Below are positions 1 through 64,000 of a stretch of 64,000 nt of DNA, piece by piece. Both the position numbers and the translations under genes were made by a program. The stretch covers positions 62,001 through 126,000 of the forward strand of contig NZ_AOCK01000013.1 in assembly GCF_000348945.1 (NCBI RefSeq), read 5' to 3'. This DNA comes from Paeniglutamicibacter gangotriensis Lz1y. GTDB lineage: Bacteria > Actinomycetota > Actinomycetes > Actinomycetales > Micrococcaceae. The notes under the pieces are model-generated. The model was not told the origin of the DNA, made no database searches, and worked only from the letters and a program-made list of their open reading frames with translations. How positions within the stretch are numbered: the first letter of the stretch is position 1; the number at the start of each line of letters is the position of its first letter.

Positions 1-33
1 CCCCGCCCTGAGCAATCATGCTCAATTGCGGGG
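1..33. other. Stem-loop at the left edge
   Basis: CCCCGC (1-6) pairs with GCGGGG (28-33), and GAGC (10-13) pairs with GCTC (20-23) inside it, giving a two-tier hairpin. It lies 9 nt before a terminator hairpin. It may be the 3' end of a transcript that enters from the left; no coding sequence is visible here and no known RNA family was recognised. Confidence 0.4.
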
Positions 34-42
34 ATGTCAGCT

Positions 43-70
43 GCCGGGAAAGCCCGGCCTCTCTTTTTTG
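43..70 (+). terminator. Intrinsic terminator
   Basis: A perfect 6-bp G/C stem (GCCGGG / CCCGGC, 43-58) with an AAAG loop is followed by a T-rich tract ending in six Ts. The orientation fits a rightward transcript that begins outside the window. Between this and position 225 no gene is seen. Confidence 0.7.
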
Positions 71-225
71 ATGTGATCCAGTGACGAACTCATGGGAGAC
101 CTCGAATGATGTGGAGGGGGTGCTGCGACGGGAGTTTTTGGGTATGACGATTCCCGCGATGGGGTACCGGGCAGATTTCTCCCGTGCCCAACCGCTGAGG
201 TGTGTTGTTGCGGTCGCCAGCGGGA

Positions 226-1515
226 CTAGGTGACGGCGTTGCGATTCCTGTAGGCCGGAACATCCCAGGCCCGGGTTTCAAGGATGTCGCGCAGGATCTC
301 CACCGCGTCCCAGATATCGGTGTAGGAGAGGTAGAGCGGGGTGATGCCAAAGCGCAGTACTTCTGGCTCGCGGTAGTCGCCAATGACGCCGCGGCCGATC
401 AGCGCTTGGATAATGGCGTAGCCCTCGGGATGACGGAAGCTGACGTGGCTTCCACGTTCTGCATGGTTTGTGGGGGTGATCAGTTCGAGCCCGAACTCGC
501 CACAGCGCTCGTCGACCAGTGTGATGAACAGGTCGGTGAGCGCCAGCGACTTGTCCCGTACCGTGCCCATGTCTGCGTCTAATGCCACGTCGAGCCCACA
601 TTCGACCATTGCCATGGAGGTGATGGGCTGGGTACCGCAGAGGAACCGGCGGACATCGTTGGCAGCGGTGTAACTATCTGCCATCTCGAACGGGGCCGCG
701 TGCGACCACCAACCGGTCAGCGGCTGCCAGAAGCGGCCCTGGTGGCGGGCGTTGACCCAGATGAATGCCGGTGAGCCGGGACCACCGTTAAGGTATTTGT
801 AGGTGCATCCCACCGCGTAGTCGGCGTTGGCACCGTTCAGGTCCACCGGGACGGCGCCTGCCGCATGGGCGAGGTCCCAGATGACCAGCGCGCCGGCCGT
901 GTGTGCGGCAGCGGTCACTGCGTCCATGTCCCACATGGCACCGGTGCGGTAATTGACATGAGAGAGGGCCAGCACCGCCACCGAATCATCCAGGGCCTGC
1001 TCCAGCGACAGGTCCTCGTCGATCAGCCGCACTTCATAGTGCTCATTGGTTTCGGCGTTGACGGAGTTCAGGAAGTCGCTGATGCCCTCGGCAATGTAGA
1101 TGTCGGTCGGAAAGTTGTCGCGTTCGGTCAGGATCACCCGACGTTCCGGGGCGTCCTGCTGTTGAATGCGAACGGCGGAGGCAATGGCCTTGAAGAGATT
1201 CAGGCTGGTGGTGTCGGTGACAACGGTTTCACCGGCGTTCCCGCCGATGAGCTTCGAAAGCTTGTCTCCCAGACGGGATGGCATGTCAAACCAGCCAGCA
1301 TCGTTCCATGAGCGGATCAGTCCATTGGACCATTCCTCGTTGATGACCTGTGCCGCGCGTTCGGCAGCACCCACGGGGTGGGGCCCCAACGAGTTTCCGT
1401 CAAGGTAGATCAGGTCCTCGGGAAGGGAGAACCGCTCGCGGAACGGTGCCAAGGCATCGTTCTTGTCCGCTTCTTGAAGATCTGTGCGGCTGGTACGCAG
1501 GGCTGGAGTGCTCAT
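226..1515 (-). CDS. kynU: Kynureninase
   Basis: PLP-dependent hydrolase that cleaves kynurenine to anthranilate and alanine in tryptophan catabolism (family knowledge). The 429-residue product has the expected length. The N-terminal region carries YLDGNSLGP, and the PLP lysine sits in the motif [12 protein letters not shown]. An open frame runs 30 codons further upstream, but the ATG at 1515 is preceded by GAAGGA at a good distance, so the shorter start is chosen. No tryptophan dioxygenase or kynurenine formamidase lies in the window. The gene is divergent from an Lrp-type regulator across 138 bp, an arrangement known for kynurenine-responsive Lrp proteins, which suggests local control. Confidence 0.93.
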
Positions 1516-1653
1516 GAGATGCTGGTCCTTCGTAGAATATTGAGAGTCAGCGACGATAGTCATGCTGGATCGATGCTCAAAGACCATCCTAGAATTATTC
1601 GTCACTCAATTGATAGCATGCTGAATAACTGATCAGATCCAAGGGGGAATCTC
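1516..1653. promoter_or_regulatory. Divergent promoter region kynU / Lrp regulator
   Basis: This 138-bp A/T-richer spacer must hold both promoters. TTATTC (1595-1600) and GAATAA (1623-1628) form an inverted repeat around CAATTG. Lrp proteins commonly bind A/T-rich imperfect palindromes, so it is a candidate operator; the boxes themselves cannot be assigned with confidence. Confidence 0.4.
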
Positions 1654-2148
1654 GTGCTGAGTTCAGAATCGATCGGAAATCATCACCAACAGCTGAATAC
1701 AGTTCGGCTCGACGACGCCGATCTGATCATTCTTCGGGAGCTCAGCAAGGATGCCCGGACACCGAACAATTTGCTGGCTTCCCGTGCGGGGATAGCGCCG
1801 TCGACATGCCTGGGTCGCGTTCGCGCGCTTCAGGATGCGGGGGTCATCAGGGGGTTCCACGCCGACATCGACCCACAGCTGCTCGGATTGCACGTCTCCG
1901 CCATGATCTCCGTGATGGTGCGACCCGACTTCCGGCACGAGATGTTGAATTCCGCCCGCATGCTGCAGTCCCTGCCGGAAGTACAAGACGTATTTGTCCT
2001 CGGCGGAACGCCCGACATCCTTATCCACGTCATCTGCACCTCGGTTGAGGCCTTGCGCGACTTCGTGGCCAGGAACCTCGGAGCAAAAACGACGTTCTCT
2101 GCGACGCAGACCAATCTGGTCTTCGAGCACCTCTCCCCCACTGCGTAG
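1654..2148 (+). CDS. Lrp/AsnC-family transcriptional regulator
   Basis: 164-residue regulator with an N-terminal helix-turn-helix (about residues 18-70, including LDDADLIILRELSKDAR and APSTCLGRVRAL) and a C-terminal ligand-sensing RAM domain (about 80-155). The GTG start at 1654 has AAGGGGG 6 nt upstream. It is transcribed away from kynU, so it probably responds to kynurenine or tryptophan and controls kynU, as KynR-type Lrp proteins do in proteobacteria. That assignment rests on position, not on sequence identity. Confidence 0.9.
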   Translation: MLSSESIGNHHQQLNTVRLDDADLIILRELSKDARTPNNLLASRAGIAPSTCLGRVRALQDAGVIRGFHADIDPQLLGLHVSAMISVMVRPDFRHEMLNSARMLQSLPEVQDVFVLGGTPDILIHVICTSVEALRDFVARNLGAKTTFSATQTNLVFEHLSPTA

Positions 2149-2183
2149 GGATACTGGGCGTGGAAAACCACCATCCAAAGCCC

Positions 2184-2612
2184 TCAGGGCGCCGACTCCG
2201 CATAGGCCCGAAGCGCCCTCAACGTTCCGGCTTCCGCCGAGGCCACCGCGGCGCGCAACTCGCCCACCTCATCGGCCAACAACTCAGAGGCATCAATGAC
2301 CACCCGCAGCCTGACCCGGGTATGCCCGGAGTCCTCCGCGAGGTCATAGCAGTAGTGCACACTGACATCGCCTCCACCAGAAGACAGCGTGATCGACTGC
2401 TCCTCGGATAGTTCGATGATGGCCAGCTGGCGTTCATGGGTCCCCGAACGATAGTCGAGCACCGCGCCAAGTCCCGTGAGTTGCTCGGCTTCCATTGAAT
2501 CGACGCCGGGCATCCAACGTGGAGCAGCAACCCAATCGGTGAGAAGCTCCCACACCCGTGCCACCGAGAGGTGAATCAGCTCTTGGGTATCCAAAGCCTG
2601 AAACTGTGCCAT
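2184..2612 (-). CDS. SRPBCC-family (START-like) protein
   Basis: 142-residue single-domain protein of the polyketide-cyclase/dehydrase type. The opening strand and helix (IHLSVARVWELLTDWVAAPRW) and the alternating strands ending in a long C-terminal helix are typical. Such proteins bind hydrophobic ligands in a helix-grip fold; the ligand here is unknown. The frame is open to 2699, but the upstream part runs into the strong hairpin at 2657-2704, so the ATG at 2612 is preferred; its ribosome-binding site is weak. It converges with the Lrp regulator gene. Confidence 0.75.
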   Translation of the reverse strand: MAQFQALDTQELIHLSVARVWELLTDWVAAPRWMPGVDSMEAEQLTGLGAVLDYRSGTHERQLAIIELSEEQSITLSSGGGDVSVHYCYDLAEDSGHTRVRLRVVIDASELLADEVGELRAAVASAEAGTLRALRAYAESAP

Positions 2613-2656
2613 AACCGAATCGTGCCACGCCGCGTACCAAAATGAAACGCTTAAAC

Positions 2657-2704
2657 GACTGGTGTCCGCTCCAGCCCCAATTGGGGCCGGTGCGAACACC
2701 AGTC
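2657..2704 (-). terminator. Near-perfect 48-bp palindrome, terminator of fba-DUF3151
   Basis: Two 24-nt arms match at 21 positions with almost no loop. Read on the minus strand it starts 23 nt after the DUF3151 stop and is followed by a T-rich stretch (CGTTTAAGCGTTTCATTTT), as expected of an intrinsic terminator for the leftward operon. It may also insulate the SRPBCC gene. Confidence 0.7.
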
Positions 2705-2727
2705 ATGAATCCACGATAAGCCCGAAG

Positions 2728-3147
2728 CTACTCGGCTTCGAGAGCCGCAACCGCCAACGGGTCGGAGTCGTTGAGGAAACGGCCGATGCGTTCGACTTCC
2801 TCACTCTCGCCGATGGCAGCTGCAGCGCGCAGCAAGGCGTACAGCGAGCGCAGGAAGCCGCGGTTGGGAACGTGCGCCCACGGCACCGGCCCCTGGCCAC
2901 GCCAACCGGCCTTGCGCAGGGCGTCAAGCCCACGGTGGTAGCCCACGCGGGCATAGGCGTAGGACTCGATGATGTGGCCCTCCGCATGCGCCTCATTGGC
3001 CAGCAACGCCCATCCGATCGAGGATGACGGGAAGGCTGCGGCAATGTCTACTGCCTCATCTCCGGCGTCCACGCGCGCGTTGACCTCGGTTTCCTCGGGC
3101 AAGGTGGTTGCCGGGATGCCGAGCAGGTTCGCTCCTATTGCTGCCAT
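2728..3147 (-). CDS. DUF3151 protein
   Basis: 139-residue soluble protein of the actinobacterial DUF3151 family, which is regularly found directly after class II aldolase. The helical repeat-like composition and the internal WAHVPNRGFLRSLYALLRA segment fit that family. Its start lies 2 nt after the fba stop, so the two are cotranscribed and probably translationally coupled. Function is unknown; the constant pairing suggests a role linked to aldolase or glycolytic flux (inference). Confidence 0.85.
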   Translation of the reverse strand: MAAIGANLLGIPATTLPEETEVNARVDAGDEAVDIAAAFPSSSIGWALLANEAHAEGHIIESYAYARVGYHRGLDALRKAGWRGQGPVPWAHVPNRGFLRSLYALLRAAAAIGESEEVERIGRFLNDSDPLAVAALEAE

Positions 3148-3149
3148 TT

Positions 3150-4172
3150 TTACTTCAGAGCCTTTCCTGCAGAACCGAGCTGCTGGGCAGCCTCGACGAT
3201 GCGGGCGGCCATGGATTCCTCGGCCTTGGCACCCCAGACGCGCGGATCGTAAGCCTTCTTGTTGCCAACCTCGCCGTCAACCTTCAGCACACCGTCGTAG
3301 TTGGAGAACATGTGTCCAACGACCGGGCGGGTGAAGGCGTACTGGGTGTCGGTGTCGATGTTCATTTTGATGACGCCGTAGGAGACCGCGTCGGCGATTT
3401 CCTTTTCCGAGGAGCCGGAACCGCCGTGGAAGACCAGGTCGAACGGGTTGGTCTTACCGAGCTTGGCGCCGACCTGCGCTTGGATGTCCTTGAGCAGCTC
3501 GGGGCGCAGCTTGACGTTGCCCGGCTTGTAGATGCCGTGGACGTTGCCGAAGGTCAGCGCGGTGATGTAGCGGCCTTGCTCACCGGTGCCCAGAGCAGCG
3601 ATGGTGGCCAGGGCGTCATCGACGGTGGTGTAAAGCTTTTCGTTGATGGCGTTTTCCACGCCATCTTCCTCGCCGCCGACAGCACCGATCTCGACCTCGA
3701 GAATCTGCTTGGCCGCAGCGGTGCGCGGCAGCAGTTCCGCAGCGATGCGCAGGTTCTCTTCAAGGCTCTCGGCGGAGCCGTCCCACATGTGGGAGTTGAA
3801 GAACGGATTGCGGCCCGCGGCGACCTCGGCCTCGGAGGCGGCCAGCAGCGGCAGGACAAAGTCATTGAGCTTGTCGGCCGGGCAGTGGTCGGTGTGCAGC
3901 GCGATGTTCACGTCGTAGCTCTTAGCGACTTCGCGGGCGAAAGCGGCGAAGGCCAGTGAACCGGTGACCATGTTCTTGACCGAGGATCCCGACCAGTAGG
4001 CTGCACCGCCGGTGGACACCTGGATGATTCCGTCGGATCCGGCTTCGGCGAAACCGCGGATGGCGGCGTTCAAGGTCTGCGACGACGTCACGTTGACCGC
4101 GGGGTAGGCGTATCCGCCGGCCTTCGCGGAATCGATCATGGCGTTGTACTGTTCCGGTGTTGCGATGGGCAT
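3150..4172 (-). CDS. fba: Class II fructose-bisphosphate aldolase
   Basis: Zn-dependent aldolase that interconverts fructose 1,6-bisphosphate with dihydroxyacetone phosphate and glyceraldehyde 3-phosphate. The 340-residue length fits class IIA. Visible signatures are AYPAVNVTSSQTLNAAIRG near the N terminus, the metal-binding ALHTDHC segment near residue 90-100, the phosphate-binding FHGGSGS and the late MNIDTDTQ segment. The start codon ATG at 4172 follows a short leader. First gene of a two-gene operon with DUF3151. Confidence 0.96.
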   Translation of the reverse strand: MPIATPEQYNAMIDSAKAGGYAYPAVNVTSSQTLNAAIRGFAEAGSDGIIQVSTGGAAYWSGSSVKNMVTGSLAFAAFAREVAKSYDVNIALHTDHCPADKLNDFVLPLLAASEAEVAAGRNPFFNSHMWDGSAESLEENLRIAAELLPRTAAAKQILEVEIGAVGGEEDGVENAINEKLYTTVDDALATIAALGTGEQGRYITALTFGNVHGIYKPGNVKLRPELLKDIQAQVGAKLGKTNPFDLVFHGGSGSSEKEIADAVSYGVIKMNIDTDTQYAFTRPVVGHMFSNYDGVLKVDGEVGNKKAYDPRVWGAKAEESMAARIVEAAQQLGSAGKALK

Positions 4173-4327
4173 ACTGACTCCTATGTAGATAAGGAATGTG
4201 TGGGGAGTAGACCTCGTTGGCTGTTCCCATCCTATCTACTTGTGTGCGAGATAGCTCACGGCATGACGCCGGCGTCGAAGGCGGAGACCCCGAAGAGGGT
4301 CATGGGGGTCCGCAGCGGAGCTTTCCC

Positions 4328-6091
4328 TCAGTGCGTGTCTTCGTCCCGGAGATCCCCGAGGTGCCCGGCAAGGCGGAGGACTCCGTCGAGGTCTACACAG
4401 GGTTCGTCTGTGGCGTGGTCTGGGCCGGGTTCGTCTAATTGCTCTTGGTCATCGGCGGAGACTGCTTCACACTTCGGGGCCTTCTCTAAAGGTGCGGGTT
4501 GCTGCCCGGATTCCGCTAGGGGCGGTTCCGGGACGGGCTCCGTCGTCTGGGGTGTGGCCGATTTGGGACCTTTTTTCGCCACCGGGGGTGCAGTGGTGGC
4601 CCCGGGGACATCGGATGGTTGGCTCGGGTCATCCGAAGGGGGTGCCGGAACCTCGAGTAGGGGAACATCTTTCACCGGAGGTAGCGTCTTGCCGGGCTTC
4701 GGATTAGCGGTGGTCGGTGCCTCGGCTTCCGGAGCAGGGGCCTCGGTTTCCGGCGGCTCGGCGGTCGGTGCCGGTGCCGTCGTTTCTGGGCTCGTGGTTT
4801 CCGGTGCTGGCGGCGTGGGCTTGGGGCTTGGCGATGGCTTCGGTTCAGCCTTCGGTGTCGGCGCGGGCGATACTGGTGGCGTGGGCCTGGGGCTTGGCGC
4901 TGGCTTCGGGTCGGCCTTCGGCGTCTGCTTGGGGCTTGGGGCTGGCTTCGGTTCGGCCTTCGGCGTGGGCTTGGGGCTTGGCGCTGGCTTCGGGTCAGCC
5001 TTCGGCGTGGGCTCGGGTTTAGTATCCGACTTTGGTTTTGGCTTTGGCGCGGGTTCGGGCCGAGCTTTGTCATCGGGCTTGGCCCGCGGCTTCGGTGTCG
5101 CGGTCGGCCCCTGCTGGACAACCGGCTCAGGCTTCGAGCCGCGCGGCGCGGAGTCGGTGAGCTCCGGGAAATCATGGGCCCCTGCTACCGGGGTCCGAGG
5201 AGTGCCGGCGTAGCGAATCGGCGGGGCCCCAACGGTGGTCCGGCGCGAATCAATCATGGCATTACGCTGGCCGGAGATCGGCGGCAGGAAGTTACGCGGG
5301 TCGTTCCAACGACCGTTGATGATCACTTCGAAGTGCACGTGGCAGCCGGTGGAGTTTCCCGTGGTGCCGCTCAAGGCAATGATCTGGCCCTGTTTGACGC
5401 TGTCCCCCACCCGGGCAATGAGCCGCGAGTTGTGGCTGTAGCCCGTGCGTACCGACGAGCCGTGATCGAGGGTCACCCGCATCCCCGAGTGTCCGGCCCA
5501 TGCAGATTGGATGACCACCCCGTCCGCTGAGGCATACACCGGGGAGCCGCAGGCAATCGCGTAATCCTGGCCAATGTGAATCTGCGTTCCAGCTCCGGTG
5601 GGGTTGTTTCGCCAGCCGTAGGGGCTGGTGATGTGTCGGGAGGAGACCGGATGCATCAGCTGGATCGCGCCCGGCAACGCCCCCAGCACTCCGACGCTTT
5701 GACCCACTATGGTCGTGTCGCCGTTGAATGGTGCTGCTGCCTGTTCGGCCCCGGTGCCCTGTCCCGGGTAGACGGAAGGGCTCTGGGCGGTCCCGCCCGC
5801 AGTTCCGGGACCCGCTGCGCTGCTGGTGATGTCGGGGGCTTGGAAATTGATCGCGTCCACCCCACTGAGCAGCGAAACGCTGACCGGCTCCAGATAGGCG
5901 ATCGCTTGGTAGCCGGGGGTTTCGGCGGGATGCGCTGCCCGTTGGTCCGGTACCACTCCCAAACCCGGGGCTCCGGAAACAGCCACCGCTGCCGCCACTG
6001 CCAGGCACAGCGCCGTAAGTCGGGGGATCTTGAATTTGCGGGCACCGGTTCGTCGGGGAGACCGGCCCCGATTCACCTGATGCTTGTTCAA
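4328..6091 (-). CDS. Secreted M23 (LytM) peptidase with Lys/Pro/Ala tail
   Basis: 587-residue exported cell-wall endopeptidase. A basic N terminus and a hydrophobic segment (about residues 22-46) form a signal sequence. The M23 domain spans about residues 145-270 with the zinc ligands in HIGQD (H172, D176) and HVHF (H251, H253). The remaining 300 residues are a low-complexity tail of 14-residue Lys/Pro/Ala units, followed by an acidic Thr/Pro/Glu region; such tails often span or bind the cell wall. TTG at 6091 is chosen because AGGGGG lies 9 nt upstream and the resulting MNKHQVN matches the paralogue start. A paralogue follows upstream at 6434-7738. Confidence 0.88.
   Translation of the reverse strand: MNKHQVNRGRSPRRTGARKFKIPRLTALCLAVAAAVAVSGAPGLGVVPDQRAAHPAETPGYQAIAYLEPVSVSLLSGVDAINFQAPDITSSAAGPGTAGGTAQSPSVYPGQGTGAEQAAAPFNGDTTIVGQSVGVLGALPGAIQLMHPVSSRHITSPYGWRNNPTGAGTQIHIGQDYAIACGSPVYASADGVVIQSAWAGHSGMRVTLDHGSSVRTGYSHNSRLIARVGDSVKQGQIIALSGTTGNSTGCHVHFEVIINGRWNDPRNFLPPISGQRNAMIDSRRTTVGAPPIRYAGTPRTPVAGAHDFPELTDSAPRGSKPEPVVQQGPTATPKPRAKPDDKARPEPAPKPKPKSDTKPEPTPKADPKPAPSPKPTPKAEPKPAPSPKQTPKADPKPAPSPRPTPPVSPAPTPKAEPKPSPSPKPTPPAPETTSPETTAPAPTAEPPETEAPAPEAEAPTTANPKPGKTLPPVKDVPLLEVPAPPSDDPSQPSDVPGATTAPPVAKKGPKSATPQTTEPVPEPPLAESGQQPAPLEKAPKCEAVSADDQEQLDEPGPDHATDEPCVDLDGVLRLAGHLGDLRDEDTH
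4879..5004. repeat. Three tandem 42-bp repeats in the M23 gene tail
   Basis: Three consecutive 42-bp units begin near 4879, 4921 and 4963; each encodes a 14-residue block of the type KADPKPAPSPKPTP on the minus strand. A diverged fourth copy lies at about 4813-4860. Copy number could vary between strains through slippage. Confidence 0.75.
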
Positions 6092-6433
6092 CGGTAACAA
6101 CCCCCTGTTGCGTCACCCTGAAGATCTTGCGCAGCCACATGAGGGCCGGATCCTGGCCCCAAGCCAGCGGATTATTCGTGTCGCCCCCAAGCAACTGAAC
6201 ACTTAGCGCCCACCTTAACCCACCGTGCGCGCGGAACAAAGGGGTTTTGCTGCCGCAACGTAAATTGTCCCAATAATTCTCTGGCGACAGCGCTTCGCTG
6301 CCCAGGCTAAAAGCGGGCGGGAATCCACCGCGGCCAGCGACGACAGAGACCAACGCGGAGGTGGCGGGCCAAAATGATCAGGCTTTTGGACAGCGGTGAG
6401 CGGTGCCGCGAGTCCGGGCAGCCTGGGTAGTGG
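6092..6433. other. Intergenic region between the two M23 genes
   Basis: 342 bp without a credible gene. It holds the leader and the candidate promoter of the downstream M23 gene (6212-6239). Open frames here are shadows of the G/C-rich codon pattern. No terminator for the upstream M23 gene is obvious. Confidence 0.6.
6212..6239 (-). promoter_or_regulatory. Candidate sigma-A promoter of the 4328-6091 M23 gene
   Basis: On the minus strand TTGTTC (-35) and TAAGGT (-10) are 16 bp apart, with TGGG before the -10 box. The predicted leader would be about 115 nt. The same TGGGTTA context appears before the paralogue. Confidence 0.4.
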
Positions 6434-7738
6434 CTACGAGGATTTCGTCGTGGAGGATTCCGTCGTGGCTCCTGATGGGGAACCTTGCGTGGTTTCGGTC
6501 TGGCCTCCGCCGCCCTTGCTCGATTCCGAGCCGGGGGCACTTGAGGTTGGCTTCTCGGGCTTGGGTTCGGTTTCCTTGGGCGGCACCGTCGTCGGTGCTG
6601 CGGGGCCCGAGTCCGTCGGGTCCGGACTAAGTACGTCCGTCGGGCTGGGATCCGGCTTGCCGGTGTCTGTTGGCAAAGGCGTGGTGGTTCCCGGCGGCGT
6701 GGTCCCGGGCTTCTCAGACTCCGAAGGATCCGGCTTCGGCTTGGGCTTCGGCTTGGTGTTTTCCCCCGGCGTCGGCGAGCCTTGGTTCTGTTCAGGAGTC
6801 TTGGACGGCGGCTGAGCTTTAGGCGGATCGGGCAGTTTGGCATCGATGTCGTGCCCGTTGCTATTTTCGGACTTCGGGGCGGCACCATTGCGGATCGGGT
6901 CGGCTGCGATGGTCGTGCGACGCGAATCGATCATGGGGTTGGGCTGACCGGGAATGGCAGGCAGGAAGTTGCGCGGGTCGTTCCATCGTCCGTTGATGAT
7001 GATTTCAAAGTGCACGTGGCAGCCGGTCGAGTTTCCGGTGGTTCCGCTCAGCGCAATCAGCTGGCCTTGTTCCACGTGTTGCCCAACGGCCGCGATGAGC
7101 TTGGAGTTGTGGCTGTAACCCGTCCGCACCGAGGACCCGTGGTCGATGGTCACACGCATGCCCGAATGCCCTGCCCAGGCGGACTGGACCACTGTCCCGG
7201 AGGAGCTGGCATACACCGGAGATCCGCAGCCGATGGCGTAGTCCTGGCCGATGTGGATTTGTGTTCCAGCACCCGTGGGGTTGCTGCGCCACCCATAGGG
7301 GCTGGTGATGTGTCTGGAAGATACCGGGTGCATCATCCGGATCCCTGCGGGGAGCACTCCGAGCGGGCCCACGTTTTGTCCGACCAACTGGGCGGTCGCC
7401 CCGGCAACGCCGATCACGGCTCCGGGGTCGGAGGCATCTGCGACTTGGGCGCCGGCCGCGGCGCTGGTGATGTTTTCAGACTCCCAACGGATCGCGTCGA
7501 CTCCGCTGAGCAGTGATACCTCGACGGGTTGGGCAAAGGAAGCTGCTTGGGCATCAACGGCACCCAGGCCCAGTGGGGAAGCATCCACCTGGCGACCTTC
7601 GAGGACCGGGGAGACCGACAGCGCAAGAGTTGCCAGTACCGCGGTACCTACCGCGGCCGCGCGGGAGAGCTTGGGCCGACGGCGCAGTTGCCATCGTTTG
7701 GGCAGCTGAGGTGAGTGATTGACTTGATGCTTCTTCAC
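6434..7738 (-). CDS. Secreted M23 (LytM) peptidase with Ser/Thr/Pro tail
   Basis: 434-residue paralogue of the neighbouring 587-residue enzyme. The catalytic domain is nearly the same, with HIGQD and HVHF zinc motifs and the shared WAGHSGMRV and SGTTGNSTGCH segments; the signal segment (about residues 24-43) is followed by a pro-region. The tail of about 160 residues is different: Thr/Pro/Ser/Glu-rich, with only one short Lys-Pro run, ending in GGGG and Ser/Thr. GTG at 7738 is chosen because GGAG lies upstream and MKKHQVN matches the paralogue; the open frame reaches 7789. The pair probably arose by local duplication, and the tails then diverged. Confidence 0.87.
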   Translation of the reverse strand: MKKHQVNHSPQLPKRWQLRRRPKLSRAAAVGTAVLATLALSVSPVLEGRQVDASPLGLGAVDAQAASFAQPVEVSLLSGVDAIRWESENITSAAAGAQVADASDPGAVIGVAGATAQLVGQNVGPLGVLPAGIRMMHPVSSRHITSPYGWRSNPTGAGTQIHIGQDYAIGCGSPVYASSSGTVVQSAWAGHSGMRVTIDHGSSVRTGYSHNSKLIAAVGQHVEQGQLIALSGTTGNSTGCHVHFEIIINGRWNDPRNFLPAIPGQPNPMIDSRRTTIAADPIRNGAAPKSENSNGHDIDAKLPDPPKAQPPSKTPEQNQGSPTPGENTKPKPKPKPDPSESEKPGTTPPGTTTPLPTDTGKPDPSPTDVLSPDPTDSGPAAPTTVPPKETEPKPEKPTSSAPGSESSKGGGGQTETTQGSPSGATTESSTTKSS

Positions 7739-7859
7739 CAGCTGAGTGCTCCATTCCCGTAGCCTGAGACCTCGTCCGACGACCGGCACGGACCGACTTG
7801 CCGTTCACCGGTCCGGCTGCCTCGCCTGCACGGTGCACTGGATTGAACGTCCAAGATTC

Positions 7860-7889
7860 AGGCTAACCCACGCTGCACAGGGAATGAAA
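7860..7889 (-). promoter_or_regulatory. Candidate promoter of the 6434-7738 M23 gene
   Basis: On the minus strand TTTCAT and TAGCCT are 18 bp apart, with TGGG next to the -10 box as in the paralogue's promoter. It predicts a leader of about 115 nt. The boxes are weak matches, so this is tentative. Confidence 0.35.
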
Positions 7890-7936
7890 GGGTATTCGCT
7901 AAACGTTTGGCTTTCTAGCCATACGGCCAGTCGCGA

Positions 7937-8611
7937 CTACACCGACTGGCTGAAAACGTGCCGGCGGATCCAGGCGTGCATGGCGATCCCAGCTGCCGAG
8001 GCGGCATTGATGGAGCGGGTAGAACCGAATTGTTCGATCGAGAGGGTCGTTTCGGCGACCTGGTGGACCTCTTCGCTCAGCCCGGGCCCCTCCTGCCCGA
8101 AGACCAGCACACAGTTGCGTGGCAGGTCGTAGGTTTCCAGTTTCTGGGAATCCGGGAAGATGTCGATCCCGATGATCGCCAGCCCCTCGCCCTGTGCCCA
8201 GGAAACAAAATCCTCGACCGTTGGATGATGGCGCACGTGCTGGTAGCGGTCGGTGACCATGGCCCCACGCTTATTCCACCGGCGGCGCCCGATGATATGC
8301 ACCTCTTTGGCCAGGAACGCGTTGGCGGTACGCACCACGGTGCCGATGTTCATGTCGTGCTGCCAGTTCTCGATGGCAATGTGGAAATCATGGCGGCGCG
8401 TATCGAGGTCGGCGACGACGGCTTCCATCGACCAGTAGCGATATTTGTCCGCTACATTGCGTCGGTCACCGTTCTCCAGCAGGTCGGGATCATAATGCTC
8501 ACCTTCTGGCCACTCGCCTTCCCATGGGCCAACGCCCACTTCGGGGCGCTCCTCATGGACGGGGTCGTATTCGACGGGTTCTGATGCGGGGGAATCAACG
8601 GCGGAAGTCAC
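7937..8611 (-). CDS. TrmH/SpoU-family RNA 2'-O-methyltransferase
   Basis: SAM-dependent methyltransferase of the SPOUT superfamily that methylates a ribose 2'-OH in tRNA or rRNA. The three SpoU motifs are present: NIGTVVRTANAF, LVFGQEGPGLS and SIEQFGSTRSINAASAAGIA. About 224 residues from the GTG at 8611; the frame is open to 8791, but that would run into the corA gene start on the other strand. GGAGG stands directly before this GTG, closer than usual, so the exact start is uncertain. The substrate position cannot be told from sequence. Confidence 0.87.
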   Translation of the reverse strand: MTSAVDSPASEPVEYDPVHEERPEVGVGPWEGEWPEGEHYDPDLLENGDRRNVADKYRYWSMEAVVADLDTRRHDFHIAIENWQHDMNIGTVVRTANAFLAKEVHIIGRRRWNKRGAMVTDRYQHVRHHPTVEDFVSWAQGEGLAIIGIDIFPDSQKLETYDLPRNCVLVFGQEGPGLSEEVHQVAETTLSIEQFGSTRSINAASAAGIAMHAWIRRHVFSQSV

Positions 8612-8774
8612 CCTCCAAGGGTAGTCGCCATTACCCGAACACCGTTCTCGAGGATTGCCTCCCGACCGGATCCGCTGTGTCCGGGCTGCCTTGGGGACCG
8701 CTTGATGGCAAACTTGGCTAAAGATCCATTGGCCCGCCGGATATTTCTCCGGCCCGACGCGCAAGGAGGCCGCC

Positions 8775-9782
8775 ATGCCCATCGTTGACAATGCAATCTA
8801 TGTTGCCGGAAAGCGCGTGATCCACCCGCCCGATCTCAGCAGTACTTTCGAATCGTTGAAGGAATGTGGCGGCATGGCCTGGTTGGGCCTGTATCGCCCG
8901 GACCAAGCGGAGATGAAAGAGGTCGCCGAGGAACTGGGCCTACACGCGCTGGCCGTGGAAGATACGCTTGCCGGCCATCAGCGTCCCAAGCTGGAGCACT
9001 ACGGCGACCATCTCTTTGTGGTGCTGCGCCCGGCCCGCTACATCGACGAGTCTGAAAAAGTCGAGTTCGGGGAACTGCATATCTACGTCGGGACCGACTT
9101 CGTGGTCACCGTCCGCCATGCCGAGTCTCCCCAGGTCGCGGCCGTACGAAAACGCCTCGAACATGAACCCGACTTGTTGTCCATCGGTCCGGCTGCCGTG
9201 GTTTATGCGGTGCTTGACCAGGTCGTCGATGAGTATGAGCCGGTCTTAGTCGGGTTGGGCAATGACATCGATGAAATCGAGGATCAGCTCTTTTCCGGTG
9301 CAGCACACGTCTCGCGTCGCATCTACGAGCTCTCACGCGAAGTCATCGAGTTCCAGCGTGCCCTGGCCCCGTTGGAGGCTGTACTAGGTGATCTCCGCCG
9401 GGACTTCAGGCTCAGCAACATTTCCGAGGACGACGCCCTGGAACTGGACCGCAAGCTCATTGACGTTCAGGACCACGCGATCCGACTCACCGAGCGCATC
9501 ACCTCGTTTCGGGCGCTTCTAGCCAACGCGCTCTCGCTCTCTTCGACGCTGGCATCACAAAGGGCCACCGAAGCCGGTTTGGCCCAGAACGAGCAAATGA
9601 AAAAGATCTCCTCCTGGGCCGCGATCATTTTTGCGCCGAGTCTGGTCACCGGCATCTACGGCATGAATTTCAGCAACATGCCGGAACTGGAATTTAGTTT
9701 TGGTTATCCTGCCGCAATCGGTTTGATGCTGGTGCTTGCCGGGGGCCTCTATGCCATTTTCAAGAAGAACAATTGGTTGTAA
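8775..9782 (+). CDS. corA: CorA-family Mg2+/Co2+ transporter
   Basis: 335-residue inner-membrane divalent cation channel. The N-terminal two thirds form the cytoplasmic alpha/beta and long-helix domain; two transmembrane segments lie at the C terminus, and the first ends in the selectivity motif YGMNF (about residues 294-298). The chain closes with a basic KKNNW tail typical of CorA. The ATG at 8775 has an excellent AAGGAGG upstream. It is divergent from the RNA methyltransferase gene. Confidence 0.95.
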   Translation: MPIVDNAIYVAGKRVIHPPDLSSTFESLKECGGMAWLGLYRPDQAEMKEVAEELGLHALAVEDTLAGHQRPKLEHYGDHLFVVLRPARYIDESEKVEFGELHIYVGTDFVVTVRHAESPQVAAVRKRLEHEPDLLSIGPAAVVYAVLDQVVDEYEPVLVGLGNDIDEIEDQLFSGAAHVSRRIYELSREVIEFQRALAPLEAVLGDLRRDFRLSNISEDDALELDRKLIDVQDHAIRLTERITSFRALLANALSLSSTLASQRATEAGLAQNEQMKKISSWAAIIFAPSLVTGIYGMNFSNMPELEFSFGYPAAIGLMLVLAGGLYAIFKKNNWL

Positions 9783-9866
9783 TCCGTTCCTCACTTCACG
9801 CGCAAGGCCGGAACCTGAAAGACTGGCAGTTGCAGCAGGTTTTCTCTCGAAAGGAACACCCCCCTC

Positions 9867-10712
9867 GTGTCAACGCATGAACCACGTAACGTCCACGACA
9901 TCGAAAGTTGGCTCACGGACATGGATGGGGTGCTGATCCACGAAAACGAGGCTATCCCCGGAGCCGCGGAGATGATCTCGCACTGGGTTGAAACCGGCAA
10001 GCGTTTCTTGGTGCTGACTAATAACTCCATCTACACCCCGCGCGACCTGCGCGCCCGACTGCTGTCCTCCGGCCTTGATGTCCCGGAGGAAAACATTTGG
10101 ACCTCGGCCATGGCCACGGCGGAGTTCTTGCGCCGTCAGCGTCCGGGCGGACGCGCATTCGTGATCGGCGAGGCCGGACTGACCACCGCGCTGCACGATG
10201 CGGGATTCATCCTGACAGACCAGGATCCGGAATACGTGGTGCTCGGTGAGACCCGCACCTATTCGTTCGAGGCCATCACCAAGGCCATCCGGTTGATCGC
10301 CGCAGGCGCCCGGTTCATCACCACCAACCCGGACGCCACGGGTCCGTCGCCCGAAGGCCTGTTGCCGGCCACCGGTTCGGTGGCCGCGTTGATCACCCAG
10401 GCCACCAGTCGCGCGCCGTACGTGGTGGGCAAGCCGAACCCGATGATGTTCCGCTCCGCCTTGAACCGAATTGACGCACATTCGGAAACCACCGCGATGA
10501 TCGGTGACCGCATGGACACAGACATCATTGCGGGCATGGAAGCCGGGCTGCTGACCATCCTGGTGCATACCGGGATCACCAAGCCCGGCGATGTGGCTTC
10601 GTTCCCGTTCCGCCCGGATCTGGAACATGATTCGGTGGCCGACATCCTGGCCGAGCTTCACGAGCGCGACGGCCTCGAAGTAGGTATTTCCTCGGGTCCG
10701 CACGAAGACTGA
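9867..10712 (+). CDS. HAD-IIA family phosphatase (NagD-like)
   Basis: 281-residue haloacid-dehalogenase-superfamily hydrolase. Motif I is LTDMDGVLIHE (the two Asp are catalytic), motif II lies in VLTNNS, and motif IV is the late IGDRMDTDI. The cap type and the KPNPMMF motif place it in subfamily IIA, whose members dephosphorylate sugar phosphates or nucleotides. The GTG at 9867 has GAAAGGA upstream. Substrate is unknown. Confidence 0.9.
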   Translation: MSTHEPRNVHDIESWLTDMDGVLIHENEAIPGAAEMISHWVETGKRFLVLTNNSIYTPRDLRARLLSSGLDVPEENIWTSAMATAEFLRRQRPGGRAFVIGEAGLTTALHDAGFILTDQDPEYVVLGETRTYSFEAITKAIRLIAAGARFITTNPDATGPSPEGLLPATGSVAALITQATSRAPYVVGKPNPMMFRSALNRIDAHSETTAMIGDRMDTDIIAGMEAGLLTILVHTGITKPGDVASFPFRPDLEHDSVADILAELHERDGLEVGISSGPHED

Positions 10713-10728
10713 GCCCCGCCCGAGCCTT

Positions 10729-10760
10729 GGTGGCTGTGCCCTGACAAGGGCACGGCCACC
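10729..10760. terminator. Bidirectional hairpin between convergent genes
   Basis: Thirteen-base arms (GGTGGCTGTGCCC and its complement, one mismatch) flank a 6-nt loop between the HAD gene and the convergent MFS gene. No long T tract follows on either strand. Confidence 0.6.
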
Positions 10761-10765
10761 GCGCG

Positions 10766-12016
10766 TTAAGCTCCGGGCCGGCCCTCGTCCCCGGTACTGC
10801 CTGCCATCGCGATGTGGGTCATGGGCTTCCAGACCAGCAGCAGCACGATGAAGGATCCGACAAAACCGAACCAGAACGGTGCACGATAGTCGAAGAGCTG
10901 GCCCAGCACCCCGCCGAGCAGGGCCCCGGCGGCGATGCCGCCCACGCCGCCGAGCATGTAAACCGAGTTCACCCGGCCGCGCAGCCTCTCGGGGACCGCC
11001 CGTTGGCGAACGGTGGAGGAGACCGAACTCCAGACCAGCGTATGGACTCCGAAGAGGAAGAGGACGCTCATCGCCAGCCAGGCCTGGTGGGTGAGTACCA
11101 GCACCACATGCGTCAGGGTTTCTAGGACCAGTCCGGTGCGCAGCAGCGAAGCATAGCTGAACTTACGCTCCAAACACGGGAAAAGGATGGATCCGATGAT
11201 GCCGCCCACGGCGCTGGCGCTGATCAGCAGGCCGTAGCCCACATCGCCGAGCCCCAGCTGCCCCGTCGCATAGAGCACCAGCATCGCGAAGGTGGCCCCG
11301 AAGGTGATGTTGAAGCTGGTGATCAAGATGGCCAGGGCGCGCACGGCAAAGTGTCTGCGCATCCAGCCCAGCCCCTCCCGGACCTCCAATAGCATCGACG
11401 TGCCGGCGGGGCCGGTGCTCCCAGGTGCCGGCAATGGCACCGCAACCTTTGAATAGAGCACTACGGCCAGCGTCAGCAGCACGGCGAATCCCGCGTAGGG
11501 GAGGGCGTGGGACATGGCAAAGAGCAAGGCACCCAGCGGTGGTCCGGCCAATTGGTTGCTCACCGTGATGGTGCCAAAGAGTCGTGAATTCGCTAGGCCC
11601 AACTGGCTGCTGGGCACCAGTGCGGGGATCAAAGAGGTGGAGGCGTTATCGGCAAAGGTCTCCGCGGTGCCCAACAGGAACAGCGCCCCGTAAAGCACCG
11701 GAAGACCCAAGGCACCAGAGAATATGACCACAGCCAGGGCTGCCATAACCAGCATCCGCAGGAAGTTGACCAGAATCATCAGCTTGCGCCGATCCACCCT
11801 GTCCACGACGGCACCGGCCAACAGCCCGAAGAGCACCCACGGGACCTGTTGGGCAAAAAGCGCCAGAGCCACGGCCAACGGGTCGCGGGTGATGGTGGTG
11901 ACCAGGAGCGGGCCCGCGGCCAGCAGCATTCCGTCCCCGAGGTTGCTCACGGAGGCACCTGCCCACAGCCAACGGAACGGCACCGGCAGCTTGTTGTGGG
12001 CTCGATTCGTGTTCAC
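10766..12016 (-). CDS. MFS transporter (enterobactin/macrolide-efflux-like)
   Basis: About 416 residues with 12 predicted membrane segments. The start region RWLWAGASVSNLGDGM and the motif AGAVVDRVDRRKLM between TM2 and TM3 are typical of the MFS_3/EntS-like group of drug or siderophore exporters. The GTG at 12016 begins just before the first membrane helix; the frame stays open to 12232, but that extension is low-complexity and unlikely. The ribosome-binding site is poor. Substrate cannot be predicted. Confidence 0.85.
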   Translation of the reverse strand: MNTNRAHNKLPVPFRWLWAGASVSNLGDGMLLAAGPLLVTTITRDPLAVALALFAQQVPWVLFGLLAGAVVDRVDRRKLMILVNFLRMLVMAALAVVIFSGALGLPVLYGALFLLGTAETFADNASTSLIPALVPSSQLGLANSRLFGTITVSNQLAGPPLGALLFAMSHALPYAGFAVLLTLAVVLYSKVAVPLPAPGSTGPAGTSMLLEVREGLGWMRRHFAVRALAILITSFNITFGATFAMLVLYATGQLGLGDVGYGLLISASAVGGIIGSILFPCLERKFSYASLLRTGLVLETLTHVVLVLTHQAWLAMSVLFLFGVHTLVWSSVSSTVRQRAVPERLRGRVNSVYMLGGVGGIAAGALLGGVLGQLFDYRAPFWFGFVGSFIVLLLVWKPMTHIAMAGSTGDEGRPGA

Positions 12017-13063
12017 ATGCCACAGCGTACGGGACAGCTGCCCATCCCCATGGCTGCGATCGTCCCTGCGTGGGCGCCATCGATCTTGGTACCGCGCCCA
12101 GCCTGGCGACGGAGGGAGTCCCGGATGTCGACCGAACACGTTGTGCGCCCGGGCTGTCGAGTCCGTTCCCTGGGGGAACGCTGCACCCCGCCCCGGATAC
12201 GGCAAAGGGTGCGATGTCGGACGGGATCCCATTCCGGCACCGCACCCGGAGCTCTCTGACGCTAGGCACGCTTTTGCCGCCAGGCCGCTGCCCGGCTGGC
12301 CAATTGCTCCGGCGTGGCAGCGATGTCCAGCACCACGGCGGCCTCGACCCGGCCCAACGGTTCGAGCGTTGCCAGCTGGAATTCAAGCAGGCCAAACAAG
12401 TTCGCGGAGATCGCGTGGCTTCAAGGTCCAGAGGGCAGCCCATTGGTAGATTATTTCTCGGCCATGATCGAAGCGGAATTTCGCGAACGATTTCGGGCCA
12501 AGACCCACACGATCCTTTTCTGCCGTGTTCGCCATGCTGAGGTCACCGACATCGGGCCGATGGTCTACAAGGCCGGACGCTTCTACAACGGGGCTAACCT
12601 CGAGTCTCTCGAGAGGGACGGCCATCGGGAGTTCCTCGATAGGGACGATGAGACAGTGCCCTTACATTACTGATATCATTTTTCACTTCGGTTTCCGCGC
12701 GACTTAACGCGCCTTGGTGCTCTTGAAGCCAGATTTGGATGATGGGACCCATAACCATGTAATCGTGAAGCTGGCTCAGTTGTATTTCACTGTCCGCGGC
12801 GGAAAACACACGTCTTTCTAAACCCCTCGAGCCGCCCCAGGCCACACCGAATATTGGAATCATGCCTAGATATCAGGCCAAATCTTACTTTTAGTCATAC
12901 ATTCTTGATTCTTATCGAGCCCTCGAATGGCCCGGAATCACAGAAAGCTTTCCCCTAGTCGACCGAACAAGAACGAAATAGCCGGGAAATTCCCGCTAGA
13001 GCACCACACACTAAGCCGCCCGGCTGTTCAGGCGGACCATGCACATTAATGTAGGAGACCGTT
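12017..13063. other. Gene-poor region before the BCCT gene
   Basis: About 1 kb. The left third is the region upstream of the MFS gene; the middle holds a flavin-reductase-like remnant (12395-12673). From 12674 to 13063 the base composition is A/T-richer and no gene is recognised; a minus-strand frame at 12594-12863 encodes a plausible-looking but unidentified helical segment (LSQLHDYMVMGPIIQIW) and may be another decayed fragment. The region must contain the promoter of the BCCT gene. Confidence 0.6.
12395..12673 (+). pseudogene. Remnant of a flavin-reductase-like protein (C-terminal part)
   Basis: About 92 codons from NKFAEIAW onward read like the C-terminal half of a flavin reductase (FMN-binding split barrel): THTILFCRVRHAEV followed by PMVYKAGRFYNGANL. 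There is no start codon with a ribosome-binding site, and the N-terminal half with the flavin-binding strands is absent; upstream sequence in this frame is unrelated low-complexity code. I read it as a decayed gene. The family call rests on motif resemblance only. Confidence 0.5.
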
Positions 13064-14629
13064 ATGGTCGAGAAGACACTTGCCAAGAAATCGAGTCTTG
13101 GTGCGACTCAACGAGGCCCAGCGCCACAGAACGACCAAAAGGCCCGAATTGGTGCCGTGTTCTGGGCGTCATTGATCGTGCTTGCTGCGTTCCTGCTTTG
13201 GGCCAGCATCTCCCCAAGTAGCTTGGGTGAACTCATGACGAGCAGCATGGATTGGATTGCGCGGTCTGTCGGCTGGAGCTATCTGCTGGTGACGCTGGGG
13301 TGTATCGGCCTGATGGTCTATTTGGGCGCCAGCCGTTTCGGCAAAATTCGACTCGGTTCGAACGACGACAGACCTGAATTCTCCACGTGGGCATGGCTGG
13401 CAATGATCCTTTCCGCCGTGATGGGAATTGGCTTGATCAGCTACGGCGTCGCAGAACCAATCTCGCATTTCATGGCTCCCCCGCATGCTCTAGAAGAGCC
13501 AGAAACAATGGCGGCCGCTGTGCGAGCGCTGCAATTCAGCTTCTTCGATTGGGGCCCCCATGCGTGGGCGGTATTCGGCGTCTTCGGTCTTGCCATCGGA
13601 TATTCGACTCATCGCAAGGGTCGTCCGGGGTTGGTGTCCCCCATGTTGCGCCCCGTGTTGGGGCGCTTGGTGGATGGATGGTTCGGAAAGCTCATTGATG
13701 TATTTGCCATCCTTGCCACACTGTTTGGCACCACAACGTCCCTTGGCTTGGGTGCGGCTCAGATCGAAGAAGGACTCAATCGGGTTTTCGGGCTGCCTAC
13801 CGGCATCGGTGTTCAAGTCATCATCATCGCCATCATCACCGTGTTGTTCACGCTTTCGGCATTGTCGGGAGTTAACCGTGGCATCAAGTACATCAGTCAG
13901 GTCACGATGGCGCTATCGGCCGGGCTCGCACTTTTTGTGCTGCTTTTCGGCCCGACCAGCTTCGTCGGAAATATCTTCTTCCGGTCCGTCGGCCAGTATG
14001 CCAACGATTTCTTCCAGGTTTCTCTACTCACTCCTTCCACCCCCGATGACCTGCAGTGGATGCAGGGGTGGACTTACTTCATGATGGCCTGGTGGCTCAG
14101 CTGGGGAGCGTTCGTCGGAGTTTTCTTGGCGAAAATATCGAAGGGCCGAACGATCCGCCAATTCGTCGCCGGTGTCCTCTGTGTCCCCAGCTTGGCTTTC
14201 TTCGCATGGTTCTCCATCTTTGGCGGAACCGCCATTAAGTTTGAGATGGAGGGAGCCACCATCGCTGCTCAAACGGCGGAGAACTTGAATTCGGCCTTCT
14301 TCGCAATGCTCAACGAGCTACCGCTGGTTCCGCTCACGTCCGTGATCACCATGATTCTTGTAGCCCTGTTCTTCATCTCAGGCGCCGATGCGAACACCTA
14401 TGTTCTGAGCATGATGTCCAGCCAGGGACATTTGTCGCCGACCCGGCCGGTATTGACTCTTTGGGGTTTCCTTACCGGCCTCTGCGCAGTGCTTCTTCTT
14501 CTTGTCGGCGGGCTGGCAGCCTTGCAACAGGCCGCGATGCTGTCCGCGTTGCCATTCACGATCATCGTTGCGCTGCTGGGAATTTCGCTGACCAAAGAAC
14601 TGCGAAAAGATCCGGATTTCGATCTGTAG
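13064..14629 (+). CDS. BCCT-family transporter (betaine/choline/carnitine type)
   Basis: 521-residue secondary transporter with 12 predicted membrane segments. Family signatures are visible: GIGLISYGVAEPISH near residue 125-140, the aromatic-rich WWLSWGAFVGVFLAKISKG near residue 345, and GADANTYVLSMMSS. These proteins import quaternary ammonium compounds such as glycine betaine with Na+ or H+, mostly for osmoprotection. The ATG at 13064 follows TAGGAGACC. It stands alone, with its own terminator at 14715-14757. Confidence 0.93.
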   Translation: MVEKTLAKKSSLGATQRGPAPQNDQKARIGAVFWASLIVLAAFLLWASISPSSLGELMTSSMDWIARSVGWSYLLVTLGCIGLMVYLGASRFGKIRLGSNDDRPEFSTWAWLAMILSAVMGIGLISYGVAEPISHFMAPPHALEEPETMAAAVRALQFSFFDWGPHAWAVFGVFGLAIGYSTHRKGRPGLVSPMLRPVLGRLVDGWFGKLIDVFAILATLFGTTTSLGLGAAQIEEGLNRVFGLPTGIGVQVIIIAIITVLFTLSALSGVNRGIKYISQVTMALSAGLALFVLLFGPTSFVGNIFFRSVGQYANDFFQVSLLTPSTPDDLQWMQGWTYFMMAWWLSWGAFVGVFLAKISKGRTIRQFVAGVLCVPSLAFFAWFSIFGGTAIKFEMEGATIAAQTAENLNSAFFAMLNELPLVPLTSVITMILVALFFISGADANTYVLSMMSSQGHLSPTRPVLTLWGFLTGLCAVLLLLVGGLAALQQAAMLSALPFTIIVALLGISLTKELRKDPDFDL

Positions 14630-14937
14630 CGGAAATCCAGGTTAAGTTTGCGCAAGGCCGTCTTCGTACAAGGGCAGCCGCCGAAAAAGTAGTCCTCGCT
14701 CAAACTGTAAATTGATCGCCTTTGTGGCAGCCTTAGCTGCCGCAAAGGCGATTTTCATTGCTATTCATGACTGTGGCAGTGAGGTCGCATGAAAACCGCG
14801 GACTTTTGCACTTGTGGTCTGAATCTTCGGACACGACGACCTCGTACGGTCGGCGGCCGTCCCACAACCGTCGAGAATCTCATTCTCCTAGGACTACAAG
14901 TGCTTGCAATGAAGCCGGATTTAGCTCAAGAAAGTTT
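14630..14937. other. Intergenic region after the BCCT gene
   Basis: 308 bp between the BCCT gene and the convergent ArsR gene. It contains the BCCT terminator; nothing else is recognised. Confidence 0.6.
14715..14757 (+). terminator. Intrinsic terminator of the BCCT gene
   Basis: A 17-bp stem with one mismatch (ATCGCCTTTG and GGCAGC / GCTGCC and CAAAGGCGAT) and a CTTA loop is followed by TTTCATT. Strong rightward terminator. Confidence 0.8.
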
Positions 14938-15291
14938 CTAGGGTTCGTGGTGCTCGGGATGCAAGGCCGAGTGCGGTGCCTGCATCTGGTGCAACAGCCG
15001 ATGCACGTCCGGATGGGTCAGAATCCAGCGGCGGTAGCGGCCATCGGCCCGCACATCCACCACCCCGGCCTTATACAAGGTGGCCAGTGCCTGGGTGACG
15101 GTGTTGGCGCCCAAGGACGTGGCGGCTGCCAGCTGGCTGACCGAGGAATCCGGGGCCGCATGCATGGCAATGAGGATCTTCATTCTGGTGGCATCCGCAC
15201 AGAGGGCAAAAACGTCGATCCAGTCGGGCATGCTGTCTTCGGATGCGGCCACCGCGTCCGCCCCGATCCTGCCGTGTTCCGTTTCCGGCAT
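14938..15291 (-). CDS. ArsR-family regulator with His-rich C terminus
   Basis: 117-residue winged-helix repressor. The DNA-binding part covers about residues 23-90 (LCADATRMKILIAM, then SQLAAATSLGANTVTQAL). The Cys-rich site in helix 3 of classic ArsR/SmtB members is absent. The last helix and tail carry D95, H97, H101, H107, H111, H114 and H115, a pattern like the helix-5 and tail sites of the Ni/Co sensors NmtR and KmtR. GAGAGGGGG lies before the ATG. It is divergent from a nickel/peptide-type ABC operon, so a role as a Ni(II)- or Co(II)-responsive repressor of that operon is a reasonable hypothesis. Confidence 0.85.
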   Translation of the reverse strand: MPETEHGRIGADAVAASEDSMPDWIDVFALCADATRMKILIAMHAAPDSSVSQLAAATSLGANTVTQALATLYKAGVVDVRADGRYRRWILTHPDVHRLLHQMQAPHSALHPEHHEP

Positions 15292-15453
15292 CTGGTGATC
15301 CCCCTCTCTAGGTCGAAATTCGTTTGTTGGTGCGTGAACTCACCGGTGTCTATTCCTCAACCCCTCATCTGTCTGCTCACACAGATGTAAGGTGGGGGAA
15401 AGCTCCCCTCACACACGCCCCGGTGACCGACGCGAAAGGCCAGAGCCCGCAAC
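15292..15453. promoter_or_regulatory. Divergent promoter region ArsR / ABC operon
   Basis: 162-bp spacer. CATCTGT (15366-15372) and ACAGATG (15381-15387) form an inverted repeat with an 8-nt gap, a candidate operator for the ArsR protein. A second G/C hairpin (GTGGGGG ... CTCCCCTCAC, about 15392-15412) follows and could act on the mRNA leader. Confidence 0.45.
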
Positions 15454-17082
15454 ATGCGCAAACTCACATCACTGACGCCATGGGCAGTTCTTGGCACCAT
15501 TCTATTGGTCACCACCGGTTGTGCACTCTCGGCCCCGGGCAACGGCGACGCCACGGGGCAGAACACTTCGTTGGCCCTGTTGACCCCGGCACTGCCCGAG
15601 ACGCTGAATCCACTGGCGGGATTCGACAACAACGGTACGGGCAAGATCAACGAATCGCTGTACACCCTCGAGGGATCGCCCAATCAGCTGCCGCAGATCG
15701 TACCCCTGCTAGCCGCGGACGAGCCGAAAATTTCGTCCGATGCCCGCACCTGGACCATTTCGCTGCGCACGGATGCCTCATTCAGCGACGGAACCACCTT
15801 TGAAGCGTCCGACGTGGTCGCCAGCTACCAGACCATCATGGATCCGGCGAGCGCTTCACCCATTCTTGGCACCCTGACCAACCTCGCGGAAGTGAAGGCC
15901 CTTGACGCACACACCGTTGAATTCACCTTGCGCGAATCCCAAGTTTCCTTCAAAACCGCCCTACTCATCGGCATCGCTCCGTCCGAGGCCGTGATTTCCG
16001 GCCAACGCGTGGAGGAATCGGTGCTTAATCGCGCACCGGTGGGCACCGGCCCCTACCGGGTAGATTCCATCGGCCCCGCACGCTTGGTCCTGGTGGCCAA
16101 CCCGGATTTCCGCGACGGGGAGGCCGCAGTCAAACGCGTCACCTATGAGGCAGCACCGGACGACAACGCCCGCGCCCAACGCATGATGGCCGGCGATTTC
16201 GATGGCACAGTCCTGCCCCCGCGACTGGCCCAGAGCTTCGCCACGAATCCGGAATTCGATGAAGTGGTGGCCACCTCCGCTGACTGGCGCGGGCTCTCAC
16301 TTCCTGCCGACAATCCGCTCACTGGCGATGCGCAGGTTCGGCTGGCACTGAACCTCGCGGTGGACCGGCAGGTACTGATCGACGGGGTGCTGGCCGGTGC
16401 TGGGCGCCCGGCACATACCTTTGTGCCGGCAGAGTACGGGGAGGCGTTTGATCCCTCCGCCGTCTTTGCCCACGATCCGCAGCGCGCCGCAGCGCTGCTC
16501 GATGAGGCCGGCTGGGTGGCCGGGAGCGACTCGATGCGCTCGAAGAACGGGACCCCGGCGGCATTTACGCTCATGTACAACCCCGGCGATGCGATGCGCC
16601 GCGACCTGTCCCTAGCCTTCTCGGCGCAGATGCAGCAGCTGGGCATCGATGTGTCCGTCGAGGCGGCGACGTTCGAGACCGCCGAGCCACGGGCAGGCAC
16701 CGACGCGATCATGCTCGGCGGGGGCGACACCCCGTACGACGTGGACACCCAGCTGTACAAGATGCTGCATTCCACCTACCCGGCCACCGGTGCCTACTAC
16801 GACAACCCCAGCAGGTTCGCGGACCCCGCCATGGACAAGGCCTTGGAAGCCGGGCGCACCTCCCTGGATCCCGCCAAGCGTGCCGCAGCCTACCGCGAGG
16901 TCCAACGCCGCTACGTCAAGGACCCGTCCATGGTCCTGCTGGCCTTCATCGATCACACCTACATCCAGCGAGCCTCGGTCTCCGAGACCTGGCAGGGCAC
17001 CGGAACATTACTCGAACCCCACGACCACGGCACCGCCTGGGGTCCGTGGGCCAAGATCGGCGACTGGGTCCCGAAACCATGA
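15454..17082 (+). CDS. ABC transporter substrate-binding lipoprotein (peptide/nickel family)
   Basis: 542-residue lipoprotein of the SBP_bac_5 family, which binds oligopeptides, nickel chelates or related ligands outside the membrane. The signal peptide ends in the lipobox LVTTGC (Cys about residue 24). The mature part has the family landmarks: INESLYTLEG near the start, SDGTTFEASDVVASY, and VGTGPYRVDS. It is the first gene of a four-gene operon; its stop overlaps the next start as ATGA. The ligand cannot be fixed from sequence; the His-rich regulator and the urease downstream suggest nickel. Confidence 0.92.
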   Translation: MRKLTSLTPWAVLGTILLVTTGCALSAPGNGDATGQNTSLALLTPALPETLNPLAGFDNNGTGKINESLYTLEGSPNQLPQIVPLLAADEPKISSDARTWTISLRTDASFSDGTTFEASDVVASYQTIMDPASASPILGTLTNLAEVKALDAHTVEFTLRESQVSFKTALLIGIAPSEAVISGQRVEESVLNRAPVGTGPYRVDSIGPARLVLVANPDFRDGEAAVKRVTYEAAPDDNARAQRMMAGDFDGTVLPPRLAQSFATNPEFDEVVATSADWRGLSLPADNPLTGDAQVRLALNLAVDRQVLIDGVLAGAGRPAHTFVPAEYGEAFDPSAVFAHDPQRAAALLDEAGWVAGSDSMRSKNGTPAAFTLMYNPGDAMRRDLSLAFSAQMQQLGIDVSVEAATFETAEPRAGTDAIMLGGGDTPYDVDTQLYKMLHSTYPATGAYYDNPSRFADPAMDKALEAGRTSLDPAKRAAAYREVQRRYVKDPSMVLLAFIDHTYIQRASVSETWQGTGTLLEPHDHGTAWGPWAKIGDWVPKP

Positions 17083-18092
17083 ACGCCCGAGTCCCGGCAC
17101 TGAGTCCGGCATCGCGGCGTTCGCGTACACGCGAGGTCTTCTCCCTGCTCGGTCGCCGGGCACTGGTGGGGGTTCCGGCCACCGCCGGGATCACCGCCGC
17201 GGTCTTCTGGCTCGCATCATTGGCCCCGTTCAACCCGCTGGCCCAATACTTGGGCACGCAATACGAACATGCGACGCCGGCTCAACGCGAGGCGCTGGCC
17301 GTACAGCTGGGGCTCAATGACGCTTGGTATGCGATCTGGGGCCGTTGGATCGGCTCGGTGGTGCGCGGAGACTGGGGAACATCCAGGGTCTTTGGGCAAC
17401 CCGTGGCCCAGGTGCTCACCGAACGCCTGCCCTACACCGCGTTGTTGGTGGGGCTCGGACTGCTGGTGGCCATTGCACTCTCGGTGCTGCTGGCGGTGGG
17501 TGCTGCCCGGCGTCCCGGCTCGCTGATCGACGCGGTGGCCTTGGGCCTGGTGCACCTGGCCCAGGCGATCCCGCCCTTTGTGTTGGGTTTGGTGGCCATT
17601 GCCGTCTTCGCGATCGGTCTGGGTTTGCCGGCCGGAGGCGCTTCCTCGGGAGGCTTGGACCCCACCATCGGCGGCCTTGCCCTGCATCTGGTGCTGCCCG
17701 TGGGCGTGCTGGCCGTGACCCTACTGCCATGGTTGGTACTGAATCTACGGGCCTCGATGCTCGAGGCATTGGAGTCCGATGCGGTGCTGGCAGCGCGCGG
17801 ACGCGGGTTGGGCGAGTTCACGGTGCTGCGTACCCACGTGCTTCCGGTGGCGTTGTTGCCGTTCATCACGGTGCTCGGTTCCCGGCTGGGCGAACTGGTC
17901 ACCGGGGCGCTGCTCGTCGAGGCGGTGTTCTCCTGGCCCGGCCTAGCCTCGGCGACGGTGTCTTCGGCAACGGCCGGGGATTTTCCGTTGCTTGCCGCGG
18001 TGACCGCGCTGACCTGCGCGGCGGTCTTTGCCGGGTCCGCTTTGGCGGACGCCTGCTACCTGGTCCTTGATCCACGGGTGAGCGATGTTTAA
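17079..18092 (+). CDS. ABC transporter permease (DppB/NikB type)
   Basis: 337-residue membrane protein of the BPD_transp_1 family with six predicted transmembrane segments. The N-terminal LGRRALVGVPATAGITAAVFWL and the large periplasmic region ending in SVVRGDWGTSRVFGQPV are typical of DppB/NikB. The coupling (EAA) loop is around ARGRGLGEFTVLRTHVLP. The start at 17079 overlaps the lipoprotein stop (ATGA); an upstream in-frame ATG at 17046 is less likely. It pairs with the permease half of the following fusion. Confidence 0.92.
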   Translation: MNARVPALSPASRRSRTREVFSLLGRRALVGVPATAGITAAVFWLASLAPFNPLAQYLGTQYEHATPAQREALAVQLGLNDAWYAIWGRWIGSVVRGDWGTSRVFGQPVAQVLTERLPYTALLVGLGLLVAIALSVLLAVGAARRPGSLIDAVALGLVHLAQAIPPFVLGLVAIAVFAIGLGLPAGGASSGGLDPTIGGLALHLVLPVGVLAVTLLPWLVLNLRASMLEALESDAVLAARGRGLGEFTVLRTHVLPVALLPFITVLGSRLGELVTGALLVEAVFSWPGLASATVSSATAGDFPLLAAVTALTCAAVFAGSALADACYLVLDPRVSDV

Positions 18093-19737
18093 GCCTCGCC
18101 TGGTGCCCTTGGTGCTGCTGGGCCTGGCCCTCGCCTACGCCGTGCTGGTTCCATGGCTGCAACCCCTGGATCCGCGTGCCGTGGACCTGTCCGCGGTGCT
18201 GCAAGTCCCCTCGACCGACCATTTCTTTGGCACCGACCAATTGGGCCGCGACGTATGGATCCGCTCCGCCCAGGGCTTGCGCATGTCCCTGCTGCTGGCG
18301 TTGTTAGCCTCGGTCTTTTCCACCGTCTTGGGTGTGGGGGTGGGGTTGCTGGCAGCCTGGCGCGGAGGGACCGTGGACAGAATTGCCATGCGCCTGGTGG
18401 ATGTCACCAACGCCTTGCCGCACCTCTTGCTGGCGGTAGTGATCGTGGCCCTGTGGCGCGGACAATGGTGGGCGATCGTGTTGTCCATAGCCTTGACGCA
18501 CTGGACCCAGGTGGCACGGATCGTGCGCTCGCGGTTGCTGGCCGAGCGCACCGCGGACTACGTGCAGCTGGCCCGGGCTTCGGGGGCCCCGACGGCCGCC
18601 ATCTGGTGCACCCACTTAATTCCGGCTGTCGCGCCACAAGCAGCCATTGCGCTGGTGCTGCAGTTGCCCCACGCCATTTGGCACGAAAGCGCCCTGTCGT
18701 TCCTCGGGGTTGGCCTGCCGCCCGAATCCGCGTCACTGGGCCTACTGCTGGAGGATGCCCGTGGCGGGCTACTGGCCGGGGCATGGTGGCTGTTGGTGTT
18801 CCCCGCCGGGCTGCTGGTGTTAGTCAGCTGGTCCACTGCGTCGATGGTGGATACCGCGGGGCCTGGGCGTAGGCGCGGCCCGATACCCCGACTGTTGTCC
18901 GGGCTCTTCACCAAGGGCCGCGGCCCGCTCCCAGCAGCCGGTGCCGCCAGGGTCGATCCATCGGTGCGCCAGTCCCCTGCCCCCGCGGCGATCCAGAGCA
19001 GCAACCTAGACGTTTTCCTCCCTTCGACCACGGGCACCGACACACCTTCGCGCCTCCTGCGCGGGGTCGATTATCGGGCCGAGGCAGGGGCTATCAACGT
19101 CATCCTCGGGGCCTCGGGGGCCGGCAAGTCGCTGCTGCTGCGTACGCTGACCGGGTTGCTGCCTCTCGGCGCCGGCTTCACGGGAAACATCAGCATCAAC
19201 GGACGTTCCCGCGACACAGCAGGGCTGGCTGAAGCACGGGGGCCAGAAACAGTTCTGGTCCCGGGATCGGCAGGCACCGCGCTGAACCCGGTGCGCACCG
19301 TTGCCGCGCAAATGCGGCAAACGCTCAAGGTTGCAAGGCGGCCTGCCTCCCGGGCCGACGTCCTCCAGGCGCTGAGGGACGTGGCCATCGACGAATCGCT
19401 GGCGCACCGCTACCCCCATGAATTATCCGGCGGGCAGGCCCAGCGGGTGGCCCTCGGGCTGGGCGTTGCCGTGGGTTCACGGATCCTGTTGGTGGACGAA
19501 CCCACCAGCGCGTTGGATGCCCAGACGATCGGCCGCATGGAAACGCTGCTGCTGGCCCGCGCCGCGGCAGGAGTAACCATCATCATGATCACCCACGATC
19601 TCGAGCTGGCCCGGCGCATCGCTGATTACGTAACGGTGCTCCAGGAGGGGCGGGTCATTGAATCTGGCACCGCGACCGACGTGCTGGGCGACCCCGCGCC
19701 GCCGGCGACCGGCGTGCGGTTGGGAGTGCCTCTATGA
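18085..19737 (+). CDS. Fused ABC permease-ATPase (DppC-DppD type)
   Basis: 550 residues combining two subunits that are normally separate. Residues 1-255 are a DppC/NikC-like permease (FFGTDQLGRDVWIR near 47-60; coupling loop near 158-180). A Pro/Arg/Ala linker covers about 256-310. Residues 311-550 form an ABC ATPase with Walker A GASGAGKS (342-349), signature LSGGQ (447-451), Walker B ILLVDEP (467-473) and the H-loop ITHD. The frame is continuous, so this is a true fusion. It overlaps the previous gene by 8 nt and the next by 4 nt. Confidence 0.93.
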   Translation: MFKPRLVPLVLLGLALAYAVLVPWLQPLDPRAVDLSAVLQVPSTDHFFGTDQLGRDVWIRSAQGLRMSLLLALLASVFSTVLGVGVGLLAAWRGGTVDRIAMRLVDVTNALPHLLLAVVIVALWRGQWWAIVLSIALTHWTQVARIVRSRLLAERTADYVQLARASGAPTAAIWCTHLIPAVAPQAAIALVLQLPHAIWHESALSFLGVGLPPESASLGLLLEDARGGLLAGAWWLLVFPAGLLVLVSWSTASMVDTAGPGRRRGPIPRLLSGLFTKGRGPLPAAGAARVDPSVRQSPAPAAIQSSNLDVFLPSTTGTDTPSRLLRGVDYRAEAGAINVILGASGAGKSLLLRTLTGLLPLGAGFTGNISINGRSRDTAGLAEARGPETVLVPGSAGTALNPVRTVAAQMRQTLKVARRPASRADVLQALRDVAIDESLAHRYPHELSGGQAQRVALGLGVAVGSRILLVDEPTSALDAQTIGRMETLLLARAAAGVTIIMITHDLELARRIADYVTVLQEGRVIESGTATDVLGDPAPPATGVRLGVPL

Positions 19738-20426
19738 GCCTGGAACTCAGAGGTGTCTCCTTCACCCATCGCGGGGCCGATCCGGCCGCCGGGAGACTGC
19801 TTGATGGGGTGGACCTGAGCGTGGGTTCCGGGGAAGTCACGGGGCTCAGTGCCCCGTCAGGTGCCGGTAAGTCGACATTGCTGCGTTTGGCTGCCTTGAT
19901 GGTTCCCGCGGATTCGGGAACCGTGCTCATTAACGGGCGGGGATTTGCCTCCGGGGCCACGGTGCCGCGTGCGGTGCGCCAGTCCGTGGGCATGGTGTTC
20001 CAGTCCCCACGTGCTGCGGCGGATCCGAGGTTGCGTCTAGATGCCTTGGTCTGTGCTCCGTTGGACTTCCGCGATGGTGCGCTGCGTCCGCGCCCGCGGC
20101 ATCATGCCGAGCGCCTCGCCGAACTTACCGAGCTGGCCCAGTTGGATGCGGCGCTCCTGCACCGCTATCCGCATGAGGTCTCCGATGGGCAGCTTCAGCG
20201 GGCCATGGTGGCCCGCGCGCTCGCTCTTGATCCGGACGTGCTGATCTGCGACGAGCCTACGGCCCAGCTTGATGCAGAGACCACCGCGGCAATCCTGGGT
20301 GTGCTGGCCGATTGCGCCGCTGCGGGGGCTGCGGTCCTGATCGCTTCGCACGACCGTGCGGCGCTGTCCAGGGTTGCCGACACCATGGTGGACCTGTCGC
20401 AGATCAACCATGCGAGCTCCGCCTGA
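19734..20426 (+). CDS. ABC transporter ATPase (DppF/NikE type)
   Basis: 230-residue second ATPase of the importer. Walker A is APSGAGKST (40-48), Walker B is LICDEPTAQLD, and the H-loop is IASHD. The signature motif is VSDGQ rather than LSGGQ, a change that also occurs in some members of this family. The start overlaps the previous stop as ATGA. With the upstream fused protein it would give the usual two ATPases and two permeases per transporter. It lacks the C-terminal oligopeptide-type extension. Confidence 0.92.
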   Translation: MSLELRGVSFTHRGADPAAGRLLDGVDLSVGSGEVTGLSAPSGAGKSTLLRLAALMVPADSGTVLINGRGFASGATVPRAVRQSVGMVFQSPRAAADPRLRLDALVCAPLDFRDGALRPRPRHHAERLAELTELAQLDAALLHRYPHEVSDGQLQRAMVARALALDPDVLICDEPTAQLDAETTAAILGVLADCAAAGAAVLIASHDRAALSRVADTMVDLSQINHASSA

Positions 20427-20506
20427 ACACCGATTTCCGGTGCGTGACCGCAGCCAGGTGTTTCACGGATTCCAGCTACGGATTCCTTCAATCCATCTCC
20501 AAAGAA

Positions 20507-20546
20507 GTCGGGGGCTGTATCCGGATATCTAGGTACAGCCCCCGAC
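20507..20546. terminator. Perfect 13-bp hairpin after the ABC operon
   Basis: GTCGGGGGCTGTA (20507-20519) and its exact complement (20534-20546) enclose a 14-nt loop. It lies 80 nt after the ATPase stop. The T-rich side is on the minus strand, so it may end transcription from the right better than from the left. Confidence 0.55.
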
Positions 20547-20629
20547 TCAGGATGGGGAAGCGAAATGATCAGCCGACCGGCGCGAAGGCGGCCCGGCCCT
20601 GGACGGCGGAGGTGCCCAAGTCGCTCTTG

Positions 20630-20725
20630 GGAAGCGCGGCACCCTCCTCGATCTGGAATGGCTATATGGGTGGCGCCATCCGCTCCGGCCGCCGGGCTGC
20701 TGACGAAATTCTCCACGCCTTCTGA
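20630..20725 (+). pseudogene. C-terminal remnant of a flavin monoamine oxidase
   Basis: The 31 codons before the TGA at 20723 end in SIWNGYMGGAIRSGRRAADE, which matches the conserved C-terminal FAD-contact segment of flavin amine oxidases. No upstream sequence in any frame continues the domain, and there is no start, so only the gene end survives. A hairpin follows at 20750-20786 and may be its old terminator. Confidence 0.55.
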
Positions 20726-20749
20726 TGAGGTGGCCGTATCTACGGCTCC

Positions 20750-20786
20750 CTGGCACTCCGACCCCGGATTGGCGTCGGAGTGCCAG
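20750..20786. terminator. Perfect 13-bp hairpin
   Basis: CTGGCACTCCGAC (20750-20762) pairs exactly with 20774-20786 around an 11-nt loop. It lies 24 nt after the stop of the amine-oxidase remnant, the right place for a terminator of that lost gene. No T tract follows. Confidence 0.5.
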
Positions 20787-20987
20787 CGAGCTTCGGCGTC
20801 CTACCCACACGAGTACTAGCTGCTAGTAATTGAGGATGCGCGTCAACCTCACCTAGATGCCGCAGTCGACTTCTGAATAAGTTTCAGAGCCGCATCGGGC
20901 AGTGAGTGCGCACGAGGCATCCTCGCTCGACTCTTGCTCCTCAGGCACGCATGCGGCCCGGCGAGCAGGCCCGTGCAGTGAGTCGAT

Positions 20988-22163
20988 TCATGGCAACTCG
21001 GCGACAGGTTTCGGGCGGCCTTTCCTGGGCAAGAGCCGTGCAGTCCGGACCTTCAGTCGGGCGGGCGCTGGGCGGGAATCGTGCCCGGCATCGAGAAGAG
21101 GGCTGCCGGCGGCCTTCAAATGGAGCATCGTGTCGGCGCTCAGGGTGTCGTAGAACGGGACCTCCATGCCTCGGCGCACGGCGCTCAGCACCCCCAGGGC
21201 AACGAAGCCGGTGAGCAGTTTATCGGCCAGCGAATGAAACACATTCGATCCCAGTACGGCCACGGACAGGGGGTTTCCCATCGCCGTGAGGTTCCGGGTA
21301 GTGGACTCGGATGCGTGGCCGGTTCCTCCGTTGAACAACAGGACCAGCAGGGTGGATGCGATCACCGAACAGCTGAGCGCAACCAAGACATTCAGCAACA
21401 GGTATCTCGGGAGGGTTTGGCACAGCCGGAGGCGACGTGCCCCGTATCCCCACACCAGGGCGCCGACGATATTCACCAGCCCGAAGGCAATCGACGAAGA
21501 GTCGGTGATTGCCAATCCAATGGCGTTTGTTGACAGCCCCACGGCCACGCCCGCCCAAGGGCCAAGCGCGATTGCTGCAACGGCGGTCCCTATCATGTCG
21601 AAATAGAGCGGAAGCCCCAACATCGCCACGACAGTGAACCCCAAAACGTTCAATCCGATACATGCCAGGATCAGCATAAGTTTGCGGCTTTTCGCCGGAG
21701 TCTGTGTTTCGACCACTGCTGGCTGAGGTGTCGGCGGGTCCGGTTCGGGCACGGCGATTGGTGCCGCCGGAGGGTTCTTTCTGGCGAGAAGGCAACGCGC
21801 CTCCCACTGCGCTACTTCAAGGTCCGAGGCCCCGAGTGCGCCGGCGATTTCGCCGACAAGATGCGGATTGACCCGAGTCCGTCCGATCCTGAAGACGTCG
21901 TAAACGGTAGTTCGGGCGGGGCGGGCATGACCTGCTTGCACGCCGTTGCGTTCACGGCGGACCGCGATACGTCGAACGATCTCGGCGTAGGGTACGTCGC
22001 CTGCGGCGAAGCGCATTTGCTGCAGGTCCTGCGCGATTTCGTCATACAAGCCCGCCGGGGCTTCCACTACGCGCGGCTCGTCAGTCAGTTGATCCCCTTT
22101 GGCCGCGACCGCGCGAATCCCGCGCGATGCATTATCTGCAATCTTAGGCCCGGCTAGCGTCAC
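20988..22163 (-). CDS. HTH-like domain fused to ECF transporter S-component
   Basis: 391 residues in three parts. Residues about 38-128 look like an Xre-type helix-turn-helix region as found at the front of several actinobacterial regulators (VPYAEIVRRIAVRRER, then ARTTVYDVFRIGRTRVNP). Residues 130-158 are a Pro-rich linker. Residues 160-330 are a membrane domain with about six segments and the S-component pattern PLYFDMIGTAVAAIALGPWA followed by GLSTNAIG. The last 55 residues are basic and soluble. S-components bind a vitamin or metal and need EcfAAT modules, none of which is nearby. The GTG start at 22163 lacks a clear ribosome-binding site. Confidence 0.75.
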   Translation of the reverse strand: MTLAGPKIADNASRGIRAVAAKGDQLTDEPRVVEAPAGLYDEIAQDLQQMRFAAGDVPYAEIVRRIAVRRERNGVQAGHARPARTTVYDVFRIGRTRVNPHLVGEIAGALGASDLEVAQWEARCLLARKNPPAAPIAVPEPDPPTPQPAVVETQTPAKSRKLMLILACIGLNVLGFTVVAMLGLPLYFDMIGTAVAAIALGPWAGVAVGLSTNAIGLAITDSSSIAFGLVNIVGALVWGYGARRLRLCQTLPRYLLLNVLVALSCSVIASTLLVLLFNGGTGHASESTTRNLTAMGNPLSVAVLGSNVFHSLADKLLTGFVALGVLSAVRRGMEVPFYDTLSADTMLHLKAAGSPLLDAGHDSRPAPARLKVRTARLLPRKGRPKPVAELP

Positions 22164-22604
22164 TTTGAACGTTGCGACGAATCGTTGGGAACATCCGGCG
22201 TTGTTCGGGGTTGTTCGGATACCGACAGTTCAGGTATTTTCGCTTGCTGTGTGGGCTATCTTGATATTTAGGTGGCATGCAACGCGCAAAAGTCCTGCAT
22301 CTTGAACTTTCCGTATTGGCTAGCGGTGGCCGCGGGATGCTTGAACGCTCGGGCCCTGGCTATATTCCTCATTTGGAGTTTGATACCAGTACGGTGCCGT
22401 GCTGCACCAAGCAAAGACCCTGTCGGTTCCAGGACCGTCATCCTTGTACTCGGCGCGACCAAACTTGGGGGCGTGCCGAGCACAAGGATGACGGTCTTCC
22501 CTCCGAGCGACGTCCGCGGCGGGACAGCACGGCCAAAATTATCCCCTGCAGGCCATCCACAGGACCCGGGCTGGGCCATCGGAGTGCAGAATGGGGAGAG
22601 CGCC
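22164..22604. other. Intergenic region between urease operon and ECF-type gene
   Basis: 441 bp. Next to the ECF-type gene lie two direct copies of GTTGTTCGG (22200-22208, 22210-22218); a long hairpin occupies 22434-22496. No gene is recognised. Confidence 0.55.
22434..22496 (-). terminator. Long hairpin downstream of the urease operon
   Basis: Arms of 22 nt (GACCGTCATCCTTGT plus CTCGGC and the reverse, one mismatch) surround a partly paired 19-nt centre. It lies about 110 nt beyond the ureD stop. It lacks a T tract, so its role as a terminator is likely but unproven. Confidence 0.5.
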
Positions 22605-23501
22605 CTAATATTTGCGCAGGTTCAGTGGCTTTTGGCCCCGCAGGTGGTGGCGCAGCGCGTCGATCACTGCCATCAGGACCGCGTTGATGGCCTCGGTGGA
22701 GTTCGACAGTGCCCGCACCGCGATACCGGGACCCGGCACCTGGCTGATGCCTAGGTGCACCTCTGTGCGCTGGGCCTCGCCGATCTTGTAAGCCAATTCC
22801 CGCATGCGCTCGACGTCCCCGGCACCAATGTTCGCATCGATGGCCAACAACATGCCCACGTGCGTGTAGTCCTGCAAAAAGAGCAACGAGTCCAGCGAAT
22901 CCGCCCCCGGCTTCACCAACAGGTTGTCCAGCACCACCAAGCGCCCGTCCACCGATACCTCGGTGCGCATCCGCACCTCGTCGTAGCGGAAAAGTTTCCC
23001 GTCCGGGCTCCAGCCCGGGGTCAGCACCTCGCAGAAAAGCAGGCTGGAATCCTGTTGCATGTCCACGTGCGTGAATTGCCGGTAACTGGCACCCCTGTAC
23101 GCGATGAGCTGGTCGGGCACGTACTCGAGCACAGCCCCAGGGCCCAGGCTCACCACCATGTCCTGTCGGACAAAGGTGCCGGGGGTCTTGTAGACCTTGG
23201 TCGCCGACTGGGTGGTCAGCAGCAGCGAGGTATCGGCGTCTACCGAGACCTCAATGCCGTAGTTATCTCCGCCCAGGTACCCGCCGCCGGGGTTCACGAT
23301 GGTGTAGCAGACCTGTGCGGTGTCATCGAGGTAGTGCGGGCGCAGGATCCTTAGGGCACCGGCATGGTATTGCCGGGTGGCGATTCCCTTGCCGGCGCGC
23401 GTGCCCACCTGCAGGCGCAGCTCGCCAACGAGCTTGGTTCCGGCAAAGGGCGAGGGGCCCAGCTCTCGGATCGCCGGTGGCTCGGCCATGATTGCGCTCA
23501 T
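22605..23501 (-). CDS. ureD: Urease accessory protein UreD
   Basis: 298-residue scaffold protein that binds the urease apoenzyme and forms, with UreF and UreG, the complex through which nickel reaches the active site. Family segments NPGGGYLGGDNYGIEV, TTQSATKVYKT and LEYVPDQLIAYRGA are present in order. Last gene of the leftward operon; it starts 6 nt after the ureG stop. Confidence 0.94.
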   Translation of the reverse strand: MSAIMAEPPAIRELGPSPFAGTKLVGELRLQVGTRAGKGIATRQYHAGALRILRPHYLDDTAQVCYTIVNPGGGYLGGDNYGIEVSVDADTSLLLTTQSATKVYKTPGTFVRQDMVVSLGPGAVLEYVPDQLIAYRGASYRQFTHVDMQQDSSLLFCEVLTPGWSPDGKLFRYDEVRMRTEVSVDGRLVVLDNLLVKPGADSLDSLLFLQDYTHVGMLLAIDANIGAGDVERMRELAYKIGEAQRTEVHLGISQVPGPGIAVRALSNSTEAINAVLMAVIDALRHHLRGQKPLNLRKY

Positions 23502-23507
23502 CCTCGC

Positions 23508-24122
23508 CTAGCCCAAATCCAGCATCAGCACCTCGTGCTTGAGCCAGTCGATCACGGTGTCCAGGCCCTCGTCGGTTTTGAGGTTGGTGAAGCAGAATGG
23601 CTTCTCACCACGGAATTCCTTGGAATCTCGTTCCATCACCGACAGGTCAGCGCCCACGTAAGGGGCCAGGTCCATCTTGTTGATGACAAACAGGTCCGAC
23701 TTGATCATGCCCTGGCCGGCCTTGCGCGGAATCTTCTCCCCCTGGGCCACGTCAATGATGTAGATCGAGAAGTCGACGAGTTCCGGGGAGAACGTCGCAG
23801 AGAGGTTATCTCCCCCGGATTCGACGAAGATGATCTGCAAATCGGGGTGTTTGGCCTTTAGTTCCTCGATCGCCGCGGAGTTCATCGAGGTGTCCTCGCG
23901 GATAGCGGTGTGCGGGCAGCCGCCGGTCTCGATACCGACGATCCGATCCAGTGGCAGCACGCCGTTGGCGGCCAGGATCTTGGCGTCTTCGATGGTGTAG
24001 ATGTCGTTGGTGATTGCCGCCATCGACACCTCGTCGTTCAGCCGCCGGGTGATCCGCTCGATGAGCTGGGTCTTGCCCGCTCCCACGGGTCCTCCGATGC
24101 CAATACAAATCGGTTCCATCAT
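23508..24122 (-). CDS. ureG: Urease accessory GTPase UreG
   Basis: 204-residue SIMIBI-class GTPase that delivers nickel to urease. The P-loop GPVGAGKT is at residues 11-18, the metal-binding CPH motif lies in [16 protein letters not shown], the Walker B-like [15 protein letters not shown] follows, and the guanine-specificity motif is INKMDL. Two ATGs (24122 and 24119) stand together; either could start the protein. Length is usual. Confidence 0.96.
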
Positions 24123-24170
24123 GCACTTCCTTCTTCTCTAGGTAACTCGTGCCCACCTGTCCCTGTCCTA

Positions 24171-24872
24171 TTAGGACATGAACATGCGGGCGCGTAAGTG
24201 TTCGTGGCGCATCTGCGCTATTTCCAGGCCCGGTGCCGCAGCACCCAGATCTTGGACCTCAAGCCCGAAGATCATGTCCACGGTTTGCAGGACCGGTGCG
24301 TGCATGGCCCGCAGGACCCGCTGCCCGGCGTTCTGCCCGATGGGGATCCCACGGATCGCATTCTGTGTCAGCGAGGTGATGGTGGAGAACAGGTAGGCGG
24401 CCACGGTATCGGCGCACGGGGCACCTGCACCGCGGGCGCCCAGCGCAAAGGCAATGCCCGGGTGCCCGGAGCATGCCCCGGACTGAACCTGCAGGCGGTA
24501 CTCCTCCAGCTCGGGCGTGGGGAAGACGTTGGTGGCCACGTGCAACATGCGCGCACCCATCTTCACCCCGGCCTCACGGATCTGCCGTGGCACCGCCGCG
24601 GCAGTCACCAGCGCATCGATGCGTGCCAGCTCTGCTCCGCCGGCCGCCTCGTAGGCCAGCCGCACGGTGAGCCCGTCGGTGTAGGCCAGCGACTGGGACA
24701 GGAACTTTTCAAGCCACAGCGTGAAGCTGGCCTCGTCGTGCACCGCCTCGGTGGACAGGTAGCTTTCCAGGCCCAGCGAGTGGCTGAACGACCCGGTGGG
24801 CAGCGCCGAGTCGGAGAGTTGCAGCAGCGTGAGCAGGTGCCCCGCCGCCGGGCTAGTGGGTGTGTTCGGCAT
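24171..24872 (-). CDS. ureF: Urease accessory protein UreF
   Basis: 233-residue helical protein that acts on UreG in the activation complex. The N-terminal segment LLQLSDSALPTGSFSHSLGLE is the family hallmark. Its start overlaps the ureE end by 20 nt, so it is translationally coupled. The C terminus RHEHLRARMFMS matches the conserved end that contacts UreD. Confidence 0.94.
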   Translation of the reverse strand: MPNTPTSPAAGHLLTLLQLSDSALPTGSFSHSLGLESYLSTEAVHDEASFTLWLEKFLSQSLAYTDGLTVRLAYEAAGGAELARIDALVTAAAVPRQIREAGVKMGARMLHVATNVFPTPELEEYRLQVQSGACSGHPGIAFALGARGAGAPCADTVAAYLFSTITSLTQNAIRGIPIGQNAGQRVLRAMHAPVLQTVDMIFGLEVQDLGAAAPGLEIAQMRHEHLRARMFMS

Positions 24873-25326
24873 GGCGGAACGGCACCGGCATCACGCGTTC
24901 CTGGCGCTGATAGGGCGTGTGGTGGTGCTTGAGGAAGTCCTCCACGGTGTGGTCGTATTGCACCACCATCACCGCCGCGGCGTAATCGGAATCCGCGTCG
25001 AAGAACTGGGCCTGTAGGTGCCGGTTGCCCAGCGCGTGGGCGACCTGGCCCATTTCGAAGATGGATTCCGGGGCAATGACCAACACGTCGGTGGGCAGCA
25101 CCGAGATCGTGATGATCTCCTCCTCGTTGCGGAATAAGATGTCCCCATCTTCCAGGTCGGCGCCGGGGGCCAGACGGATGCCCAGCTCCCGACCGTGGTC
25201 CGTGGTGACGCGCTGAATGCGCTTGACCAGAGCCGAGGAAGGCAGCACGACTTTTTCTTCGTGCAGCTTCGCCAGCTCGGCCGCGGGAACGTCTTTCTTG
25301 TTCCCCGTGAGCCGCTCGATGATCAT
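24853..25326 (-). CDS. ureE: Urease nickel metallochaperone UreE
   Basis: 157-residue dimeric chaperone that hands nickel to UreG. The peptide-binding N-terminal domain (MIIERLTGNKKD) and the metal-binding C-terminal domain (MGQVAHALGNRHLQAQF) are both visible. The tail holds HHH near residue 136 and closes with H-x2-H-x-H, giving a moderate His-rich tail rather than a long one. The frame is open upstream to 25422 inside ureC, but the ATG at 25326 has AAGGAG at the right distance. Confidence 0.95.
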   Translation of the reverse strand: MIIERLTGNKKDVPAAELAKLHEEKVVLPSSALVKRIQRVTTDHGRELGIRLAPGADLEDGDILFRNEEEIITISVLPTDVLVIAPESIFEMGQVAHALGNRHLQAQFFDADSDYAAAVMVVQYDHTVEDFLKHHHTPYQRQERVMPVPFRHAEHTH

Positions 25327-25354
25327 GAAACTCCTTGTGGTTCTCGCCGTCGGT

Positions 25355-27067
25355 CTAAAAGAGGAAGTAGCGCTGGGCCATGGGCAGCACGCTGGAAGGC
25401 TCGCAGGTGGCCAGTACCCCATCGACGGTGACCTGGTAGGTTTCCGGGTCGACCTTGATGTCGGGGGTTTCCCCGTTGAACTTCAGGTCAGCCTTTTTCA
25501 GTGTCCGGATTCCGGACACCGGTCGGATGACCTTGCGCAGCCGCAGGCGTTCGGGCACGCCCTCCTCGATGGCTGCCTGGGACAGGAAGGTAATGGAGGA
25601 GGAGTGCACCGCGGTGCCCAGCGCACCGAAGTTCGCGCGCAGCGTGCGCGGCTGCGGGGTGGGGATCGAGCCGTTCGAATCCCCCATCAGCGACTGCACG
25701 ATCAGCCCTCCCTTGATCACCATCTCCGGTTTGACGCCGAAGAACGCCGGATCCCACAGCACCAGGTCGGCGAACTTGCCTTCCTCGATGCTGCCGATGG
25801 AATCGGCGATGCCGTGGGCAATGGCCGGGTTGATGGTGTACTTCGCGACGTAGCGCTTGATCCGGAAGTTGTCCCCCACCTCCAGGTCCTGCGGCAGCTT
25901 CCCGCGTTGGCGTTTCATGGCGTCGGCGACCTGCCAGGTGCGCAGCACCGTCTCACCGACTCGGCCCATGGCCTGGGAGTCCGAGGAAGTGATGGAGAAG
26001 ACGCCCATGTCGTGCAGGACGTCCTCGGCGGCGATGGTCTCCGAGCGGATGCGCGAATCGGCGAAGGCCACGTCCTCGGGAATATCGGCGTTGAGGTGGT
26101 GGGCCACCATGAGCATGTCCAAGTGCTCGTCCACGGTGTTGTTGGTATAGGGCAGCGTGGGGTTGGTGGAGGCCGGGAGCACGTTGGGCAGGCCCGCCAT
26201 GCGGATGATGTCCGGGGCGTGCCCGCCACCTGCCCCTTCGGTGTGGAAGGTGTGGATGACCCGTCCATCGATGGCGGCAATGGTGTCCTCCACAAAGCCG
26301 CACTCGTTGAGGGTGTCTGCGTGGATGGCGACCTGAATATCGAATTCGTCGGCGATCTTCAGTGACTCGTTGATCGAGGAATGTGTTGCTCCCCAGTCCT
26401 CGTGGATCTTCAGGCCGATGGCACCGGCACGGATCTGCTCGGCCATCGGCCCACGCGCACTGGCGTGGCCTTTGCCCAGGAACCCGATGTTAATCGGCAG
26501 ATTTTCCACTGCCTGTAGCATCCGGGCGATATGCCAGGGCCCGGGCGTCACGGTCGTTGCCTTGGAGGCATCGGAAGGTCCGGCGCCACCGCCGATCATG
26601 GTGGTGACTCCGGAGGCCAATGCCACGGGGACCTGGTCGGGGCTCACGAAGTGCACGTGGGTGTCGATGGCACCGGCGGTAAGGATCTTGTGTTCCCCGG
26701 CGATGATGTCGGTGGCGGCGCCGATGGTGATGTTCACCCCGTCGGTGATGTCGGGGTTTCCTGCCTTGCCGATCTTGAAGATGTGCCCGTCACGCAGGGC
26801 CACATCGGCCTTGTAGATACCGGTGTAGTCCAGCACCACCACGTTGGTGATGACGGTGTCGGGGATGTCCTGATCGCGGGTCAGTTGGCCGTTTTGGCCC
26901 ATGCCGTCGCGGATGACTTTGCCGCCGCCGAAGACCACTTCGTCGCCGTAGTTGGTGTAATCGTGCTCGATCTCGGCCAGCAGCTCGGTATCGGCCAGAC
27001 GAACGGCGTCCCCGGTGGTTGGCCCGTACATTTCCGCATAGTGTTTGCGGCTCATTTCGAAGCTCAT
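25355..27067 (-). CDS. ureC: Urease alpha subunit
   Basis: 570-residue catalytic subunit that hydrolyses urea to ammonia and carbamate at a dinickel centre. The ligands are all present: H137 and H139 (DTHVHF), the carbamylated K220 (GLKIHEDW), H249 (AIHAD), H275 (TFHTEG) and a late Asp near 363 (TSSD). The flap helix reads MVAHHLN: the catalytic His is kept (H323), but the cysteine usual at position 322 is alanine. It overlaps ureB by 4 nt (ATGA). Confidence 0.98.
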
Positions 27068-27618
27068 GCTTGGTCCTCCTCCTGGGTCGGGTTCTTCGCG
27101 GCATTTTTCTCGGTGGCGCGCCGGACCTCATCGGGGTGCGGCGGCAGGGTTTCATCCACCGGGTCCACACCGTAATCGGTGTGGAAGCCCTTGGATTCGC
27201 GGCCAAGGTTGGGCAGGTCGATGTCGTAGTCGGAGACAAGCTCGGCTTCTGTCACCGGGTTGATGCCTGCGGAACCGCCGATGGCCTCGGTTTCTTTGGC
27301 GGGGATGGTCTCGCCCAGCGGCCCGTTCACCCGGTCCTGGAAGCCGTAGACATGCCGACGGCCGGCGAATTCGACCAGGTGCACGGTGCGTGCGTCCCCC
27401 GGTTCGAAGCGCACCGCGGTTCCCGCGGGGATATCGAGCCGGAAGCCGCGGGCTGCGACCCGGTCAAGGTCGAGCTGCGGGTTGACTTCGGCGAAGTGGT
27501 AATGCGATCCAACCTGGACGGGGCGGTCCCCGCGGTTGACCAGGTTCAGGATTCGGGTTTCGAGTTCCGCGTTGCAGAGCACTGGCTCGTCACGCAGGAT
27601 GTATTCTCCCGGTTTCAT
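27064..27618 (-). CDS. ureB: Urease beta subunit with long C-terminal extension
   Basis: 184 residues, against roughly 100-130 in most separate beta subunits. Residues 1-105 are the normal domain ([30 protein letters not shown]). The extra 75 residues are charged and Pro-rich, end in Lys/Glu/Asp-rich sequence and look disordered. Position between ureA and ureC is standard. Confidence 0.95.
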
Positions 27619-27635
27619 GCTGTTTTCTCCCTTGC

Positions 27636-27938
27636 CTAGCGAATCGGGGTGTGGACGGTGATGAGCTTGGTTCCGTCCGGGAACGTCGCTTCGACCTGGA
27701 CGTCGGAGATCATGTCGGCGACGCCCTCCATGACCTGTTCGCGGGTCAGGATGGTGGTTCCGTAGCTCATTAAATCCGCCACGGTGCGCCCGTCCCGGGC
27801 GCCTTCGATGAGTTCGTAGGTAATGATGGCCACGGACTCGGGGTGGTTGAGCAGCAATCCGCGGGCTTGGCGTCTACGCGCCAGATCGGCAGCCACGACA
27901 ATCATGAGTTTTTCGTGCTCACGCGGGGTCAGATGCAT
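27636..27938 (-). CDS. ureA: Urease gamma subunit
   Basis: 100-residue structural subunit, first gene of the operon. It opens with [20 protein letters not shown] and contains [12 protein letters not shown] and [13 protein letters not shown], all standard. The ATG at 27938 has TGGAG upstream. The promoter must lie in the 278-bp gap towards pyrE, but no boxes could be assigned. Confidence 0.97.
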
Positions 27939-28147
27939 CTATGGGCTCCAGTTCTCAACAGCAGTAAAAACAATGCGCCACCCGTTATCTACAACCGGCG
28001 AAATACTACGCCGGGAGGTCCGTGGATAAGGCCACAGTAGCAGATCAAACCGGGTAAATGCGCCACTTTCACTGGCACGTTAACCCTGCGGAACCGTAGT
28101 ACTTCACAGGCGGCTTCCAGAGCCCTTGGGCGCCGCTTAAACCACGA

Positions 28148-28185
28148 TGTCCCACGGTTTCCATTGGTGATGGAACCGCGGGACA
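28148..28185. terminator. Hairpin terminator between pyrE and ureA
   Basis: TGTCCC-CGGTT-CCAT arms (one mismatch and one bulge) close a 5-nt loop. TTTTTG follows on the plus strand and TCGTGGTTT on the minus strand; since pyrE is the gene that ends here, it most likely terminates pyrE. Confidence 0.6.
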
Positions 28186-28216
28186 CGCAGGTTTTTGTTG
28201 ACAATTTTTCGGACGT

Positions 28217-28780
28217 TTACAGACCCAGTTCGTCTTTGCCGAAGGCGTAGAGGTACGGTACCCCGGCCTCGGCCTCGATGCGCTCCTTCGACCCGGTGTC
28301 GCGGTCGACGATCACTGCCACGGCCACGACGTTGCCACCGGCCTTGCGCACTCCCTCGACGGCGGCCAGTGCCGATCCACCGGTGGTGGAGGTGTCTTCC
28401 AGGACCACGACGTTGCGTCCTTCGACCGAGGGGCCTTCGACCTGGCGGCCCATGCCATAGGACTTCTGGGCCTTGCGCACCACAAATGCGTCAATCGCCC
28501 GTCCCGCATGGCCGGCGGAGTGCATCAGCGCGGTGCCCACCGGGTCGGCGCCCATGGTCAGGCCGCCGGCGTTGGTGAAGTCGATGCCGGCCGTATCAAG
28601 CATTTCCAGCATGACGGAGCCAACCAGTGGTGCTGCCTCGTGGTGCAGGGTGATGCGGCGAAGGTCGATGTAGTAATCGGCCTCCTTGCCGGAGGAAAGG
28701 ATGACCTTGCCGTGGACCACGGCGAGTTCCTTGATGAGTTCGAGCAGGCGGGTGCGCGCGGCAGTGTTGGTCATGGTCAT
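28217..28780 (-). CDS. pyrE: Orotate phosphoribosyltransferase
   Basis: 187-residue enzyme that joins orotate and PRPP to give orotidine 5'-phosphate in pyrimidine synthesis. The PRPP-binding motif is VVVLEDTSTTGGSA near residue 115-130, and KEADYYIDLRR near residue 30 is also diagnostic. ATG codons at 28780 and 28774 are both possible; the frame is open to 28831. Not linked here to other pyr genes. Confidence 0.93.
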   Translation of the reverse strand: MTMTNTAARTRLLELIKELAVVHGKVILSSGKEADYYIDLRRITLHHEAAPLVGSVMLEMLDTAGIDFTNAGGLTMGADPVGTALMHSAGHAGRAIDAFVVRKAQKSYGMGRQVEGPSVEGRNVVVLEDTSTTGGSALAAVEGVRKAGGNVVAVAVIVDRDTGSKERIEAEAGVPYLYAFGKDELGL

Positions 28781-28925
28781 AATTCTAGATTGGTCGCTGG
28801 GCCACTCGCGATCGCAGCCGCTATGTGTCACCGAAAAGCCGTCTTCGGCCCACGACCTGCTGCCCCCGGACAGGGGACCAAACTCGCTACAGACAGGCAG
28901 GTGGTCCCCGGGTTAGGGTAGGGAC

Positions 28926-29378
28926 ATGACCGATTCTCGCCCATTGGGTTACTGGCTTAAATTGGTTGACTCGCTCATTTCCGAGCAGTTCGCCAACTCC
29001 CTCGAAGAGCACGGCGTTACGCGCCGACAATGGCAATTGCTCAATGTCTTATCCGTTGGTCCCGCCTCCGGCGGTGAACTCACCGCGGCTCTGGCCCCGT
29101 TCTTCGGGGAGGCACAGGCCGAGGACGAGCCCTCCAGCCCCTCCGAGCATTTATCGGAGCTCGTTGAATCCGGTTGGGTCGCCGAGGAAGGGCAAACCTT
29201 TACGCTCACCGAGCGCGGCGCTGTCTCTTTGGACCGGCTGACCGAGATCGTCGATGAGATGCGTGAGGAATCCAGCGCCGGGATCACCTCGGAGGAGTAT
29301 TCCACCACCGTGAAGTCGCTGAAGAAAATGGCGGCCAACCTTGGCTGGGATCCCAACAGGCCACCTGCCGACCTCTAA
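28926..29378 (+). CDS. MarR-family transcriptional regulator
   Basis: 150-residue winged-helix protein. The core LEEHGVTRRQWQLLNVLS and the later LSELVESGWVAEEGQTFTLTERG (helix plus wing) fit MarR. The middle of the recognition region carries a Glu/Pro/Ser-rich insertion (about residues 60-75), unusual for the family. GGGTAGGGAC precedes the ATG. Target is unknown; it lies between pyrE and nadE, transcribed with nadE 48 bp further on. Confidence 0.8.
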   Translation: MTDSRPLGYWLKLVDSLISEQFANSLEEHGVTRRQWQLLNVLSVGPASGGELTAALAPFFGEAQAEDEPSSPSEHLSELVESGWVAEEGQTFTLTERGAVSLDRLTEIVDEMREESSAGITSEEYSTTVKSLKKMAANLGWDPNRPPADL

Positions 29379-29426
29379 GTCCCCGCTGGTTCCAGGCCAG
29401 TCCCGGAGACGGGCTAGTCTTGGTTC

Positions 29427-30251
29427 ATGCGCGAACTACAGGCCGTCATCATCAAGGAAATGGGTGTCAAGCCCCGGATCGATCCCGCCGCGGAGGTCCG
29501 TGCCCGCATCGATTTCCTCAAGGACTACATCCGTGCCACACACACCAACGGCTTCGTCTTAGGCATCTCCGGAGGCCTCGACTCCACGCTGGCGGGCCGA
29601 TTGGCGCAGCTTGCCGCCGAGGAGCTGCGTGCCGAAGGCACCGAAGCCTCATTCGTGGCCGTTCGGTTGCCCCATGGGGAACAGCTCGATGAGGCCGATG
29701 CGAAGGCTGCCATGGACTTCGTTTCCGCCGATGTGGAACGCACGCTGAATGTGCGTGCCGGTGTCGAGGGGCTCGAAGAAGCATTCAGGTTGGCCACCGG
29801 CGGACCGATCTCCGATTTCAACAAGGGCAACGTCAAGGCCCGCATGCGGATGATCGCCCAATACACGCTGGCCGGCGAGGATAATCTGTTGGTCATTGGG
29901 ACCGACCACGGCGCCGAATCGGTCACCGGCTTCTTCACCAAGTTCGGCGACGGTGGTGCGGACATCCTGCCCCTCTTTGGGCTGGACAAGCGCCAGAACC
30001 GTGAACTGCTGCAGTATTTGGGCTCGCCACGGTTGCTCTGGGAAAAGGTTCCCACCGCGGACCTATTGGATGGCCAGCCGCTGCGCACCGACGAGGACGA
30101 GCTAGGCATCACCTACGACCAGATCGATGACTACCTTGAGGGACGCCAGATCCCGGAGGATGCTGCAAAGATCCTCGAAACGAAGTTCTTGCGCTCACGC
30201 CACAAGCGCACCACCCCGGTCACCATTTTCGATTCATGGTGGCGGTCCTAG
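29427..30251 (+). CDS. nadE: NH3-dependent NAD+ synthetase
   Basis: 274-residue amidating enzyme of NAD synthesis, using ammonia since no glutaminase domain is present. The PP-loop SGGLDSTLAGRLA lies near residue 50, GNVKARMRMIAQYT near 135 and GTDHGAESVTGFFTKFGDG near 160. The C-terminal TTPVTIFDSWWRS end is typical. The start ATG at 29427 has a GGAGA-like upstream signal. Urease in the same region produces ammonia, but no regulatory link is visible. Confidence 0.96.
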   Translation: MRELQAVIIKEMGVKPRIDPAAEVRARIDFLKDYIRATHTNGFVLGISGGLDSTLAGRLAQLAAEELRAEGTEASFVAVRLPHGEQLDEADAKAAMDFVSADVERTLNVRAGVEGLEEAFRLATGGPISDFNKGNVKARMRMIAQYTLAGEDNLLVIGTDHGAESVTGFFTKFGDGGADILPLFGLDKRQNRELLQYLGSPRLLWEKVPTADLLDGQPLRTDEDELGITYDQIDDYLEGRQIPEDAAKILETKFLRSRHKRTTPVTIFDSWWRS

Positions 30252-30397
30252 AACGCGTTGTTCTCGCAGCCACGGGCCGCGCGGCGTTGACGAAGCCACC
30301 CAAGAACCGCGTCGCCCTGCTGTTTCTGGAAGGCCCGAAGGATGGGACCGGGTTTGGCTCGCCGCGATGCCGGGGCTAATCAAATAGGGTGGACGTT

Positions 30398-31093
30398 GTG
30401 GAAGCCACCGAAAACGACCCAATCCCAGAGACCACCGCCGAGACCAGTGTCGAGGAGTTCCCGGAGCCGACCGGCGAGCTGGTTCAGCCGATCATCTTGC
30501 TGGTGGACCGCGAAGAACCCTGCCCGGAGGAATCCGGCATTGCCGTGGCCGCCCTGGCATCGGTGAGCGCGCTGCTGGCCAATCCGCGCCACCCCTATTG
30601 GCGGCCTTGGGCACAGGGCGCGTTTGCCAAGAGCGTCCGCCGGGCTGATGCCAAAATGTTCGCGAAGGTCGCCGCCGAGTTCCCGGACCACGTACTGGCC
30701 GAGATCGGTACCGCCAAGGCATTGGGGTTTGCCCCAATACAGGCCGACTCCCTGGCCAAACGTCTGGCCAAGCTCCAAGTCTCCGGGACCACCCTGCCAC
30801 CCGGCGATCCCATGGATTCGACCCCGGTTCGCATCGTGCTGAACGATTCGCTGGGGATGAGTACGGGCAAGGCCGCCGCCCAGGCGGCCCATGCCTTGTT
30901 CGCCTGGGTCCTAGAGGGAAAGCCGGCGGAGCTTGAAGCCTGGCGCTCCGGCGGCTGCGCGCTGTCGATCGAACGCGCGGATTCCAAGATGTTCACGAAG
31001 AACGCGCGCACCGCCAGTGGTCCGTTGATCCACGATGCCGGGCGCACCGAAATCACACCCGGCTCGGCGACCGCGTTTGTCAGTGTCCACTGA
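30398..31093 (+). CDS. PTH2-type peptidyl-tRNA hydrolase with duplicated N-terminal half
   Basis: 231 residues. The C-terminal half (about 140-231) is a PTH2 domain, with LGMSTGKAAAQAAHALFAW and the closing HDAGRTEITPGSATAF. Such enzymes free tRNA from peptidyl-tRNA. The N-terminal half holds RADAKMFAK, echoing RADSKMFTK in the C-terminal half, and may be a degenerate second copy. GTG at 30398 is chosen because AGGGTGG lies 6 nt upstream; GTG 30389 is the alternative. The gene end overlaps the convergent acyl-CoA dehydrogenase gene by 14 nt. Confidence 0.8.
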   Translation: MEATENDPIPETTAETSVEEFPEPTGELVQPIILLVDREEPCPEESGIAVAALASVSALLANPRHPYWRPWAQGAFAKSVRRADAKMFAKVAAEFPDHVLAEIGTAKALGFAPIQADSLAKRLAKLQVSGTTLPPGDPMDSTPVRIVLNDSLGMSTGKAAAQAAHALFAWVLEGKPAELEAWRSGGCALSIERADSKMFTKNARTASGPLIHDAGRTEITPGSATAFVSVH

Positions 31094-32309
31094 CGAAGGC
31101 GGAGATCCCGGTCATGGCCCTTCCGACGATCAGCGAGTTGATCTCGTACGTTCCCTCGTAGGTATAGAGGACTTCCACATCGCCGAATAGCTTGGCCATC
31201 TCATGGTCGGTGGTGATGCCATTGCCTCCCAGCAGGGCGCGGCCCTTGGCCGCGGATTCACGCGCCAGACGCGTGGTCGTCGACTTCGCCATGGCCGCCT
31301 GGACCATTTCAAGGTCCCCGGAACTCTGGATCCTAGCTAGGTCGGTCATCAGGGAAAGGCTGGCCATGGCGTTGCCCAGGATCTCGGCCAACGGCAGTTG
31401 CACCAACTGGAATCCGGCGAGAGCTGTGCCGAACTGCGATCGCTCCAGCGCGTAGTCCCGCGCAATGTCAAAGATCCCCAATTGGACCCCGGCCGCCTGC
31501 CAGCCCACCCAAGCACGCGAATGCTTAAGCAGTTCGTTCGCGGCGGCAAAGTTCTTGACCCCGGGAAGTCGGTTGCTTTCGGGCACCCTGACTGCCTCGA
31601 GGTCGATGTCGGCATTCTGCATGATCCGCAGGCCGATCTTGTGGGAGATCTTTGTCGCGGTGAAACCTGGCCGGTCGGATTCCACGATGAAGGCCTTGAT
31701 TTCTCCGTCCGAGGTGTCTCTGGCCCACACCAGGGAGAAGTCGGCCATGGTGGCCGCCCCAATCCAACGCTTAGCACCGTTGATGACCCATTCATCTCCT
31801 TCGCGGGTGGCGGTGGTGGCGAGCCCTCCGGCGATGTCGGATCCGTGGTCCGGTTCGGTCAGGGCGAATGCCCCGAGCGCGGTGAAGTTGCCCAGTGCGG
31901 GCAACCACTTTTCCTTTTGTTCCTTGGATCCGAGTTGGTGGATCATCCCGACGATGAGCTCGTTGTGGATCCCGACCATGGCGGAGAGCGAGACATCGGC
32001 GCGTGCGGCCTCGACGTAGACCAGCCCCTTGAACAGGTCGCTACTGCCGTCAATCTGGAGGTTGCCCAAACCGTGGGCGGCCATCTCGGGTAGGAGGTGG
32101 TGCGGGAACTCCTCGCGGTTCCAGTAGTCGATGGACTCCGGGCGCAACCGTTCCTGTAAGAAGGTTCGGATCTCGAGCAGTCGTTGGTGCTCGGCCGGAT
32201 CTAGGAGCTGCCATACGTGCATGAGGTCAACGTCCATAAATGCAGGTTCCGGGGTGCTGGAGGTCCGACTCTTGGGGGTGGCTGGTGTCGGGGATTCGCT
32301 CAGTGGCAT
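31080..32309 (-). CDS. Acyl-CoA dehydrogenase, glutaryl-CoA dehydrogenase-like
   Basis: 409-residue FAD enzyme that oxidises an acyl-CoA at alpha-beta. FAD/substrate motifs are ALTEPDHGSDI and GAKRWIGAATMADF; the catalytic Glu is in TYEGTYEINSLIVGRAMTG. That C-terminal form and GGNGITTDHEMAKLFGDVE are those of glutaryl-CoA dehydrogenase-type enzymes, so glutaryl-CoA or a similar dicarboxyl or aromatic-derived CoA ester is a likely substrate. Divergent from an acyl-CoA synthetase gene; a 40-bp element shared with mmsA lies about 90-120 bp upstream. Confidence 0.9.
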   Translation of the reverse strand: MPLSESPTPATPKSRTSSTPEPAFMDVDLMHVWQLLDPAEHQRLLEIRTFLQERLRPESIDYWNREEFPHHLLPEMAAHGLGNLQIDGSSDLFKGLVYVEAARADVSLSAMVGIHNELIVGMIHQLGSKEQKEKWLPALGNFTALGAFALTEPDHGSDIAGGLATTATREGDEWVINGAKRWIGAATMADFSLVWARDTSDGEIKAFIVESDRPGFTATKISHKIGLRIMQNADIDLEAVRVPESNRLPGVKNFAAANELLKHSRAWVGWQAAGVQLGIFDIARDYALERSQFGTALAGFQLVQLPLAEILGNAMASLSLMTDLARIQSSGDLEMVQAAMAKSTTTRLARESAAKGRALLGGNGITTDHEMAKLFGDVEVLYTYEGTYEINSLIVGRAMTGISAFVSGH

Positions 32310-32395
32310 GAGAGGGGGTGTCTCCTGTCGATGAAATATTTGGCTCGGTGGTGGTCAACCCTTCCAAACCCTTGGATATCAAAGTATATTTGCAA

Positions 32396-32431
32396 GTGAC
32401 TCAAATCACTAGGGCTTCCTACTAATTAGGG
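32396..32431. promoter_or_regulatory. Candidate shared operator (site A)
   Basis: GTGACTCAAAT, then ACTAGGGCTTCCTACTAAT and AGGG, aligns with the site at 41378-41419. The centre resembles a palindrome (ACTAGG / TCCTACT). Relative to the acyl-CoA dehydrogenase start it lies at about -87 to -122; relative to the acyl-CoA synthetase start at -21 to -56, where a repressor would block transcription. Confidence 0.6.
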
Positions 32432-32451
32432 ATCGAAGCGACAGGACGACA

Positions 32452-34167
32452 ATGACCGTTACCGAAGAATTCCGTACAGCACGCAACCGACTCCTCGAAT
32501 TGCGCACCAACTATGCAGGGGCGATGGCGGAATTCCGATGGCCCGAGTTCACCGAGTTTAATTTCGCTCTCGACTGGTTCGATGCTGTCGCCAAGGACCC
32601 GGCGCGCGCCAACACCAACGCTCTGGTCATTGTCGAGAAGAATGGTTCCGCCACCCGCTGCACCTGGGCTGGCCTCTCGGCCCGATCCAACCAGGTTGCC
32701 AACTGGATGCGCTCAATCGGCATGAAGCGCGGCGAAAAGATGATCGTGATGTTGGGCAACAGGGTGGAACTCTGGGAAATCATGCTCGCCGGCATCAAGC
32801 TGGGCATGGTCATGATCCCCACCACCACCCAAATGAACCATCTAGACCTGCAGGATCGGGTTGATCGCGGAGGCGCCCGCTGGGCGCTGGCGGGATCCGG
32901 CGATACCGGCAAGTTCGACAAGGTCACCGGCGAGTGCACGGTCATCCACGTCGACGGCGATGTCCCGGACGGCGCCCTGGACTACACCCAGAGCAGTGGG
33001 CACCCCACGGATTTCGTTCCCGAGGTCCCCACCAAGGCCGACGAGACCTTGCTGTTGTATTTCACCTCCGGGACCACGTCCAAGGCCAAGCTGGTGGAGC
33101 ACACCCACACCTCGTATCCGGCGGGCCATTTGAGCACGATGTTCTGGATCGGGCTGGAACCAGGCGACGTGCACCTAAATGTCGCCTCGCCCGGGTGGGC
33201 CAAGCATGCCTGGAGCAACTTTTTTGCTCCCTGGATCGCCGAGGCCACGGTCTTCCTCTACAACTACGATCGGTTTGATGCCAAGGCACTCATGGGGCAG
33301 ATGGACGCCGAGTCCGTCACCAGCTTCTGTGCACCGCCCACGGTGTGGCGCCTGCTGATCCAAGCCGACCTCACCGCGCTGAAGACACCGCCGGCCAAGC
33401 TGGTCTCTGCCGGCGAGCCGCTGAACGCGGAAGTCATCGACCAGGTCAACCAGGCCTGGGGCCAAACGATCCGTGACGGATTCGGGCAAACCGAAACCAC
33501 CGTGCAGATCGCCAACCCGCCGGGGCTTCCGATCAAGATCGGCGCCATGGGCCGCCCAATGCCCGGCTATGACGTGGTCCTGATCGATCCGGCCACCGGC
33601 CAGGCGGGGCGCGAAGGGGAAATCTGCCTACGGCTGGACCCTCGCCCGCTCGGGTTGATGAAGTCCTACTACGGGGATCAGGAAAAAACCGACGAGGCCT
33701 TCCGCGACGGTGTTTACCACACCGGGGACATGGCTGAAATGGACGAGCAGGGGGTCATCACCTATGTGGGGCGCGGCGATGACGTCTTCAAATCCAGCGA
33801 CTACAGGTTGAGCCCCTTTGAATTGGAGTCTGTACTGATCGAGCATCCCGCGGTGGCCGAGGCAGCGGTGGTCCCCTCCCCCGATGCCCTGAAACTCTCG
33901 GTCCCCAAGGCCTTCGTGGTCACCGCCGACGGGTACCAGGCCTCGGCGGAGCTGGCCGAGAGCATCCTGCGGTACTGCAGGGAAAATCTGGCTCCCTTCA
34001 AACGGATCCGCCGGCTGGAATTCGCTGACCTTCCCAAAACCATCTCCGGGAAAATTCGTCGGGTGGAACTGCGGCGCAACGAAGCCGCACGCCACGAAGG
34101 CGCCGCGGCAGCCGAAGGCCAAGGCATTGAATACCGCGATGACGACTTCCCGTCGCTGAAATCCTGA
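32452..34167 (+). CDS. Acyl-CoA synthetase (MACS-type AMP-dependent ligase)
   Basis: 571-residue ligase that activates a carboxylic acid to its CoA ester through an acyl-AMP. The P-loop is LYFTSGTTSKAKLVEH (near residue 203), followed by the MACS-type NVASPGWAKHAWSNFF; the adenylate motif is GFGQTET, the hinge region YVGRGDDVFKSSDYRLSPFE, and the catalytic lysine is in KTISGKIRRVEL. Likely acids are medium-chain, branched or aromatic. A MarR gene follows 52 bp downstream, and the glutaryl-CoA-dehydrogenase-like gene diverges upstream. Confidence 0.92.
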   Translation: MTVTEEFRTARNRLLELRTNYAGAMAEFRWPEFTEFNFALDWFDAVAKDPARANTNALVIVEKNGSATRCTWAGLSARSNQVANWMRSIGMKRGEKMIVMLGNRVELWEIMLAGIKLGMVMIPTTTQMNHLDLQDRVDRGGARWALAGSGDTGKFDKVTGECTVIHVDGDVPDGALDYTQSSGHPTDFVPEVPTKADETLLLYFTSGTTSKAKLVEHTHTSYPAGHLSTMFWIGLEPGDVHLNVASPGWAKHAWSNFFAPWIAEATVFLYNYDRFDAKALMGQMDAESVTSFCAPPTVWRLLIQADLTALKTPPAKLVSAGEPLNAEVIDQVNQAWGQTIRDGFGQTETTVQIANPPGLPIKIGAMGRPMPGYDVVLIDPATGQAGREGEICLRLDPRPLGLMKSYYGDQEKTDEAFRDGVYHTGDMAEMDEQGVITYVGRGDDVFKSSDYRLSPFELESVLIEHPAVAEAAVVPSPDALKLSVPKAFVVTADGYQASAELAESILRYCRENLAPFKRIRRLEFADLPKTISGKIRRVELRRNEAARHEGAAAAEGQGIEYRDDDFPSLKS

Positions 34168-34219
34168 TCGCCGTGCGGGCTTGGATATGCTGGGGCACGA
34201 GTTCTAACCGGAGGGAAAA

Positions 34220-34744
34220 TTGAGCCAGCCATTATCGCGCGACCCGATCCTGGAAGCGCAACGCAATTGGGAACGCCACGGGTGGGAGGATGTCGCCGAG
34301 CCCATGGCCGCGATCACCGCCCTGATGCGCACGCAACAGATCCTCTTGCAGCGCGCGGAAACGGTGCTCAAGCCCTTCGGCCTGACCTTCGCCCGCTACG
34401 AGATGCTCGCACTGCTCAGCTTCACCCGCGACGGTGCGCTGGCCATGAACAGGGCCAGCGCACTACTCCAGGTCCATGCCACCTCGGTGACCAACGTCGT
34501 GGACCGCTTGGAGCGTGCCGGACTGGTGGCCCGCACCAAGCATCCGACCGACAAGCGAACCACCCTCATCGCTTTGTCCACGCAGGGTCGTGATTTGGCT
34601 GCCGACGCCACGCTCGAATTAAACGCCCAGGTCTTTGCCGACTCCGGTTTCTCGGATCGGGACATCTCCACGTTGATCCGGATCTTTTCCAAGTTCCGTA
34701 AGGAGGCCGGGGACTTCGCCGCAGAGGATTCCATCGACTCGTAG
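34220..34744 (+). CDS. MarR-family transcriptional regulator
   Basis: 174-residue regulator. Dimerising helix LMRTQQILLQRAETVLKPFG, then FARYEMLALLSF, recognition helix HATSVTNVVDRLERAGLV and wing TKHPTDKRTTLIAL are all in place. TTG at 34220 has GGAGGG just upstream. Its place after the acyl-CoA synthetase is typical of MarR members that sense CoA thioesters of aromatic or fatty acids, so it may bind the operator between 32396 and 32431 (inference). Confidence 0.9.
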   Translation: MSQPLSRDPILEAQRNWERHGWEDVAEPMAAITALMRTQQILLQRAETVLKPFGLTFARYEMLALLSFTRDGALAMNRASALLQVHATSVTNVVDRLERAGLVARTKHPTDKRTTLIALSTQGRDLAADATLELNAQVFADSGFSDRDISTLIRIFSKFRKEAGDFAAEDSIDS

Positions 34745-34801
34745 TGCCGGAGATGCCCCCGATCCCCTACTCTGGCATGTCCCCCGGGGGGGGTGTTCTT
34801 C

Positions 34802-35530
34802 CTAGACTCCGACGAGCTCGGAGGCTCCCAGGGCTCCGTCACGCATGGTGGCGACCGAGTCGGTGAGAGAAATGAATTCGGTGTCGTGCGTGACCATGAC
34901 CGTGGCGACCGAGAATTCCTTGGTCACCTGGGCCAGCAGCTTCACGATCGATTCGCTGCGCGCATTGTCTAGCGCGGCGGTAGGCTCATCGACCAACAGC
35001 ACCTTGGGCTGCCCCATCAGGGCCCGGGCGATGTTCACGCGCTGGCGCTGACCGCCGGAGAGCTGGTGCGGGCGCTTCTTGGCACTGTCCTGAAGCCCCA
35101 CGATCTCCAGCAATTCCAAGGCACGGACCTTGGCGGCCTTCAACGGCTTGCCGCGCAGGTGGTCGGAGATCATCAGCTGCTCGACGGCGGTCAGTGAGGC
35201 CAACAGGTTGGGCTGCTGGAAGATGATGCCGATCTTCTCGCGGCGCAGGGTGGTCATCTGGGCATCGTTCAGGTCGCTGGCGGTGGTCCCGTCGATGATC
35301 ACCAATCCATGGGTCGGACGGATCAGGGTGGCAGCCGCGGCCAGCAACGAGGACTTGCCTGACCCCGAGGGGCCGATCAATGACAGCACTTGCCCCGCAC
35401 CGACGCTGAGGTTCACCGAGTCCAGTGCCTTGATGGTGCCCTCCCCGTCGGGGTATTCCAGGGTCAGGTCAATCAGTTGCAGGGGCATGGCGGCGGATGC
35501 TGCGTACTGTGTGGTGGTGGGGGTGTTCAT
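34802..35530 (-). CDS. ABC transporter ATP-binding protein (LolD/MacB type)
   Basis: 242-residue ATPase. Walker A GPSGSGKSSLL, Q-loop FQQPNLLASLTAVEQL, signature LSGGQRQRVNIARAL, Walker B VLLVDEPTAALD and H-loop VTHD are complete. The Q-loop and the short length place it in the family that works with FtsX-like permeases in export of lipids, peptides or drugs. It follows the permease gene with 56 bp between. Confidence 0.94.
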   Translation of the reverse strand: MNTPTTTQYAASAAMPLQLIDLTLEYPDGEGTIKALDSVNLSVGAGQVLSLIGPSGSGKSSLLAAAATLIRPTHGLVIIDGTTASDLNDAQMTTLRREKIGIIFQQPNLLASLTAVEQLMISDHLRGKPLKAAKVRALELLEIVGLQDSAKKRPHQLSGGQRQRVNIARALMGQPKVLLVDEPTAALDNARSESIVKLLAQVTKEFSVATVMVTHDTEFISLTDSVATMRDGALGASELVGV

Positions 35531-35586
35531 GGGGGTTCCTTTGCACAGAAGTCTGGGGCGAAACGGGGAGAGGTGCGGGGGGGGTG

Positions 35587-36702
35587 CTAGTTGCCGCCGA
35601 GGGCGATGAGCGCATCGACCTTGGTGACACGGGAGACGGCGAGCGCCGCACCGGCCAGCCCGAGCACGACGACCCCGACGATGGGCAACACCGTGGTGGC
35701 GGGGCTGACGAGGAAGGGTGCGGCGTTGGCGGCGAAGAAGCCACCGATAATGCCGATGCCTCCGCCGATTCCCGCGCCGAGCAGCAACACGATGCTGGCC
35801 TGCGTGATCGCGTCCTTCAAGACGTAGCTGCCGGAGCCACCCAGGGCCTTGAGCACCGCGATGTCACGGGTGCGCTGCACGGTCCAGACCGTGAGGAAGG
35901 CCAGAATCACCAGGGCCGAAATTCCGTAGAGGAATCCCTGCATCATCAGCAACGAGCCGTTCTCGCTCTTGTAGGAGCCCAGTGCCGCATACGATCCGGT
36001 GCGGGTGGTGCTGAGCGTTTCCGCTGCCGCGTTTGCGGCCTCGGTGTCAACGGTGGCCCCGTCCTGGTTGGTGATGGCAATGACGGTTCCGGCCTGGCTG
36101 GTATCACCGAGGTGGGCCAGCTTGGCCCACGAGCCCAGATCCGTGTAGAGGACCGAGGTGTGCGAGTACCAGTTGTCGGCCTCGATCCCGCCCACGACCA
36201 GGTCGACCCCGGCCATGGAAATGGTGTCGCCCTGTTCCAGGGCGAGGTCCTTGGCCACCGATTCACCGATGACGACCTTGCCCTCTTCGACCGGCGCCGG
36301 TGCTAGGGAACTTCCCGCTGGAACACCGAAGACCGCAACGTTGGTGGTTCCAGAGCTGGTCTCGGACCCTGCTGCGGATCCGGTCAGGCGGGTCTGGGTG
36401 ATGCCGATGGCCTCGGCCGAGGCGACGCCGGGGCTCGTGGACCAGGCCTCGACCTGCTCCGCCGAGACCTGGCTTTCGGTGAAGGATGCCTTGGGTTCGT
36501 TGCCGCTGGCGGCACCAAAGGCGATGGAGTCGACGGGTGTGGTGGCCGAGCCGAGGTTTTTCAGCGCCGAGGTGGATTGGTCGCCCAACCCCGCGGTGAG
36601 CCCCGAGAGCATAACCAGCAGCAGCGTGATGAGGGCGACCACCGAACCCATGAGGGCGAAGCGGCCCTTGGCGAAGCGGATGTCGCGGATTGCAAGAAAC
36701 AC
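35587..36702 (-). CDS. ABC transporter permease, FtsX/MacB-like
   Basis: 371 residues. One membrane segment near the N terminus (about 15-40), a large extracellular domain (MacB periplasmic-core-like, about 45-250) and three C-terminal segments form the FtsX plan. The frame is open to 36858, but GTG at 36702 begins at the conserved FLAIRDIRFAKGRFALMGSV motif and is chosen. It probably works as a homodimer with the ATPase encoded just downstream; substrate is unknown. Confidence 0.9.
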   Translation of the reverse strand: MFLAIRDIRFAKGRFALMGSVVALITLLLVMLSGLTAGLGDQSTSALKNLGSATTPVDSIAFGAASGNEPKASFTESQVSAEQVEAWSTSPGVASAEAIGITQTRLTGSAAGSETSSGTTNVAVFGVPAGSSLAPAPVEEGKVVIGESVAKDLALEQGDTISMAGVDLVVGGIEADNWYSHTSVLYTDLGSWAKLAHLGDTSQAGTVIAITNQDGATVDTEAANAAAETLSTTRTGSYAALGSYKSENGSLLMMQGFLYGISALVILAFLTVWTVQRTRDIAVLKALGGSGSYVLKDAITQASIVLLLGAGIGGGIGIIGGFFAANAAPFLVSPATTVLPIVGVVVLGLAGAALAVSRVTKVDALIALGGN

Positions 36703-36830
36703 GGTAGGAGGTTCTCTTTCAGTGGAGGGTTCGAGGCTCTTGCCACCGGCAATGTCCCCGTTCTTATCTCTATCCTCCAATTTCCCCCGGCGTTGCACAT
36801 CGACCATTCGGTCGATAGTTGCACCCGACC

Positions 36831-37646
36831 CTATTCGGGCATTTCTCCGCGGACCCACGAAATATAGCGCTTCAGGGTTTCCTCGACGATGGCGTGTGCG
36901 TCATCCTCCAACACGGCAAATGCGCTATACATCCGAGTGAACTCCAACGGCAGCACGGTCTCAAGGATCCGTTCGATGGTGGTGGCCGGCAAGGGGATGT
37001 TATTCACGTAGCTGCGCATGGCATTTGCCGATTTCCTGTCCCCGCCCACGGCGATGGTGTCCCCGGTGATCAGCACCCCTGCACCGCGGTTCCCGGCCGG
37101 CCAGTGCACCACGGAACTCCCGGCAAAGTGTCCACCGCATGGGTACATCCAAAGCCCGGGGAGCAGTTCAGTTTTCCCTTCCCAGAGTCTGATGACCGGG
37201 TCGGGACGTTGGATCCACTGGACGTCGGCCGCCGCGACGTAGACGGGCACATGGCCGAAACGGTGACTGTACTGGATCGAGGATCCGGTCAGGTGCGGGT
37301 GGCTGGAGGCAATGGCGGCAACCCCGCCGAGCTCATTGATGCGCTGTGCCCCGGCGTCGTCGATGAATCCGGGCGGTTCGAAGAGTAGATTGCCGCCGGG
37401 CGTGCTGATCAACAGCCCGCGTTGTCCGATGCCCAGTCGCGGTGTGGAGGTGATGGCGTGGAGGCCGGGCTCAAGTTCGTTGATGACCAGCGTGGTGCCC
37501 TGGGACGCGAGTTCCTCACGCGTGGTCCAGGACTGCCCGGAGGCGGGAACCCACTGGCGTTCGTCCTGGCAGATCGCGCAGCACGCCGGCGGGATCGGCG
37601 CCTCGGAATGCTCGATGGCGCAGGTGGAGCAGCTGAAGATCGTCAT
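36831..37646 (-). CDS. Metallo-beta-lactamase-fold hydrolase with zinc-ribbon-like N terminus
   Basis: 271 residues. The first 30 residues carry CSTC and CCAIC, a knuckle pair that may bind zinc. The lactamase-fold domain follows, but its metal motif is reduced: instead of HxHxDH there is SSHPHLTGSSIQ, which has two His but no DH pair. Later ligands are CGGHFAGSSVVHW and ITGDTIAVGGDR. It may bind one metal or none and could be a diverged member. The ATG at 37646 follows GGGGG. It stands alone between the ABC exporter and mmsB. Confidence 0.8.
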   Translation of the reverse strand: MTIFSCSTCAIEHSEAPIPPACCAICQDERQWVPASGQSWTTREELASQGTTLVINELEPGLHAITSTPRLGIGQRGLLISTPGGNLLFEPPGFIDDAGAQRINELGGVAAIASSHPHLTGSSIQYSHRFGHVPVYVAAADVQWIQRPDPVIRLWEGKTELLPGLWMYPCGGHFAGSSVVHWPAGNRGAGVLITGDTIAVGGDRKSANAMRSYVNNIPLPATTIERILETVLPLEFTRMYSAFAVLEDDAHAIVEETLKRYISWVRGEMPE

Positions 37647-37791
37647 CGAAGTACCCCCGGAGATAGGTGTCGAGTCGTGGCCGTTTGATACAAAAGGCAC
37701 CCACGGTCTGGGACGGTGGCCCCGGAGCAAAGACGTTTAGCGCTGGTCTCTTCTCCGGGATCATCGTCCCCTTTCCATCGATGGGTCGACG

Positions 37792-38718
37792 CTAGGCTTG
37801 CGAGCCGTCCCTGATATCGGTGATGATGCCGGAGAAATCGCGGCCAGCCCCGCCCTCGTCGGCGAACTTGCGGTAGATCTGCGCGGCCAGCGGGCCCAGC
37901 TGCGCGGCAACCCCGGCATCTTCGAGCGCATTCAGCGCCAGCCCCAGGTCCTTGGCCATCAAGGCCCCGGCAAAACCGGGGACATAGTCCCGGTTCGCCG
38001 GGGAAGCCGGCACCGGACCGGGGACCGGACAGTTGGTGGTGACCGCCCAGCATTGGCCCGAGGCCGTGGAGATCACGTCGTAGAGAGCTTGGTGGCTCAG
38101 GCCCAACTTTTCGCCCAGCACGAAGGCTTCCGCCGCACCGATCATGGAGATGCCCAGCAACATGTTGTTGCAGATCTTCGCCGCCTGGCCAGCCCCGTGT
38201 CCACCGCAGTGCACCAGCTTCTTTCCCATGACTTCCAGCAGCGCAGTGAGCTGTTCAATCTCCGATTCTTCGGCCCCGATCATGAAGGTCAGGGTTCCGG
38301 CCTCGGCGCCGACCACCCCGCCGGAGACAGGTGCGTCGGCGGAGCGGTGTCCGGCGGCCACCGTCAGCTCTGCTGCTTCACGGGCCTGAGCCACATCGAT
38401 GGTGGAGCAGTCCAGAAACAGGGTGTTTGGCGGTGCGACCTCGAGCAGCCCGGGTTCGCCGGCACCACGGTAGGCATCTAGCAGGATGGCCCCGGAGGGG
38501 AACATCGTCAGCACGACCGATGCCCCGGTCACGGCCTCCGCAGCGCTCGTGGCACAAGGCACTCCGGCCTCGGTGGCTGCGGCCATCGCCGCGGGAACCA
38601 CGTCGAAGCCCACCACGTCGAAGCCCGCTTTGATGAGGTTCACCGCCATGGGTTCGCCCATGTGTCCAAGCCCCAGGAACGCTATCCGGCCCGCGGAGAC
38701 GGGTGATTTCTCGGTCAT
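37792..38718 (-). CDS. mmsB: 3-hydroxyisobutyrate dehydrogenase
   Basis: 308-residue NAD-dependent enzyme that turns 3-hydroxyisobutyrate into methylmalonate semialdehyde in valine breakdown. The dinucleotide motif FLGLGHMGEPMAVNL is at the N terminus, the substrate signature DAPVSGGVVGAEAGTL near 130, and the catalytic Lys is in GHGAGQAAKICNNMLLG. GGAGGAA precedes the ATG. Third gene of the mmsA operon, 15 bp after the hydratase/hydrolase. Confidence 0.93.
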   Translation of the reverse strand: MTEKSPVSAGRIAFLGLGHMGEPMAVNLIKAGFDVVGFDVVPAAMAAATEAGVPCATSAAEAVTGASVVLTMFPSGAILLDAYRGAGEPGLLEVAPPNTLFLDCSTIDVAQAREAAELTVAAGHRSADAPVSGGVVGAEAGTLTFMIGAEESEIEQLTALLEVMGKKLVHCGGHGAGQAAKICNNMLLGISMIGAAEAFVLGEKLGLSHQALYDVISTASGQCWAVTTNCPVPGPVPASPANRDYVPGFAGALMAKDLGLALNALEDAGVAAQLGPLAAQIYRKFADEGGAGRDFSGIITDIRDGSQA

Positions 38719-38733
38719 GTTCTTCCTCCAGTC

Positions 38734-39807
38734 CTATTCGGCCGCGTCGCTGAGAGCGCGTGGGTTGAGTTTGAGTTCGCGTTCCCCCAGCGAGGCGAAG
38801 CTTGCCTCCAACACCGAAGCGTCCACCTCGCCCAGGGTGGCGGGGTTCCACGCCGGGGCGTAGTCCTTGTCGATGACCTGGGCCCGAATGCCCTCGGGGA
38901 AATCGCTGGAATCCAGGGCCCGCAGCCCCACCCGGTATTCCTGCTCCAAGACCTCTTCGAGGGTGGTCATGCCCTTGGCACGGCGCAGCGAGGCGAGCGT
39001 GAGCTTCAGAGCCGTCGGGGATTTTTTAGCCAAGGTCTCCACCGCAGTCTTGGCCTCCTGATTGCCTTCGGCCGCCAAGACTTCTAGTGCCGAGACGATA
39101 TCTTCAACTTCGGTGCCGGCATAGGCAGCATCAAGCCAGCCCTGCCAGGCTTCGAGCTGAGAGGTGGGTGGGGCCAAGACGAAGTCCGCCAGCACCTCGT
39201 TCACTGGTTGCGTCTGAAGTGCAGTGAACAGCTCTTCGGCACGGTTGAAGTCGATCAGGTGGTCGGCCAGACCCAGGTAGAGCACCTCGGCGGCGCCTAG
39301 GTGTTCCCCGGTCAGCGCGGCGTGGGTGCCGCTTTCTCCCGGGGACCGCGAGAGCAGGAAGGTTCCACCGACATCGGGGACGAAGCCGATGGTGGTTTCC
39401 GGCATGCCGCTGCGCGTCCGGGTGGTGACCAGCCGGTGGCTTCCGTGGGCCGAGATCCCGACTCCCCCGCCTAACACCAGCCCGTCCATATAGGCGATAT
39501 AGGGCTTGGGGTAGGCATTGATCAAGGAATTGAGCCGGTATTCGGTAGCCCAGAATTCCTCGGTTTGGGTACCGCCGGCGGCGATGTCGCGGTGGATCGC
39601 CACGATGTCCCCGCCGGCACACAGTCCCCGTTCCCCGGCCCCGCGCACCAATACCTGGTCAATGGCCGGGTCATCGGCCCACGCGCGAAGCGTGTCGAGC
39701 ATGGCCGAGGCCATCGACCCGGTCAACGCATTGACCGCACGGGGCCGGTTCAGCGTGATCACGCCCAGGGTGCCACGCACTTCAAAAAGGACTTCGGATT
39801 CGGTCAT
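38734..39807 (-). CDS. 3-hydroxyisobutyryl-CoA hydrolase / enoyl-CoA hydratase family
   Basis: 357 residues, the length of 3-hydroxyisobutyryl-CoA hydrolases rather than of the 260-residue hydratases. The crotonase core has NRPRAVNALTGSM, the oxyanion segment GLCAGGDI and ETTIGFVPDVGGTFLLSR. The C-terminal ECH_2 region (KSPTALKLTLASLRRA and LEQEYRVGLRAL) confirms the hydrolase subgroup. It frees 3-hydroxyisobutyrate from its CoA ester between the hydratase step and mmsB. It starts 4 bp after the mmsA stop. Confidence 0.9.
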   Translation of the reverse strand: MTESEVLFEVRGTLGVITLNRPRAVNALTGSMASAMLDTLRAWADDPAIDQVLVRGAGERGLCAGGDIVAIHRDIAAGGTQTEEFWATEYRLNSLINAYPKPYIAYMDGLVLGGGVGISAHGSHRLVTTRTRSGMPETTIGFVPDVGGTFLLSRSPGESGTHAALTGEHLGAAEVLYLGLADHLIDFNRAEELFTALQTQPVNEVLADFVLAPPTSQLEAWQGWLDAAYAGTEVEDIVSALEVLAAEGNQEAKTAVETLAKKSPTALKLTLASLRRAKGMTTLEEVLEQEYRVGLRALDSSDFPEGIRAQVIDKDYAPAWNPATLGEVDASVLEASFASLGERELKLNPRALSDAAE

Positions 39808-39811
39808 GGGA

Positions 39812-41311
39812 TCAGCTGCCTTCCGGCATCACGAAGCTGGTACCCTCGCGTATCCCCGAGGGCCAACGCGTGGTGACGGTCTTGGTCTTGGTGTAGAACC
39901 GGAATCCGTCGGCACCGTGCTGGTTCAGGTCCCCGAAGCCCGAGGCCTTCCACCCGCCGAAGGTGTAGTAGGCGATCGGAACCGGGATCGGCACGTTCAC
40001 ACCGACCATGCCCACCTGCACCCGGGAGGTGAAGTTCCGTGCGGTGTCCCCGTCGCGGGTGAAGATCGACACGCCGTTGCCGAACTCGTGTTCGGAGGGA
40101 AGCCGCAGGGCCTCCTCGTAGTCCTTGGCTCGGATGATGCACAGCACCGGACCGAAGATCTCTTCCTTGTAGATCCGCATGGATTCGGTGACATGGTCAA
40201 AGAGTGTGGGGCCGACCCAGAACCCGTCCTCATGGCCGGGCACGACCAACCCGCGGCCGTCGATGAGCAGCGAAGCGCCCTCGTCCACGCCGACCTGGAT
40301 GTAGTTTTCGATGCGTTCCTTGGCGCTTTGGGCGACCACCGGGCCGAAGTCGGAGGATTCGTCCATGCCGTCGCCGACCCGGAGCTTGCCGATGCGTTCG
40401 GTCAGCTTGGCCACCAGCACATCGGCCGTTTCCTCGCCGACCGGGATGGCCACCGAGATGGCCATGCAGCGTTCTCCGGCCGACCCGTAGCCGGCACCCA
40501 TCAGGGCATCGGCGACCATGTCCAAATCCGCGTCGGGCATGATCACCATGTGGTTCTTAGCCCCACCGAAGCACTGGGCACGCTTGCCATTCGCTGCCGC
40601 CGTGGCGTAGATGCTCTGCGCGATGGGGGTGGAGCCGACAAAGCCGATGGCCTGCACCCGCGGGTCCTCCAGCAGCGCATCGACGGCTTCCTTGTCCCCG
40701 TTGACCACGTTGAACACGCCGTCGGGCAGGCCCGCCTCGGTGAACAGCTCGGCCAGGCGCAGCGGGACCGAGGGGTCGCGTTCGGAGGGCTTGAGAATGT
40801 AGGAGTTGCCCGAGGCCAGGGCCGGTCCGGCCTTCCACAGCGGGATCATGGCCGGGAAGTTGAACGGGGTGATGCCGGCGACCACACCGAGAGGCTGGCG
40901 CATCGAGTGGACGTCGATGCCGGTGCCGGCACTGTCGGAGAATTCGCCCTTGAGCATGTGCGGGGCTGCGGCACAGAACTCGATGACCTCAAGCCCGCGC
41001 TGGATGTCGCCCTTGGAATCGGGGAAGGTCTTGCCATGCTCGAGGGTCAGCAGCGCGGCGAGTTCATCCATGTTCGCATAGACCAGGTCAACGAACTTGT
41101 TCAGGATCCGGGCCCGGCGCTGGGGATTCGTCGCTGCCCACTGGATCTGGGCGGCCTCGGCCACATCGATCGCGGCGCGGACCTCGTCGACCGAGGCCAG
41201 CGGGAGCCTTGACTGCACGGCCCCGGTGGACGGGTTGTACACATCGGCGAAACGTCCGGAAGTTCCCGCGGCATGGGTGCCGCCCACGTAATGGGACAGT
41301 TCACGAGTCAT
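39812..41311 (-). CDS. mmsA: Methylmalonate-semialdehyde dehydrogenase (CoA-acylating)
   Basis: 499-residue aldehyde dehydrogenase giving propionyl-CoA from methylmalonate semialdehyde, the last step of the valine branch. NAD-binding FVGSTPIAQSIYATAA is present, and the catalytic Cys lies in GSAGERCMAISVAIPVG, the MmsA-specific context. The N-terminal TSGRFADVYNPSTGAVQ is typical. First gene of a three-gene operon; AAGGAG precedes the ATG. The element shared with the acyl-CoA dehydrogenase promoter lies about 67-108 bp upstream. Confidence 0.95.
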   Translation of the reverse strand: MTRELSHYVGGTHAAGTSGRFADVYNPSTGAVQSRLPLASVDEVRAAIDVAEAAQIQWAATNPQRRARILNKFVDLVYANMDELAALLTLEHGKTFPDSKGDIQRGLEVIEFCAAAPHMLKGEFSDSAGTGIDVHSMRQPLGVVAGITPFNFPAMIPLWKAGPALASGNSYILKPSERDPSVPLRLAELFTEAGLPDGVFNVVNGDKEAVDALLEDPRVQAIGFVGSTPIAQSIYATAAANGKRAQCFGGAKNHMVIMPDADLDMVADALMGAGYGSAGERCMAISVAIPVGEETADVLVAKLTERIGKLRVGDGMDESSDFGPVVAQSAKERIENYIQVGVDEGASLLIDGRGLVVPGHEDGFWVGPTLFDHVTESMRIYKEEIFGPVLCIIRAKDYEEALRLPSEHEFGNGVSIFTRDGDTARNFTSRVQVGMVGVNVPIPVPIAYYTFGGWKASGFGDLNQHGADGFRFYTKTKTVTTRWPSGIREGTSFVMPEGS

Positions 41312-41377
41312 GTGATTGATGCTCCTTGCAAAGTTCGCGAAAAACGCGGCAACGTCCTGTGATGCGCGCCACGCCTG

Positions 41378-41419
41378 TTACTCAAAAATATACTCGGACT
41401 TCCTACTAAATTGCTAGGG
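41378..41419. promoter_or_regulatory. Candidate shared operator (site B)
   Basis: GTTACTCAAAAATATACTCGG followed by ACTTCCTACTAAATTGCTAG aligns with the site at 32396-32431. The core TACTCGGACTTCCTACTA is an approximate palindrome. It lies upstream of mmsA in the same orientation as the other site does towards the acyl-CoA dehydrogenase gene. Confidence 0.6.
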
Positions 41420-41487
41420 CCGCCGCACCCTGTTGCTTTCGTGTTCCCTAACCTGACCGCGTGGAGCGAAGTTGATAGGTTGGAAGA

Positions 41488-42291
41488 GTGAAGATTGCTA
41501 CTTGGAATGTGAACTCCCTCCGTGCCCGTGCCGACCGCGTCGAGGACTGGCTACGCCGCTCTGATATTGATGTCCTGGCCATCCAGGAAACCAAGTGCAA
41601 GGACGAGAATTTCCCGTGGGAATTGTTTGAGAACAACGGCTACGAGGTGGCGCACTTTGGCTTCAGCCAGTGGAATGGCGTGGCCATCGCTTCGCGCGTG
41701 GGCCTCGACGACGTCGAACGCACCTTTGGTGACCAGCCGGCCTTTGGCAAGGGCGGCAATGACCCGGTACAAGAAGCCCGCGCCATCGCCGCAACCTGTG
41801 GCGGCGTGCGCATCTGGAGCCTCTACGTGCCCAACGGCCGCGCTCTTGAAGACGAGCACATGCCCTACAAGCTCTCCTGGCTGGACACCCTGAACCAGCA
41901 GGCGGCCGGCTGGCTCGCGCAGGACCCCGAGGCGCAGGTGGCACTGATGGGCGACTTCAACATCGCCCCGCGCGACGAGGACGTCTGGGACATCGATTTT
42001 TTCCGAGACAACAACATGACCCACGTTTCCGCCCCGGAACGCCGTGCCTTCGAAGCATTCGCCGAGACCGGCTTCACCGATGTGGTGCGCCCCTACACCG
42101 ACACACCCAAGACTTACACCTACTGGGACTACACCCAGCTGCGCTTCCCGAAGAACCAGGGCATGCGCATCGACTTCACCCTGGCCTCCCCGGCGCTGGC
42201 GGCCCGGGTCACCGGCGCAAGCATCGATCGCGAGGAGCGCAAGGGCACGGGCGCCTCGGACCACACGCCGGTGATCGTTGAGCTGGATTAG
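41488..42291 (+). CDS. xthA: Exodeoxyribonuclease III
   Basis: 267-residue AP endonuclease/3'-exonuclease of base-excision repair. The EEP-fold motifs are all seen: WNVNSLRARADRVEDWL, the metal Glu in IQETKCKD, MGDFNIAP, and the closing GASDHTPVIVELD with the catalytic Asp-His. The ATG follows GGTTGGAAGAGT. A conserved hypothetical gene starts 3 nt after its stop, so the two are probably cotranscribed. Confidence 0.96.
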   Translation: MKIATWNVNSLRARADRVEDWLRRSDIDVLAIQETKCKDENFPWELFENNGYEVAHFGFSQWNGVAIASRVGLDDVERTFGDQPAFGKGGNDPVQEARAIAATCGGVRIWSLYVPNGRALEDEHMPYKLSWLDTLNQQAAGWLAQDPEAQVALMGDFNIAPRDEDVWDIDFFRDNNMTHVSAPERRAFEAFAETGFTDVVRPYTDTPKTYTYWDYTQLRFPKNQGMRIDFTLASPALAARVTGASIDREERKGTGASDHTPVIVELD

Positions 42292-42294
42292 GCC

Positions 42295-43146
42295 ATGGTG
42301 CAGATCAGTGGTGCCAACCGGCGGGCCCTGCCCCCGACCTCCTATCTGCGCGTTTTTGAACCCCTGAGGGCCTTTTCGGACCAGGACCAGGCGGTGGCGG
42401 TGTCCACCGGCCGAGTCGGCCGCGAGGTATTGGAAGACTCAACGGCCGCAGCGGCGATCAAACGGCTGACCCGGCCGTTGTCCGACCCCTTCCCGCACCA
42501 ACACCGGGAGAGTTTCCGCAAATTGGTCACCACGACCTGGGACGGATCAATCCATACCCTGTATTGCCCGGACCAGCTGGCCACCCGGACCATCCTGGCC
42601 TCGGAGCAACTCGACGGGTCGATGCGCCCGCAGCTGCTGGAGCTGTTAGTCCCCAGTGCCGCGCGGGAAGCCAATGCATTGCGCGTGGACAAGGACCAGT
42701 TCACCGAAGATCTGGCCCATCTGCACACCCGGACCTCCACCTGGGGAATCCCCTTTGGGTGGTTGATCCTGGTGCACGAGGACGACGAGGTCGAGATCGT
42801 CGAGGACGGGGAGGAACTGCTGGCCAGCAGGATCTACACTCCCTTGCACCAAGCCTTGGACCGGGCCAGGTATGCTGCGGCAACCCTGGCGATCCACGCC
42901 CCTGAGATGGATCTGCTCGATGAGCTGGCAACACTGAGCGAATGGTTGCAGCTCTTTGACAAGGAATCGGTGATCGAGCTCGACTACGGACGCATCGCCG
43001 CACTGGTGTGGCCCGATGAGTCGCCCCACGACCTGCGCCTGGGCATCGAGTCGTTGGCCGAATCGGACATGACCGGGGCCGCGGCCTCCTATCGCCGGCT
43101 CTCGAACCGCTGGTTGGCCATCCGTCAGCTCGCACGGGCCAACTGA
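42295..43146 (+). CDS. Conserved actinobacterial protein of unknown function
   Basis: 283-residue soluble protein with no signal peptide or membrane segment. I recognise no catalytic motif. It has an N-terminal ligand-like region (LPPTSYLRVFEPLRAF), a middle with HTRTSTWGIPFGWLILVHED and a helical C terminus. Its position 3 nt after xthA means cotranscription; the pairing might reflect a repair-linked job, but that is only context. Confidence 0.75.
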   Translation: MVQISGANRRALPPTSYLRVFEPLRAFSDQDQAVAVSTGRVGREVLEDSTAAAAIKRLTRPLSDPFPHQHRESFRKLVTTTWDGSIHTLYCPDQLATRTILASEQLDGSMRPQLLELLVPSAAREANALRVDKDQFTEDLAHLHTRTSTWGIPFGWLILVHEDDEVEIVEDGEELLASRIYTPLHQALDRARYAAATLAIHAPEMDLLDELATLSEWLQLFDKESVIELDYGRIAALVWPDESPHDLRLGIESLAESDMTGAAASYRRLSNRWLAIRQLARAN

Positions 43147-43231
43147 TTCGGCCTCGGCCCCCGGCCGCACCTGCAGTGTGAGCGCAATGAGTTGAGCACT
43201 GGCGATTCTCGACGTTGATAGTCTGACGGTT

Positions 43232-44233
43232 GTGATCTTCATTCCCGCATTGCTGCTCTTCGCCCTGTACTTCTACCTGCGCCACCGCGACCGCCGGATG
43301 CTGCGCAATGGAGTGGTGCTCGTGGCCGCGTGCTACATGCTGTTAATTGAGCTCGGGAACCTATTCGCGCGCTGGGTGCCGGGTGCCTCTTATGTGTTCT
43401 TGGCAGTACTGGCCTTGGCGCCGCTGGCCATCTTGGCGCTGGCCGCCGTGCTGATCCACAACGGTCTCGTGATGAAAAGGAACGAAGGCCGGCGGCTGGC
43501 GAACATGGTTTCACTGCTGTTGGGGTTACTGCTGATCGCACTGCCGATTCTGGCGCTGGCACTGGTGCTCACCACCAATGCCGTGGCCATCGGGCTGGCA
43601 GCCTTGCTCTTTTTCCTGTGCAGTTACTTCGGCGTGGTTTTCGTGGTGTTCCTCGCCTATGCGATTGCCTACGGGCGCATGCCGTTCCGCGAGGCACCGC
43701 AGGGAATCGTGGTGCTAGGTTCCCGGCTGATCAATGGCGAGGTACCCCCACTGCTGCGTAGCCGCTTGGACAAGGCCTTGGAGATCTACCGCGACACCGA
43801 GCCCCGCCCGCTGTTGATTCCGTCCGGCGGGCAGGGGCACGACGAGCCGCACCCTGAGGGGGTTGCCATGGGCGATTATCTGCTGGCTGCCGGCGCTGAC
43901 CCGGCGGACGTCGCGGTGGAGGATCAGGCGGTGAACACCGAGGAAAACCTCAGACTCTCCGAAAGGGTGTTTGCCGCTTCGGGGCGCAGCGGCCCACTGC
44001 TGGCCGTGACCAACAACTACCATGTGTTGCGTGCTGCGCTGCTGGCCCGCCAGCTGAAGATCGACGCCGAGGTGGTTGGTTCACCCACCGCCAAGTATTA
44101 TCTGCCCAGCGCCTTCCTCCGTGAATACGTGGCAGTGCTGGTGGAGCACAAGTGGCTCCACATCCTCTTGTTCCTGCCGTTCATGGGTTTTACCGCGGTG
44201 TTGGTGATGGCTGTACTCGCCAATCAGGCCTGA
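43232..44233 (+). CDS. YdcF/SanA-family (DUF218) membrane protein
   Basis: 333 residues. Four to five membrane segments fill residues 1-145; the DUF218 domain follows with GIVVLGSRLINGEVPPLL, SGGQGHDEPHPEGVAMGDYL and EDQAVNTEENLRLSERVF, then TNNYHVLRAALLAR, and a last membrane segment closes the chain. SanA/ElyC-type proteins affect envelope integrity; the biochemical role is unknown. The GTG start has only a weak ribosome-binding site. Confidence 0.88.
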   Translation: MIFIPALLLFALYFYLRHRDRRMLRNGVVLVAACYMLLIELGNLFARWVPGASYVFLAVLALAPLAILALAAVLIHNGLVMKRNEGRRLANMVSLLLGLLLIALPILALALVLTTNAVAIGLAALLFFLCSYFGVVFVVFLAYAIAYGRMPFREAPQGIVVLGSRLINGEVPPLLRSRLDKALEIYRDTEPRPLLIPSGGQGHDEPHPEGVAMGDYLLAAGADPADVAVEDQAVNTEENLRLSERVFAASGRSGPLLAVTNNYHVLRAALLARQLKIDAEVVGSPTAKYYLPSAFLREYVAVLVEHKWLHILLFLPFMGFTAVLVMAVLANQA

Positions 44234-44243
44234 GGCGCCCGGA

Positions 44244-44858
44244 TCACAACACCCGTTCGGTTCTGGCGAAGCGTGAGCGAGCCCCAGCCACCAGGTAGAT
44301 GACCACCGGACCGCCGACTCCCAGCGCGTCCTGGGTGAGCCGCGCGGCCCTGGCCACGTCCCGTCCCAACGCCCCGGGGGCGGTGCCCTTACGAGGTTGG
44401 ACCTTGATCCGCAGTCCGGCCTCGGGATCCAGCGACCACACACTGACATTGATGGATAGGACGTCACGGCGTTTGCCGAGGTAGTGCCGCAGCGCCTGCT
44501 CCACCGTGCTTTGGGAAATTTCCACTCGCCCCGGCACCGGACCCTCGGGCAGGAAGACCGAGACATAGTCTCCGCCCCTGCCCCGACCCTGAACCGCAAT
44601 CCACCACAGCATCAGCAGGATCAGGCAGATCAGCAACGCGGCCACCACGATCCACAGCCAGGAGTCCGACTGCCCCGGCAAGGTCGTCTGGGCCAGCACC
44701 GCATCGAACCAGGTGCCAACATTCGCCGCGGTATTTCTCCAGCCTTGAGCATAGTCGGCAGAGACGGCAACCAGCAGCAGGTTCAGGCCGCACGCCAGCA
44801 GCAGCACACCAAGCACCACGAGGATGACCCGGTTGAGCATTCTGGGAGTCCGGTTCAC
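44244..44858 (-). CDS. Membrane protein of the Asp23 cluster (AmaP-like)
   Basis: 204 residues with two N-terminal membrane segments (about 9-32 and 66-88) around an extracellular loop, then a cytoplasmic domain with EGPVPGRVEISQSTVEQAL and SINVSVWSLDPEAGLRIKV. This plan resembles AmaP, the membrane anchor of Asp23 in Firmicutes. It ends the five-gene Asp23 cluster; its start overlaps the upstream gene by 4 nt. Confidence 0.75.
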   Translation of the reverse strand: MNRTPRMLNRVILVVLGVLLLACGLNLLLVAVSADYAQGWRNTAANVGTWFDAVLAQTTLPGQSDSWLWIVVAALLICLILLMLWWIAVQGRGRGGDYVSVFLPEGPVPGRVEISQSTVEQALRHYLGKRRDVLSINVSVWSLDPEAGLRIKVQPRKGTAPGALGRDVARAARLTQDALGVGGPVVIYLVAGARSRFARTERVL

Positions 44859-45430
44859 TGGCCGATCACCCCGCGTTCGGCGACCCTGACATGGACCTGG
44901 GGCAGAGGCTCGACCAGATTGACCCGCAGTTCGTCCTCCAGCCCGGCCATGATCGCTTCGGGGTTGACCGGCGTACCGGAGGTCGGGCTGAGCTGTACAT
45001 CGACCCGCTCACGGACCACAGTGACAAGCACTTGGCCGGGGCCGACTCCGGCCTCGGCCCGGGCACGGTGGGCCAGGGATGCGGCCAGGACCTGGTCATC
45101 GACCATGAGGATCCCGTCCTCACAGGCCAGTAAGTGTCGTGCACGCCGCCCGCGGCGCAGCCCCTGAACCAGCAGCACCACGCCAAGCAGGACCAACCCC
45201 GCACCCATGGCACCCAGCCATGCAGGGTCGAGTTCTCCGGGCAGTGCAGCGATCCAGTGCCACCAGGTCCCTGGGGCGGCTACCAAGGGTAATTGTCCCA
45301 GCGCCTTGAGTGCCGCTTCGAACAAAGCGTAGAGGCACAGCACAATGATCAGTGCGGCCACGGTGATGGCTGCCGGGGAGCGTCCACTGGTCAGTTCGCG
45401 CTCTTGGATGTCTTTTGCTTGCTCCGGCAT
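44855..45430 (-). CDS. DUF6286-type membrane protein of the Asp23 cluster
   Basis: 191 residues: two membrane segments (about 19-42 and 64-88) then a cytoplasmic domain of about 95 residues (MVDDQVLAASLAHRARAEAG, VTVVRERVDVQLSP) that resembles the Asp23 fold. Its ATG overlaps the stop of the upstream gene (TGATG). The role is likely structural, in the cell-envelope stress complex; no enzyme motif is seen. Confidence 0.75.
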   Translation of the reverse strand: MPEQAKDIQERELTSGRSPAAITVAALIIVLCLYALFEAALKALGQLPLVAAPGTWWHWIAALPGELDPAWLGAMGAGLVLLGVVLLVQGLRRGRRARHLLACEDGILMVDDQVLAASLAHRARAEAGVGPGQVLVTVVRERVDVQLSPTSGTPVNPEAIMAGLEDELRVNLVEPLPQVHVRVAERGVIGQ

Positions 45431-45795
45431 CAGCGTCTCCGTCCAGTGGCCGGGTCAACGATGCCGGTGACCCGTACGTCCACGCGGCTGACCAAGGAAC
45501 CTGTCAGCGCCGTGAAACGCTCTCCGATTTGCGCTCTCTTCTGACGAACTTGGTCCAGCACCGTGCCGCGGAAGGCACTATCGGCAGCGGAAAGGGACAC
45601 CGGAAGATGGATATCGAGAGCCAGGTAGCCCGAGTCATCGCGCAGGAATGCACGCACCAAGCTTGGATCCACGGCGAATGCTTGCGCGGCCGCCGCACGC
45701 GCGGTGCCGGTCAGAGCCTGCGCGCTGACGCGGGTGTATCCCGCACATGGCGGAGCCGAGGGCTTCGGGTCAACGTCAACAGGTGTCGAGCTCAT
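45430..45795 (-). CDS. Asp23-like protein
   Basis: 121-residue soluble protein. After a short N-terminal lead the chain carries ALTGTARAAAAQAFAVDPSLV and LDIHLPVSLSAADSAFRGTV, consistent with an alkaline-shock-protein-like alternation of helix and strand. The ATG at 45795 is chosen, inside the previous gene's end (4-nt overlap), because the longer frame reads through unrelated sequence. It has no membrane segment, so it probably attaches to the neighbouring membrane proteins. Confidence 0.7.
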   Translation of the reverse strand: MSSTPVDVDPKPSAPPCAGYTRVSAQALTGTARAAAAQAFAVDPSLVRAFLRDDSGYLALDIHLPVSLSAADSAFRGTVLDQVRQKRAQIGERFTALTGSLVSRVDVRVTGIVDPATGRRR

Positions 45796-45983
45796 GAGGA
45801 GGAGCGTCGCCCGGTCAGGGAATCCAAGATCGCACGCACGTCGACATGGCCGCCGATGATCCGTGCAATCAGCGCTCCAACGGTCATGAACAAGGCCATC
45901 AGTAGGAAGCCGCCGAGTCCGTAGGCCAGTGCGGCCCACGCCAGAATGGCCCCAATGAGCGCACCAATCAGTGTTGGTTTCAT
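45792..45983 (-). CDS. Small two-helix membrane protein (DUF2273-like)
   Basis: 63 residues with two predicted membrane segments (about 3-22 and 25-47) and a short basic tail. Small proteins of this plan stand beside asp23 and amaP in Firmicutes (DUF2273) and probably help to anchor the complex. It is overlapped by 4 nt on both sides, so it is a real gene translated with its neighbours. Confidence 0.8.
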   Translation of the reverse strand: MKPTLIGALIGAILAWAALAYGLGGFLLMALFMTVGALIARIIGGHVDVRAILDSLTGRRSSS

Positions 45984-46417
45984 GATGTTCCTTCCATCGC
46001 CTCGTGGGGCCGGTTCCCGAGAGGTGCACCGGGACCCGGAATATGGACGTCGCCGATTTCGATATTGATCTCGATGACTTCGAAGTCGGTGAGGTCCTGG
46101 ACGGCGTTGAAGACTGCCTCGCGCACTGTGGCGGCGAGGGCGTGGAGACGGACTCCGTATGTGGCCGTCAGCATGAGATCGATGGCGACTTGACGGGTGC
46201 CTACTTGGACGCTGACGCCGTGTGCTGGTTCCTGCGAAGATCCCACCGCGCCACGGATGGCTCCCAGTGCGCGAGAAGTCCCCAAACCCGTGGAATACAC
46301 GCCCGGAATGGAGCGGGCGGCGGCGGCAACGACCTTTGCGACGGCAAGGTCCGTGATTTTTGTGGTCCCACTGGCTGCCGTTTCGGGCAGATCGTGCACC
46401 GGCTGATCATGATCCAT
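45980..46417 (-). CDS. Asp23/Gls24-family envelope stress protein
   Basis: 145 residues; first gene of the cluster. Family segments are TKITDLAVAKVVAAAARSIP, GVSVQVGTRQVAIDLMLTATYG and EAVFNAVQDLTDFEVIEINIE. In Staphylococcus Asp23 coats the inner membrane through AmaP and responds to envelope stress; the actinobacterial homologue's role is inferred from that. AGAGGAGC precedes the ATG. No operator is visible upstream. Confidence 0.9.
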   Translation of the reverse strand: MDHDQPVHDLPETAASGTTKITDLAVAKVVAAAARSIPGVYSTGLGTSRALGAIRGAVGSSQEPAHGVSVQVGTRQVAIDLMLTATYGVRLHALAATVREAVFNAVQDLTDFEVIEINIEIGDVHIPGPGAPLGNRPHEAMEGTS

Positions 46418-46620
46418 GGGTCAGCTCCTCTTCTGTGCGCGCCATCCAATACCTTGGCGTGGACTTCCAGCCTACAACCGATTGTGACCGATACCGCAAG
46501 AACCGACAGGTGAGGGCGGAGACTTGGTTGCAAGTGTTTGATGAACGAGTGAGGGTCGGGAGCCGCTCCCGAGGACCGGGTTTAGGGAGGAACGAGAATC
46601 CCGGCGATTTTGGTTAAAGC

Positions 46621-46650
46621 AAAAACCCCCTTGTTTCCAAGAGGGTTTTA
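46621..46650 (-). terminator. Intrinsic terminator of the tRNA cluster
   Basis: On the minus strand the stem AACCCTCTTG / CAAGGGGGTT with a GAAA loop follows tRNA-Phe directly and is followed by TTTGC. Ideal factor-independent terminator. Confidence 0.85.
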
Positions 46651-46652
46651 GA

Positions 46653-46728
46653 TGGTGGCTCCGACCGGCGTCGATCCGGTGACCTTTCGATTTTCAGTCG
46701 AACGCTCTACCAACTGAGCTACAGAGCC
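46653..46728 (-). tRNA. tRNA-Phe (GAA)
   Basis: 76 nt with the CCA encoded. Acceptor stem GGCTCTG / CGGAGCC with discriminator A, D-stem GCTC, anticodon loop CTGAAAA (anticodon GAA) and a T-arm ending in ACGCCGG. Last of three tRNA genes transcribed leftwards, before the terminator. Confidence 0.97.
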
Positions 46729-46783
46729 TGGCATCATCAGGCAAGATGATCACCCGATCTCCCGGCGAACCAGAAAACCAAAG

Positions 46784-46857
46784 CGACCCTGACGGGACTT
46801 GAACCCGCGACCTCCGCCGTGACAGGGCGGCGCGCTAACCAACTGCGCTACAGGGCC
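46784..46857 (-). tRNA. tRNA-Asp (GTC)
   Basis: 74 nt; the CCA is not encoded. Acceptor stem GGCCCTG / CAGGGTC, discriminator G, anticodon loop CTGTCAC (anticodon GTC) and T-loop GGTTCAAGTC. Middle gene of the cluster. Confidence 0.97.
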
Positions 46858-46937
46858 TTATTTGCGAAGTCTCCCTCGCTCACAAGACAAGAACTCTACC
46901 AGAGAATTTCACTCAAGTACAATCCATATTTCATGCG

Positions 46938-47010
46938 TACCCCCAACGGGATTCGAACCCGTGCCGCCGCCGTGAAAGGGCAGTGTCCTAGGCCGCTAGA
47001 CGATGGGGGC
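46938..47010 (-). tRNA. tRNA-Glu (TTC)
   Basis: 73 nt without CCA. Acceptor stem GCCCCCA / TGGGGGT, discriminator A, anticodon loop CTTTCAC (anticodon TTC) and T-loop GGTTCGAATC. First gene of the leftward tRNA cluster; all three are probably cut from one transcript. Confidence 0.97.
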
Positions 47011-47193
47011 CAGGAACCTCCGCCGCGGATAACTCCGCAGCAGTGGACTCAAACAACTATAGAGGTAAATTTCCAGTCACGCAAAACGAGACGCCCTAAA
47101 TCGCGAAAAGAGACCTACTTCACACCCAATCCCCTCCGTCACCTGACCAAACGTCCCCGCGGCCAACTGCGGGCGGCCGGTAGAGTGCACTGC

Positions 47194-47565
47194 ATGGGAT
47201 TCCAAATGACCGACGACGAATTTGAGGTTGTGGCCGAGCGGGCCCTGGACGAAATTCCGCAGGCACTGCTGGCCATGATGGAAAATGTTGCGATCTTCAT
47301 CGAGGACGCCTACCGACCGCAGCCCGGCGAGGATCCGCGAACCAAGCTTTTGGGCCTCTATGAAGGCACCGCGCTGACCGATAGGGATTCGGGATGGGGC
47401 GCCGGGGCCATGCCGGATCGCATCACGATCTTCAAGGACGCAATCCTGGAAATCTGTACCTCGGAGAAGCAGGTCGTGGAGGAAGTCGGCATCACGATCG
47501 TCCACGAGATTGCCCATCACTTCGGCATCGATGACGAGCGATTGCATGATCTCGGCTGGGGGTAA
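47194..47565 (+). CDS. Small zincin-like metallopeptidase
   Basis: 123 residues. The extended zinc motif HEIAHHFGIDDERLHDLGW (HExxHxxGxxD) near the C terminus marks a metallopeptidase of the DUF1025/zincin-like family, which in actinobacteria often sits beside tRNA genes. The N-terminal half is acidic and helical. ATG at 47194 is used; MTDDE 12 nt later is an alternative. The open frame further upstream runs through the tRNA genes and is not coding. Substrate unknown. Confidence 0.9.
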   Translation: MGFQMTDDEFEVVAERALDEIPQALLAMMENVAIFIEDAYRPQPGEDPRTKLLGLYEGTALTDRDSGWGAGAMPDRITIFKDAILEICTSEKQVVEEVGITIVHEIAHHFGIDDERLHDLGWG

Positions 47566-48439
47566 GGGCCCAACAGAGTCATGTCGGTCTTCGCGTCCCA
47601 AGGGCAGCCACCGCTACGCGACGGTCACGGAATTTCCTCTCTAGTGTCGGACTGTCACATTTAGGCCCGAAAGCGCACCCGAAACTCTTCCGCATCGTTA
47701 TGACTTCTTGATTTCAATCATCCCTTCACTTACTGGGGCACCCTTCACGAATGGGGCCAAGGAAGCGAGGCCCGGGATCTCCTGGGCGCCCAGTACGTTG
47801 AATATCGGTTTCACGAAACGGGGCCGACCGAATCACGCCGCGCGCTAGTTCGATATACACATGGCCGGATCTACTGCCCGGACGTTCTGGCCACATGAAC
47901 CGAAAAGCGCGGGGTTACAAGGGATTTGCTCCGTAACTACTGGGGCCGCCTACTGACACGCTCCCTACCTGCAGCGTTTCCGAGCGTAGTCCTGAGCTCC
48001 TGGTCGGGGGACGGCCGGCACTCCTTCCGTCGCCGGCGACCCACGAGCGCCCCTTCTCTCCTCGAGAGACGTCATTACTGGGCCGTTATATAAGTTCCCA
48101 AGAAAAAGCGTGCCAGAGCACACATTGGACACACACCGACAGGTTGTTTCGACGCCCCGCTTTCCGACATTTATCGAAGACACCCCTACGCTGACCTGTA
48201 GTGATATGACGCGGGCACAAGTACGTTCTTTTGGTTTCAAATCCCGAATCACGAGCAAATTACGGAATAGTTACACCGTTGTAATTGAAGTTTTTTATGT
48301 GACGGCTGTTGCCAGTGTGAATAGGTATCCCATAGGGTGCTATAGGAAGCAGCGATCAGGCCGATCCGTTCAGGCCGCATTTCTCGCATCGGTTAAGCGA
48401 GGAATGCACACCGATCGCCGCGGTAAGGATCAACACGGC
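47566..48439. other. Long gene-free region before the NlpC/P60 gene
   Basis: 874 bp without a credible gene. The right part (about 48230-48340) is A/T-richer and probably holds the promoter. An open frame in phase with the NlpC/P60 gene extends back to 48110 but lacks coding character before the signal peptide. The 47600-48100 part shows no recognised RNA or protein; it may be decayed coding DNA. Confidence 0.6.
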
Positions 48440-50095
48440 ATGGCAATCAGGGAAACTTTGGGCGTTGCAGCCTGCTCAATTGCATTGGCAGCCGCTTGCC
48501 TCACGGGAGCACTCCCCGCACAGGCAGCTCCCCTCCCGGCATCGGGCGCCATTGGCGTTGCGGCACAGCCCAACAGCTCGGGTAACGTGCTGCCCTCCCA
48601 AGTGCAGCTGGAAGCAGCCAAGTCTGATCCCGAGGCGCTCAATGCTCTCGTTGACAGCCTTGAGTCCCAGATCGAAGCAGGCCGTCAAGGCATCATCACC
48701 GCCGAAGCCGCGGCATTGGACGCCCAAGACAACTTGTTGGCCGCCGACGAACTGCTTGCCGAACGCACTGAAGCCGCAGATGAAGCACGCACCGAAGCAG
48801 ACAAGGCCACCGAGTTCTTGCTCTCCAGCAAGAAGGACGTTGGCGCGCTCGCTTCGGATCTGTACCGCAACGGGGGTATCAACCCCGGCGTGGTGACCCT
48901 GCTAGAGGACACCAAGGACAACGACGTCCTTTACAAGGCCTCAACCATGGACGCGTTGAGCGCCAACCGCACCATGACAGTGAGCAACGCTGAGGACGCC
49001 TCCGCGCTATGGACTGCTTGGCAGGATTACGCTGCAGCGGCCGCAACCGCCGCCGACGAAGCCACTGCCGCACAGCGCACCGCGGCCGAAGAAGCCACTC
49101 AGAGTCTCACTAGCTACCAGGAATCGGTAGCACCACAGGAAGAACTCCGTTCACAGCTCATCGGCCAGCTCGCTTACCTGAACGAGGTGGACGCTGCCGA
49201 GGAAGCTGAGCGCATTGCCGCCAAGGAAGCTGAAATCGAGGCTGCGAACCTTCAGGAACTGATCGATAACGCTGCCGAGGCCAAACCGCTCGAAATCGAG
49301 GTCAGTGAGGCCCCGAAGATCCAGCCGCTGGCAGCTCCACCGAAGGTTCCGGAGGAGCAGCCACAGAGCCAGAGCCTTGTTCCGAAGGCCTCCACACCCA
49401 AGCCACCTCAGATAACGGTCGAGAGCCCTTCCAAGGAACCAGAGTCGGCGCCGAAGCCAAAGCCCGCCCCGGAGAAGCCTAAGGTCACTCCCAAGCCGGA
49501 AGCCCCCAGGGAATCCGCAAAGCCCGAGGTCACTCCCAAGCCGGAAGCACCGAAGGAAACGGCCAAGCCGAAACCGAAGGAAACGGTCAAGCCGAAACCG
49601 AAGGAAACGGTCAAGCCCAAGGCGACCCCGAAGCCGAAGCCGGTGGCTCCCAAGCCCCCGAAGCAAACGCCCAAGCCGAAGCCTAAACCGGCTCCTGAAT
49701 CAGTGAAGCCGCAGTCTTCGCGAAGCTACAACGCGGCCATTTCTTGGGCCCATCAGATCGCCAATGACAACTCTAAGGGCTACATCTACGGCGCGAATGG
49801 TCCCAGCAACTACGACTGCTCGTCCTTTACCCAGGCGGCCTATTCCAAATCGGGCATCAGCCTGCCACGGACCTCTTCTGCGCAATACGCTGCGGCACCG
49901 ACCAAGGTCCCGCTGAGCCAGCTGCGTCGCGGGGACTTGGTGTTCTCCTCGTCCAACGGCGGAAGATCGTTCTACCACGTAGCCATCTACTTGGGCGGCG
50001 GGCAGGTACTGCACGCACGTAACCCCTCGAGCGGGATCTCCGTGACCCCCTTGAGCTGGGTCAATAACCTGCACTCCTCCGCGGGACGCTACTAG
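48440..50095 (+). CDS. Secreted NlpC/P60 peptidoglycan hydrolase
   Basis: 551 residues. Signal peptide at about 1-31 (ending LPAQAAP); Ala/Glu-rich coiled coil about 45-290 (LESQIEAGRQGIITAEAAA), as in RipA-type enzymes; a Lys/Pro linker with tandem repeats about 340-425; and a C-terminal NlpC/P60 domain with the catalytic Cys in NYDCSSF and His in FYHVAIYLGGG. It likely cleaves D-Glu-diamino-acid bonds in peptidoglycan at division. ATG 48440 follows AAGGA; an in-frame ATG at 48404 is possible. It lies between an 874-bp non-coding stretch and a convergent usp gene. Confidence 0.9.
   Translation: MAIRETLGVAACSIALAAACLTGALPAQAAPLPASGAIGVAAQPNSSGNVLPSQVQLEAAKSDPEALNALVDSLESQIEAGRQGIITAEAAALDAQDNLLAADELLAERTEAADEARTEADKATEFLLSSKKDVGALASDLYRNGGINPGVVTLLEDTKDNDVLYKASTMDALSANRTMTVSNAEDASALWTAWQDYAAAAATAADEATAAQRTAAEEATQSLTSYQESVAPQEELRSQLIGQLAYLNEVDAAEEAERIAAKEAEIEAANLQELIDNAAEAKPLEIEVSEAPKIQPLAAPPKVPEEQPQSQSLVPKASTPKPPQITVESPSKEPESAPKPKPAPEKPKVTPKPEAPRESAKPEVTPKPEAPKETAKPKPKETVKPKPKETVKPKATPKPKPVAPKPPKQTPKPKPKPAPESVKPQSSRSYNAAISWAHQIANDNSKGYIYGANGPSNYDCSSFTQAAYSKSGISLPRTSSAQYAAAPTKVPLSQLRRGDLVFSSSNGGRSFYHVAIYLGGGQVLHARNPSSGISVTPLSWVNNLHSSAGRY
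49556..49617. repeat. Tandem 24-bp repeat in the NlpC/P60 linker
   Basis: Two and a half copies of a 24-bp unit begin at 49556, 49580 and 49604 and encode ETVKPKPK blocks. Just upstream a 21-bp segment (GGTCACTCCCAAGCCGGAAG) occurs twice, 45 bp apart, at 49483 and 49528. Confidence 0.75.
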
Positions 50096-50125
50096 GCAGC
50101 ACGGGACGTTCCCACGAACAAAGCA

Positions 50126-50165
50126 GTGAGGGCCGCAGACAACTTTCGTTGTCTGCGGCCCTCAC
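50126..50165. terminator. Bidirectional terminator, NlpC/P60 and usp genes
   Basis: A perfect 18-bp stem (GTGAGGGCCGCAGACAAC and its complement) with a TTTC loop lies between the two convergent genes. Neither side has a long T run. Confidence 0.8.
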
Positions 50166-50185
50166 TCATTTGCTAAGACGCTGGT

Positions 50186-51157
50186 TTACAGGCCGTTGGC
50201 CTGGTCTTCGAATTCCTGGCGGGATGCCAAGCGCGGGTCATCGCCGTCGGGGACCACCATCACCGGCCCCTTGGAGTGGTGCAGGACGCCTTGGCTGGTC
50301 GAACCCAGCAACATCCCCGCAAAGCCACCGCGGCCCCGTGAGCCGGTGACCAGCAGCTTGGCGGTTTGGGATTCGCGGATCAAGATCTCCACCGGAGCCC
50401 CGTCAATCACGTCGGTTTCGATGGTGAGGTTCGAGAACAGGCTCTGCAACCAGGCCTTGCCGATGCCCATCTGGTGGCGAACATCGGCGGTGACGGCTTC
50501 CTGGTCGACAGTAGCCGGCATCCAGGCCAGAGCCCCACTGATCGGGGTCAGGGCACAGACTACGCGCAGGGTCAGGCCGCGGGTGGCGGCCAGCTCCGCT
50601 GCCACCAACACCGCGAGGCGGGCCCGGTCGGACCCATCCACGCCGACCACGACACGGTCGGCGACCTTTGCATCGTCTTCGTCCCGCTTGGCGACGCAGA
50701 GCGGCACCACGACCGTAGGGCACTTGGCGTGTGCTGGAAGTGCGCTGGAAACCGATCCAAGCAACCTCCCCACAAAGCCGCCGCGGCCCCGGGTTCCCAC
50801 CACGATGAGCTCGGCTTGGCGGCTGAGGTCCAGCAGGACCCCGGCCGGATCCCCGGATTCTATGTAGGTACGAACCATGATGTCTGTGTCGGTCAGCGTG
50901 GCGCGGGCCTGGCGCACGACCTCCTCCGCACCATTGCGGATCAATTGGTCATCCAGGGTGGCGTATCCCGCGTCCATGGACGAGGCGGCGAAAACCGGGA
51001 TCGTGTAGGCCGTCACAATGTTCAGGACGCTGCCGCGCCGTTTGGCTTCCTGCGCTGCCCATTTCAGGGCGCAGAGGCCCTGATCCGAACCATCCACACC
51101 GACAACGATTCCTTCGATGACTTCGGTGTCGTCTTGGGGCCTGTTGTTTTCGCTCAT
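50186..51157 (-). CDS. Tandem universal stress protein
   Basis: 323 residues with two Usp domains. Each has its ATP-binding glycine motif: GTRGRGGFVGRLLGS in the first half and GSRGRGGFAGMLLGS in the second, so both probably bind ATP. Such proteins accumulate in starvation, hypoxia or stress. The ATG at 51157 has TAGGAG 8 nt upstream; a GTG three codons earlier overlaps that signal and is rejected. Converges with the NlpC/P60 gene. Confidence 0.94.
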   Translation of the reverse strand: MSENNRPQDDTEVIEGIVVGVDGSDQGLCALKWAAQEAKRRGSVLNIVTAYTIPVFAASSMDAGYATLDDQLIRNGAEEVVRQARATLTDTDIMVRTYIESGDPAGVLLDLSRQAELIVVGTRGRGGFVGRLLGSVSSALPAHAKCPTVVVPLCVAKRDEDDAKVADRVVVGVDGSDRARLAVLVAAELAATRGLTLRVVCALTPISGALAWMPATVDQEAVTADVRHQMGIGKAWLQSLFSNLTIETDVIDGAPVEILIRESQTAKLLVTGSRGRGGFAGMLLGSTSQGVLHHSKGPVMVVPDGDDPRLASRQEFEDQANGL

Positions 51158-51315
51158 CGTCTTCACTCCTACGTCTTACGGTCTGAGTCCTCCCGGGCTT
51201 CCCCCGTTCGAGGTCCCGTGTTCCCATTGTTCACCACAGTGTGACGTGGGTCTATCTATGCTCGAGCGTGGCGCATTTCTCCCCCGGTTTTTCGCCTCGT
51301 GGCGTAAAGACGAAC

Positions 51316-51321
51316 TATAAT
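51316..51321 (+). promoter_or_regulatory. -10 box TATAAT of the purine permease gene
   Basis: A consensus TATAAT ends 6 nt before the ATG at 51328, and there is no ribosome-binding site between. Transcription starting at the usual 6-8 nt would begin on the ATG itself, i.e. a leaderless mRNA. No good -35 box is seen. Confidence 0.6.
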
Positions 51322-51327
51322 TCCCCC

Positions 51328-52800
51328 ATGCCCTCACCGGAAAACTCCCTGCTCGAAAAATCCAAAATTTCGCGTCTGGACCGATACTTCAAGGTCACCG
51401 AACGCGGATCCAACTACGCCCGAGAAATTCGTGGCGGCTTTGCCACGTTCTTTGCCATGAGCTACATCGTGGTCCTTAACCCCTTGATCCTTGCTGGTGC
51501 GGATTCCACCGGCGCGGAACTTGGAGCGACCCGCGTCGCGGCCGTGACGGCGCTGGTCGCCGGCATCATGACCATTTTGATGGGCGCCTGGGCCAGGCAC
51601 CCCTTTGCGATGGCCGCCGGCCTTGGCGTCAATGCCTTCATCGCCGTAACCGTGGCAGCCAACCCGGGTCTGACTTGGCCCGATGTTATGGGTCTGGTGA
51701 TTATTTCCGGTGTGACCATGCTGGTGCTGGTCCTCACCGGGTTCCGAACAGCGGTGTTTAATGCCGTGCCCTCCAGCCTCAAGACCGCAATCGTGGTCGG
51801 AATCGGCATGTTCATTGCACTGATCGGGCTGGTCAATGCCGGCTTCGTCCGCCGCATCCCCGATGCCGCCGGAACCACTGTCCCGGTAGGGCTGGGTTTT
51901 GAAGGAACGCTGAACGGCTGGCCCATCCTGGTGTTCATTGTGGGACTGTTGCTGACCGTCGCCCTGGTGGTGCGCAAGACCAAGGGCGCCATCCTCATCG
52001 GCATCGTAGTCTCCGCGGTGCTCGCCAACATCCTCGAGGCCGTCTTCGACATCGGCCCGTCCTTCGATGCCGCGACAGGTACCCCGAATCCGCAGGGCTG
52101 GTCGCTGGTGGCCCCCTCGATGCCGGACTGGGCACTGCCCGACCTCTCACTGATCGGCCAGGCCAACGTGTTTGGCGCGTTCCAGAACATGGGTGTCACC
52201 GCTGCCCTGCTGCTGGCCTTTGTCATTCTGCTCTCGATCTTCTTCGACGCCATGGGCACCATGGTGGGCCTGGCCAACGAGGCCGGCTCCGTCGATAAGG
52301 ACGGGAACATCCCCGATGTGGACAAGGTGCTCTTGGTTGATGCCTTGGGTGCCGTGGTCGGCGGCGGCGCTTCGGCGTCCTCCAGCCAGATCTACGTGGA
52401 GTCCGGGGCGGGTATCGGCGAGGGTGCACGCACCGGGCTGGCCTCCATCGTCACCGGCGTATTGTTCCTAGCGGCAATGTTCCTGACCCCGTTGATCCAC
52501 CTGGTGCCGTTCGAGGCCGTCGCCCCGGCCCTGGTGGTCGTCGGGTTCATGATGATCTCCCACGTCTCCAAGATCGACTGGAACGACTGGGGCGTGGCCA
52601 TCCCCGCGTTCCTGACCTTCGTGTTGATGCCGTTCACCTACTCGATCGCCAACGGCATCGGTGCCGGCTTCGTGACCTTCGTGTTCATCCGCGCCATCCA
52701 GGGCCGCGCCCGCGAGGTACACCCGCTGATGTGGGTGGTTGCAGGGGCCTTCGTGCTGTTCTTCGGCATCGGCGTGATCGAGTCGATCGCGGGCATCTAG
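51328..52800 (+). CDS. NCS2-family purine permease (AzgA/GhxP-like)
   Basis: 490-residue H+ symporter for adenine, guanine or hypoxanthine with about 12-14 membrane segments. REIRGGFATFFAMSYIVVLNP at the N terminus, GLGVNAFIAVTV in TM3 and GGGASASSSQIYVESGAGIG near the middle are AzgA-group signatures. The frame is open to 51241, but the ATG at 51328 gives the normal N terminus. It is probably leaderless. Confidence 0.93.
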   Translation: MPSPENSLLEKSKISRLDRYFKVTERGSNYAREIRGGFATFFAMSYIVVLNPLILAGADSTGAELGATRVAAVTALVAGIMTILMGAWARHPFAMAAGLGVNAFIAVTVAANPGLTWPDVMGLVIISGVTMLVLVLTGFRTAVFNAVPSSLKTAIVVGIGMFIALIGLVNAGFVRRIPDAAGTTVPVGLGFEGTLNGWPILVFIVGLLLTVALVVRKTKGAILIGIVVSAVLANILEAVFDIGPSFDAATGTPNPQGWSLVAPSMPDWALPDLSLIGQANVFGAFQNMGVTAALLLAFVILLSIFFDAMGTMVGLANEAGSVDKDGNIPDVDKVLLVDALGAVVGGGASASSSQIYVESGAGIGEGARTGLASIVTGVLFLAAMFLTPLIHLVPFEAVAPALVVVGFMMISHVSKIDWNDWGVAIPAFLTFVLMPFTYSIANGIGAGFVTFVFIRAIQGRAREVHPLMWVVAGAFVLFFGIGVIESIAGI

Positions 52801-52911
52801 CCCCTGAGATCCCCGAGATTTTTCAGCAGCGAGGGAGCGGGACGGACGGAGAATTGTTCCGCCCGGCCTACTCCCTTTTTGCGTTCCCTCAAGAGCTCTC
52901 TTCGGTGGAAG

Positions 52912-54045
52912 CTACCGTGATGCCAGCTTCCACAGCGATGTCACTTCGCCGGAGCGCTCGGCGTGGAAAGGATCGGTGGCATCCGCGGCCCGGCCGTGTG
53001 ACGGGGTCGTGTCATCGCGCCCCAGCACCACCAGCCCTGCTTCTTCGATCCAGCCCAACAGTTCCTCACGGCTGCGCAGTCCCAGGCGTTCGGCCAGGTC
53101 GGAGATGATGAGCCAGCCCTGGCCGCCGGCACTCAGGTGCTCGGGCAGCCCGGTCAGGAAGGCGCGCAGCATAGCGGACTTCGGGTCGTAAACCGCGTAG
53201 TCGAGCAGTGTCGAGGGGGTCCCCGGGAGCCACGGCGGGTTGCACACCACCACGTCCGCCCTCCCTTCAGGGAACATGTCCTGCAGCACCGCGCTGGCGC
53301 TTTGTTCCAGCCCCAGATCGGTGAATGTCGCGTTCGCGCAGGCCACGGCCCGGTCCTGGGAGTCGGTGCCGATGACCTCGCTAACCCCGCGCCGGGCCAG
53401 AATTGCGGCAAGCACCCCGGTGCCGGTGCCGATGTCGAAGGCCCGTCGGGCCGCGGGCAGTTCCGCCCGGGCGACTAGTTCTAGATATTCTCCGCGCACC
53501 GGTGCAAAGGTGCCATAGTGCGGATGGATCGTGGCATCCAGTGCTGCGACGTGCAAACCGTTGGCACGCCATTGCTGGGCACCGATGGCCCCGAGCAGTT
53601 CCTGCAGGGACACCACCGTGGGTACCGAAATCTCGCCGAAGGCGTTGGTCCAGGCCTCGGTGATGTCTGGGGCGCGGCGCAGCGAGACCACCGGGCCCGG
53701 ATCGATTGGGACCAGCAGCATCGAGAGTATCTTTGCGCGCTGTGTGCGCCCCTGGCGGTACTTGTAGAAACGTTCGGCAGTGGTGGGGACCGCCGCGGTG
53801 CGCTTGGGCTTGGAACCGGCAGGGATCCTGCGGGCGATCGCTCCCAGCAGCTGGCGGGCATTGTGGTAATCGCCGGTATACAGCATCCCGGTGCCGGCCA
53901 CGGCCAGACGGTAGGCCTCGTCCGCGGTCATGGCGTCGTCGATGACCACCACGCGCTTGGGCGGGGTCGCGGCATGGGCCGAGGAGAAGCGGGCGCTCTC
54001 GTCGAGTCCCTGCCGGGTGAAGGAAATCGTTGCCGGGGTATTCAT
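52912..54045 (-). CDS. Class I SAM-dependent methyltransferase (NPPW type)
   Basis: 377 residues. The N-terminal 185 residues form a separate domain like that before RlmG/RsmC-type enzymes. The methyltransferase domain has motif I FDIGTGTGVLAAILARRG, the acidic motif IGTDSQDRA and motif IV VVCNPPWLPG. The NPPW sequence points to methylation of an amino or amide nitrogen in rRNA or protein. ATG at 54045 is preferred to the upstream 54087. Target unknown. Confidence 0.88.
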   Translation of the reverse strand: MNTPATISFTRQGLDESARFSSAHAATPPKRVVVIDDAMTADEAYRLAVAGTGMLYTGDYHNARQLLGAIARRIPAGSKPKRTAAVPTTAERFYKYRQGRTQRAKILSMLLVPIDPGPVVSLRRAPDITEAWTNAFGEISVPTVVSLQELLGAIGAQQWRANGLHVAALDATIHPHYGTFAPVRGEYLELVARAELPAARRAFDIGTGTGVLAAILARRGVSEVIGTDSQDRAVACANATFTDLGLEQSASAVLQDMFPEGRADVVVCNPPWLPGTPSTLLDYAVYDPKSAMLRAFLTGLPEHLSAGGQGWLIISDLAERLGLRSREELLGWIEEAGLVVLGRDDTTPSHGRAADATDPFHAERSGEVTSLWKLASR

Positions 54046-54146
54046 CGCGGTGCTTGCGCTCCTGCTCGGTGGGGTGGGGTGGTGCACTGAAGTCTGCTGT
54101 TTGCCGAGGATCCGTTGTGGACCCCCAGCTTATAGGCGTGCGATTC

Positions 54147-55025
54147 TCAGACTGCGGCGGAGTGGCGCGCAAAGGCGCGCACCCTGGCATCGTCCCAGTG
54201 CTGGGCCGGCACCCCGCCGCCGAGCAGCTCACGGATGAATCCTGCCCCGGCCGGGATCGGGGCATCGGATCCGGCAATGATGACGTTGCCGTGGCGCCGG
54301 CCCTTGAGCATGGTCGGGTCAGCGACGATGGCCACGTACTTGAAGACCGCCGAGATGGTGGCCGCCTCCCGCCTAGCGTTCTCCAGTGCGGGGGTATCCC
54401 CGCAATTGACGATGTACAGTCCCCCGGCATCCAGCACCCGGGCAGCCTGCGCGGTGAAGGCCAAGGTGGTCAGATCCCGCGGGGTCTGGTCCCCGGCGAA
54501 CACGTCGCGGATGAGTAGGTCGCGGGTCGCGTCGGTGAGCGTGCTCAGCACTTCCCCAGCTTCTCCCACGCGGATGCGCAGCAGCGGGGCGCGCGGCAGG
54601 TCGAACCAGGCACGCACCAGTGCCGCGAGCTTGCCGTCGAGCTCCACCACAACCTGGCGGGCGTTGGGATAGGTCACCGAGGCCCAGCGGGCCATCGAGC
54701 AGGCTCCGCCGCCCAGATGCAGGATGCGGAGCTTGTGCTCCGCTGCCTGGATGTCGGCCGGGGCGAAGCGCGCACGGATCAACGCCGCGATCCAACGCAT
54801 GTACTCAAAGTCCAGATGCCCGGGGTCGGCCAGGTCCACGTGCGAGGACGGCACGTCGTTGATGCGCAGCAGCCAGCCGGTGGGCGAATACGGGTCGCGT
54901 TCCAGCTCGGCGGCGCCGGTGTCGATGGGGTAGATGCCTTCCAGCGGCCCGTCCTGCGGATCCGCAGAGACCACGGAATCTAGCGGGGCATTGCTCTTGG
55001 TGCGTTTGTTCCTGCCCTTAGCCAC
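54147..55025 (-). CDS. Spermidine-synthase-like methyltransferase-fold protein
   Basis: 292 residues with a Rossmann fold of the spermidine synthase family: LRILHLGGGACSMARWASV (motif I), VVELDGKLAALVRAWFDLP, and LLIRDVFAGDQTPRDLTT in place of the enzyme's catalytic Asp-Tyr region. It lacks the membrane half of some bacterial members. Whether it makes polyamines is doubtful, since actinobacterial paralogues of this type are uncharacterised. GTG at 55025 overlaps the acetyltransferase gene by 8 nt; the frame extends to 55139 inside that gene. Confidence 0.82.
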   Translation of the reverse strand: MAKGRNKRTKSNAPLDSVVSADPQDGPLEGIYPIDTGAAELERDPYSPTGWLLRINDVPSSHVDLADPGHLDFEYMRWIAALIRARFAPADIQAAEHKLRILHLGGGACSMARWASVTYPNARQVVVELDGKLAALVRAWFDLPRAPLLRIRVGEAGEVLSTLTDATRDLLIRDVFAGDQTPRDLTTLAFTAQAARVLDAGGLYIVNCGDTPALENARREAATISAVFKYVAIVADPTMLKGRRHGNVIIAGSDAPIPAGAGFIRELLGGGVPAQHWDDARVRAFARHSAAV

Positions 55026-55539
55026 GGTTGGCCCCGCGGCGGAGCATGCGGATTTCTTTGAGTCCGGCCCAGTCATCGGCCAACGCTTCGATGCGGCCAT
55101 CGGCGACAAATCCGTGCTTGGCGTAGAACCTGCGGGCACGCGGGTTATGTTCCAGGACCCACAGCAGCGCGTCGCGGTTCCCCAGCACGGTGTCCATCAG
55201 CCTCTTGCCCAGACCGGTGCCGTGGTGCTCCGCCAAGACATAGAGGATCTGCAGCTCAATGCCGATCCCGGTGTCGGCGTCGTCATCAGCACTCGGGCCG
55301 CCGCCGGCGACACCGACAATTCTTGAGTCGACATCGGTGGCGATCCAGAGCTCCGCGCCCTGCGCCAGACCGCGAGCCCACCAGTCGCTCTGCTGTTCAA
55401 GCGCCGCGTGGGCGTTGTCGAAGAAGGAGCCCGGACGCTGGTCCGCGTAGGTCTCTTCCCAGGCGGCCAGCTTCATCTCGAGGGCTGCGGGAATGTCTTC
55501 GGGCGTGGCCAGGCGGAGGGTGTAAAGATTGGTATTCAC
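55018..55539 (-). CDS. GNAT-family N-acetyltransferase
   Basis: 173 residues. The acetyl-CoA pyrophosphate loop is in LAEHHGTGLGKRLMDTVLG (motif A), and VLEHNPRARRFYAKHGFVADG is motif B with the typical Tyr. It transfers acetyl groups to a small molecule or protein N terminus; the substrate is not predictable. It is translated into the spermidine-synthase-like gene through an 8-nt overlap. Confidence 0.92.
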   Translation of the reverse strand: MNTNLYTLRLATPEDIPAALEMKLAAWEETYADQRPGSFFDNAHAALEQQSDWWARGLAQGAELWIATDVDSRIVGVAGGGPSADDDADTGIGIELQILYVLAEHHGTGLGKRLMDTVLGNRDALLWVLEHNPRARRFYAKHGFVADGRIEALADDWAGLKEIRMLRRGANRG

Positions 55540-55628
55540 AGCCGCAAGCCTATGCGCATTCCGCGGCCGCGCGCGAACGCATCAGCGCATCGGCCCCGGG
55601 CTGCCGACCGGCCCCCGGGGAGAAGGTG

Positions 55629-56318
55629 TCAGCGGATCAGCGCCAGTGCCAACCCGTCCCACCCCTTGGACCCGACGGTCTGCAGTGCCGTGGCATCAAG
55701 CCGCGGGTTGCTGCCGAGCACGTCGATTCCTTGCCTGACACCGTTGATCATCCGTCCGGCTTCCGAGAGCGGGTCCCCGGCCTGCAGCACCGCGCCTTCG
55801 CGGACCACGTTATCCACCACGATCACGGTGCCCGGACGGCCAAGGGCGATGGCCAGCTCAATGTAGTGGCCGTTGTTTTCCTTGTCCGCGTCGATGAAGA
55901 TCATGTCGAAAGGCTCCCGCCCTTCGGCCAGCAGCGCATCGAGGGTATCCAACGCGGGGCCGATGCGGATATCCACCCGTTCCGCGACTCCACAAGCGGC
56001 AAGGTTGTCGGAGGCAACCCGTGCATGCAGAGGCTCGAATTCGCAGGTGGTCACTTGTCCGTCGGGTCCGACCCCGCGTGCCAGCCAGGTCGTGGAGTAT
56101 CCGCCGAGGGTGCCGATTTCCAAGACTCGCCTGGCCCCGGCAATCTGTGCCAGCAACATCAGGAACTTGCCTTGCGTCTCGCTGACCTCAATGCTCGGCA
56201 GCCCGGCTTCGTGGGCACGGGCCCTGGCAGCCTCCATCTCAGGCTCCGGCGCGAGCAGCCTCTCGGTCAGGTACGCATCAACGTCGGTCGGATTGGCGGG
56301 TTCCGCTGGGGTGCTCAT
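55629..56318 (-). CDS. O-methyltransferase (class I, catechol/caffeoyl-CoA type)
   Basis: 229 residues. Motifs VLEIGTLGGYSTTWLARGV, TCEFEPLHARVASDNL and FIDADKENNGHYIELAIAL, with the metal-binding Asp and Asn, define the Mg2+-dependent O-methyltransferase family 3. It methylates hydroxyl groups of a phenolic or related small molecule. It starts 5 nt after the small thiamine-binding-type gene, so both are cotranscribed. Confidence 0.92.
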   Translation of the reverse strand: MSTPAEPANPTDVDAYLTERLLAPEPEMEAARARAHEAGLPSIEVSETQGKFLMLLAQIAGARRVLEIGTLGGYSTTWLARGVGPDGQVTTCEFEPLHARVASDNLAACGVAERVDIRIGPALDTLDALLAEGREPFDMIFIDADKENNGHYIELAIALGRPGTVIVVDNVVREGAVLQAGDPLSEAGRMINGVRQGIDVLGSNPRLDATALQTVGSKGWDGLALALIR

Positions 56319-56323
56319 GGTCG

Positions 56324-56629
56324 CTACTTCCGCGTCTCGATCGCTTGTTCCAGACGCTCGAGCTTCCCGGTCAGTTCCCCGGTGTAGCCCGGCCGGATAT
56401 CGGCCTTGAGGACCAGAGAAACTCGGGACCCGTAAGCGGATACCGCCTCGGTTGCCCGCTTGACGACATCCATGACCTCGTCCCATTCGCCTTCCAACTC
56501 GGTGAACATGGAAGAGGTCGAGTGGGGCAGACCCGATTCCCTGACGATCTGCACGGCGGCGGCGACTGCGTCGTGCACCGATCCGTCGGAATTCTCTGTG
56601 CTGGGGGCAACTGAAAAAGCTACAATCAT
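56324..56629 (-). CDS. MTH1187/YkoF-family small protein
   Basis: 101 residues with a ferredoxin-like fold. MIVAFSVAPS at the start and SSMFTELEGEWDEVMDVV in the middle are family marks; related domains bind thiamine or its pyrimidine part. ATG at 56629 is chosen because GTGGGAG lies just upstream; the longer frame begins in unrelated sequence. Cotranscribed with the O-methyltransferase. Confidence 0.88.
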   Translation of the reverse strand: MIVAFSVAPSTENSDGSVHDAVAAAVQIVRESGLPHSTSSMFTELEGEWDEVMDVVKRATEAVSAYGSRVSLVLKADIRPGYTGELTGKLERLEQAIETRK

Positions 56630-56778
56630 GCTCCCACTGTGCCACCGCGGTCCCGACATGTCACTTGCCGTGGCGCGGAATACGTCATGCTGGGCGCCAT
56701 TGACGCATTTCCCTTGCCAACACCCACGAGCTCTGCAAGGCTCAAACAAAGCAGGGGAATACTTGGGAGACGGTAATT

Positions 56779-57216
56779 GTGGGGCGACTCATGCAGGGCG
56801 GTGCGGCCCTGGGCTTGTTATTTGTGCTGGGCGGATGCTCCGCGATTTCCGCGGACCCGCCAACCGCCGATGCATCCTCGGTCAGCCTGGAGAATCTCAT
56901 GGATCGGGTCCCCGGCGGGGCCCAGATCCTCATGGGCATGGGATCCGTCGAACAGGCCGGGGTCAGTGCCATTGCGAGGTTGGAAGCCCACCCGGGCACG
57001 GCGCTGACGATGGTGGCCGTGTGCGGTGGCCCGGGAACGCTGCACCTCGAACTAGAACATGACGACGGATTGGTCGTTCCATGCGATAGCAAGGTTATCT
57101 CCACCGACATCGTGTCCGGCCCCGGTGCGCGCTCCGACACCGTGACCATTACCTTGGAGCCCGGTAATTCCTATTCAACGCTGGTGTACACCGCCGAATC
57201 CGAGCCGGAGGATTAA
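56779..57216 (+). CDS. Small lipoprotein of unknown function
   Basis: 145 residues with a lipoprotein signal ending in LFVLGGC (Cys about residue 20). The mature part is small, beta-rich and acidic, with a single internal Cys pair candidate (VAVCGGPG and VPCDSK) that could form a disulfide. GTG 56779 is preceded by GGGAG; ATG 56791 is the alternative. The end overlaps the convergent azlD gene by 4 nt. No homologue is recognised. Confidence 0.8.
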   Translation: MGRLMQGGAALGLLFVLGGCSAISADPPTADASSVSLENLMDRVPGGAQILMGMGSVEQAGVSAIARLEAHPGTALTMVAVCGGPGTLHLELEHDDGLVVPCDSKVISTDIVSGPGARSDTVTITLEPGNSYSTLVYTAESEPED

Positions 57217-57527
57217 CCCCAGCCCAGGAACCGCACCAAGGCCGCAGCCACGGCGCCAACGATGACCACCACGAGGAAAGGTGCGCGCAGCAGCAAAGCA
57301 ATCGCTGCGGCCACCAAGGCCGCAAATCTGGCATCGAAGGAGACCTCGCTCCCACTGGCCACCGTGTTGACAATGGTCAATGACGCCAGCAATCCAATGG
57401 TCAGCGCCCCCGCGGCACGAGTCATCTTCTCGTTTTCAAGGATCCGTTCCGGAACCAGATAGCCCAGCAGTTTGATTCCGTACGCCGCCGCGCAGCCGGC
57501 CAGAACCCACCACCACAGTGCACTCAT
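57213..57527 (-). CDS. azlD: AzlD-family branched-chain amino acid transport subunit
   Basis: 104-residue membrane protein with four predicted segments. The opening ALWWWVLAGCAAAYGIKLLGY and the Glu-rich loop before GALTIGLLASLTIVNTVA are typical. It pairs with AzlC to form an exporter for branched-chain or related amino acids. Its start overlaps azlC by 4 nt. Confidence 0.92.
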   Translation of the reverse strand: MSALWWWVLAGCAAAYGIKLLGYLVPERILENEKMTRAAGALTIGLLASLTIVNTVASGSEVSFDARFAALVAAAIALLLRAPFLVVVIVGAVAAALVRFLGWG

Positions 57528-58276
57528 GAGTGGTCCTCCCGTGATGTGTGCGGCTCGATGTCGGGCTCAAGCCCTTCGGTCGCCGGCCCCTTGCCAAAGT
57601 ATCCCCACACTCCGGCGATCAGTGCTGCCACCAGGATCGGGACACCCGGCGGAACCATGGGGATCGCCAATACCGTCGCCAGCGCACAAACACTGGCGAT
57701 GGCGATCGACTCGCCGCCCTTCAACCGCGGCCACAACAACCCCAGGAACGCTGCCACCGCTGCACCGTCGAGGCCCCACGCCTTGGGGTCCCCCAGGGCG
57801 TCGCCAAGCAGCGCCCCCACCACGGTAAAGATATTCCATAAGACGTATACACCGATTCCGGCGACCCAGAAACCGCGCTTCTGCTCTTCAGGGTCCTGCT
57901 GTCCGGCAGCGGTGGCAGTGGATTCATCGATGGTCACCTGTGCGGCAACCAGCTTTTTCCACCCGCGCGGCTTGAGCATGGCCTTGACTTGCATGCCATA
58001 GACGGCATTTCTCACTCCGAGCAGCGTGGCCGCGCCGAAGGCCGCCCCGGGCGTTCCGCCACCGGAGAGCACTCCAATGAAGGCGAATTGCGATCCGCCA
58101 GTGAACATGAGCAGGCTCAGGGCCATGACCTGCCAGAGACTGAGTCCGGCGGCGACGCCCAGCGCGCCATAGGAAATGGCATACAGTCCCGTCGCAACGG
58201 CAATGGAGAGACCAATCTTGGTTGCTGGGGTCATTTGGGCTGGCACAGAACCAAGCTTAGCTATCGTTTTGAGCAC
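57524..58276 (-). CDS. azlC: AzlC-family branched-chain amino acid exporter subunit
   Basis: 250 residues from the longest start. About eight membrane segments, with LSLLMFTGGSQFAFIGVLSGG and LLGVRNAVYGMQVKAML as AzlC hallmarks. The GTG at 58276 has no clear ribosome-binding site; GTG 58246 and ATG 58234 are possible starts. The C-terminal 20 residues are soluble and acidic. The adjacent valine-catabolic genes lie far away, so no direct link is implied. Confidence 0.9.
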   Translation of the reverse strand: MLKTIAKLGSVPAQMTPATKIGLSIAVATGLYAISYGALGVAAGLSLWQVMALSLLMFTGGSQFAFIGVLSGGGTPGAAFGAATLLGVRNAVYGMQVKAMLKPRGWKKLVAAQVTIDESTATAAGQQDPEEQKRGFWVAGIGVYVLWNIFTVVGALLGDALGDPKAWGLDGAAVAAFLGLLWPRLKGGESIAIASVCALATVLAIPMVPPGVPILVAALIAGVWGYFGKGPATEGLEPDIEPHTSREDHS

Positions 58277-58336
58277 CGAGGGGCTTCGTGTCGCTGCGCG
58301 GCGCTGGAGCGGTGCTGGAGCGGTGCTGAGCCGGGT

Positions 58337-59011
58337 TTAGTTGTGGGTTGCCTCGTAACGGACCTTCAGCGATCCGCGCTTGACCTTGGCTTCAAGGACC
58401 CGTGCATCACGCAAAGCTCCCAGATCGCCAACGTGGGTGCCGCCGCAGGGTTCGGCGTTGACCCCGGCAATTCTCACCGTGCGGATCCCCTGCGTATCAA
58501 TGCTGCTGGTGACCTCCACCCGGGTATCGATCAACGCTTCCACCTGCGCTTGAATCTCCTGGACGACGGTCATCCGCGAGGCCGGGGTGCCCAAGTCGTC
58601 AGCAACCGATGCGGGGTCGAAGTCCAACCGCGCCTGACCCGGGAAATGGCTGTGCCTGCTGTGTTGCCAGCCGCGCTTCTCGCCGAGGAAGCCGACCAGG
58701 TGACCGGCGGTGTGCAGGGCGGCATGAAGGCGGCGTTTCTGCGGGTCAATCGCCGTGCGCACCGTGGACCCTACTTCGTGTTCCGCGGCGCCGGTCAGGA
58801 TGACCAGCCCATTGTCGTGGCGGGCTACCGCGACCTCGGTACCGTCAACGGTTCCGGTGTCTTCCATCTGCCCGCCGCCCCGAGGATGGAAGATGTTCGG
58901 GCTGACCGCGATCCACGGTTCGTCGTCCGCATCCAGGCCGGATGCTATGACGGTAGCTTCGGCTTCGAAGAGGTAAGTATCGGCGAAGTATGCGTTTGTT
59001 TGTTGCTCCAT
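58337..59011 (-). CDS. AlaX-type alanyl-tRNA editing protein
   Basis: 224-residue metal-dependent deacylase that clears Ser or Gly mischarged on tRNA-Ala. The first half has PRGGGQMEDTGTVDG; the zinc ligands are in LHAALHTAGHLVG (HxxxH) and in EPCGGTHVGDLG (Cys and His). This is the free-standing short form without an alanyl-tRNA synthetase domain. The ATG at 59011 is plausible. Confidence 0.9.
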   Translation of the reverse strand: MEQQTNAYFADTYLFEAEATVIASGLDADDEPWIAVSPNIFHPRGGGQMEDTGTVDGTEVAVARHDNGLVILTGAAEHEVGSTVRTAIDPQKRRLHAALHTAGHLVGFLGEKRGWQHSRHSHFPGQARLDFDPASVADDLGTPASRMTVVQEIQAQVEALIDTRVEVTSSIDTQGIRTVRIAGVNAEPCGGTHVGDLGALRDARVLEAKVKRGSLKVRYEATHN

Positions 59012-59066
59012 CGAAGCGATTCTACGCCCCGCGCACCCCGGTAAGAGGGCACTGTCTCCAGATCTT

Positions 59067-59927
59067 TCAGGCGATGCCGAGGTGCTCTTTGATGAGGGCC
59101 GGGACGTTACTGGTCAGCTGGGCCACTCCGCGTTCCACGAGGTAGGTGGCGTCGCGAGGGTCATCGACGGTCCAGACCCGGAACGTTGCACCGCGGGCGA
59201 GCCATTGATCGGTCAGGCGTGGATGTTTGCGCATATAGGCCACGCCGGGTCCGGCAAGCTGCGGCTCTCCGGAGCTGAGCAGCTCTGCCCCCTCCGTCAT
59301 GGCCTGGGCCAGCACCGCAGCGACACCCGCCTTGTCGGTCTCCCCCGCCTCGCACAATTCTTCGATCCATTGCTCATCGACTTCGGTGACCAATTGACAG
59401 ATATGTTCCGCGGAGACTCGATCCATCATGAAACGCACCGACCCCGGGTCGAAGCTCATGAATGAAACCTGGATGTCGCCCAGCATCGACGTACCGGAAT
59501 TCCAGCCCAAGGACTCGAGCTCCGTGAACATTGCTTCTTCCAGCTGCCTGCCGAACGGACTGGGATGTTTGATCTCCACGGCCAGGCCCACGCCGGGACC
59601 TGCGTCCTTCATCAGTTCTATGAGTTCACCCAGCGTCAGGAACTGGTCATGGAGCTGGCCGTAGGCTGCGGGGATCTCCGGGTTCCGCCAGGAAGAAAAA
59701 TCAAGGGATTTCAGCTCTTCCAGAGTTTTCTCTCCGATCCGGCCACTGGAATTTGAGGTCCTATCGACCGTCGGGTCGTGGTGGCACACCACAAATCCGT
59801 CGGCACTGAGGTGGATGTCGCATTCGATGCCGTCCGCGCCGTCAGCCAACGCTTGCATATAGGCTGCACGGGTGTTTTCCGCATAGGCCTTCGATGAACC
59901 GCGGTGGGCAAAGACAAGGGTTCTCAT
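59067..59927 (-). CDS. Glycerophosphodiester phosphodiesterase
   Basis: 286-residue cytoplasmic enzyme (no signal peptide) that hydrolyses glycerophosphodiesters to glycerol 3-phosphate and an alcohol. The catalytic start is VFAHRGSSKAYAENTRAAY, with metal ligands in GADGIECDIHLSADGFVVCH and HDPTVDRTS. Near the C terminus GATFRVWTVDDPRDA closes the TIM barrel. The ATG at 59927 has GAAAGG upstream; the frame is open to 60125. Confidence 0.94.
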   Translation of the reverse strand: MRTLVFAHRGSSKAYAENTRAAYMQALADGADGIECDIHLSADGFVVCHHDPTVDRTSNSSGRIGEKTLEELKSLDFSSWRNPEIPAAYGQLHDQFLTLGELIELMKDAGPGVGLAVEIKHPSPFGRQLEEAMFTELESLGWNSGTSMLGDIQVSFMSFDPGSVRFMMDRVSAEHICQLVTEVDEQWIEELCEAGETDKAGVAAVLAQAMTEGAELLSSGEPQLAGPGVAYMRKHPRLTDQWLARGATFRVWTVDDPRDATYLVERGVAQLTSNVPALIKEHLGIA

Positions 59928-60042
59928 GCCTTTCACGCTACCGCCGGGATCGGCACCCGTGCCGCTTGCCGCGCCCGTGGTTTGGTGAACTATCGTTGGA
60001 TCCTGTTCAACCCGCATGCCGAGGCCAAGGGAGCCATTGCCC

Positions 60043-61314
60043 ATGACATCAACAGGATTAGGTCTCGCCGCCGTCAATGATGCAGCGAAGGCCGTCGCCC
60101 TGCGCAGGATGAAACGCCTGGCCACGTCCCTGCTGGTGCTCTTTGCCGCGATCTTTGCCGTGGCTTTCGCCCTGCAACACAGCTACCCGTGGTTGGAGTA
60201 TGTGAGGGCCGCGGCCGAGGGTGGCATGGTCGGGGCCCTGGCCGATTGGTTCGCCGTCACGGCCTTGTTCAAGCACCCCATGGGGCTGAAGATCCCGCAC
60301 ACGGCGATCATCCCGCGCAAGAAGGACCAGATCGGCGAAAGCCTGGGCCAGTTCGTCCAAGAAAACTTCCTGTCCGGGGACGTCGTGGACACCAAACTGC
60401 GCGAACTCGATGTCTCCCGTGGCGTCGGCACGTGGCTGGCCAAGGAAGCATCCGCTACTCGTGTGGTCCAAGAAGTGTCGACGGTTGCCCGGGCGGTGTT
60501 GGAGGTCTTGGACGACCGGGACATCTTGGCCCTGTTGGAATCCTTGGCGAAAAAACACATGTTGGCTCCAGAATGGTCATCGACGTTGGGTCGGATCATG
60601 CACCGCGTGGTGATCGATGGGCATCACAAACCCGCAGTGGATCTGTTGGCCGAACGTGCAGGTCAGTGGGTGGACGCCAACCGGCAGATGATCGTGTCCC
60701 TGGTCGCTGAACGCTCGCCCTCGTGGGTTCCCGCGGTGGTCGACACGCTGCTGGGCGAAAAGCTGCATCGCGAAATGCAGAAGTTTGTTCGGGCGGTGCG
60801 GGAAAACCCGCACCATTCAATGCGGCTGAGCATCGATGTGTGGCTGGAAAAGTTCGCCACCGACATGCAATCGGACGAGGAAATGATTGCCAAGGTCGAG
60901 GCCTTGAAGCATTCGTTGCTTGGCGATGCACAGTTGCGGGACCTGGCCGCGACCAGCTGGTCCTCGATCAAGGCCGCCCTCATCGATGCTATGGAAAACC
61001 CGGAATCGGAACTGCGCAAGTCGATGATTGCTGCGATCATCGAGCTCGGTGGACGGCTTCGCGACGACGTTCAACTCGCATCGAAGGTCAACGGGTGGGT
61101 ATCAACTGCGGTTCGCTACGTCGTGGAAAACTATCGTGGCCAGATCACCTCGTTGATCACCGACACCGTGGCGCGCTGGGACGGCAAGGAAACCAGCGAG
61201 AAGATCGAGTTGCAGGTCGGCCGGGACCTGCAGTTCATTCGCATTAATGGAACGGTCGTGGGGTCGCTGGCTGGACTGGTGATTTTCACGGTGGCCAACG
61301 CCCTGCTGCGTTAG
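60043..61314 (+). CDS. DUF445 membrane protein
   Basis: 423 residues. A membrane segment near residue 30-50 leads into the family core AAAEGGMVGALADWFAVTAL, FKHPMGLKIPHTAIIPRKKD and GESLGQFVQENFL; the long helical middle is followed by a last membrane segment at the C terminus. The function of DUF445 proteins is unknown. ATG at 60043 has GGGAG upstream and is preferred to 60016. It ends by overlapping a convergent gene by 4 nt. Confidence 0.9.
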   Translation: MTSTGLGLAAVNDAAKAVALRRMKRLATSLLVLFAAIFAVAFALQHSYPWLEYVRAAAEGGMVGALADWFAVTALFKHPMGLKIPHTAIIPRKKDQIGESLGQFVQENFLSGDVVDTKLRELDVSRGVGTWLAKEASATRVVQEVSTVARAVLEVLDDRDILALLESLAKKHMLAPEWSSTLGRIMHRVVIDGHHKPAVDLLAERAGQWVDANRQMIVSLVAERSPSWVPAVVDTLLGEKLHREMQKFVRAVRENPHHSMRLSIDVWLEKFATDMQSDEEMIAKVEALKHSLLGDAQLRDLAATSWSSIKAALIDAMENPESELRKSMIAAIIELGGRLRDDVQLASKVNGWVSTAVRYVVENYRGQITSLITDTVARWDGKETSEKIELQVGRDLQFIRINGTVVGSLAGLVIFTVANALLR

Positions 61315-62132
61315 TGCTCCGCGCCGGATTCTAGGACTGTCCCACGCCGGAGCCGTTCGGCTTCGATACCGGCTTCGACCTCCGCCATGGCTTCTTTGCG
61401 CTCTCCCTCGCTGACCAGCTGCCCGGGGATGGTGGTGGGCAGGGTTCCAAAGGCCAGTGAAGCTGCCTCGATGACCTTCTTACCCAGGAAACGGTTGCCG
61501 AATCCCCCGACTGCCGCACCGATGCCGAAGGGCACCATCCGCCCGAGCATCGAGGCGCCTTGGGTGGCGAACATCTTTTTCAGGAACGTCCGTTGCATGG
61601 TGCCTTGCAGCGTCGCCCACAGGCTGGAGGGCTTGTTGCTCCCGAACATTGCTGCCCAGCCCTTGACAGGTCCTGTACCGCGACCTGCGGCCTGGTGTGT
61701 CAGCGCGGAAATCATCGAGCTTCCCTCGTCACCCAGCAGGATCGCCATGACTAGGATCCGGGCCTTGTCCGGGTCCTCGGTGGTGATTCCGTGGAGTTCC
61801 GCCAGCGACTGGGCGTAGAGGGCACTGGCTTCCAGAAAGCCAACAGTTGCCGCCGCCGAGAACCCCAGGGCAGCCACGGTGCCGACGCCGGGAATGGCAG
61901 CCGTGGCACCGACTGCAGCACCGGATCCGGTAATCGTGAGCAGGTAGTCGCGCTCGACCATCTTGGCCAGTTCCGCTGCGGTGCGCTCCGGCTGCTTGCG
62001 GCGCATGCGCCGCAAATAAGCCAAGACCAGGGGCCGCTGCACACTGACTGCCTTCATCAGGGCGCTCTGCACCCCCGGCTTGGGTTTGCCGTCCGGACCA
62101 ATGACACTGGAAGTAATCGGGTTCTTTTTCAT
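61311..62132 (-). CDS. Conserved protein with glycine-zipper-like hydrophobic core
   Basis: 273 residues, not recognised. Residues about 65-100 form a hydrophobic Gly/Ala segment (GSGAAVGATAAIPGVGTVAA); another lies near residue 200 (MVPFGIGAAVGGFGNRFLG). Both could insert in a membrane or pack in a helical fold, as in EcsC- or DUF697-like proteins. The rest is charged and helical. It overlaps the DUF445 gene at its end. Confidence 0.7.
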   Translation of the reverse strand: MKKNPITSSVIGPDGKPKPGVQSALMKAVSVQRPLVLAYLRRMRRKQPERTAAELAKMVERDYLLTITGSGAAVGATAAIPGVGTVAALGFSAAATVGFLEASALYAQSLAELHGITTEDPDKARILVMAILLGDEGSSMISALTHQAAGRGTGPVKGWAAMFGSNKPSSLWATLQGTMQRTFLKKMFATQGASMLGRMVPFGIGAAVGGFGNRFLGKKVIEAASLAFGTLPTTIPGQLVSEGERKEAMAEVEAGIEAERLRRGTVLESGAEH

Positions 62133-62326
62133 CCTGTTCCCACTCTATGGGCACCGACCCCGTCGTTGTAAACATATTTTCGCTGGGCATAAGCACACAA
62201 TGATCTTGCGGGATCGACGATTCGTTTCCACGGCTATCAAACCCTTTCAAAGCACAGGTTTCCGGCTATCCTAAAACTACTGGCAGAAACCACCAAGATC
62301 GTCCGTTCTCAAGAAGTGGGCTCATC

Positions 62327-62704
62327 ATGAATTTCGCAGAAACGCTTTGGTCGTTGATCGTCATTTTTCTGTATTTGTCATACCTCGTGGTGATGTTCCA
62401 GATCGTCGCCGATCTTTTCCGAGATTCCGAACTCGGCGGCGGACTGAAGGCCCTGTGGATCTTGCTGCTCATCGTTGTTCCCGTGTTGAGCGCACTCGTG
62501 TATCTGGTGCTGCGAGGCCGCGGAATGGCATTGCGCCAGGAGGCACGTGCCCAGGAAGCCGTGACCAGCACCGAGGACTACCTTCGTTCCGTGGCCGGAG
62601 CGCCCGGGCCTGCGCGTCAGATATCCGAGGCCAAGGAGCTGCTGGATTCCGGAACGATTACCGAGGCCGAATTTTCTATGCTTAAGGCCAAGGCCCTGGC
62701 ATAA
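62327..62704 (+). CDS. Membrane protein with PLDc_N-like and SHOCT domains
   Basis: 125 residues. Two membrane segments (about 8-28 and 42-62) match the phospholipase-D-nuclease N-terminal membrane region; the C-terminal 30 residues end in ISEAKELLDSGTITEAEFSM, a SHOCT motif that mediates oligomerisation. Small single-gene unit; the stop codon lies inside the downstream hairpin. Confidence 0.85.
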   Translation: MNFAETLWSLIVIFLYLSYLVVMFQIVADLFRDSELGGGLKALWILLLIVVPVLSALVYLVLRGRGMALRQEARAQEAVTSTEDYLRSVAGAPGPARQISEAKELLDSGTITEAEFSMLKAKALA

Positions 62705-62741
62705 CGCCGATGCCCCTCAAAACTGGGGGCATCGGCGTTAT
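62701..62741. terminator. Bidirectional terminator between convergent genes
   Basis: A perfect 16-bp stem (ATAACGCCGATGCCCC and its complement) with a 9-nt loop begins on the stop codon of the SHOCT gene and faces the convergent DUF2871 gene. Confidence 0.75.
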
Positions 62742-62753
62742 CGCCTGCCTCGT

Positions 62754-63212
62754 TTAGCGGTCGGCGAGCGCGGGTGCCGAGGTTCCGGCGGCGTCAACCT
62801 TTTTCAGTGCGGCACGCAGTGCCACGAAAAGCACGATCACTGCGGCGGTCAGGGAGATATGTCCCATTCCGGCGATTCCGGCGAAGGCCGCGGAGCTCGC
62901 ATCGTTGCCCAACACCACTAGGGTGCCCTTGACGAGCATCATTCCTCCGGTTACAGCGACGCCGAGAGTCCAGAGCCAGTAAAACCAGCTGAAGGTGCGC
63001 GGTGCAGCGGACGAGATGGCAAAGAGTTTCTCGAGTGCCAACACGATGAGCAGGAACACGAATCCGAGCACCAGCAGGTGGGTGTGGACCAGCGGCAGTT
63101 GGGAAGCGGACCGATCAATGAAGTCGTTGGCTTTCGTCAGCTCGCGGTAGTAAAGGCCCGAGAGTACCCCGGTAACTCCAAAGGCAAAGGCGGTGTACAT
63201 CAAGCGCATCAT
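62754..63212 (-). CDS. DUF2871 membrane protein
   Basis: 152 residues with four predicted membrane segments. AFAFGVTGVLSGLYYRELTK at the N terminus and LPLVHTHLLVLGFVFLLIVL with conserved His are typical of DUF2871, whose function is unknown; the His pattern might bind metal or heme. GAAAGGAACC precedes the ATG at 63212; the frame is open to 63335. Confidence 0.87.
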   Translation of the reverse strand: MMRLMYTAFAFGVTGVLSGLYYRELTKANDFIDRSASQLPLVHTHLLVLGFVFLLIVLALEKLFAISSAAPRTFSWFYWLWTLGVAVTGGMMLVKGTLVVLGNDASSAAFAGIAGMGHISLTAAVIVLFVALRAALKKVDAAGTSAPALADR

Positions 63213-63370
63213 GGCGTTGTGGTTCCTTTCGGCGGTGCCCGAGCGAGTGATGGTTATCTTGGCAGGGCCCTCGGGCACTGGACCTTGCCTCGTCCTACCA
63301 ACAACATTGCCCGGTTCCGCTCCCCGGCGAATCAACCATCCGGTTGATTAGGCGCGGATACCCACGGAAA

Positions 63371-64000
63371 TCACCTGGCGGGTGTTGGCGGCAGGTAGTG
63401 CTTGAGGAAGCTGCGTACATCGCGGTGCTCATCCGCACCAAACCCGTGCCCCATGCTTGGGTAGGTACGCACCGTCAATGCGGTGTTTTCCGCAAGCCAT
63501 TGCTCCGTGTGCGAGATAGCGTCCGAGTTGATCACCACGTCCTGCGGGTCCCGACCCCAGAAAAACGGGACCGCCGCCCCAGGGGCGGGGGCCACGTCCG
63601 TGAGATTCAACAGCTCGTTGGAGAGCACAAAGCCACTAAGCCCCACGACGCTCCGGTAGGTCCCGGGGCGCAACCGGTGCAAGGTAGTAGCCATGGCCAT
63701 CCCCTGGGAATGGCCCAACACGCTGATCGAGCGATAGCCCCGGGCATGGCGGTCCTGCCAATCGAGGACCTGCTGGGCGGCGGCAACCACCTGGGCGAAG
63801 TCGTTGGTCAAGAAGTAGTCGAGCAGGAACCAGCCGCGATCCCCTCCCACCTCCATGGGCCCGCGCAACGCGACCCCCGTGGCGTGTTCCGGAAGCTCCT
63901 CGAACCAGCCGGTCATCCGTTCGGGGTTAGAGCCGTAACCGTGCAGCATCATGACCAGGTCGGTGCCGCGGCGCTGGCCCTCGGGCCGGGAGTAGATTCC
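63371..64000 (-). CDS. Serine hydrolase, phospholipase/carboxylesterase family (5' end outside window)
   Basis: At least 210 residues; the frame continues to the right edge, so the start is missing. The oxyanion strand MMLHGYGSNPERM, the nucleophile GHSQG and the late HGFG with catalytic His, plus GRDPQDVVI with the acid, form a complete alpha/beta-hydrolase triad like YpfH/EstB carboxylesterases. In-frame ATGs at 63952 and 63949 are internal, because the codons before them also read as family-like sequence. Confidence 0.9.
   Translation of the reverse strand, partial: GIYSRPEGQRRGTDLVMMLHGYGSNPERMTGWFEELPEHATGVALRGPMEVGGDRGWFLLDYFLTNDFAQVVAAAQQVLDWQDRHARGYRSISVLGHSQGMAMATTLHRLRPGTYRSVVGLSGFVLSNELLNLTDVAPAPGAAVPFFWGRDPQDVVINSDAISHTEQWLAENTALTVRTYPSMGHGFGADEHRDVRSFLKHYLPPTPAR

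Follow-up and report, generated by a model that had tools for sequence, protein, structure and literature searches.

We propose that a 20-bp palindromic box, WTASTNGGNNNNCCNASTAW, is the operator of a MarR-family regulator encoded at 34220–34744 (plus strand) of a 64,000-nucleotide stretch of the Paeniglutamicibacter gangotriensis Lz1y genome (hereafter, the window), and that this regulator acts as a repressor of isobutyryl-CoA genes that is released by an acyl-CoA; we assign this reading a probability of about 0.87. The evidence, all read from genome sequence, consists of the box itself, its neighbouring genes, its co-inheritance with the MarR gene and its place beside that gene in several genera.

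The putative targets in the window lie on both sides of the MarR gene. An acyl-CoA dehydrogenase (ACAD) gene at 31080–32309 (minus strand; no NCBIfam model above cut-off) is separated by a 142-bp spacer from a divergent AMP-binding acyl-CoA synthetase gene at 32452–34167 (plus strand; best NCBIfam model MbcS, below cut-off), and the MarR gene starts 52 bp after the synthetase stop on the same strand. The second group is headed by mmsA, the methylmalonate-semialdehyde dehydrogenase gene and first gene of a putative target operon (39812–41311, minus strand; TIGR01722 above cut-off), followed by the genes for 3-hydroxyisobutyryl-CoA hydrolase (38734–39807, minus strand; NF004127 above cut-off; PF16113) and 3-hydroxyisobutyrate dehydrogenase (37792–38718, minus strand; TIGR01692 above cut-off). 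We infer that the ACAD may be an isobutyryl-CoA dehydrogenase and that the synthetase may act on isobutyrate or similar acids, both proteins scoring below equivalog cut-offs.

The original prediction described an element of about 40 bp with a palindromic core, common to the ACAD/synthetase and mmsA promoters and placed 70–120 bp before leftward genes. Both sites were located: the shared pattern ACTNGGNCTTCCTACTAA occurred without mismatch as ACTAGGGCTTCCTACTAA at 32408–32425 and as ACTCGGACTTCCTACTAA at 41392–41409. A search of the whole genome (4,319,900 bases in 20 contigs, ~4.32 Mb) returned three perfect matches, all before catabolic genes (3/3); besides the ACAD/synthetase spacer and the region before mmsA, the third site (C5:214460) preceded etfB and etfA, both of which encode ETF domains; etfA runs off the end of the locus. 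At up to 3 mismatches, the window held 3 matches compared with 0.05 expected from shuffles, the third of which, at ~47937–47939 with 3 mismatches, was counted as background. At the same tolerance the whole genome gave 8 matches against 25 for the reversed-pattern control, so exact copies alone were taken to count. Matches at 2–3 mismatches in this genome showed no excess over the control, and we therefore claim no fourth genome site.

The conserved unit was the 20-bp palindrome (32406–32425 and 41390–41409), about half of the length first described; the core is indeed palindromic, with the ACAD and mmsA copies of this genome being imperfect palindromes. The predicted operator box between ACAD and synthetase (32406–32425, TCACTAGGGCTTCCTACTAA) has 1 mismatch to the consensus, and the predicted box before mmsA (41390–41409, ATACTCGGACTTCCTACTAA) is exact. 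The former lies 97–116 bp before the leftward ACAD start and the latter 79–98 bp before mmsA, as had been described, but the former is also 27–46 bp before the start of the rightward synthetase; placed between the two divergent genes, it would be able to serve both. Among 55 distinct exact sites, the free positions favoured an ACGT or ACTT centre, the other positions being fixed by the pattern.

Alignment of the spacers with those of relatives showed which parts of the element are kept. The ACTCAAA and AGGG blocks of the longer element were not conserved in sister sequences: in two aligned sister sequences the former read ACCCAAA in the mmsA spacers and differed in the ACAD spacers, and the latter was out of register. 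The ACAD/synthetase spacer was found to hold a second, degenerate box at 32368–32387 (ACCCTTGGATATCAAAGTAT, 3 mismatches; ACCCTTGGATGTCCTAGTAT in Arthrobacter and relatives), which is more widely conserved than the 32406 site first reported. Its core was kept in all ten rows of a hand-chosen ACAD spacer alignment, whereas the 32406 box was present in four, namely the window and the three rows closest to it, from Arthrobacter sp. C2 (L129), Paeniglutamicibacter quisquiliarum (L130) and a same-genus genome (L034, G074), and absent from the remaining six, all of other genera. Touching the 32406 box is a perfect GTGA-N6-TCAC palindrome at 32395–32410 (AGTGACTCAAATCACT), kept in 9 of the 10 aligned rows, and a similar sequence at 41358–41373 (TGTGATGCGCGCCACG) lies close to the mmsA box; we take both to be CRP/GlxR-like. 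Flanking both boxes as they do, these sequences suggest a second, cAMP-receptor-type input, and since such sites at up to 2 mismatches were rarer in the window than expected from shuffles (8 vs 20), their number by itself is no proof. A consensus scan detected no sigma-70-like promoter in either the ACAD/synthetase or the mmsA spacer.

The 34220 protein scored above the cut-offs of both Pfam MarR_2 and MarR, and its AlphaFold model (mean pLDDT 92.8) had MarR structures at the head of the Foldseek list. The best PDB match of the MarR alignment was 4b8x (profile E 1.9e-48; next 1.8e-14), which also came first in Foldseek under the title Sco5413. When 4b8x was used as the query, the 34220 MarR was the sole match in the window genome (E ≤ 1e-25), and the two proteins have in common a VHxTSVT stretch in the winged helix. 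Sequence and structural model together identify the 34220 MarR as an ortholog of Sco5413. The next-best fold matches, MftR and PecS, are MarR proteins with an additional N-terminal helix and were 23–27% identical to the 34220 MarR, whose model likewise has a helix (9–19) ahead of the long helix; MftR and PecS have different operators and ligands. Sco5413 is a Streptomyces coelicolor MarR whose structure was titled 'of unknown function' (Holley et al. 2013). CouR, a MarR of Rhodococcus jostii, had a related fold (Foldseek rank 9; 23–26% identity) and is described, in the text available, as a catabolic repressor released by the acyl-CoA of its pathway, p-coumaroyl-CoA (PMC4737184); that pathway is aromatic, unlike the regulon proposed here. 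M. tuberculosis Rv0737, which may or may not be an ortholog, is said, in the accessible part of its report, to act on sigL-rslA (PMC13002591).

Box and regulator were strongly associated across genomes. In the family survey of 295 Micrococcaceae genomes (MarR at E ≤ 1e-12; exact box defined as WTACTNGGNNNNCCNASTAW), the MarR was detected in 162 and the box in 102, all of which were MarR-positive (102/102), compared with 0 of the 133 genomes lacking the MarR (Fisher 1.5e-36; 2.2e-11 within ten tabulated genera). The reversed-pattern control occurred in 9 of the 295. Box and MarR were jointly missing from some genomes of genera g7, g10, g24, g26, g28 and g32. The class survey covered 246 genomes, with the MarR called as a match to the 4b8x stretch at E ≤ 1e-25. 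It was present in 161 and the exact box in 95, of which 93 were MarR-positive (Fisher 1e-20; control in 10/246). The two exceptions were G675 and the incomplete genome G624, where an IcmF-like gene follows the box. The exact box was lacking in 60 of the 162 MarR-positive family genomes, 7 of them in genus g32, and in 68 of the 161 MarR-positive class genomes, which points to motif drift or regulon loss in places. The exact box was absent throughout class family f36, though large genomes there carry the MarR ortholog; the operator may have changed in this family. At the order level, 48 of 297 genomes had the exact box and 11 the control, and the MarR lay within the fetched stretch in 14 of 20 loci hand-picked from the box list.

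In relatives, boxes were found at the promoter of the MarR gene itself. Together with the co-inheritance of box and MarR, this strongly supports the original proposal that one regulator, with the 34220 MarR as candidate, governs acyl-CoA and valine catabolism, and the pairing extends far outside the window. A box preceded the MarR gene in L026, L040–L045, L058, L060 and L076. In genera g24 and g29, it lay between the MarR gene and a divergent etfBA pair (6 loci: L026, L040, L041 and L043–L045); L042 had MarR and box, with etfB outside reach. The box was between MarR and ACAD in L058 and L076, and in L060 it preceded the MarR gene with no further target in reach. The predicted operator is thus in or beside the regulator's own promoter in these loci, and in the window the box sits in the promoter region of the preceding synthetase. 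Two same-genus genomes, G200 (L060) and G210 (L058), have the MarR gene uncoupled from the synthetase and its own-gene box kept.

Wider sampling from the MarR side gave a similar picture. Among the best 80 of 563 MarR loci (Paeniglutamicibacter, Arthrobacter, Sinomonas, Rhodococcus, Nocardia and others), 26 had an exact box, 41 a box at up to 1 mismatch and 39 none, compared with 0 exact and 5 at up to 1 mismatch for the reversed control. In these 80 loci the MarR gene was often near hibadh, hibch, ACAD and mmsA, in that order, and many had a box before mmsA, as seen in Nocardia (e.g. L199, L203, L205 and L206); in L184 (Antrihabitans), a box with 1 mismatch lay between MarR and mmsA. In the 20 loci picked at the order level, mutase genes also followed the box. 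Eight were named by HMM, comprising five for the fused isobutyryl-CoA mutase IcmF, all above the NF045497 cut-off, and three for a mutase large subunit, above the TIGR00641 cut-off.

The Streptomyces-like loci tied the box to a mutase gene. The 21 loci closest to 4b8x were 86–96% identical and of one genus, taken as Streptomyces from that identity. The box was exact in 19 of them and present at up to 1 mismatch in 20 (controls, 0), and in 20 of the 21 the first aligned codon of a gene for a mutase large subunit lay 12–18 bp downstream of the end of the box; that gene was on the strand of the MarR gene and 0.47–0.63 kb from it. The remaining locus, L245, had neither mutase gene nor box in reach. 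No box stood directly before the MarR gene in any of these loci, only before the mutase gene. The targets thus differ between lineages, being valine, etf and acyl-CoA genes in Micrococcaceae, whereas the Streptomyces-like box precedes an isobutyryl-CoA mutase gene. The etfBA site in the genome, the link to isobutyryl-CoA mutase and the orthology with Sco5413 go beyond the original prediction.

The positions of pattern-picked boxes were then scored in 100 box-centred loci (29 + 22 + 20 + 29, at least two sites, G298:C2 and G295, being counted twice). The similarity of the two promoters had been said to be chance if the motif fell at random positions or was absent from sister species; the outcome was the opposite. 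Of the 100 boxes, 94 had the start of a target gene or of the MarR gene no more than 300 bp downstream, compared with rates of 0.09–0.25 for random positions in the same loci. Targets were etfBA, acyl-CoA dehydrogenase, mmsA, isobutyryl-CoA mutase or MarR, the mutases having joined the list after being seen in the loci, and L260 was scored as a match solely via a distant MarR (34%). The six misses were L018 and L020, scored as such despite an ACAD gene there, L112, and three taken as background, L212 (neighbouring dCTP deaminase), L213 (IMP dehydrogenase and exonuclease genes nearby) and L227. The L227 site (6002–6021, G020) is a perfect palindrome, TTAGTTGGTGCACCAACTAA, near another MarR in a genome without a Sco5413 ortholog, and is perhaps the operator of that other MarR.

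Three other explanations were considered. That the two promoters resemble each other by chance draws on the 8 matches against 25 control matches at 3 mismatches, and with no excess at this level the weaker copies are indeed background. The exact matches are nevertheless confined to three related promoters and conserved across genera, and we regard chance as refuted by the family box survey, the co-occurrence of box and MarR and the target-gene positions, leaving it a negligible probability. More plausible, though still unlikely, is that the MarR is an activator at the box, or that its regulon is general fatty-acid beta-oxidation and not isobutyryl-CoA. EtfBA serves acyl-CoA dehydrogenases generally, and the ACAD of the window exceeded no NCBIfam cut-off, which would suit the broader role. 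The recurring partners are, however, mmsA, hydroxyisobutyryl-CoA hydrolase, hydroxyisobutyrate dehydrogenase and isobutyryl-CoA mutase, and repression would fit boxes whose end is 12–27 bp from the coding sequence, as at icmA and the synthetase.

The box could also belong to another valine regulator that is co-inherited with the MarR; a CRP-family protein or a TetR like BkaR would be examples. Because MarR and valine genes often adjoin, co-occurrence with the MarR might be seen for any valine regulator, and CRP-like sequences are found beside both boxes. Such a regulator would nonetheless have to account for boxes close to the MarR gene in different contexts, the MarR gene being with etfBA, with icmF, alone (L060) or half a kilobase ahead of icmA, and we consider it improbable. 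BkaR of mycobacteria resembles the proposed MarR in being an autoregulatory, palindrome-binding repressor of actinobacterial branched-chain catabolism, but it is a TetR with a different gene set, and its core motif is given in the accessible text as GTTA(N)T(N4)A(N)TAAC (PMC3920632). This core differs from WTASTNGGNNNNCCNASTAW and the regulator here is a MarR, not a TetR; BkaR was rejected as the binder of the box.

In the mechanism favoured here, repression by the 34220 MarR, a MarR dimer would sit on the 20-bp palindrome, roughly 10–120 bp before start codons, and block transcription of genes whose products form isobutyryl-CoA, consume it or accept its electrons. The regulon here would comprise the synthetase and MarR itself, ACAD, mmsA with the hydroxyisobutyryl-CoA hydrolase and hydroxyisobutyrate dehydrogenase genes, and the distant etfBA; in relatives it would additionally include icmF and the mutase large-subunit gene icmA. 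The MarR would be released by one of the pathway's acyl-CoAs, isobutyryl-CoA being the likeliest, as CouR is by p-coumaroyl-CoA. The steps are not equally firm: judged from sequence patterns, the 34220 MarR very probably binds the boxes and probably represses the target genes. As for the inducer, an argument from shared metabolites gives isobutyryl-CoA about an even chance. It is favoured because the valine-type and mutase-type regulons share it as a metabolite, and butyryl-CoA would be the alternative.

On a larger scale, we lean slightly towards viewing the Sco5413 family as a class-wide isobutyryl-CoA sensor of Actinomycetia, with one repressor and one 20-bp operator across families. Such a sensor would, by a similarly slight preference, control the fate of isobutyryl-CoA, either the valine pathway with ETF oxidation or IcmF/IcmA rearrangement to butyryl-CoA, with targets swapped between lineages. 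This would be a clean case of regulon rewiring, in which regulator and operator are conserved and target genes are lineage-specific. Isobutyryl-CoA and butyryl-CoA are polyketide precursors, so the control point would matter both for valine catabolism and for the supply of antibiotic precursors. MarR repressors of catabolic operons are of a known kind, and the operator and regulon of the Sco5413 group appear to be new: among the literature matches listed (titles and abstract starts, with most subscription papers outside), there was no description of the box as an operator or of a MarR for isobutyryl-CoA. For a very widespread regulator of actinobacteria, known from a crystal structure titled without a function, the proposal names an operator, a regulon and a probable inducer.

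Further copies of the box were seen in some loci. A half box, ATTACTAGGAAG, lies ~21 bp from the full box before etfB of the window genome (L001 ~1470–1485, G000:C5), and adjoining double boxes also occur in G262 and L232, which hints at tandem binding. In five Streptomyces-like genomes (L288–L292), a second box, TTACTCGGACTTCCTACTAT, recurred; in the loci inspected (L288 and L289) it was 0.4–0.5 kb before an isopropylmalate-dehydrogenase-type gene, probably leuB, which in L288 is followed next by a class IV aminotransferase gene. A link of TTACTCGGACTTCCTACTAT to branched-chain amino acid synthesis is possible.
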